DNA from: a virus
Strand: one strand, 5' to 3'
DNA length: 25,075 nucleotides
IMG/VR virus record: IMGVR_UViG_3300017734_000066
Location: 1-25,075 of that record
The notes under the pieces are model-generated. The model was not told where the DNA came from. It made no database searches and worked only from the letters and a program-made list of their open reading frames with translations. Positions 1 through 25,075 of this stretch are shown here, piece by piece; the first letter of the stretch is position 1; every line of letters starts with the position of its first letter. Position numbers and translations under genes: made by a program.

Positions 1-289
1 CAGCAGCCATTGGAATCAAAGCAGCGGCGGCACCTCACAAGCCGCCATGGCAGCAGATACAGATGTTGGCATCCTTGATGAAACACTGATTGAGATGGGC
101 GTCACCTGGCGTTTCAAGCAGAACCACGGCCTGACATATGATGAGGATTTCAGGCAGTACCAGCTTGAATTGCGGCAGGCCATCAGCCGCGCAGGCGGTG
201 CGCCGGTCATCAGTCTGGATGATGCCAGACGCCTGCTGGTCAGCCCATACAGCTACAATCTGCCTGACAGCGGATACGGGGCCGTCTGA
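1..289 (+). CDS. Tail adaptor / accessory protein, P22 gp4-like (C-terminal part)
   Basis: The reading frame is already open at the left edge and ends at a TGA at 287-289, so only the C-terminal ~95 residues are visible. An internal ATG at 47 exists, but the frame is open before it with no visible start, so the true start lies outside the window. The motif DETLIEMGVTWRFKQNHGL followed by DFRQYQLELRQAI matches what I recall of small head-tail adaptor proteins encoded just before gp10-like stabilisation proteins in podoviruses. Such proteins sit between portal and tail needle or tail fibres. The stop codon overlaps the next ATG by one base (TGATG), so the two are translationally coupled. The family call rests on position and remembered motif; moderate confidence. 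Confidence 0.55.
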   Translation, partial: SSHWNQSSGGTSQAAMAADTDVGILDETLIEMGVTWRFKQNHGLTYDEDFRQYQLELRQAISRAGGAPVISLDDARRLLVSPYSYNLPDSGYGAV

Positions 290-1833
290 TGCTGCAAGCG
301 CTGCCAACTTCCAGAGGCTACCGCGTCAAGGCGGTCAGCGTGCCAGCCCCTGTGGGTGGTCTGAACAGCCGTGACAGCATTGATGCAATGGCACCGACTG
401 ACGCACTGATCATGTCCAACTTTTTCCCGACTGTGGAGAAAGTCACCCTGCGCGACGGCTACACCAGTTTTTGCACAGGGATTGGCACAGGCAATGTTGA
501 AACACTGGTGGAACACAATGCTGGCGCAAACCGGCAGCTTTTGGCAATCGGCAGCAACGGCACGCTGTACCAGATTGACAGCGGGACAGCCGTCAGCAAG
601 AAAACCGGCCTTGCCAACGGCAGGGCAGAAAGCATTGAGTTCAACAACCACACCATCTTTGTGCCGTCAGGGGCGAACGTGCCTTTTAGCTGGGACGGGT
701 CAAGCGCCAGCGATTTGTCGATCACGCTGTCTGATAGCGTCAACGCAAACACGCTGACCGGCGTACACGCGCACAAAAACCGCGTCTATTACTGGACTGG
801 CGACAGCCAGAACTTTTACCACAGCGCCACCGTTGACACCTTTCAGGGCAACTTTACCAAGTTCCCTGTCGGCTTGGTCGGCACATTTGGCGGCAACATC
901 ATTATGATAAACACGCTCACCATTGATGGCGGTGAGGGCGTTGATGACCTTCTGTGCATCATAATGACCAGCGGCGAGGTGCTGCTATATTCAGGTTCTA
1001 ACCCTGCCAGTGATTTCAGCTTGGTTGGTACGTTTCGGATTGCAGAGCCGATCAATGAAAAACGCGCCATTGCCAAGCTGGGCGGCGATGTCATCGTGAT
1101 GACCAAAGAGGGCTATTTGCCTTTGAGCCAGGTCGTGCGCCAGGACATTGTGGGCAACAAGGCAGCAGCCATTTCAGAGAAGATCCGCGGCACCGTCATC
1201 AGTCAGGTCAAGGCCACCGGCACATCAACCGGCTGGCAAGTCTTTGTTAGCCCTGACGGTGACAAGGTCTATTTCAACTACCCAACTGGTGAGCCTGACC
1301 CTTTCAACCAGCATGTGTTCAACCCGATTATCAGGGCGTGGTGCATTTTTGAAAATTTGCCAGCCCATGTCTGGGGCCAGTTCAATGGCGATACGTTTTT
1401 TGGCAGCGCATCCGGCGTTGTATTCAAGGTGACTGGTGATGCTGATAATGGCGAAAACATTGTTGGTGATCTGGCTACGGCCTACAATTATTTCGGCGAC
1501 AGAGGCGGTGTGAAGCGCTTCAGTAGCGTGCAGCCCATGCTTGAGGGTGAAACAGACGTTGTGTTCAGTTTCGGCGTAGGCGTTGATCAGTCACCCGTTG
1601 CGGCGATTGATGTCTCGCCTGTGACCTTTCAATCAAATCTGGCAGCGTGGGATACCGCCACCTATGATGACTTTTTCTATGCTGACACGGCTGGCGCTGG
1701 CGTTACCAAGCGGCGCAAGGCGGTCAACCGGCTAGGCTACTCCAGTGCATTGCGGATCAAGGTTGCAACCAGCACGCAGACAATCTCGTTCATCAGCGCT
1801 CACTATACATTCGCACCAGGAGGGCCACTCTAA
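289..1833 (+). CDS. DNA-stabilisation / tail protein, P22 gp10-like
   Basis: This 514-residue protein starts at an ATG overlapping the previous stop. Its N-terminus (VPAPVGGLNSRDSIDAM, then NFFPTVEKVTLRDGY) is typical of the stabilisation or tail-closure proteins that follow the gp4-like adaptor in many marine podoviruses. The rest is beta-rich, with repeated short Gly/Asp turns (for example SWDGSS, HKNRVYYW, GEVLLYSG, VIVMTKEGYLPL), as expected for a propeller-like tail protein. It has no signal peptide or membrane segment, which fits a virion component. Its place between the adaptor and the tail fibres fits a role in closing the portal after packaging. The gp10 assignment comes from remembered sequence style and gene order, not from an alignment. 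Confidence 0.6.
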   Translation: MLQALPTSRGYRVKAVSVPAPVGGLNSRDSIDAMAPTDALIMSNFFPTVEKVTLRDGYTSFCTGIGTGNVETLVEHNAGANRQLLAIGSNGTLYQIDSGTAVSKKTGLANGRAESIEFNNHTIFVPSGANVPFSWDGSSASDLSITLSDSVNANTLTGVHAHKNRVYYWTGDSQNFYHSATVDTFQGNFTKFPVGLVGTFGGNIIMINTLTIDGGEGVDDLLCIIMTSGEVLLYSGSNPASDFSLVGTFRIAEPINEKRAIAKLGGDVIVMTKEGYLPLSQVVRQDIVGNKAAAISEKIRGTVISQVKATGTSTGWQVFVSPDGDKVYFNYPTGEPDPFNQHVFNPIIRAWCIFENLPAHVWGQFNGDTFFGSASGVVFKVTGDADNGENIVGDLATAYNYFGDRGGVKRFSSVQPMLEGETDVVFSFGVGVDQSPVAAIDVSPVTFQSNLAAWDTATYDDFFYADTAGAGVTKRRKAVNRLGYSSALRIKVATSTQTISFISAHYTFAPGGPL

Positions 1834-2771
1834 TGGCATTCAGCGGCGGTACGTTTTCACGCACATTTGACTGCACGACAGATCGTGACAATGGCGTCAA
1901 AATCCTTGCATCCAAGTTCGACACAGAACTAGACGGGTTCGCAACGGGCCTGTCCACTTGCATACTTAAAGACGGCACACAGACATGCACTGCTGCAATC
2001 CCGTTTGCAGAAGGTCTGACTGTGCCTGACAACAAGACCATCGTTCTTGGCACAAATAGTGACATCACCATTCAGTATGATGAAAGCACAAACGACAGCC
2101 TTGAGATTGCAGCCAATGTAGAGGGCGCGGCACTTGGCATCGTGCTGAAGGCTGACCAGGGCGACGACAATGCAGACCAGCACAAGCTGAACATCGCTGA
2201 CGGCGGCGTGCTGACGCTTGGAAGCAAGATCAGCGGCAGCTTTGTCAGCTACCTCACCCACACGCCAAATAGCACTGTCGCCAGCAGCACAACGGCTGTT
2301 GCAGGCAATCTGACTGTCGGCGGTGATCTGACGCTAGGATCTGGCGCTGTCATCAGCGAGGCTGAGTTAGAGGCGATTGACGGCGTTACAGCAGGCACGG
2401 TAGCAGCATCCAAGGCTGTAATCGTTGACAGCAACAAGGACATTGCCAGTTTCCGCAACGTGACTCTGACCGGCGAGTTGGACGCTGGGTCACTGGACAT
2501 TAGCGGCGATGCCGACATTGACGGCACGCTCGAAGCCGATGCCATGACGCTGAACGGCACAGCCATCACAGCCACAGCCACGTTGGACACAGGCATATCT
2601 AACAACAATGTTCCAAAATTCACCAGCGGCGTGACTGATGATGATTTCCTGCGTGTGGCTGGCACGGCTATTGAAGGACGGTCTGCATCAGAAGTGTTGT
2701 CGGATATCGGTGCCACTACAGCCAATGAGGCGGCCAACGAGGCCACCGCGTTAGCGATAGCCTTGGGCTAA
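1833..2771 (+). CDS. Tail-fibre-like structural protein
   Basis: 312 residues. The start ATG overlaps the previous stop (TAATG) and has AGGAGG about 10 nt upstream. The body is low in aromatics and rich in Asp, Thr, Ala and Gly, with alternating hydrophobic residues. Around residues 150-250 are ladder-like phrases such as GNLTVGGDLTLGSGA, FRNVTLTGELDAGSLDISG and DADIDGTLEADAMTLNGTAI, which suggest a beta-helical or triple-stranded fibre shaft. The phrase SEAELEAIDGVTAGT is one I associate with tail fibres of marine phages. The C-terminus is a short Ala-rich helix. It is first in a run of three fibre-like genes. No receptor-binding domain is recognisable, so it may be a shaft or base segment. 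Confidence 0.65.
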   Translation: MAFSGGTFSRTFDCTTDRDNGVKILASKFDTELDGFATGLSTCILKDGTQTCTAAIPFAEGLTVPDNKTIVLGTNSDITIQYDESTNDSLEIAANVEGAALGIVLKADQGDDNADQHKLNIADGGVLTLGSKISGSFVSYLTHTPNSTVASSTTAVAGNLTVGGDLTLGSGAVISEAELEAIDGVTAGTVAASKAVIVDSNKDIASFRNVTLTGELDAGSLDISGDADIDGTLEADAMTLNGTAITATATLDTGISNNNVPKFTSGVTDDDFLRVAGTAIEGRSASEVLSDIGATTANEAANEATALAIALG

Positions 2772-2783
2772 AGGAGAAAACGA

Positions 2784-3143
2784 ATGGCTAACACATTCAA
2801 AGTGGTGTCACATGATGTGATGCCAGCCAGTTCTGGCACGCCTGAAGACCTTTACACCACGCCTGGCAGCACCACCACCATCGTGCTGGGCATGGTGCTT
2901 GCCAACGTACACACGAGCCAGGTGACGGCCAGTGTGAAGCTGGTCAGCGACACATCTGGCGGCGGCAGGGCTGCGACAAATACCACAACGTTTTTGTTGA
3001 AAGACGCACCCATTCCTGTGGGGTCCAGTTTGGAATTTCTAAGTGGCAACAAGGTCGTGCTTGAGACAACCGACAAAATCCAGATTGATTGCTCAGTTGC
3101 CGACAAAGTCAGCGTGTCGATGACGATTATGGAGATCACCTAA
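2784..3143 (+). CDS. Small virion structural protein
   Basis: 119 residues, starting at ATG 2784 with AAGGAG seven bases upstream. It is beta-rich and has no membrane segment. The pattern (YTTPGSTTTIVLGMVLANVHTS, then VSVSMTIMEIT at the end) resembles small structural proteins that sit among tail-fibre genes of marine phages and are usually left as hypothetical. Its stop overlaps the next start by one base (TAATG), so it is coupled to the S74-domain fibre. I do not recognise a specific function. It could be a fibre cap, decoration or adaptor protein. Confidence 0.6.
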   Translation: MANTFKVVSHDVMPASSGTPEDLYTTPGSTTTIVLGMVLANVHTSQVTASVKLVSDTSGGGRAATNTTTFLLKDAPIPVGSSLEFLSGNKVVLETTDKIQIDCSVADKVSVSMTIMEIT

Positions 3144-4219
3144 TGGCTTACATCGGTGTTGACCCAAATCGGCTTGTCAGCCTGATACTGTACGAATACA
3201 CAGCCACCTCTGGGCAGACCACGTTCAGCGGCTCTGACGACAACAGCGCCACCTTGTCATATACGGCAGACAACCTGCAAGTGGTAATGAACGGTATTGT
3301 TCTCGACCCGTCTGACTTTACAGCCACCAACGGCACCAGCGTCGTGCTGGCCACTGGCGCAGCGACTGGCAGTCTTGTGAACATCTATGCCTTCAAGAGC
3401 TTCACTGTGGCTGACACTGTGTCTGCGTCGTCAGGCGGTACGTTCAGCGGAAATGTGACTGTCAATGCGTTGCTTAACGTGGACAACATCCGCATCGACG
3501 GCAACACCATCAGCAGCACCAACACGAATGGCGACATCACCCTCGACCCGGATGGGACAGGCGACACGATTGTTGCGTCGGGCAACGTGGGCATCGGGAC
3601 GACTTCGCCAACATTCGGTAGCGGTTCTGGTTTGGAGATTGAAAGAGCAGGCATTTCAACCATAAGGCTAGATGACTCAACTGACAGCACAGCCATTGAA
3701 ATAAAAGCAGCAGTGGGTGCTGTGGCAATTGATGGCAGAACGAATCATCCTATGCTTTTTGCGACAAATGGCACAGAACGTATGCGTATCGAAAGCAATG
3801 GTAACTGGAAATATTCTGGCATTGCTAGTGGTGCGGGAACCTATCCTTTGAAATGGAACGCCTCTACTGGTGCCATAACATTTGACACATCTGCAAGACA
3901 GGTGAAAGACAATATTGTTGATTGTTCTTATGGCCTATCAGAAATTTTGCAGTTACAGCCAAGACAATACAATCGCAATGATGACGGCGATAAGTTAGAG
4001 ATTGGCTTTGTTGCTGATGAAGTTTCTAGCGTTATGCCAGAGTTCGTCCCGCTCGTCGCAGAAAGTGTATTTAGTGGCGATGAGGCCGACACAGCTTTGG
4101 TTGCTGGTGGCGTTAATTATGAAAAACTTGTGGCTGTGTTGACTAAAGCAATTCAAGAGCAAAATGCGACAATTACCGACCTTGAGGCCCGACTGACCGC
4201 ACTGGAGAACGCATCATGA
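3143..4219 (+). CDS. Tail fibre with C-terminal S74 peptidase / intramolecular chaperone domain
   Basis: 358 residues, starting at ATG 3143, which overlaps the upstream stop. A longer in-frame start at 3089 would lie inside the upstream gene. The N-terminal ~90 residues resemble a fibre attachment domain (MAYIGVDPN, TFSGSDDNSATLSY). The middle has collagen-like or beta-helix phrases such as NGDITLDPDGTGD and GNVGIGTTSPTFGSGSG, then GTERMRIESNGNW. The C-terminal ~110 residues are an S74 domain: SARQVKDNI with Ser250 and Lys255 in the serine/lysine spacing of the autocleaving dyad, then LQLQPRQYNRN, IGFVADEV and MPEFV, and a final coiled coil (TDLEARLTALEN). S74 domains trimerise the fibre and then cut themselves off just before the catalytic Ser. 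The next gene starts inside the last codons (ATGA). Confidence 0.85.
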   Translation: MAYIGVDPNRLVSLILYEYTATSGQTTFSGSDDNSATLSYTADNLQVVMNGIVLDPSDFTATNGTSVVLATGAATGSLVNIYAFKSFTVADTVSASSGGTFSGNVTVNALLNVDNIRIDGNTISSTNTNGDITLDPDGTGDTIVASGNVGIGTTSPTFGSGSGLEIERAGISTIRLDDSTDSTAIEIKAAVGAVAIDGRTNHPMLFATNGTERMRIESNGNWKYSGIASGAGTYPLKWNASTGAITFDTSARQVKDNIVDCSYGLSEILQLQPRQYNRNDDGDKLEIGFVADEVSSVMPEFVPLVAESVFSGDEADTALVAGGVNYEKLVAVLTKAIQEQNATITDLEARLTALENAS

Positions 4220-5292
4220 GCAGAGCAAGAGATTTCGCGGACCTCGCCGGTTCGGCTGATGCTGGTGGCATTACCGGCAAGAATCTTGTCATTGGGGGAT
4301 GTATGCGCGTGGCGCAGCGGGGTACGAGTGTCACTGGCATAACATCTGGTGGATACCGCACCTGTGACCGTTTTATGTTTTCACCTTTCGGCCCAGCGGG
4401 AACGTGGACAGTTACTCAGTCAACAGATGCACCAGACGGCTTTAGCAACTCTTTCAGAATTGACTGCACCACAGCAGATGCTTCTCTTGGCGCAAGTGAT
4501 TTTGTAATCGTGGAGACAAAGATTGAGGCGCAGAACGTACAGCATTTGAGGTACGGCGACTCCTCCGCAAAGACTGTTACCGCTTCTTTTTACGTTAAGT
4601 CTAACAAGACAGGCACATACGTTCTTGAGTTACGCCAGCCCGATTCTGGTCGCTTATATAGCAAGACTTATACGATTGATGCGGCAAATACTTGGGAATA
4701 CAAGACCCTCACTTTTCCCGGTGACGTAAGCGGCACAATCAATAACGATAACGGTCAGGGTCTGAATATGAATTTTTGGTGTGCTGCTGGCTCTACCTTT
4801 TCATCTGGTTCAATCGGAACAAGCTGGCACACTACCAACGCAAACCGTGCGGCTGGTGTGGTCAACCTTGCCGACAGCACCAGCAACGAATGGTACATCA
4901 CCGGCGTCCAGCTTGAGGTTGGCGAACAGGCCACGCCGTTCGAGCATGAACCCTATTCGGTCACGCTTCAGAAAGCACAGAGGTACTGCCAAGTGCGGTC
5001 TAGTGAGGGCGTTAATTATGGAGTCTTTGCTGGTGGTGGTCTGGTGGATAGTAATGTTTCGTATTTCACTATTCCTCACATTACAACAATGAGGGCAGCG
5101 CCGTCTAACAGCATCACCGGAACTTTTAGGGTAGATACTGGCAACAACACCCACACCTCTTTCACGTTTGACAGGCAAACCACGCATAGCTTACGTGCGA
5201 TTGTAGCAACATCTTCTATAACGAGTAGTGTTGGGCAGTTACAGGCAGACGGCACAAACACCTCTACGATTATTTCCGATGCGGAGTTGTAA
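4216..5292 (+). CDS. Receptor-binding tail fibre / carbohydrate-binding-like protein
   Basis: 358 residues, starting at an ATGA overlap with the S74 fibre and with GGAG just upstream. The N-terminus reads NLVIGGCMRVAQRGTS, then RTCDRFMF. This resembles the common tail-fibre opening 'NLIxNGxMxVAQRG...YxxDRW' followed by a jelly-roll carbohydrate-binding module. Residues ~60-250 hold the expected beta-sandwich phrases (VTASFYVKSNKTGTYVLELR, NTWEYKTLTFPGDVSG, EWYITGVQLEVGEQATPFE). The C-terminal ~110 residues (AQRYCQVR onward) are a separate beta-rich end that may be the host-contact tip. As last of the fibre set, it is the best candidate for host-range determinant. The module call is from remembered motifs. 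Confidence 0.7.
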   Translation: MSRARDFADLAGSADAGGITGKNLVIGGCMRVAQRGTSVTGITSGGYRTCDRFMFSPFGPAGTWTVTQSTDAPDGFSNSFRIDCTTADASLGASDFVIVETKIEAQNVQHLRYGDSSAKTVTASFYVKSNKTGTYVLELRQPDSGRLYSKTYTIDAANTWEYKTLTFPGDVSGTINNDNGQGLNMNFWCAAGSTFSSGSIGTSWHTTNANRAAGVVNLADSTSNEWYITGVQLEVGEQATPFEHEPYSVTLQKAQRYCQVRSSEGVNYGVFAGGGLVDSNVSYFTIPHITTMRAAPSNSITGTFRVDTGNNTHTSFTFDRQTTHSLRAIVATSSITSSVGQLQADGTNTSTIISDAEL

Positions 5293-5294
5293 TT

Positions 5295-5480
5295 ATGGGT
5301 GAATTAAATATCACGTCAGCTAAATACATCGCAGATGCAGATACGTCTGAAAACGCATCAATAGAGATTGTTGTAGCTGGAGATAAGATATGGGTGCCGC
5401 TGGCCCCCGGCAACCGCCACTACGACGAAATCATGCGACAGCAGTCGGAAGGACTGCTGACCATTCAGGATGCTGACTGA
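5295..5480 (+). CDS. Small conserved phage protein after tail fibre
   Basis: 61 residues, starting 2 nt after the tail-fibre stop. The sequence is soluble and acidic, with the central phrase GDKIWVPLAPGNRHYDEI and a C-terminus LLTIQDAD. Short proteins with 'PxxxGNRHYxEI...' directly after tail fibres are frequent in marine phages, so I take it as real although it has no clear Shine-Dalgarno sequence; it is probably translated by reinitiation. The next gene begins on the last base of its stop (TGATG). Function unknown; possibly a fibre chaperone or assembly factor. Confidence 0.6.
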   Translation: MGELNITSAKYIADADTSENASIEIVVAGDKIWVPLAPGNRHYDEIMRQQSEGLLTIQDAD

Positions 5481-5650
5481 TGAGCAAGCCCACAGCCGCA
5501 TCTGTACAGGCCCAGATAGATACACATGAGGCAGTGTGCGCTGAGCGGTGGAAAGAAACCATCCTGCGGATCAAGCGCATCGAACACATCATGATTGGCA
5601 CTGCTGGCACAACCATTGTCCTGCTTGTAGGCGTTTTGCTGGGGCAGTGA
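5480..5650 (+). CDS. Small membrane protein with N-terminal coiled coil
   Basis: 56 residues, with ATG at 5480 overlapping the previous stop. Residues 1-36 are charged and helical (AQIDTHEAVCAERWKETILRIKRIE), then residues 38-54 form one hydrophobic segment (MIGTAGTTIVLLVGVLLG) ending in GQ. This 'HExVCAERxxxxxxRixRIE + TM' plan is common in small phage membrane proteins near tail or lysis genes, loosely like XhlA-type haemolysin proteins. It may help lysis or anchor a virion component. No biochemical role can be read from sequence. The next ORF starts at a GTG overlapping its stop. Confidence 0.6.
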   Translation: MSKPTAASVQAQIDTHEAVCAERWKETILRIKRIEHIMIGTAGTTIVLLVGVLLGQ

Positions 5651-5826
5651 TCCACGCTTTTCTGCTGTTCGTGTTTCTGGACGGCAGGCTGGTTTCAAAC
5701 GATCTGTATTTCAGAAATCTTGATGAGTGTCTTTTTTTCTCTGTGCGTATAAGCCGCCAGGGAAAGAACCTGACATCGTACTGCCTGCCCAAATATGTCA
5801 ATCCAGAACAAGTGAGGGTGTACTAA
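5647..5826 (+). CDS. Small conserved phage protein, GTG start
   Basis: 59 residues if read from the GTG at 5647, which overlaps the preceding TGA. The frame is open further upstream, but those codons overlap the 56-aa membrane protein. The sequence begins IHAFLLFVFLDGRLVSNDLYF, then CLFFSVRISRQ, CLPKYVNPEQVRVY. This resembles a small family I have seen in marine podoviruses with the form 'HAFLLxVxLGGxxVSNDMYFxxxxxCxxFA...C.P..V'. The hydrophobic N-terminus (about 10 residues) could be a signal or signal anchor. The stop overlaps the next ATG (TAATG). Function unknown. Confidence 0.55.
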   Translation: MIHAFLLFVFLDGRLVSNDLYFRNLDECLFFSVRISRQGKNLTSYCLPKYVNPEQVRVY

Positions 5827-6521
5827 TGGACCCAGTCACGATTGCTGCTGGCGCTGCTACTGCTTATTCAGCCGTCCGCAAAGCTATCATGGCGGGTCAG
5901 GAACTTGAGCAAATGATCGGCAGCGTGTCGAAGTGGGTTTCTTGTGTCAGTGACCTTGACCAGCTTGAGCGCGAGGCCAAGAACCCGCCGATTTTCAAAA
6001 AGCTTTTTGGTGGACAGTCGGTTGAAGCAGAAGCCATTCAAGTGTTCGCGGCCAAGCGCAAAGCGGAAAGCGACAGACGCGAGTTGTTAAATTACATCGG
6101 GCTGACCTTGGGCAAGTCTGCTGTTGACGATTTGATTCGGCTTGAGGGACGCATACGGAAGAAACGGCAGGAAACGCTATACGCGCAGCGTGAAAGCCGT
6201 CGCAAGTTCATTGAGATCGTTGCCTGGACAATCACAATCGGCGCTGGCTTGGCTGTTCTGACAGCCTTTGTTCTGCTGCTCAAGGCGCACACAGCGCAGG
6301 CAGCAAACGACCTGACGGTCTGCCGCTTGGTCAAGTGTATGAAGATCGACAAGGACACCACAGCGTGCGTCTATAGGGGCGCTCACAACACACAAGAAAC
6401 CATGATGTTCTCGCCGCGTGAGTTCCGGCCACGCGAATACCTGTGCCAGTGGGACATTGACCAGCCGCCACCGCCTGACATTTACGAGACGTTAAAAGGC
6501 ATCAGGGACAGCCAAAATTGA
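5826..6521 (+). CDS. Virion-associated protein with one membrane segment
   Basis: 231 residues from ATG 5826; this start overlaps the previous stop, while an alternative at 5727 lies within the preceding gene. Residues 1-45 are helical (DPVTIAAGAATAYSAVRKAIMAGQELEQMIG). Residues ~45-130 are charged and contain REAKNPPIFKKLFGGQSVEAEAIQVFAAK and LEGRIRKKRQE, a pattern I recognise from structural-region proteins of marine podoviruses. Residues ~137-160 form a TM helix (IVAWTITIGAGLAVLTAFVLLL). After it comes a domain with four Cys (CRLVKC, CVYRG, CQWDI) that would sit in the periplasm and could be disulphide-bonded. It may be an ejection or superinfection-related membrane protein; exact role unknown. 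Confidence 0.65.
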   Translation: MDPVTIAAGAATAYSAVRKAIMAGQELEQMIGSVSKWVSCVSDLDQLEREAKNPPIFKKLFGGQSVEAEAIQVFAAKRKAESDRRELLNYIGLTLGKSAVDDLIRLEGRIRKKRQETLYAQRESRRKFIEIVAWTITIGAGLAVLTAFVLLLKAHTAQAANDLTVCRLVKCMKIDKDTTACVYRGAHNTQETMMFSPREFRPREYLCQWDIDQPPPPDIYETLKGIRDSQN

Positions 6522-6970
6522 ACCGCATCATTTTTGGCGCAGACGACTATCTAAAATCATGGGCAGCAAAGCGCATTGGCATCAACCAGTTTGGGCCAAG
6601 CGTGGCGATTGGTGTGCAGCGTGACGATCAGATCATTTGCGCCGCCATTTACCATGACTTGAGAGAAGGGCAGATCGAGGCGTCTATAGCTGCTTCCTCC
6701 CGGCGCTGGGCGTCCCGATCTGTCCTGCATACATTGTTCGCCTATCCGTTCAAACAAGTCGGGGCGCACCGGCTGCTAGTGCAGTGCAGCGAGGCCAACG
6801 CCAAGGCAATGAAGATGAACAGGCAGCTAGGCTTTACGCAAGAGGGCAGGCTGCGGCATCTGCATGGGCCAGATGATGGCATTCTGTGGGGCATGTTGAG
6901 GGATGAATGTAAATGGATAAAGGGTCAAAGTAATGGGCAAGTCAGCGCCTTCACCACCACCAGTTCCTGA
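6518..6970 (+). CDS. GNAT-family N-acetyltransferase
   Basis: 150 residues from a TTG at 6518 that overlaps the previous stop. The GNAT fold is visible: a central strand IGVQRDDQIICAAIYHDL, a helix with bulky residues (SVLHTLFAYPFKQ), VGAHRLLVQCSEANAKAMKMNRQLGF and the closing TQEGRLRHLHGPDDGILWGMLRDE. The 'N...A...N..LGF..EG..R' block is the typical acetyl-CoA-binding C-terminal half. GNAT genes of this type are common in this spot of podovirus genomes, just before the internal virion protein genes, and the substrate is unknown. The last ~13 residues overlap the next gene by 38 nt in another frame, so they are probably a dispensable tail. Confidence 0.8.
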   Translation: MNRIIFGADDYLKSWAAKRIGINQFGPSVAIGVQRDDQIICAAIYHDLREGQIEASIAASSRRWASRSVLHTLFAYPFKQVGAHRLLVQCSEANAKAMKMNRQLGFTQEGRLRHLHGPDDGILWGMLRDECKWIKGQSNGQVSAFTTTSS

Positions 6971-8105
6971 TCCAAACGAACTGATCAACGCTCAAAGCAA
7001 TGCAAATCGCATCACTCAGTTTACGCCGTATGGCAATCTGCTGTTCGGATCTGTGGGCGATCAGGGGCAGTTTGTTCAGGGTCCAGTGCCGGACGATGGA
7101 CAAGCGGCAGCGTTCACCCAAGAAACACCGTTTCAGGCACAGTTGCGTGCGGCGACTGAAGGCACCGGCCTGGGGCTGGGCAATCTGGCATTCAACCGTG
7201 TGACAGGCCGACAAGTCATCGGCCAGAACCCTGATGGCTCACCGATTTTTGCTGACGACCCTGATTTCCAGAACCCGCTCAGAACGGCCCCGACATTGGC
7301 TGGCGTGCAGCAGGCGCAAGACATTGACCCGACTACCGGCCTGCCTGCGTTCCAAAGCCAGATCAGCACGACCACGCCAATGCCTACAAGCATTGACACT
7401 GCCGGTTTGACAGCCCTACAGAGCGATCCAGTGGCGTTTCGCAGCAACATTGAGCAAACACTGTTCAATCGGCAGCTAGGGCTGTTGCAGCCAGAGTTTA
7501 CCCAGCAGCGTGAGGCGCTTGAACAGAACCTCGCAGATCGTGGCATTCCCATAACATCACAAGGCTACAATGACGCTGTGAACCGTCTTGAGACACAGCA
7601 AGGCGAACAGCTAGGGCGTCTGGCACAGCAGGCGACACTGGCGGCAGGGCAGGAATCTGACCGGCTGGTCAACCAGGCACGTAACATCAGAGCGCAGCAG
7701 TTTGGTGAGCGTGCGGCCAGCGGTGAGTTTGGACTGGCGGCGCAGGGCCAAGGCTTTAGTCAAGCGGCTGCTAACACGCAGCTTGCCAACGCGGCACGCC
7801 AAGACACTGTGGCCAATCAACTGCTGTCAAACCAGATCGCTAATCAAGCACGCAGTCGCCAAATTGCAGAGCGCAATGCGCTGCGCGGTCAAAACTTCAA
7901 CGAACTGGCAGCACTGCTGGGTGGCCCACAAATCCAACAAGGCAGCTTCTTTGCACCTGGCGGCGTCGATACGCAGGGTGCGTTGGGCGCACAGATGGCG
8001 GCGCAGCAGAACGCCTATTCACAGGCGATGCAAAATCGTTCAGCAAATCTTGGCGGACTTTTCGGATTGGCTGGCAATCTTGGCGCAGCTTACTTGTTGA
8101 GGTAG
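6933..8105 (+). CDS. Internal virion / tail-tip protein
   Basis: 390 residues, starting at ATG 6933 inside the end of the acetyltransferase gene. It opens with MGKSAPSPPPVPDPNELI and NRITQFTPYGNLLFG, an N-terminus I know from virion proteins of marine podoviruses that lie before the ejection proteins. Residues ~170-330 are Gln/Ala/Asn/Arg-rich and strongly helical (for example LFNRQLGLLQPEFTQQREAL, LETQQGEQLGRLAQQA), as in elongated internal proteins. The C-terminus is Gly/Ala/Gln-rich and ends LGGLFGLAGNLGAAYLL, which is membrane-active-like. It likely belongs to the set of proteins delivered with the DNA. No enzymatic motif seen. Confidence 0.65.
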   Translation: MGKSAPSPPPVPDPNELINAQSNANRITQFTPYGNLLFGSVGDQGQFVQGPVPDDGQAAAFTQETPFQAQLRAATEGTGLGLGNLAFNRVTGRQVIGQNPDGSPIFADDPDFQNPLRTAPTLAGVQQAQDIDPTTGLPAFQSQISTTTPMPTSIDTAGLTALQSDPVAFRSNIEQTLFNRQLGLLQPEFTQQREALEQNLADRGIPITSQGYNDAVNRLETQQGEQLGRLAQQATLAAGQESDRLVNQARNIRAQQFGERAASGEFGLAAQGQGFSQAAANTQLANAARQDTVANQLLSNQIANQARSRQIAERNALRGQNFNELAALLGGPQIQQGSFFAPGGVDTQGALGAQMAAQQNAYSQAMQNRSANLGGLFGLAGNLGAAYLLR

Positions 8106-8108
8106 ACG

Positions 8109-9395
8109 ATGGCACACACACCATTCCACGGTCTGATGCAACCAGGCCAACGCCCGTCAATGCAGTTTCAGCAGCTTAATCAGGCGTATCAGTCCGATCC
8201 GCGGCGCATCCTTGGCCAAGCGCTGATGGGGCAGGGTGCAAGTTCTGCGCCTGTTAGGACGCCCTTACAAGGGCTTGGCAGGCTGTCTAGCGCACTGGTG
8301 GGCGCATACCTACAGCGCAAGGCTGGTGATGCACAAGTCGAGCGTGAGACTGAAATGACAAATCAGATCATGGGAATGCTGGGGCCGAATGTGGCTCCAG
8401 GTGTTCGCGCTGCTGTTGCTGCCAATCCATCAGCGGCTATGCCAGCATTACTGACCGCACAGTTCGCGCCAACAACCACCTCACAAATAACAAACCTAGG
8501 CGACTTTTCAGCGGTTGAAACAACCACGACTAATCCATTGACGGGAGCCACCAGCAGTTCACTTGGCAACCCCGTGCAGCGCCGTGCGCCAGCAAAGCCG
8601 GATGTGTTTAATTTTGTGAATCCGAATGACCCGTCAGACGTACAATCAATTTTAAGCACTGACCCGCAATTTGCCGCAAAAACACAAACCTTGATTGATG
8701 CCGGTTATGTGGAGCGACAAGGCGGTGGCACGTCCGTTTCAGTCAACCCAACCATTGCGATGGGCAACGAACAGCAATCAGAGTTCATGAAAGCCGCTGC
8801 AACGTCAGCAGCCAAACGAATAGAGGACTTGAGTAAACAAGTGCAAAGCGAGTCTGATTTGATCACAAGGCTAAATATTGCCGATCAATTGCTTGAGATT
8901 GGCACCGAAACAGGGCCAATTACCAATATAACGATGCCCATCAGAAACCTTGGAAAGGAATTTGGATTTTTAAACGATGAGCAAATCCGCGATTTAAACA
9001 ACCAACAAGTTTTGACAGCGGCGTTCAACTTTATAATTCCACGCATGAGAGTGGTCGGATCGGGGGCAACATCCGACTTTGAAGCCCGATTGTTTTCAAG
9101 TGCCACTGCTAATATGAGCAACACGCCAGAGGCAAACAAAGCCTTGGTGAAATCAATGCAAGCACTTGTACAGCGTCGAGCAGATATTTTGAAAGCGATG
9201 GAAAAATTCGCCAAGAAAAATAACAGTTTGATTGGATTTGCAGAATTTGCAGATGAGAACGTGCCGCCAGCCTTACAAGCGTACATGACGGACGGAGAGT
9301 ATGACGCGGCTGTTGAAAACGGTGAATTGAAAAACGGGGATTTATATTTCAACGGCATCACCGGCACATTTGAAATTTATGAGGGGGATGCCTAA
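8109..9395 (+). CDS. Internal virion protein (probable ejection protein)
   Basis: 428 residues, starting 3 nt after the previous stop, with GAGG upstream. The N-terminal ~90 residues are Gln/Arg-rich with a region (LSSALVGAYLQRKAGDAQVE) that can form an amphipathic helix. The middle is Thr/Ser/Asn/Pro-rich (TTTNPLTGATSSSLGNP) and could be flexible. Residues ~215-370 are predicted helical and include SEFMKAAATSAAKRIEDL and a block with FIIPRMRVVGSGATSDFEARLF, which I recall from ejection proteins of marine phages. The closing part NGDLYFNGITGTFEIYEGD is a short beta unit. It lies between two other internal virion genes, consistent with a DNA ejectosome. No catalytic motif found. Confidence 0.65.
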   Translation: MAHTPFHGLMQPGQRPSMQFQQLNQAYQSDPRRILGQALMGQGASSAPVRTPLQGLGRLSSALVGAYLQRKAGDAQVERETEMTNQIMGMLGPNVAPGVRAAVAANPSAAMPALLTAQFAPTTTSQITNLGDFSAVETTTTNPLTGATSSSLGNPVQRRAPAKPDVFNFVNPNDPSDVQSILSTDPQFAAKTQTLIDAGYVERQGGGTSVSVNPTIAMGNEQQSEFMKAAATSAAKRIEDLSKQVQSESDLITRLNIADQLLEIGTETGPITNITMPIRNLGKEFGFLNDEQIRDLNNQQVLTAAFNFIIPRMRVVGSGATSDFEARLFSSATANMSNTPEANKALVKSMQALVQRRADILKAMEKFAKKNNSLIGFAEFADENVPPALQAYMTDGEYDAAVENGELKNGDLYFNGITGTFEIYEGDA

Positions 9396-10993
9396 TGCCT
9401 TTACCGCGAGAGTCAAAAACAGCGCCTGTTGGGGAACGCACAACCGGCGATGTTGCAATGGATTTTGGGCGTGCTGCCGCACAAGGTGTTTCGTTTGGAT
9501 TTGCGGATGAGATAGAGGCGGCTGTAAGGGCGGCTTTTGACAGCGGCAAAACATATGCAGAAGTGGTGAAGGATGTCAGAGGCCAAATTGACAGCTTTCG
9601 ACAACGCAACCCAGCCGCTGCCTATGGCACAGAGATAGCTGGTGCAATACTGCCAACTATAGTCGCACAGTTTATTCCTGGGGTAGGTCAAGCTGCAACG
9701 GCTGGCAGAGCAACGCAACTAATGCGTTCCGCTGGCATGGGAGCCGGTAGTCAAAGGGTTGCCAGAGTTGCAGGCACAAGTGGCGCACAAAGCGCGATCT
9801 ATGGCGCAGGGGCGGCTGAAGGCGGTATTGCAGAGCGTTTACCTAGTGCAGCAGCATCAGGCGCAATTGGCGCTGTTGCAGGCCCAGTGGTGGACAAGGT
9901 AGCGCCAGCGATCACGGCAGGGGCGGCTGATCTAATAAAAAAAGGTGTAGCGCTTACACCTGGGCAGGCTGTTGGCGGCTCAAGCCTGCTTGGCACGGCA
10001 TTGCAACGTGCAGAAGAACGTGCGGCTGACACTGTGCCACTTTTGGGTGACGCAATTAGGGGCGCATTTGACCGCGCAACGGCTGGCTTCAATCGCGCTG
10101 CGGTTACGGAAGCGCTTGCGCCACTTCAAACAAAAGTGCCAAAAAATCTTGAAGGCAAAGAACTAATTGGCTACGGCCAGCGGCTGATAAGCAACGCTTA
10201 CAACGCTACCTTGAGCAAAATGAAAATAGAAAATGTAATGCCTCTTGCATCAGAAATGGACACCATAACTAAAGATTTATCAGACGACATTGCAAAAGAC
10301 GTTCAAGGCCGCGTTTCCCGCTACATTACCAAAAAATTTAAAAACGGCGGTATGTCTGGGCAAGATATCAAAAAAGCCCAAACACTTTTGCGTAAAGATA
10401 TTTTGCGTTTGCGCCGTGAGGGCAGTGAAATTGGAGCGCGTAAAGCTGATGCGCTCGAAGATATTCGCAACGTATTCAGTGCAGAGTTGCAAAAAGCAAA
10501 CCCGGTTCAAGGCCCAAAACTAAACCAAATTGATAAAGCCTATGGTCAGTTTGAGATTGTGCGAAACGCAGAACTGCGCCGCAAAACCAGTGAAGGGTTT
10601 TTACCCGGTGATTTGCTGCAATCGGTGGCAAAAGGCGATGTCACAAAGAGGCAGTCAAAATTTACTGCTGGGGAAGCCCGGATGCAAAACCTTGCGCGTG
10701 AGGCTCAACAAGTAATGGGCAACAAGACGCCAGACAGCGGCACAGCGGCAAGATTGATGTCACCCACTGGTATGGGTGTAGCGTCAGCGGGCGGTGGTGC
10801 TTTATCACAAGCAGATCCTATAACCATAGGGGCGACTTTAGCCTCGCCAGCGGCATACTCCACATTTGGCGTGCCAATCGCCAGAAACGTTGTGGCTGGA
10901 TCAGGTCGTGCCTTGAGGGCAGCGGTGCCGGTAGCAGCGGCAAACACGACAGAGCTTAGTCGTCAGGCTTTAGCTGATCTTTTGCGGCGATAA
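9395..10993 (+). CDS. Internal virion protein (probable DNA-ejection protein)
   Basis: 532 residues, ATG at 9395 overlapping the upstream stop, GAGGGGG about 8 nt before. The N-terminal half is Ala/Gly-rich and could insert in membranes: AAAQGVSFGFADEIEAAVRA, AAYGTEIAGAILPTIVAQF, ASGAIGAVAGPVVDKVAPAI. The phrase GVALTPGQAVGG followed by RAEERAADTVPLLGDAI is one I associate with large internal proteins of marine phages. Residues ~240-430 are charged helices (VQGRVSRYITKKFKNGGMSG, DILRLRREGSEIGARKADAL). The C-terminus is again Ala/Gly-rich. This matches proteins that leave the capsid during infection to form a channel across the periplasm. No lytic transglycosylase motif is visible. Confidence 0.65.
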   Translation: MPLPRESKTAPVGERTTGDVAMDFGRAAAQGVSFGFADEIEAAVRAAFDSGKTYAEVVKDVRGQIDSFRQRNPAAAYGTEIAGAILPTIVAQFIPGVGQAATAGRATQLMRSAGMGAGSQRVARVAGTSGAQSAIYGAGAAEGGIAERLPSAAASGAIGAVAGPVVDKVAPAITAGAADLIKKGVALTPGQAVGGSSLLGTALQRAEERAADTVPLLGDAIRGAFDRATAGFNRAAVTEALAPLQTKVPKNLEGKELIGYGQRLISNAYNATLSKMKIENVMPLASEMDTITKDLSDDIAKDVQGRVSRYITKKFKNGGMSGQDIKKAQTLLRKDILRLRREGSEIGARKADALEDIRNVFSAELQKANPVQGPKLNQIDKAYGQFEIVRNAELRRKTSEGFLPGDLLQSVAKGDVTKRQSKFTAGEARMQNLAREAQQVMGNKTPDSGTAARLMSPTGMGVASAGGGALSQADPITIGATLASPAAYSTFGVPIARNVVAGSGRALRAAVPVAAANTTELSRQALADLLRR

Positions 10994-11314
10994 GTGGCCC
11001 AGAAAAAGCTGGAGAGGTCGAGCGAGTTTGAGCGCTACGATCTCGACAATGACGGCGTGGTCACTGACGCAGAAATTGAACGCGCCCGTGAAATCCGTGA
11101 GACAGAAGACAAGAGCCGCAAGCACCTGGCACAGCTACGCCTAGCACGCTACGCGCTCATAGGCATGGGCGTTTATACAGTCCTGCTGTTTATGCCGTTC
11201 ATACCAGACGCACGCATCAAACTACTAAGTGAGGTCAGCCCACTGCTCTACATCAGCTTGTCTGGTGTGGTGGGTGCCTACATGGGCTTCACGCAAATGG
11301 GGGATAAGAAATGA
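10994..11314 (+). CDS. EF-hand protein with two membrane helices
   Basis: 106 residues from a GTG that follows the previous stop directly. Residues 16-27 (DLDNDGVVTDAE) form a textbook 12-residue EF-hand loop, with acidic ligands at positions 1, 3, 5 and 12 and Gly at 6, flanked by charged helices (SSEFERY and IERAREIRE). Two hydrophobic segments follow, roughly residues 53-70 (YALIGMGVYTVLLFMPFI) and 84-99 (LLYISLSGVVGAYMGF). Only one EF-hand is seen, so pairing would need a dimer. It is the first gene of the lysis cassette and the next start overlaps its stop (ATGA). Related small EF-hand/TM proteins occur near holins in marine phages; a calcium-dependent role in lysis timing is a guess. 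Confidence 0.7.
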   Translation: MAQKKLERSSEFERYDLDNDGVVTDAEIERAREIRETEDKSRKHLAQLRLARYALIGMGVYTVLLFMPFIPDARIKLLSEVSPLLYISLSGVVGAYMGFTQMGDKK

Positions 11315-11706
11315 TCCAAGCATTGATAGGGCCGGTCACCGGCTTGCTGGATAAGTTCATTGAGGACAAAGACCAGAAAGCGAAGCTGGCGCATGAAGTC
11401 GCCACGATGGCACAGAACCACGCTCAAGAGTTGGCCAAGGGCCAGCTTGAAATCAACAAGGCTGAAGCACAGCACCGCAGCATCTTTGTCGCTGGCTGGC
11501 GTCCTTTCGTGGGCTGGACATGCGGCATTGCCTTGGCTTGGCATTTCGTGCTGGCACCCCTGACCATGTTTGTGTGCGCCTACATCGGCGTCACGATCCC
11601 GGATCTGCCCACCTTTGATATGTCGTCATTGCTTACCGTTCTAATGGGCATGCTGGGCCTTGGTGGACTACGCACGTTTGAAAAGGCCAAGGGCATCGCG
11701 AAATGA
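11311..11706 (+). CDS. Holin, three-TM (GTA/HolinT3-type)
   Basis: 131 residues, starting in an ATGA overlap with GGGGATAAGAA upstream. The N-terminal ~55 residues are an amphipathic charged helix (KAKLAHEVATMAQNHAQELAKGQLEINKAEA). Then comes the family's signature AGWRPFVGWTCGIALAWHF leading into hydrophobic segments at about residues 62-93 and again at ~105-120 (SSLLTVLMGMLGLGGLRTFEK). This arrangement matches the holin family known from gene transfer agents and alphaproteobacterial phages. Holins form inner-membrane lesions that release endolysin at a set time. The lysozyme gene follows directly with a start overlapping the holin stop, supporting a holin-endolysin pair. Confidence 0.85.
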   Translation: MIQALIGPVTGLLDKFIEDKDQKAKLAHEVATMAQNHAQELAKGQLEINKAEAQHRSIFVAGWRPFVGWTCGIALAWHFVLAPLTMFVCAYIGVTIPDLPTFDMSSLLTVLMGMLGLGGLRTFEKAKGIAK

Positions 11707-12152
11707 ACAAAGATAAACTGCGCGAAGAACTTGCAGAAGATGAAGGGTGCAAGTTTGAAATCTATCTTGACCACCTTGGTTTGCCTACATTTGGCATTGG
11801 CCATTTAGTCAAAGAAGACGACCCAGAACATGGCCAGCCGGTTGGCACACCTGTTGAAGATGAGCGAGTGCGTCAGGTTTTTGCCCTTGACCTTGCTGTC
11901 ACCATTGAAGACTGCCGCGCATTGTATGACAACTTTGATGAACTGCCAGAGGACTGCCAATTGATCATCGCAAATATGATGTTCAACATGGGTCGGCCAC
12001 GCCTTTCAAAATTTGTTGGCATGAAGCGCGAGGTTGATGCACGCCGGTTTGACGCAGCGGCTGACGAGATGGTCGATTCGCGTTGGCATGATCAGGTGCC
12101 AAATCGGGCGAAAAGGTTGGTCAAGCGCATGAGGGCATTGGCGCATGGCTAG
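11703..12152 (+). CDS. Endolysin, T4-type lysozyme (glycoside hydrolase family 24)
   Basis: 149 residues. The catalytic triad of T4 lysozyme is preserved in order and spacing: Glu14 (in EDEG), Asp23 (in IYLDHLG) and Thr29 (in LPTFGIGH), corresponding to E11, D20 and T26 of T4. The C-terminal half has NMMFNMGRPRLSKFVGM and the SRWHDQVPNRAKRLV block typical of the second lobe. The enzyme cuts the MurNAc-GlcNAc bond of peptidoglycan. It has no signal peptide or SAR segment, so export should depend on the upstream holin. It is slightly shorter than T4 lysozyme (164 residues). I found no Rz/Rz1 spanin gene in the neighbourhood. Confidence 0.93.
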   Translation: MNKDKLREELAEDEGCKFEIYLDHLGLPTFGIGHLVKEDDPEHGQPVGTPVEDERVRQVFALDLAVTIEDCRALYDNFDELPEDCQLIIANMMFNMGRPRLSKFVGMKREVDARRFDAAADEMVDSRWHDQVPNRAKRLVKRMRALAHG

Positions 12153-12402
12153 GGCAGCGCCGTCAAAGGGCAAGGCCAAGGTCAAGGTCACTGCCACCGG
12201 CAAGCGGGTCAGCTATGGCCAAGCTGGCAAGGCGAAGGGTGGTGGCCCACGGGTGCGCCCTGGCACATCGAAGGGCGACAGCTACTGCGCCCGATCAGCC
12301 GGTCAGATGAAGAAACATCCGAAAGCAGCAAAGAATCCTAATAGCCCGTTGAGGCTATCGCGCAAGCGCTGGAAATGCGCTGGCAAAAAATCACGCCGTT
12401 AA
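12145..12402 (+). CDS. Small basic protein, Gly/Lys-rich
   Basis: 85 residues, ATG overlapping the lysozyme stop by 8 nt. The protein is very basic: AKVKVTATGKRVSYGQAGKA, then GGGPRVRPGTSKGDSYCARS, MKKHPKAAKNPNSPLRLSRK and WKCAGKKSRR. Two Cys could bind a metal or form a disulphide. The 'RVRPGTxKGDxYCARSAGxMKK...NSPLxLSRKxWKC' string recurs in small proteins of marine phages; I do not know a function. It begins a run of four short basic proteins that close the late operon. Such proteins could be DNA-condensing virion components. That role is inferred only from charge and position. Confidence 0.65.
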   Translation: MARAAPSKGKAKVKVTATGKRVSYGQAGKAKGGGPRVRPGTSKGDSYCARSAGQMKKHPKAAKNPNSPLRLSRKRWKCAGKKSRR

Positions 12403-12415
12403 AAGGAGAAATGCA

Positions 12416-12541
12416 ATGCCAAGGGGTAAAGGAACTTACGGTAGCAAGGTTGGCCGTCCGAAGAAAAAGAAGCCGATGAAAGTTGCGGCTAAGAAAAAAA
12501 TAGGTGGCCGCATGGGTGGTCGAAGCCTACGCAGGGTGTAG
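12416..12541 (+). CDS. 41-aa basic protein
   Basis: 41 residues starting at ATG 12416, 9 nt after AAGGAG (12402-12407). An out-of-frame ATG at 12411 is closer but leads to no conserved product. The sequence begins MPRGKGTYGSKVGRPKKKKP and ends in GGRMGGRSLRRV. The opening 'MPxGKGTYGSKxGRPxKK' is a recurring start of tiny proteins in marine phages. Over 40 percent of residues are Lys, Arg or Gly, and there is no hydrophobic core, so it is probably disordered and may bind nucleic acid. Function unknown. Confidence 0.6.
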   Translation: MPRGKGTYGSKVGRPKKKKPMKVAAKKKIGGRMGGRSLRRV

Positions 12542-12544
12542 GTC

Positions 12545-12721
12545 ATGGCACCGCGCAAAAAATCGTCCGGTCCAAAGCCAACCAACCCCAAGCTGTACTC
12601 AAACGTAAAGGCTGCTGCCAAGCGCAAGTTTGATGTTTATCCGTCTGCTTATGCCAATGCTTGGCTGGTGCGTGAGTACAAAAAGCGAGGTGGCAAATAC
12701 AGCGGGAAAAAACCGTCATGA
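12545..12721 (+). CDS. 58-aa basic protein with VYPSAYANAW motif
   Basis: 58 residues from ATG 12545, three bases after the previous stop, ending at a TGA that overlaps the next ATG (ATGA). Key phrase: AAAKRKFDVYPSAYANAWLV followed by REYKKRGGKYSG. This 'KxKFxVYPSAYANxW...YKxxGGxY' pattern is shared by small proteins of many phages and, as I recall, some large DNA viruses, under a domain of unknown function. The N-terminus is a Lys/Pro-rich tail (MAPRKKSSGPKPTNP). It is the middle part of the small basic cluster. Function unknown. Confidence 0.65.
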   Translation: MAPRKKSSGPKPTNPKLYSNVKAAAKRKFDVYPSAYANAWLVREYKKRGGKYSGKKPS

Positions 12722-12981
12722 GCCTGACCAAATGGTTCAAAGAAGACTGGGTTGATATCAGCGCACCAAAGAAGGGTGGCGGTTACAAAAAGTGTGGCCG
12801 CACCTCTTCAGAACGTGGCAAGCGTGGCTATCCCAAGTGTGTGCCAGCCGCAAAGGCAGGGCGCATGAGCAAGTCGCAGGTGCGGTCAGCGGTGCAGCGC
12901 AAGCGGTCAAAAAAGCAGGGCGTGGGTGGCAAGCCGACCAATGTGGCGACCTTTGCAAACAGGCGCAAAGCACGGGCTTAA
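12718..12981 (+). CDS. 87-aa basic protein, conserved viral DUF family
   Basis: 87 residues starting in an ATGA overlap. The pattern WFKEDWVDISAPKKGGGYKK, CGR, KRGYPKCVPAAKAGRMSKSQ and AVQRKRSKKQGVGGKPTNVA matches a small viral family of unknown function, one of the DUF5872/DUF6321 kind; I am not sure which number applies. Two Cys (CGR and KCV) lie in the conserved core. It is the last gene before attP: the arm repeats begin three bases after its stop codon. Nothing in it indicates integration; its charge suggests binding of DNA or RNA. Confidence 0.65.
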   Translation: MSLTKWFKEDWVDISAPKKGGGYKKCGRTSSERGKRGYPKCVPAAKAGRMSKSQVRSAVQRKRSKKQGVGGKPTNVATFANRRKARA

Positions 12982-12984
12982 ATC

Positions 12985-13017
12985 CAGTCCAGTTTCAGTC
13001 CAGTTTCAGTCCAGTTT
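12985..13017 (+). repeat. Left integrase arm-type repeats (3 x 11 bp)
   Basis: Three perfect head-to-tail copies of CAGTCCAGTTT lie at 12985-12995, 12996-13006 and 13007-13017. The same unit occurs twice more, in the same orientation, at 13216-13237 on the other side of the tRNA-like core. Short tandem sites on both sides of an attachment core next to an integrase gene are the expected layout of arm-type sites bound by the N-terminal domain of a tyrosine integrase. The 11-bp period puts each site on the same face of the DNA helix, give or take a small twist. Confidence 0.8.
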
Positions 13018-13097
13018 TCTGGCTACCAACCCCAGCCAGCATTTCCCAAAATGCCCCAGAAACAGCCAATTTTGTTGGTCAAAAACCGGTAAAATCG

Positions 13098-13145
<48 letters not shown>

Positions 13146-13175
13146 TCCCCAAACCCAAGCATAGCTTCAAAAACA

Positions 13176-13211
13176 AGCCCTCGGCCAAAACCGGCTGGGG
13201 GCTGTTTTTTT
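13176..13211 (+). terminator. Rho-independent terminator between attP core and right arm
   Basis: An 11-bp stem (AGCCCTCGGCC pairing with GGCTGGGGGCT, two G-T pairs) encloses the loop AAAACC, and is followed by G and seven Ts at 13205-13211. It should stop the long late transcript after it has crossed the attP core and before the integrase gene. On the other strand the stem is followed by TGTTTTTG, so it may also act weakly against leftward transcription. Confidence 0.85.
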
Positions 13212-13215
13212 GTGT

Positions 13216-13237
13216 CAGTCCAGTTTCAGTCCAGTTT
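13216..13237 (+). repeat. Right integrase arm-type repeats (2 x 11 bp)
   Basis: Two perfect tandem copies of CAGTCCAGTTT (13216-13226 and 13227-13237), in the same orientation as the three copies on the left of the core. The distance from the core end to the first copy is about 70 bp, compared with about 80 bp between the left array and the core. This gives attP a nearly symmetric P-core-P' plan. Confidence 0.8.
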
Positions 13238-13303
13238 TATTTGCAGTGCTTGTCCTTTTCCGTTAAACTGCTCTTAGTTAAACATCAAAATGGGAGCAAA
13301 TTG

Positions 13304-14449
13304 ATGAAGGATTTACCAGTTAGGTTTCGTGCCGACAACAACTGCTATTGCATCAATGCAAGCCGCGTAGGTCGAAGTGACAAGTATGGTAGTTTCGCCA
13401 CAAAGGATGAGGCGTTAGCAGAAGCGGAAATGCTAAAGGCCAAGTTCCTTACGGGCATGATCGCCCAGCCCGTGAAAGTCAAAAGTTGCGCTGACGCTGC
13501 TGCCGCATTTTTAAAATCACAAACAGACCGTGTTGATGATCAGGAAATTGCATTGTCGCATTATAAAGAAATGAAACGCGGTTTGGATTTTGCGTTAGCC
13601 ATTCGCATTGATGGCAAGATGTTTAGCAAGCACGCTCTGGACAAGCTGGTCACAAAAGCAAACAAAGATGGATTGGCCCGCGCTTTCAAGCGCGCAATTA
13701 AAAGCGAAAACAAAAGCAAATCGACTGCGGAAAAACGTATCAAGTCGTTAAAGGCGTTTTTGAATTATTGTCAGGCAAGAGGGTGGATTGACATCAACCC
13801 GCTGGACAAAGTGTCTTTTGGTTTATCAACAGAAATTGCAGATCGTGCGCCTAGAATACAGCCGCATGCTGTCCAGCAACTTGTGACAAAAGGCTTGGAT
13901 GGTGAGACATTGACGAGCCGCGCTATGGTGCTGACAGCGTTGTCATCTGGCATCCGTCAGGGTGAACTGCGTGCGCTACCGTGGCGCTGTGTTGATTTCA
14001 AAGAAAACACAGTGCGAATCAAGCAAGCTGTAAAGACAGAAACCAGTGAACTTGGTAAGCCAAAAACGAAGCGCGGTTTCCGCACCATTCCTGTGCCAAG
14101 CGAAGCCATGCAAATATTGCGTGAACTAAAAATGCAAAGTCGCCACACAGGCGATGACGATCTGGTGTTCGCCACAGCCGCTGGTTTTCCAAAGCAGAAA
14201 AAAACACTGCGTGAATTGATTGAACGCGCATCAAAGCGCGCCGGTATTGAGCGCATGGTCTGGAGTGACATGAGACACTTTTTTGCAAGTGTTCAGTTGT
14301 CGGCCTTGGGTGAAGACTGGGCAGAGGTAGCGGGGTTAATGGGCCACAGCAATCCGTCATTCACTTACCGTCAATACGGCCATTATACCAAGAACAAGGC
14401 AAAACAAGAAAAGGCGCGGTCTGCCACTGGCAGTGCAATATTCGGATAA
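13304..14449 (+). CDS. int: Tyrosine recombinase (phage integrase)
   Basis: 381 residues from ATG 13304, with GGGAG eight bases upstream. The frame is open further back to 12926, but that stretch is attP sequence. The N-terminal ~60 residues (RFRADNNCYCINASRVGRSD and KDEALAEAEMLKAKF) form an AP2-like arm-binding domain. Residues ~65-175 form the SAM-like core-binding domain. The catalytic domain has Arg218 (SSGIRQGEL), a beta-hairpin Lys in KTKRGFRTIPVP, Arg324-His325 (SDMRH), Gly-His348 (MGHSNPS) and the nucleophile Tyr358 (RQYGHY). The residue three before Arg324, usually His in HxxR, is Ser321. It should integrate at tRNA-Asp using the adjacent attP. The 3' end faces the leftward operon across a shared hairpin. 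Confidence 0.93.
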   Translation: MKDLPVRFRADNNCYCINASRVGRSDKYGSFATKDEALAEAEMLKAKFLTGMIAQPVKVKSCADAAAAFLKSQTDRVDDQEIALSHYKEMKRGLDFALAIRIDGKMFSKHALDKLVTKANKDGLARAFKRAIKSENKSKSTAEKRIKSLKAFLNYCQARGWIDINPLDKVSFGLSTEIADRAPRIQPHAVQQLVTKGLDGETLTSRAMVLTALSSGIRQGELRALPWRCVDFKENTVRIKQAVKTETSELGKPKTKRGFRTIPVPSEAMQILRELKMQSRHTGDDDLVFATAAGFPKQKKTLRELIERASKRAGIERMVWSDMRHFFASVQLSALGEDWAEVAGLMGHSNPSFTYRQYGHYTKNKAKQEKARSATGSAIFG

Positions 14450-14454
14450 AAGAA

Positions 14455-14474
14455 AGGGGCGCTAGTGCGCCCCT
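14455..14474 (-). terminator. Hairpin terminator of the leftward operon
   Basis: A perfect 8-bp stem, AGGGGCGC and GCGCCCCT, encloses the loop TAGT. Read on the - strand it is followed by TTTCTTTTAT, a T-rich tail suitable for a rho-independent terminator. On the + strand it follows the integrase stop by 5 nt but has no T run (CTCATC), so it should act mainly on leftward transcripts. The stop codon of the 52-aa leftward gene lies in the loop. Confidence 0.7.
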
Positions 14475-14620
14475 CTCATCACATCCCAAATTCTTTGCGC
14501 CCAGTTCCTGGGCGGCGGCTCAATGCTCACCGCTTGGCGTCTTGCTGCCCATATACGTTTCATCCTTTTACTCTGCGCGGCACGCTTTTCAGGCGTCCAT
14601 GCTGCTTTGTGTTTGTTCAT
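14462..14620 (-). CDS. 52-aa basic phage protein
   Basis: 52 residues, start ATG at 14620 with AGGTGGG just upstream, stop TAG in the loop of the terminator hairpin. It overlaps the end of the Xis-like gene by 32 nt in another frame. The N-terminus NKHKAAWTPEKRAAQSKRMK followed by RIWAARRQA is a recurring phage motif ('WTPEKRAAQSxRMxxxWAxRR'), often seen in short proteins or at the tail of HTH proteins. The C-terminal half (EPPPRNWAQRIWDVMRGAH) is unremarkable. It is probably a nucleic-acid-associated accessory protein; no function known to me. Confidence 0.6.
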   Translation of the reverse strand: MNKHKAAWTPEKRAAQSKRMKRIWAARRQAVSIEPPPRNWAQRIWDVMRGAH

Positions 14621-14801
14621 CAATCCCACCTAATTTCACAATTTCAGAACGCGGTATGAACCACCGTGAACCATCTTGAATAGCCGCGATCTGGCCATCC
14701 TTGATCCAGCGCCTGACGCGCTTGCGGCTGGCCTCACTGTAGCCTTCACCGAATAGTGCATCACACGCCTCTCTGACCGTCAGTAGCGCCTGCCTAGCCA
14801 T
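14589..14801 (-). CDS. Excisionase-like MerR/HTH_17-type DNA-binding protein
   Basis: 70 residues from the ATG at 14801; the frame is open further upstream, but there it only shadows the proline-rich gene. The sequence LLTVREACDALFGEGYSEAS, RKRVRRWIKDGQIAAI and GSRWFIPRSEI is a winged helix-turn-helix of the excisionase (HTH_17) kind: recognition helix, a turn of the form 'dGqI.A', then a 'g..wfIPrsEi' wing. It lies convergently next to the integrase gene and near attP, so a recombination-directionality role (Xis) is likely. A general transcription-factor role is the main alternative. It overlaps the upstream gene by 8 nt and is co-transcribed with Erf. Confidence 0.75.
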   Translation of the reverse strand: MARQALLTVREACDALFGEGYSEASRKRVRRWIKDGQIAAIQDGSRWFIPRSEIVKLGGIDEQTQSSMDA

Positions 14802-15171
14802 TCTTTGCAGCCTCATAGCCAGCCGGTGGCGGCGGTGCATCAGGCACACTTGTATGCGGCGGCGGTGCCGGTGGTGGGGGCGGCGGCGGTGCATACACAG
14901 GGGCAGGGACAGCAGCTTGCTGTCGCGGGGCACCGTCATTGAGCCAGAGCCGTGATCTGGCCACACGGTGAAATGTGTCACCAATCTTCACTTGTATCTC
15001 CAGACCAGGCTGCTGCTTGAAATCGTCCTTGGTGGCTTGATAATAGGCGTCCAGACGTGCCTTCAGATCAGGGTCACTGATGTTGAACCAGAAACTGATG
15101 CTTAAATTGTCGTCAATCTCGACGCCTCGCACCAACTGAATCTTGCCAGCTTTGTATTCAGGTTGTGCCAT
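14794..15171 (-). CDS. Recombination-cassette protein with proline-rich tail
   Basis: 125 residues from ATG 15171 with AAGGA upstream; the longer frame to 15207 would lie inside the erf gene. Residues 1-80 form a globular domain (GKIQLVRGVEIDDNLSISFW, DPDLKARLDAYYQATKDDF, IQVKIGDTFHRVARSRLWLN). Residues ~88-125 are strongly proline-rich, including a run of seven Pro, and end GYEAAKNG. A compact domain plus a disordered tail right after an annealase suggests an SSB-like or annealase-partner protein, but I see no clear OB-fold signature and do not recognise the family. The proline tail may be a protein-protein contact. Confidence 0.6.
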   Translation of the reverse strand: MAQPEYKAGKIQLVRGVEIDDNLSISFWFNISDPDLKARLDAYYQATKDDFKQQPGLEIQVKIGDTFHRVARSRLWLNDGAPRQQAAVPAPVYAPPPPPPPAPPPHTSVPDAPPPPAGYEAAKNG

Positions 15172-15754
15172 TTTGGATGTCCTTCTCTTGTTTTTTCCAG
15201 AAAGCATAAAAGCGATTGTAGTCGTCAGGCTTGTTGTTGTGCATTGCAGTCAACACAGGGTTCATTTCACCGATCCAGGCATTGAGGCCGGTCAGTGATT
15301 TAAATGATTTGATTTTGGTTTCGAGGGCTTCCAGGTCGTAAGACTTTTTGGGCGGGTCTTTCAACCCACCGTTCACCTGTCCGTCGTCATCGTCGTCAAA
15401 TTCAACCTCTTGAATGCCAGCCGCTAGGCCCAGCGCTGCCATTAAAGCGTAGCGCCGTGCGTAACTGATGGCCGATCCAAGTTTCTGATTGTTGGTCATG
15501 TCATCGACAGCGATAGGGTAACGCCCGATTTTTTCATCGCCGCTGGTGTGCATGATGTACGTTTTAAGGTGCATCCCTATGCCGTCTTCATAGTCCACCA
15601 ACTGGCTAAACGACAGGCCGTGTTGTGCCGCCTCTTTCACCTTGGTCATCACAGAGCCAACACTAGCGTATTGTGATCTGTTGCCGGTCTTGTCCAATTC
15701 AAGCCCCGTCTGCGCGGCCTGAAACGTCGCCAGCGCTTTCGCCAACTCACTCAT
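15158..15754 (-). CDS. erf: Erf-family single-strand DNA annealing protein
   Basis: 198 residues from ATG 15754, with GAGGG upstream (a GTG two codons earlier is possible). The Erf core is clear: YASVGSVMTKVKEAAQHGLS followed by FSQ, an acidic strand (VDYEDGIGMHLKTYIMHTSG), YPIAVDDMTNNQKLGSAIS, then YARRYALMAALGLAAG. The 'Q..GSAisYArRYaL.a.LGl' block is the hallmark of the family. An Asp-rich stretch (EFDDDDDGQ) marks the border to a variable C-terminal domain. Erf anneals complementary single strands and can circularise terminally redundant phage DNA. With the upstream nuclease it forms a Red-like recombination pair. Confidence 0.9.
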   Translation of the reverse strand: MSELAKALATFQAAQTGLELDKTGNRSQYASVGSVMTKVKEAAQHGLSFSQLVDYEDGIGMHLKTYIMHTSGDEKIGRYPIAVDDMTNNQKLGSAISYARRYALMAALGLAAGIQEVEFDDDDDGQVNGGLKDPPKKSYDLEALETKIKSFKSLTGLNAWIGEMNPVLTAMHNNKPDDYNRFYAFWKKQEKDIQNGTT

Positions 15755-16088
15755 TATCACCCTCTACTGATCGCGTGTTGAATAGCCCGTCATGGGCTGG
15801 GTTGTTTTTCATCCACAGCCGCGCGTAATACGGCTTGTGATGATCGTTGATCTTGAGCGCCTCACCATCTGGCCTGGCGTCAATGATGTTGATGGTGGTT
15901 TCCCACCGGATGCGTTCCATGATCATCTGTGAGCCAACGCGCTTGTGGCCCTTGGCAATCGCCTCGCGGGTGAAGCGATCCCAAAGCTGGTAGACCATCG
16001 GGTTGGCCTGGTGGAACGCCAAGAACCGTGCTTCACGCTCATTACGGGGTGCCTGCATGGCCTCAAACAGCGTGGGCTGGGCGTTCAT
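15747..16088 (-). CDS. Conserved phage hypothetical protein
   Basis: 113 residues; ATG at 16088 overlaps the previous stop (ATGA). It opens MNAQPTLFEAMQAPRNE, then FLAFHQANPMVYQLWDRFTR, KRVGSQMIMERIRWETTINI and HKPYYARLWMKNNPAHDGLF. This pattern ('F..FH..NP.VY.L...F..EAi..G.kr.g..mi.ErirWet...yyaRlfm..hP...g.F') recurs in phage and bacterial genomes as a protein of unknown function, often near recombination genes. Its stop overlaps the erf start by 8 nt. No catalytic motif is evident; its placement between nuclease and annealase suggests a role in the same process. Confidence 0.7.
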   Translation of the reverse strand: MNAQPTLFEAMQAPRNEREARFLAFHQANPMVYQLWDRFTREAIAKGHKRVGSQMIMERIRWETTINIIDARPDGEALKINDHHKPYYARLWMKNNPAHDGLFNTRSVEGDNE

Positions 16089-16252
16089 GTCATCACCACG
16101 TCAAGCAGCACGATGAAGCACCACAGGCTGAAGACAGCAAATAATGAGCCGATGACGATGCCGCACACGCGCAAGGCTTCACGCCATGCACTGTAGGGCC
16201 GCAGTGGTCGGCCTGCTTCATCAACGTGAAGCCACAACAGGTTTCTTCTCAT
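16085..16252 (-). CDS. 55-aa small membrane protein
   Basis: 55 residues, ATG at 16252 in an ATGA overlap with the nuclease stop, and its own stop in an ATGA overlap with the next gene, so it is tightly built into the operon. The first ~28 residues are polar (RRNLLWLHVDEAGRPLRPYS), followed by a single hydrophobic helix at about residues 30-52 (CGIVIGSLFAVFSLWCFIVLLDVV). It is likely an inner-membrane protein. Small TM proteins among early phage genes often act against host functions or superinfection, but nothing specific can be read here. Confidence 0.6.
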   Translation of the reverse strand: MRRNLLWLHVDEAGRPLRPYSAWREALRVCGIVIGSLFAVFSLWCFIVLLDVVMT

Positions 16253-17169
16253 TTGAACCCCCATAGTTTTTTTGCCTCAGTCAAAACCTCTGGGCGCAAA
16301 TCCCACGCCCACATATGTGCAAAATCTGGTTCAATCAGGCGCAGCATTTGCTCCACTGAATCGGCAGATTTCAGGATGTTTTCGCGGATCGCGCACTTGG
16401 CTGTGATGTGGTTCAGCGCAGCTTGCAGCCCCTCATTGGTCAGCCTGTCGCTGTTGTCAGCGTTGAAGACGCGGAAATTGTTGGCATTGGCATACACGAT
16501 GGTCTGCATCAGGCCGGTGCCAGCCCAGTAGCCTGCGACCTGGCTTGTATGTGACCAGTCAGGCTGATTTGGCAGGCTGGCAGCACGCTTGCCAGACTTG
16601 GTGTTTGCAGCGGCGCTAGACCATTTTGTTTTGAGTTCGATGCGGCGCGAGAAATCTGGAAAGCCGGAGTAGGGCAGTTCTAGGCCAGACAAGTTGGTGA
16701 AAATTTCAGATTCACCTTCGATGCGGTTAAGGCCGTAGTGGGCGTGCGCTTCTTTTACGCCTTCAATGGCGTTGGTCAGCACATCGGCAAACTCTGCGCG
16801 GTTGACCGCCAGCTTGCGCTCGTCTTTGCCGTCGTCCCAGGTGCGCGGCTGGTATTCATCCAAGCGGCTCATACCCTGCCGGATCACAGCCTCAATGGTG
16901 TGGCCGTCAATCAAATGGAGGTTGGCGCAGTCCTGTACGACACGCCCTGCCAGCATGTTGGCATTGTCATCTTTATATAGGTTTACAGTAGCTTTGGCGG
17001 CGTCTGTGTCGCCTACTTGGTCGCCTTTTATGACCGCCCAGGCTTGGGACACCTTGGGACGGATCACGCACTTTTCAAATAATGTCCGGCAGATTGGACG
17101 CGATGCCGGATTGCTGTGATGGAAATAGTGCTTGTCAGCAGCCCATTTGATGGACGGTGGTAGCGACAT
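16249..17169 (-). CDS. PD-(D/E)XK exonuclease (recombination nuclease)
   Basis: 306 residues; ATG at 17169 with GAGG eight bases upstream. The nuclease signature is PDF at residues 171-173, then ELKTK at 178-182, with Asp172, Glu178 and Lys180 as the metal-binding and catalytic set, followed by a Gln210/Tyr214 helix (SHTSQVAGYW) as in RecB, Cas4 and YqaJ-type nucleases. The N-terminal ~100 residues contain a Cys pair (RPICRTLFEKCV) that could suggest a metal-binding element, but I do not see the four-Cys Fe-S arrangement. Located three genes before erf, it is the likely 5'-3' exonuclease partner of the annealase. Confidence 0.75.
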   Translation of the reverse strand: MSLPPSIKWAADKHYFHHSNPASRPICRTLFEKCVIRPKVSQAWAVIKGDQVGDTDAAKATVNLYKDDNANMLAGRVVQDCANLHLIDGHTIEAVIRQGMSRLDEYQPRTWDDGKDERKLAVNRAEFADVLTNAIEGVKEAHAHYGLNRIEGESEIFTNLSGLELPYSGFPDFSRRIELKTKWSSAAANTKSGKRAASLPNQPDWSHTSQVAGYWAGTGLMQTIVYANANNFRVFNADNSDRLTNEGLQAALNHITAKCAIRENILKSADSVEQMLRLIEPDFAHMWAWDLRPEVLTEAKKLWGFK

Positions 17170-17258
17170 AAAAAAACCTCAACAGAAATAGCTTCCTGCC
17201 AAGGTTTAATATTCTTTACTTATTACGTCAATATACTTTTATTATTTAGTACTTAAAA
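17170..17258 (-). promoter_or_regulatory. AT-rich control region before the exonuclease gene
   Basis: These 89 bp are much richer in A and T than the flanking genes. On the - strand there is a TTGACG (17226-17231) and, downstream, TATTAA (17206-17211), but the 14-bp spacing is short, so the exact promoter is uncertain. TTACTTAT occurs directly repeated at 17216-17223 and 17259-17266, with related ACTTTTATTA in between, which may be operator half-sites. The exonuclease Shine-Dalgarno GAGG is at its end. A separate leftward promoter here would let the recombination genes be controlled independently of the repressor gene, like PL of lambda. Confidence 0.4.
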
Positions 17259-18044
17259 TTACTTATCAGAACCCAACATTTTATCCCGATAGCTCGTCAC
17301 ATCATAGTCAACCCACTGCATTTCGCGCAGTTCTGGGCGTATTATCATTGTGACAATCGGACAGCCCCATTCGAGTTCAAGGTTTGTGTACGTGCCGAAA
17401 TTGTTGCTCTCAAGTGAATATCGGTTTCTTCCAGTTTGATAAACGACACCGTAAAGCAAATGTTGGTTTGTTGTTTTCACGATGCTGTAGTGGCCAAGAC
17501 ATTCCTTGTCCACCACCCCGCGTTGCATCGGATCAATGTTGACGATATCAAGGTTGCCGTTCATCCAAGCTGATGGATGGTCAAGATCATCTGTCATGTT
17601 CCAGTACACGCACATGGTGTCGTGCAAATAGTAGTCGTGCATATATATCGCTTTGTCTTGATAGGGTGACATGCGCTCCATTTGACCACCTGAATGACCC
17701 ATCACTAATGTTGGATTTTTTCCATTGTTTGAGTTGATTAGGTGCGGTGCAATCTTTTTTGCTTTTTCACCACACTCGTCGTCCCACGGGAAAACGCAGG
17801 CCAGCACTGGGATGGGTGGGCTGGCAAAAAATATCTGTTGCGGCGTGCAATTCAGGATTTTTGAATACTCTTCAGCGTCGGCAAGTGAAATGCCAATATC
17901 GCCAGATTTATGGCGTGACAAGGTGGCAGGCTGGATGCCTTTGAGTTCAGCGACCATGTTATTCTTCAGGCCGCTGCGCCTGATCATCTTGTCCAAGTTG
18001 TTTGGTGCCACTGGCCCACAGTCCATTGCTGAATAACTGTTCAT
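17259..18044 (-). CDS. CI-like repressor: HTH_XRE domain plus S24-like regulatory domain
   Basis: 261 residues, ATG at 18044 preceded by AAGGTGAT. Residues ~14-72 form an XRE helix-turn-helix (NNLDKMIRRSGLKNNMVAEL, KGIQPATLSRHKSGD, LADAEEYSKILNCTPQQIFF). Residues ~140-255 have the outline of a LexA/S24 C-terminal domain: MNGNLDIVNIDP, GHYSIVKTTNQHLLYGVVYQ, YSLESNNFG and VTMIIRPEL. I cannot place the usual catalytic Ser-Met before GD: the aligned residues read Leu-Asp. It may therefore be a non-cleaving dimerisation domain. It is transcribed away from the Cro-like gene across an operator region, the classic lysogeny switch layout. Confidence 0.75.
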   Translation of the reverse strand: MNSYSAMDCGPVAPNNLDKMIRRSGLKNNMVAELKGIQPATLSRHKSGDIGISLADAEEYSKILNCTPQQIFFASPPIPVLACVFPWDDECGEKAKKIAPHLINSNNGKNPTLVMGHSGGQMERMSPYQDKAIYMHDYYLHDTMCVYWNMTDDLDHPSAWMNGNLDIVNIDPMQRGVVDKECLGHYSIVKTTNQHLLYGVVYQTGRNRYSLESNNFGTYTNLELEWGCPIVTMIIRPELREMQWVDYDVTSYRDKMLGSDK

Positions 18045-18150
18045 GATATCACCTTGTCGCTTTCAGTCAAACACCTGATACAGGTAAGCCTATTGTCTTA
18101 ATAGGTCAAGTCATATAACGTCAGTACAAATATTTGGTACGGATGGCGTT
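18045..18150. promoter_or_regulatory. Divergent repressor/Cro control region with three palindromes
   Basis: This 106-bp gap separates the divergent repressor and Cro-like genes. It holds three dyads: ACCTG-ATA-CAGGT at 18073-18085, CCTATT-GTCTT-AATAGG at 18089-18105 and GTACAAATATTTGGTAC at 18124-18140 (15 of 17 positions symmetric counting the centre as neutral). A rightward -10 candidate TATAAC lies at 18114-18119, with TTGTCT 15 bp upstream inside the second dyad. The dyads differ in sequence, so they may not all bind one protein. A leftward repressor promoter should also be here, but I cannot fix its boxes. Confidence 0.6.
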
Positions 18151-18360
18151 ATGCAATTGAACGAATATCGTGAGAGTAAGGGCTGGTCTTACAGCGAGTT
18201 GGCAAGGCTTGTGGGGGCTGCACACGCGACTGTTGTGCGCCGCTGGTGCCTGCCTGTGGGCCATGATCAGCGCTTGATACCGAAGGCCAGCAACATGCGT
18301 AAGATCGTGCAGCTAAGTGCTGGCGAGGTGACGCCCAACGACTTCTATCAAGATGACTGA
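18151..18360 (+). CDS. Cro-like HTH regulator
   Basis: 69 residues, ATG at 18151 with GGATGG upstream. The sequence QLNEYRESKGWSYSELARLV, GAAHATVVRRWCLPVGHDQR, LIPKASNMRKIVQLSAGEVT and PNDFYQDD is an XRE-type HTH of Cro or YdaS type: short helices, a recognition helix beginning at ATVVRRW, and the ending 'L..GEVTPNDFY' typical of such regulators. It is the first gene of the rightward early operon and faces the repressor gene across 106 bp. It should compete with the repressor at the operators. It overlaps the next gene by 8 nt. Confidence 0.8.
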   Translation: MQLNEYRESKGWSYSELARLVGAAHATVVRRWCLPVGHDQRLIPKASNMRKIVQLSAGEVTPNDFYQDD

Positions 18361-18769
18361 GGATGAACTGCAAACATATGTGGTTCATTGGCTTCAGGTG
18401 GCCCTGCCGCTGGGCAGTATGTTCCATCACAGCCCGAATGAGGGCAAGCGCCACGTTAGCTACAAGATGCGCCTGAAGAAGCTGGGCATGCAGGCTGGCT
18501 GGCCTGATCTGGAAATCTTTGTGCCTCAACACGGTTGGAAAGACCCGACGCACCAAGGCCCGATCATGATTGAGTTGAAGCGCCCCAAGGGTGGCAGCTT
18601 GTCAGCCAATCAGAAGGACATCCAGGAACGACTGAAGTGTTGCGGCGTCTATTGCGTCACAGCAAAGCGCCTGGGGCATGTAGAGGCGTATCTGAAGCCG
18701 TTGCTCAATCTGCGTGGCACCGGCCAGGCTGATGTGATCCGGCAGATGTGTGAGGCCGAAGGTGGCTAG
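18353..18769 (+). CDS. VRR-NUC domain nuclease
   Basis: 138 residues. The VRR-NUC fold of the PD-(D/E)XK superfamily is clear: MFHHSPNEGKRH near residues 23-34, LGMQAGWPDLEIF with Asp52, then IMIELKRPKGGSLSANQ with Glu74, Lys76 and Gln87, and YCVTAKRLGHVEAYL as the last strand and helix. Stand-alone phage VRR-NUC proteins are thought to be structure-specific endonucleases acting on junctions or flaps during replication and recombination. It overlaps the Cro-like gene at its start. The set of active-site residues looks complete. Confidence 0.88.
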   Translation: MTEDELQTYVVHWLQVALPLGSMFHHSPNEGKRHVSYKMRLKKLGMQAGWPDLEIFVPQHGWKDPTHQGPIMIELKRPKGGSLSANQKDIQERLKCCGVYCVTAKRLGHVEAYLKPLLNLRGTGQADVIRQMCEAEGG

Positions 18770-18995
18770 GGGCTTCAGTGAGATACCGCCGCGGCTAGTT
18801 CGCATTTGCAGGGTGCCTGGCCTTTGGGAAGAACTGCCAGAGTGTGGCCATTGCGAGGGGCAGGGCGAGTGTGAGGTTGAATATGCGGTGCCAGACTATC
18901 GCACTGGCAGCGGGTTCATAGACACGCGCCATGGCGAATGTCCGGTGTGCCATGGCCAGGGATATGTCGAATTAACAGAGGGAGAAGAAGAATGA
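18762..18995 (+). CDS. Small DnaJ-type zinc-finger-like protein
   Basis: I place the start at GTG 18762, with GAGG five bases upstream, overlapping the VRR-NUC stop by 8 nt; a GTG at 18750 in the same frame is also possible. From 18762 it is 77 residues. It contains two CxxCxGxG units, CGHCEGQGEC and CPVCHGQGY, separated by ~28 residues. That is the zinc-binding motif of the DnaJ cysteine-rich domain, without any J domain. In phages such units occur in small early proteins and probably bind zinc and another protein. The acidic C-terminus (ELTEGEEE) overlaps the start of the transporter gene. Confidence 0.65.
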   Translation: MARGFSEIPPRLVRICRVPGLWEELPECGHCEGQGECEVEYAVPDYRTGSGFIDTRHGECPVCHGQGYVELTEGEEE

Positions 18996-19480
18996 ACGCA
19001 TACAAGTATTCTATTGCCTATGTGGCTTGCATCTTAGCTGTGAATATCGGCTTTGTTTATGTGCCGCCGATGCCGCTTTTAGGTGAAATGTGGCCACCGA
19101 TGTCGCTATTGGTTGGCCTGATTTTCGTACTGAGGGACTTCAGCCAGCGTGAAATAGGCCATCGAGTGTTCGGGGCAATGCTGATCGGCGCATTGTTGAG
19201 CTACTACTTAGCAGATCCGTTTGTGGCGGTCGCATCGGTAGTTGCCTTCTTAATTAGCGAGACTGCTGACTGGCTGGTTTACACCTGGTCAAAACGGCCT
19301 TTGCACCAGCGCATTGTGATCTCGTCGGCGGTTGGCACCCCGCTTGATAGCGCTGTCTTCCTTGCAATGATTGGCTACTTCAGCATTGGTGGCGTCGTGC
19401 TGATGACGCTTAGCAAAATGGTCGGTGCTTTTGTTGTGATGTACTTGCTACAGAGGCGCAAGCATGAAGCACACATATAA
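18992..19480 (+). CDS. VUT/YhhQ-family transporter (probable preQ0 or queuosine-precursor importer)
   Basis: 162 residues from ATG 18992, with GAGGGAGAAG before it; the longer frame would overlap the zinc-finger gene. About five hydrophobic segments are visible (roughly residues 8-25, 36-48, 60-90, 106-130, 132-153). Family marks are FVLRDFSQREIGHR, SETADWLVYTW and GTPLDSAVFLAMIGYF, characteristic of YhhQ (Vut_1) proteins, whose E. coli member imports 7-cyano-7-deazaguanine. It is shorter than cellular members (about 200-220). It lies in one operon two genes before a DpdA-like transglycosylase, which uses preQ0, so a precursor-uptake role is strongly suggested. Confidence 0.82.
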   Translation: MNAYKYSIAYVACILAVNIGFVYVPPMPLLGEMWPPMSLLVGLIFVLRDFSQREIGHRVFGAMLIGALLSYYLADPFVAVASVVAFLISETADWLVYTWSKRPLHQRIVISSAVGTPLDSAVFLAMIGYFSIGGVVLMTLSKMVGAFVVMYLLQRRKHEAHI

Positions 19481-19721
19481 ACTCAGCTTCATTTCTGCTT
19501 GCCCGATTGATGGTGAGGAAATTCATTACAAGCTCACCTTAAAAACAGACAATACGACGATGGCAGAGGACATCGTGGATTGTGCGTTCAACAAGGGTGA
19601 GCCTGCTTTGCAAGAACATCTGGCAGAACAGTTTGCCTTAAAATTTCCGCAAGCATCAGGTCGTCTCAAAGGCATCCATAAAGCAATCACCATTGAGTCG
19701 TCTTGGAAGGCAAGTCAGTGA
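19464..19721 (+). CDS. 85-aa protein coupled between transporter and DpdA genes
   Basis: 85 residues; ATG at 19464 overlaps the transporter end by 17 nt, and its stop overlaps the dpdA start (GTGA). The outline is beta (TYKLSFISACPIDGEEIHYK, LTLKT), a helix (ALQEHLAEQFALKFP) and a final strand (KAITIESSW). I do not recognise a family. The order strand-strand-helix-strand and the phrase SACPIDG faintly recall T-fold enzymes of 7-deazaguanine metabolism (QueF has its nucleophilic Cys in SxCP), but the length is half that of QueF and other conserved residues are not evident. Function unknown; tight coupling on both sides implies the same pathway. Confidence 0.6.
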   Translation: MKHTYKLSFISACPIDGEEIHYKLTLKTDNTTMAEDIVDCAFNKGEPALQEHLAEQFALKFPQASGRLKGIHKAITIESSWKASQ

Positions 19722-20398
19722 TTCACTATCACGGCACGCCGCTGACGCCACGCAGGGAGCTTCTAGCTATGGCCGGAAAGCATTTCTGCGTGTCGTTTGC
19801 GCGGCCAGACGATGCAGACATCTGCTTGCAGATTGGTCAGAGCGTCATGTGGGATAACGGGGCGTTCACCAGTTTTAAGCAAGGGCTGATGTTTGATCGC
19901 AGCGCCTATTATGCATGGCTGGAGCCGCGTCTGGGCCATCCACACTGGGCTGTAATTCCTGATGTCATTGACGGGCCTGTTGAGCAGCAAAAAGCGCTGC
20001 TTGCTGAATGGCCCTATCCTAACCAGCTGGCAGCGCCTGTGTGGCACATGGGGCTGCCAATTGATTATTTGCTTTTTCTTTGTGACCGATACCCACGGGT
20101 CTGTTTTGGCAGCACAGCACAATATTGGCAGATTGAAAGTGAGGCTTGGGCTTCACGGGCTGACAAAGCATTCAACGCACTAGCACAAGCCCATCAATAC
20201 ATGCCGCACATTCATATGCTGCGTGGTCTTGCCCTGACAGGCAAGCGTTGGCCTTTTGCCAGTGCTGACAGCGTGAATGTCGCGAGAAACTACAAAGATC
20301 GCGGTATGGATGCAGAAGCGATGGCAAGGCGCTTAGACGGTGTGCAGACGCCTATCAAATGGTCACGCCAGCCTGAAGCGCAGGAGTTGGCGCTATGA
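19718..20398 (+). CDS. dpdA: DpdA-like DNA 7-deazaguanine transglycosylase
   Basis: 226 residues from GTG 19718, with GGAAGG seven bases upstream, overlapping the preceding stop. The TGT-like fold of phage DpdA is visible: YHGTPLTPRREL, FCVSFARPDDAD, VMWDNGAF (Asp46, the counterpart of DSGGF in tRNA-guanine transglycosylases), HWAVIPDVIDGPVEQQKALL, APVWHMG, RVCFGSTAQY, IHMLRGLAL and ASADSVNVARN (Asp184, likely nucleophile). DpdA swaps guanine in DNA for preQ0, giving a 7-deazaguanine modification that protects phage DNA from restriction enzymes. No preQ0 synthesis genes (folE, queD, queE, queC) are seen in the window, in line with use of imported or host precursor. Confidence 0.85.
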   Translation: MIHYHGTPLTPRRELLAMAGKHFCVSFARPDDADICLQIGQSVMWDNGAFTSFKQGLMFDRSAYYAWLEPRLGHPHWAVIPDVIDGPVEQQKALLAEWPYPNQLAAPVWHMGLPIDYLLFLCDRYPRVCFGSTAQYWQIESEAWASRADKAFNALAQAHQYMPHIHMLRGLALTGKRWPFASADSVNVARNYKDRGMDAEAMARRLDGVQTPIKWSRQPEAQELAL

Positions 20399-20664
20399 CC
20401 CGCACTGAAGCCCTGGCTGATGCAGATCGTGAGATCAGCCGCCTGATCCAAGACGGGCGCGGTCTTTTCTATATTGCAGAATTGTATGGCGTGCCTGTCA
20501 GGCGTCACAGCAGTCGCTGGTTCAGCAGCACTGATGCAGCACATCTGGCGTTGCCAGGCTATCTGCAAGGCCAGCCTGGGACGCTGACGCTGGGCTATCT
20601 GCGTGAGGCGCTGGCAGACATAGCGCAAGGCATAGCGGTGCGGGATCTGGAGCAAGCAGCATGA
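20395..20664 (+). CDS. 89-aa early protein of unknown function
   Basis: 89 residues, starting in an ATGA overlap with dpdA. Phrases are RTEALADADREISRLIQDGR, GLFYIAELYGVPVRRHSSRW, FSSTDAAHLALPGYLQGQPG and LREALADIAQGIAVRDLEQ. It looks like a compact, mostly helical soluble protein. I do not recognise a family and see no catalytic or metal-binding motif. Coupling to dpdA could mean a role in base modification, but most genes in this operon overlap, so that is weak. The next gene starts within its stop codon. Confidence 0.55.
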   Translation: MTRTEALADADREISRLIQDGRGLFYIAELYGVPVRRHSSRWFSSTDAAHLALPGYLQGQPGTLTLGYLREALADIAQGIAVRDLEQAA

Positions 20665-20885
20665 TCGAGCAAGGTGATGGCCTGATGGCCAAGCGTGAGA
20701 AGCTGGGCCAGTGCGTGCGGTGCGCTGTAGCGATCAGCGAATCGGAGTGCAAAATCTGTGGTTTGGAGTCGGCGCGAAGCCGCCCGCGACAGCTAGCTTA
20801 TGTTACTAAGCTAAGCCATGACGCTAAGCCAGAAGGCTATCCAAGACATGAATTAAAAAGTGAAAACAAAAAAGGCCATGCTTGA
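20661..20885 (+). CDS. 74-aa protein with CxxC zinc-ribbon motif
   Basis: 74 residues from ATG 20661 (overlap ATGA); an in-frame ATG at 20685 (MAKREKLGQ) is a plausible shorter start. Two Cys pairs, CVRC and CKIC, are separated by 11 residues (AVAISESE between them), forming a small zinc ribbon. The rest is basic and polar (RSRPRQLAYVTKLSHDAKPE, LKSENKKGHA) and probably disordered. Its last codons lie in the A-rich side of a hairpin that works as a leftward terminator. Function unknown; likely binds nucleic acid or protein. Confidence 0.55.
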   Translation: MIEQGDGLMAKREKLGQCVRCAVAISESECKICGLESARSRPRQLAYVTKLSHDAKPEGYPRHELKSENKKGHA

Positions 20886-20896
20886 GAAGCATAGCC
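20868..20896 (-). terminator. Leftward rho-independent terminator inside the rightward operon
   Basis: A 10-bp arm hairpin at 20874-20896 (GGCYATGCTT, loop of 3, matching arm, one mismatch) is followed on the - strand by TTTTTTGTTTTC (complement of 20862-20873). In that direction it has all the features of an intrinsic terminator. On the + strand the stem is followed by CTGCGC, so rightward transcription should pass. It sits between two rightward genes and would end leftward transcripts coming from the - strand gene at 21619-21921. Confidence 0.65.
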
Positions 20897-20920
20897 CTGC
20901 GCTAAGAGATGATTTTAACA

Positions 20921-21196
20921 ATGGCCGAAAATCCGTCAAGCACAAAATACGAAGCTGATAAAATACAACACCTTATTAGCCGGACAGCGAAACACACAAA
21001 TTTCAACTACAGGTGTGTCGCGGGCAAATTCAAGGCAAACAGGTGGGCAGTCAGGCAGGACAAGGTGTGGCGTCGATGCAGGCAAGACTGGTCTGTTGAG
21101 GCGTTCAAGGAAGCACGGCAGCGGTATTGGCGCATGAACCAGTTTCAACAGCGACAGTTCATTGAACAGATGGAGAAGGCGCATGAGCGACGTTAA
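20921..21196 (+). CDS. Small basic early protein
   Basis: 91 residues from ATG 20921, about 12 nt after AAGAGA; an ATG at 20909 would add four residues but has no room for a ribosome site. The sequence is basic and aromatic: KIQHLISRTAKHTNFNYRCV, KANRWAVRQDKVWRRCRQDW, EARQRYWRMNQFQQRQF, MEKAHERR. It looks helical and could bind DNA. I do not recognise a family. Its end overlaps the start of the next gene by 14 nt. Confidence 0.55.
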   Translation: MAENPSSTKYEADKIQHLISRTAKHTNFNYRCVAGKFKANRWAVRQDKVWRRCRQDWSVEAFKEARQRYWRMNQFQQRQFIEQMEKAHERR

Positions 21197-21734
21197 TGGA
21201 TTGCATGATCTGTTCATCACAGCAGCCGAAACGGACAGGCGCATGCCGCCGGCCATGAGGAAGCAGAAGCTGTCGTCATGGCCAGACTATCCGCTGGACT
21301 GGCATGGCTATGGCTGGACACAGGAAGGCGAGACAATTCTGAAGCCTACAAGCAGACAGATCACAGATTATGACAGGGCCATGCAACTAACGATTCTGAT
21401 GGATGAGGATGACCGCAAGCTGGTCTGGGCTGTGGCTCACAGTGCTGCCTTCAAGGCAAGAGGTGCGCCGTGGACGCGCCTTGCCAGGATGTTGCGGTTA
21501 GGGACGGATGGCAGGGTGGTCAAACGCAGATACATGGATGCGTTGGTCCGCTTGCACTACAGGGCAAGGGCGTATCGATATGAGGTGTATGCGGGGCCGT
21601 TAGGCCGCCGCCAAATGATTAGGCTTTTTCTTTTGGCTCAAATTCACCCTTGCGGTTTTCTTCTTTCCAAAGGCGCAAGCGATGGGGCAGATAGCAAGTG
21701 CCGCGTCCATCTGATCCAAGGGAACCAACCTTGA
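21183..21734 (+). CDS. DUF6362-like protein with unusual C-terminal extension
   Basis: 183 residues from ATG 21183. Residues 1-140 resemble a phage family I recall as DUF6362: RRMPPAMRKQKLSSWPDYPL, DWHGYGWTQEG, SRQITDYDRAMQLTILMDED, DRKLVWAVAHSAAFKARGAP, WTRLARMLRLGTDGRVVKRR and YMDALVRLHYRARAY. The second half looks like a helix-turn-helix, so a late regulator or packaging-related role is possible. From about residue 146 (GRRQMIRLFLLAQIHPCG onward) the composition changes, and this part overlaps by 116 nt the antiparallel gene at 21619-21921. The tail may be non-native readthrough created when that gene arrived. Confidence 0.7.
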   Translation: MSDVNGLHDLFITAAETDRRMPPAMRKQKLSSWPDYPLDWHGYGWTQEGETILKPTSRQITDYDRAMQLTILMDEDDRKLVWAVAHSAAFKARGAPWTRLARMLRLGTDGRVVKRRYMDALVRLHYRARAYRYEVYAGPLGRRQMIRLFLLAQIHPCGFLLSKGASDGADSKCRVHLIQGNQP

Positions 21735-21921
21735 TCCGATTTTTGTTCTTACCGCAGTCGATGGCGACTACGGTGCTAGGGTAACCGACCCATTGATTGG
21801 TTTGAACGATGTGAAAGTTGCCACTACGAAGGCGACGCTTCACAACATCACCATTTCCCGTGTCTATCGGCATGTTGCAGATCGTTTCGACTAAATCCCC
21901 GACTTTAAAATTGAGTTCCAT
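21619..21921 (-). CDS. Lone leftward gene, small beta-rich (SH3/KOW-like?) protein
   Basis: 100 residues, ATG at 21921 preceded five bases earlier by a perfect AGGAGG. The sequence FKVGDLVETICNMPIDTGNG, KRRLRSGNFHIVQTNQWVGY, STVVAIDCGKNKNRIKVGSL, CYLPHRLRLWKEE is beta-rich and begins with 'F.vGDlV.', typical of SH3-like or KOW barrels. The last ~15 residues are charged. It is the only - strand gene among rightward genes, with its own strong promoter upstream and a leftward terminator further on, which is the arrangement of a moron expressed during lysogeny. Function not recognised. It overlaps the end of the DUF6362-like gene. Confidence 0.7.
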   Translation of the reverse strand: MELNFKVGDLVETICNMPIDTGNGDVVKRRLRSGNFHIVQTNQWVGYPSTVVAIDCGKNKNRIKVGSLGSDGRGTCYLPHRLRLWKEENRKGEFEPKEKA

Positions 21922-21954
21922 TTTTACCTCCTGGTTGAATTACCTTACACATTT

Positions 21955-21983
21955 AATATCCTATGTTTGACTTTAAATGTCAA
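21955..21983 (-). promoter_or_regulatory. Leftward promoter with palindromic operator
   Basis: On the - strand TTGACA (complement of 21978-21983) is followed after 17 bp by GATATT (complement of 21955-21960), a good sigma-70-type promoter 34 nt before the ATG of the leftward gene. The -35 box is one arm of a 17-bp palindrome, TTGACTTTAAATGTCAA at 21967-21983. The other arm gives TTGACT on the + strand, which may be the -35 of a weaker rightward promoter for the terminase genes (possible -10 TGATAC at 21990-21995). A protein bound to the palindrome would control both directions. Confidence 0.65.
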
Positions 21984-22056
21984 GTATATTGATACAGAAA
22001 ATCAAAAAATATGATTTGCGTGTTGTCAACGGCACGAAATCTGGTATCGTTTCGAT

Positions 22057-22236
22057 ATGCTGGCGCAAGATATTGATGAAAGAATAGTATTTGCGGCTGA
22101 TTGCTTGCCCTGTGAACTTTGCGGTGAGCCAGTTTGCCCACGTTGCAACCAGCACTATGCAACCTGTCCATGCCCAGGGCCACACAGCGAGATCAACGAT
22201 GAGGAAGTATCAGCCAGCCCAGGTGGACTGGGCTGA
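22057..22236 (+). CDS. 59-aa zinc-ribbon protein before terminase
   Basis: 59 residues from ATG 22057. It contains CLPCELCGEPVCPRC, then HYATCPCPGPHSEINDEEVS: six closely spaced Cys with CxxC pairs and a 'CPCPGPH' end. Short phage proteins with 'CPxCgxxYxxCpCPGP' are common directly before terminase genes, so I take it as real. It probably binds one or two zinc ions. No ribosome site is obvious. Its end overlaps the next gene by 38 nt in another frame. Confidence 0.65.
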   Translation: MLAQDIDERIVFAADCLPCELCGEPVCPRCNQHYATCPCPGPHSEINDEEVSASPGGLG

Positions 22237-22840
22237 GATAGAGCAACGCATCAAGGCTGGTGAGAGTTTCAACGCTGTGTCTAAGGATTACAGCGTGTCC
22301 AGGCAGGCCATACAGAAGCGGTGCAGTAAGGAAGGCTGGGTAGAGCATACGCCAGTGACAACCGCTGTGCGCCGCCAGTTGCGTAAGCGCAACCAGTTGC
22401 AACCAGATGTGCAACCAAGTGAGGTTGCATTGCAACCAATGGCATCCATGCAACCGCAAGCTGTGGCAGAGCCAAGCGCTGCCGTAATGGCAAGAGATGA
22501 CAAGCAAGGCGCAGCACTAGAGCTGCTGCGGGATGGCGTGCCGCGGAAGCATGCAGCGCAAGGCGTGGGCGTGAGTGAAAGCACGCTACTGCGATGGATC
22601 AATGACGATGAAGGATTTGGCTCAGAGGTACGCGCAGCAGAAAGTGCTGCTGTCGCTCTCAGGGTGCGCCGGATCGGGAAAGCCGGTGAAAAGGACTGGC
22701 GTGCTGATAGCTGGTACCTGGAACGCACACAGAGGGCTGAGTTCGGCTCTGACAGCCAGAAAGGTGGCGGTGTAGCGGTCCAGATCAACATCGAACGTGG
22801 CGGCGATACAGAGGTGATTGACGTTACACCTGGCAGCTAA
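22199..22840 (+). CDS. Terminase small subunit-like DNA-binding protein
   Basis: 213 residues from ATG 22199; the frame is open to 22091 but upstream it overlaps the zinc-ribbon gene. Residues ~8-48 form one HTH (VDWAEIEQRIKAGESFNAVS, KDYSVSRQAIQKRCSKEGW). Residues ~60-95 are a linker with repeated xQP tripeptides. Residues ~100-175 form a second HTH and helical part: KQGAALELLRDGVPRKHAAQ, GVGVSESTLLRWINDDEGF, EVRAAESAAVALRVRRIGKA, DWRADSWYLERTQRAEFG. This 'dW.A..w.LER..p..fG' ending is typical of small terminase subunits, which recognise the packaging site. No large terminase is in the window, so the role is inferred from homology alone. Confidence 0.7.
   Translation: MRKYQPAQVDWAEIEQRIKAGESFNAVSKDYSVSRQAIQKRCSKEGWVEHTPVTTAVRRQLRKRNQLQPDVQPSEVALQPMASMQPQAVAEPSAAVMARDDKQGAALELLRDGVPRKHAAQGVGVSESTLLRWINDDEGFGSEVRAAESAAVALRVRRIGKAGEKDWRADSWYLERTQRAEFGSDSQKGGGVAVQINIERGGDTEVIDVTPGS
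22389..22455 (+). repeat. TGCAACC motif array inside the small-terminase gene
   Basis: Six copies of (T)GCAACC(A) lie within 67 bp: at 22389, 22398, 22410, 22423 (inverted), 22431 and 22449. The inverted and following direct copies form a perfect 15-bp palindrome, GGTTGCATTGCAACC, at 22423-22437. Two more copies occur upstream in another gene and other frames (22144-22150 and 22158-22164), and one inverted copy at 23039-23045. The array codes for the xQP linker of the terminase-like protein. It may be a packaging-recognition site of the P22 kind, where pac lies within the small-terminase gene. Confidence 0.5.
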
Positions 22841-22860
22841 ACTGGACTGCATCTGGACTG
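22839..22860 (-). repeat. Two inverted copies of the attP arm repeat
   Basis: Read on the - strand, 22849-22839 is CAGTCCAGTTT, identical to the attP arm unit, and directly preceding it (22860-22850) is CAGTCCAGATG, a 9/11 match. The tandem 11-bp period is kept. The site overlaps the stop codon of the terminase-like gene, about 9.6 kb from attP, and is in the opposite orientation. Single 8-bp matches (CTGGACTG at 792 and 21294) occur elsewhere by chance, but not tandem pairs. Confidence 0.7.
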
Positions 22861-23044
22861 GGCGTGAGCCATCCATCAGCAAAGCGTTGCAGGCTCTACG
22901 TTACAGGACACAAGACCACCGGACTACTAAGCCGGTTCAGATTCTGACGGCCCCCGCGGCATGCCCCCAGGCCAGCCGTCGCGCGACGACGAAGGCGTTA
23001 TGTAAACACGCCCGCTTCTACAAAATCACAGGGTTTCAGGTTGC
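22861..23044. other. Non-coding spacer with several dyads
   Basis: This stretch between the terminase-like gene and the large gene has no credible ORF; an open frame crosses it but has an implausible composition. It holds CGTCGCGCGACG, a perfect 12-bp palindrome at 22977-22988; GACGGC and GCCGTC flanking 22946-22980; an ACCGG/CCGGT hairpin at 22918-22936; and GGCATGCC. Neighbouring genes here overlap almost everywhere, so nearly 200 non-coding bases must be functional or recently altered. A packaging site or structured RNA are the main possibilities. Confidence 0.5.
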
Positions 23045-25075
23045 ATGGCAGAACAGCCACAAGGATTTGCGCGTCGCATGATGGCGCAGAAGTTGATGGC
23101 TGACGCGCGTGCTACGCCTAACAGCGACAGTCCGTCCTTTTTCGGGCGCATCAGGCCATCAGTGCAGGACATGGCTGATCCCACGCGGTTCAGCGACATG
23201 GCTGGCCCTGCGTACACGACTGGCGCTACGGCCAGCTTGTTTGCGCCGGGTGCTGGCGTTGTTGATATCTTTGGCGGTGCGCCTGATCCCATGCAGCCGG
23301 GTCAGATGCTGCCCAGCTTTGGTCAGAACGTCACTCAGGGCAATTATCTTGATGCTGGATTACAGGCGTTGGGTGGTGCTGGCGATGTGATGATGGCGGC
23401 TGGTGCTGTCATACCGCCTGCCTTGCCTGCTGCGACGATGCTTGGGACTGCATTAAAGGCACCACGGGCAGCTAGGGTGGCCGGTCAGGCGGCTGATGCT
23501 GCCAATACGTTGGTGGATGATTTGCCTACATTGCGTTTCGACGGCACCGACGACATTGATCTAGAGGGTAAAAACATCTTCCCGATTGTTGCTGATTTGA
23601 CAGCGGCAGGCGGTAGATTTGAAGGCATAGACAGCAGCAAGTTGGATGCCCCTGAATTGCTACAGGGCGGCCCAGAATTTTCAAATCTGAAGGGCAGCAG
23701 GGATGCTGGGGTTGTATGGGCTGTGCAGGGCAAGGGTCGCGGCACTGCAAAATTGTCTAAGGATGCAGATTACGGGCTTGTAGTTGCGATGAATCCAGAT
23801 TCGCATCGTTCCAATGCAACCTTTGTAAATTCTATACTGGGCAACACGCTGGCATATGTGCGTGATGGCCGGATATCACCAGAGAATTTGGCGCAGCTTG
23901 ATGGGTTTGTCAGGACAGGCACAGACCAATCACAGTTGCAGAAATTGAAGGATTGGCCAGGCTTTGCAAGCCCTGACGCTGCTGACTTTATTAAATCTCT
24001 GAATTTTGAGGCTAGAAGTCGAATTTCAGATGTGGTTGGCAGTTCACGTGGCCAAGCCTTGGGTGCGCCAAACATTGACAAGATCATACGCGCAACTGGC
24101 GATCCAGCGCTTCTGGGGCTGAACAGCCGTGATGCAATTATGTTGGTGAAACTGGACAAGGAGGCTGACTTGGTACGCCTTGGTACTGAGGGGTCACTTG
24201 AACATAATTCTTATGATTTTGGCATCAAGGGTGAGCCGGTTGCCCGAATACCAGTAACCAGCGCTAGAAATATGTTCCCTGATTTCTTTGCCCAGGCAGA
24301 GGCTGAAGGCAAACAAAATGTCCGGCGTGCATTTGACTTGGCTCTGCCGGTTGAAACGCTGACAGCCGAAAAAATTGCCAATATTCGCAGCCTAGCCACG
24401 CAATCGATTGATAGCCCACGCCAAGCGGCATTAACGGCTGATGTTGTAACCGGCAACTGGAAATCGTCTAGTACGCCAAAAAATGCCGGTGGATTAAGCC
24501 CAACAGAGTTTGTTCAGGCGCTGAAAGGCAGTGATGCGTCGTCAACGCTGACAATGATGGAGTTGCCGGAGGTCCAGAAAAAATTGCGTGGCGGCAATTT
24601 TGAAGTGTTCCAGCTTGGCGATGGCGAAGTCTTTTTTGGGTTGGAAAAATCCTATAATTACGATGACGTCTATAATCTTAGCGGCAACCCGACTTATGTG
24701 AAGGTTGAGGGTGGGCCTGAACTGACAGGCGATGAAAAGGCGCTTGTCAGCGTTATAAACAATGAGGTCGGCGCAAAGGGCGTAGGCAAGGCAACAGTCC
24801 TGAAGGCCATTGAAGAGGGCGCGACAGCATTAGATGCGTTTGCAGTGCCTTCAGAGCGATTTCCTGATGGATTTTTACCAGATTTCTATGGTAGTTTTGG
24901 GTTTGAAGAAGTGGGCCGAATTGATTTCGATCCATCTTTCTACAGCCAGACGGAATTGGCTGACCTGGAGGACTATTGGCGATCTACTGGCTGGGACGAA
25001 AGTGCTGGCCCACCAAAGATTGTCATTATGAAATGGACTGGTAACGATGGCTTTCGAGCAGACGCAACTAAACGC
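23045..25075 (+). CDS. Large polyvalent virion-type protein with GNAT-like domain (truncated by window)
   Basis: 677 residues are visible from ATG 23045 to the right edge with no stop; an in-frame stop at 23003 makes this the first start. The N-terminal ~150 residues are Ala/Gly/Met-rich with membrane-like segments (ATASLFAPGAGVVDIFGGAP, MMAAGAVIPPALPAATMLG), as in proteins injected with phage DNA. Residues ~160-560 are a series of unassigned alpha/beta segments. Residues ~570-665 resemble a GNAT fold: VGKATVLKAIEEGATALDAF, then DGFLPDFYGSFGFEEVGRID and KIVIMKWTGN. Multi-domain 'polyvalent' proteins of this plan are known in phages and are thought to be ejected into the host to modify early targets. 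It follows the terminase-like gene and a non-coding spacer. Confidence 0.7.
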   Translation, partial: MAEQPQGFARRMMAQKLMADARATPNSDSPSFFGRIRPSVQDMADPTRFSDMAGPAYTTGATASLFAPGAGVVDIFGGAPDPMQPGQMLPSFGQNVTQGNYLDAGLQALGGAGDVMMAAGAVIPPALPAATMLGTALKAPRAARVAGQAADAANTLVDDLPTLRFDGTDDIDLEGKNIFPIVADLTAAGGRFEGIDSSKLDAPELLQGGPEFSNLKGSRDAGVVWAVQGKGRGTAKLSKDADYGLVVAMNPDSHRSNATFVNSILGNTLAYVRDGRISPENLAQLDGFVRTGTDQSQLQKLKDWPGFASPDAADFIKSLNFEARSRISDVVGSSRGQALGAPNIDKIIRATGDPALLGLNSRDAIMLVKLDKEADLVRLGTEGSLEHNSYDFGIKGEPVARIPVTSARNMFPDFFAQAEAEGKQNVRRAFDLALPVETLTAEKIANIRSLATQSIDSPRQAALTADVVTGNWKSSSTPKNAGGLSPTEFVQALKGSDASSTLTMMELPEVQKKLRGGNFEVFQLGDGEVFFGLEKSYNYDDVYNLSGNPTYVKVEGGPELTGDEKALVSVINNEVGAKGVGKATVLKAIEEGATALDAFAVPSERFPDGFLPDFYGSFGFEEVGRIDFDPSFYSQTELADLEDYWRSTGWDESAGPPKIVIMKWTGNDGFRADATKR

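Follow-up and report, generated by a model that had tools for sequence, protein, structure and literature searches.

A candidate second integrase site at the terminase gene junction of marine phages

An attP region, a tyrosine integrase gene and the gene for the small terminase subunit (terS) are all found in the stretch of DNA analyzed here (hereafter 'the window'), which covers 25,075 nucleotides of virus record IMGVR_UViG_3300017734_000066. An 11-bp unit that is repeated in tandem on both sides of attP recurs as a tandem pair at the end of terS, about 9.5 kb from attP and the integrase gene. Is this pair bound by the integrase or by another phage protein, is it left over from an earlier attachment site, or is it a coincidence? 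From the comparisons presented below, it seems very likely (probability of roughly 0.93) that the junction between terS and the large terminase gene (terL) holds a second, complete attL-like site for the tyrosine integrase that the phage itself encodes. Judging from the sequences compared, this second integrase site is found in at least two kinds of marine phages, and it changes with the integrase.

The repeat pair and a core-type site beside it

On the minus strand, CAGTCCAGTTT at positions 22839-22849 matches the attP unit at 11 of 11 positions, and CAGTCCAGATG at 22850-22860 matches it at 9 of 11, with a period of 11 bp. The first bases of the pair lie within the terS stop codon (TAA, 22838-22840), where a 204-bp non-coding spacer (22841-23044) begins. 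The window carries 17 matches with two or fewer mismatches, compared with 6.8 expected and a maximum of 13 among 100 shuffles. By our own arithmetic, which assumes equal base frequencies, a 22-bp match with two or fewer mismatches is expected ~6e-6 times in the window. Within the window, the two attP arms and the terS end are the only places where the 8-bp unit forms exact tandem pairs. Likewise, when genomes were scanned for exact tandem unit pairs, these were found in three places only (P arm, P′ arm and terS/terL spacer), with G035 carrying degenerate copies of the unit. An inverted tandem pair of period 11, located at the end of a terminase-like gene and at the edge of a non-coding spacer, had been reported in the initial annotation, and both parts of this description are borne out by the minus-strand matches and by the start of the pair inside the terS stop codon. 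The site is larger than was described there, as it runs 63 bp further to a core-type inverted repeat (Table 1).

Table 1. Positions of attP, the candidate second integrase site and neighboring genes in the window
Feature	Position	Strand	Remarks
attP P arm, three tandem units CAGTCCAGTTT	12985..13017	+	starts 12985, 12996, 13007
attP core, tRNA-Asp 3′ fragment	13101..13145	+	overlap CTGTCAC 13101-13107; right half-site GCCGG 13108-13112
attP P′ arm, two tandem units	13216..13237	+	starts 13216, 13227; 108 bp past overlap
Tyrosine integrase, 381 aa	13304..14449	+	first ~44 residues are an N-terminal arm-binding-type domain
HTH_17 protein	14589..14804	-	convergent to int; candidate excisionase by family and place
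Small terminase subunit (terS)	22199..22840	+	small-terminase families, PHROG 4102, E 8.6e-13
Arm pair, candidate second integrase site	22839..22860	-	CAGTCCAGATG CAGTCCAGTTT; units directed away from core, P′ arm-like
Gap, arm pair to core half-site	22861..22918		63 bp from last arm base to overlap; contains GTTACAG
Core-type site CCGGA-CTACTAA-GCCGG	22919..22935	+	5-7-5 inverted repeat; overlap 22924-22930
C-rich element CTGACGGCCCCCGCGGCATGCCCCCAGGCC (CCCCC..CCCCC)	22944..22973	+	conserved, including int-less relatives; candidate pac/cos element
Late-gene start, 776-aa protein	23045..25075	+	between terS spacer and window end, which cuts it

In attP of the window, the 7-bp overlap lies in the anticodon loop (..GGGC-CTGTCAC-GCCGG), and reading the anticodon loops of attP regions was the means by which tRNA families (Asp, Glu and Ala) were assigned. 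The arm pair, gap and core-type site at the terS end, which we refer to collectively as the module, carry a right half-site (GCCGG) identical to that of attP, whereas the 7-bp overlap is different. The same is true more widely. Module half-sites equal or nearly equal the core half-sites of the attP in the same genome (the exception, G009, is described below), with CCGCC/GGCGG accompanying Glu-type attP, GCCGG or GCCAG accompanying Asp-type attP, and CCTG(A/C)/GCAGG-like half-sites accompanying Ala-type attP. The overlap of the module differs from that of attP in every genome examined, and therefore we describe the site as attL-like rather than as an attL.

Nearly all modules have 63 bp between the arm pair and the overlap, and two have 64 bp. 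For 22 modules from two clades with unrelated TerS proteins, the dyad score peaks at the 63-bp gap only (3.6 of 5, versus a background of ~1.25). The GTTACAG sequence within the gap recurs in most clade-2 modules, and its distance to the core there equals that in the window. Some clade-2 gaps also carry an AT-rich ATTCAAATATTTA resembling an IHF site, and clade 1 has no clear site of this type. The spacing in attP is of another kind: the last 8-bp unit of the P arm in the window stops 86 bp short of the overlap, and among the genomes compared the left arms are 86 bp from the overlap (79-98 bp in a few) and the right arms 107-112 bp (120 bp in G014). This attP geometry varies little, whichever integrase family or tRNA target is involved (the window, G003, G005, G014, G018, G023, G041, G051 and others).

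The first ~44 residues of the integrase form three strands and a helix in an AlphaFold model (pLDDT 80-93 in that part). The top PDB match of the model is full-length lambda Int (1z1b, E 3e-9), and SroF of phi3T, a solved recombinase-fold phage repressor, is also among the matches. The HTH_17 protein is likely an excisionase, to judge from its family and position. Other proteins encoded in the window include a C1-type repressor and an ERF/RecT-like annealing protein (named from sequence), and TerS carries two HTH-like stretches. In a near-identical contig (L043), terL and portal-like genes come after the gene for the 776-aa protein. An Rfam scan of the window gave no match, a tRNA scan of the window gave no complete tRNA, and bacterial genomes searched for prophages by TerS and by integrase gave no close relative.

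Covariation between the module and the integrase

A scan of IMG/VR for CAGTCCAGNNNCAGTCCAG yields several contigs with an identical arrangement, and contigs that hold both the attP arms and the terS pair carry them in opposite orientations (L017+L021, L022+L040 and L038). The pair is kept in all relatives that have the attP unit of the window and a visible terS end. Thus, the outcome that the initial annotation had taken to speak against its proposal, namely loss of the pair despite conserved attP arms, is seen in no relative with a visible terS end. With few exceptions, the genes for TerS homologues (53-100% identical) have a tandem pair of 11-bp repeats directly 3′ of the terS stop codon, and one group has it just upstream of this codon. 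The sequences of the pairs form a series of types (CTGGACTG, CTGGGACA, CGTGACCA, CTATAACA, TGTAGTGA, CTACAACA, CTTAACCA, TTGGAACA, GGTACGG and others), and four different unit types adjoin TerS proteins that are 98-100% identical. Where a contig also holds the integrase gene, the pair in the spacer matches the attP arms of that same contig.

This correspondence was evaluated with a matrix of 19 genomes. In 18 of these, the genome's own attP unit is present as a pair in its own terS/terL spacer (two or fewer mismatches), compared with 10 of 322 off-type comparisons; the matrix left out G037, G044 and L188, three of the nine clade-2 genomes, in which the attP arms were not established. None of 200,000 permutations reached 18 of 19 own matches, and the same result was obtained with one genome for each of 12 unit types. 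All of this evidence is comparative, and the contigs are partly redundant and mostly from uncultured phages. The exception, G009 (L057/L114/L136), has an integrase with B arms and a tRNA-Ala-type attP, together with a module that has C arms (one copy degenerate) and a Glu-type core. Recent recombination or a chimeric assembly may explain this mismatch. Modules combining B arms with an Ala-type core are present in L051 and L054, and the G009 module is also found in L058, which comes from another sample.

Relatives of the integrase lead to a second clade of phages with another terS family and with TerL proteins 50-58% identical to those of HTVC010P-type pelagiphages. In the terS/terL spacer of these clade-2 phages the module is flipped as a whole (core, then arms), with the arms again directed away from the core at 63 bp, and terL follows within ~130 bp in most genomes.

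A ~105-bp cassette, which begins at the terS stop codon and contains the pair and the core, is flanked on either side by DNA that is 90-98% identical among genomes of the A, B and C types over most of their extent. The cassette and the attP/int region have each been exchanged separately and yet are matched, which implies selection for the match. Movement of the pair and attP in one exchange block was considered and rejected, given the identity of the three types on both sides of the cassette and over much of the DNA between.

Among integrases that share a unit, the N-terminal domain is 68-100% shared even when the rest of the protein is at ~31% identity. For example, L108 and L117 both have B arms, with 82% identity in the N-terminal domain and ~32% in the remainder. 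Conversely, integrases with a 95-99% identical remainder and a different N-terminal domain have different units (L012/L153, L108/L103 and L119/L121), as evident for L012 (A arms) and L153 (B arms), which are 99% identical in the remainder and 59% identical in the N-terminal domain. In L012, L153, L108, L103, L117 and L121, the first ~44 residues of the integrase alone have been exchanged, and the attP arm repeats have been exchanged as well. Such changes amount to natural domain exchanges. Because the arm unit varies with the N-terminal domain independently of the rest of the integrase, the unit is best read as an arm-type site of the integrase. Arms and cores reassort among modules, just as N-terminal domains and catalytic parts do among integrases.

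A matched module is absent from two near-complete relatives that lack an integrase gene (G019 and G062), and from the int-less cultured pelagiphages HTVC010P, HTVC034P, HTVC035P, HTVC203P, HTVC204P, Lederberg and Greip. HTVC203P (L283, MW273925) does carry a AATAAGGCAT pair, a perfect 11-bp tandem located at 34899-34919 upstream of terL, with no other copy in the genome. This phage has no annotated integrase, and the pair is possibly a remnant of a module. HTVC028P is the only isolate of its group found with an annotated integrase, and it has a TTCACTAT pair in the spacer upstream of terL. Its attP has three exact TTCACTAT copies with a period of 10 and a different arrangement of arms, and the octamer is expected ~3 times by chance, such that this phage lends weak support to the second-site pattern. 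A more distant relative, G065 (L224), has a TACTAGA tandem pair of period 11 in the terS/terL spacer and an integrase that is not matched to the pair. Roseobacter phage CRP-810 (L305), an unrelated marine temperate phage, carries repeated GTGGCACA around a tRNA-like attP region just past int (9288-9451). No GTGGCACA pair is present near terL in this phage, which shows that marine temperate phages do not generally carry the second site.

The C-rich element next to the module precedes terL or late genes in clades 1 and 2 and in most int-less pelagiphages, and it is a candidate packaging signal. In L208, a short contig with a terS relative, the element is almost directly 3′ of the stop codon and the cassette is missing.

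Several explanations for the pair had been offered in the initial annotation. The covariation in 18 of 19 genomes, the linkage to the N-terminal domain and the core at a fixed distance give strong support to its proposal of a second binding place for the integrase. It had also considered another protein common to integration and packaging, and the phage does encode proteins that might bind a shared unit at attP and the packaging region, including the Xis-like HTH_17 protein, the C1-type repressor and TerS with its HTH-like stretches. We consider this very unlikely, since the unit changes when only the first ~44 integrase residues are exchanged and the remainder stays 95-99% identical, nearly invariant TerS proteins sit beside four unit types, and the adjoining core matches the tRNA core of the integrase, which no Xis or repressor protein should read. 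Still less probable is a relic or scar left behind by an integrated satellite or an earlier attachment site, despite the attL-like appearance of a core with one arm. The 63-bp spacing is the same in two clades and differs from the 86 bp and 107-120 bp of attP in most genomes, the overlap is never that of attP, and half-sites and arms are intact and matched across at least 10 unit types with no tRNA remnant. The conserved covariation largely refutes the relic reading. Single 11-mers with two mismatches do arise at random, but a chance match is an exceedingly improbable account of 12 unit types that covary as described, at a fixed location and spacing.

Possible functions of the second site

The covariation suggests that the integrase has a second job besides chromosomal insertion. 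We judge the chances to be about even that this job is recombination between two copies of the module, which would circularize or resolve the phage genome. The integrase would be made after infection or on induction, and would bind the module with its N-terminal domains on the two arm repeats and its remaining contacts on the two inverted core half-sites 63 bp away. It would then pair two module copies, located either at the ends of terminally redundant virion DNA or in neighboring units of a concatemer. Because each module has two arms and two half-sites, as lambda attL needs, two modules alone could form an integrase tetramer. The overlap of the module fits neither attP nor attB, and therefore a module should recombine only with another module copy. 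Such recombination would make or restore unit-length circles, which would then integrate through attP. The odds are likewise about even that one integrase operates two orthogonal systems, with attP and attB serving integration and paired modules serving circle formation (or the gating of packaging). With a core present, the looping, packaging sensing or transcription block suggested in the initial annotation is no more likely than recombination between two copies of the site.

Several observations count against circularization by this route. The ERF/RecT-like protein could circularize DNA in another way, and if the virion ends are simple cos ends, resolution of concatemers would oppose packaging. 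The mismatched module of G009, the lack of a pair in CRP-810 and the lack of the site in int-less relatives were also counted against it. Contig ends, used as a proxy for fixed virion ends, show no clustering at the module.

Alternatively, an integrase complex on the arms and core at the terS/terL junction might act as a regulatory switch without recombination, either as a roadblock to transcription that reaches the late genes from the early or middle genes by way of terS, or by concealing the start of packaging until excision. We regard such a switch as a real possibility at distinctly less than even odds. The module does lie between terS and the late genes, beside the conserved C-rich element and between conserved cassette flanks, and it is close to terL in most clade-2 genomes. 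Precedents for the proteins involved include the recombinase-fold repressor SroF, and also P2 Cox and 186 Apl, which are recombination factors whose tandem boxes lie both at attP and at promoters. However, a roadblock needs only the arms, and not a core with two half-sites and a 7-bp spacer that matches the catalytic part of the integrase in every module. The flip in module orientation between clades would also be odd for a promoter operator.

Relation to known systems and significance

Open-access literature was searched for integrase arm sites at terminase genes, for second sites and for late-gene control by integrases, and no precedent was found. Partial parallels exist. Phage P1 carries loxP near pac, and Cre recombines two copies of loxP to circularize terminally redundant DNA. 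The module resembles loxP as a putative tyrosine-recombinase site, near a candidate start of packaging, that would act between its own copies. However, Cre is a dedicated enzyme with neither an arm domain nor a role in integration, whereas here the integrase would serve both attP and the second site. The Cox boxes of P2 and the operators of 186 Apl are tandem boxes for directionality factors, and these are present at attP and at early promoters. They share with the module the use of tandem boxes for a site-specific recombination protein at attP and a second locus, although that locus is an early promoter in P2 and 186, and here an integrase unit plus core is found at the packaging junction. 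In the conjugative element CTnDOT, excision proteins act on transcription of the tra operon, such that a recombination protein again operates at an att site and at a DNA-transfer region. Those proteins are excision factors acting on transcription, and no second core site is involved.

Helper-embedded PICIs also place integrase sites in prophage late genes, as the satellite integrase targets a late gene of the helper prophage (PMC10111431). Here, in contrast, the site would belong to the phage's own integrase and nothing is inserted. The closest structural likeness is to lambda attL, which is competent for synapsis with two Int bridges, P′1-C′ and P′2-B (PMC4880445). The module similarly has tandem arm-type sites about one helical turn apart, a presumed N-terminal domain reader, a core with a 7-bp overlap some 60 bp away, and two arms for two such bridges. 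The attL of lambda is formed only by integration and has its overlap in common with attR. Unlike it, the module is a permanent part of the phage genome, located at the terminase genes, a long way from attP, and equipped with an overlap of its own.

As the natural covariation indicates, abundant marine phages carry at the packaging junction a second cognate site for their lambda-type integrases, and in two separate clades this site has stayed in register as the specificities of arm domain and core changed. The roughly one dozen naturally occurring combinations of an arm domain with its arm repeat may be useful for engineering integrase specificity. For the question of how integrating circles form and how packaging is kept separate from lysogeny, the site offers a defined target of 97 bp, for which naturally swapped arms, cores and overlaps provide ready controls. 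A second site of this kind would couple integration to circularization, packaging or late gene expression.
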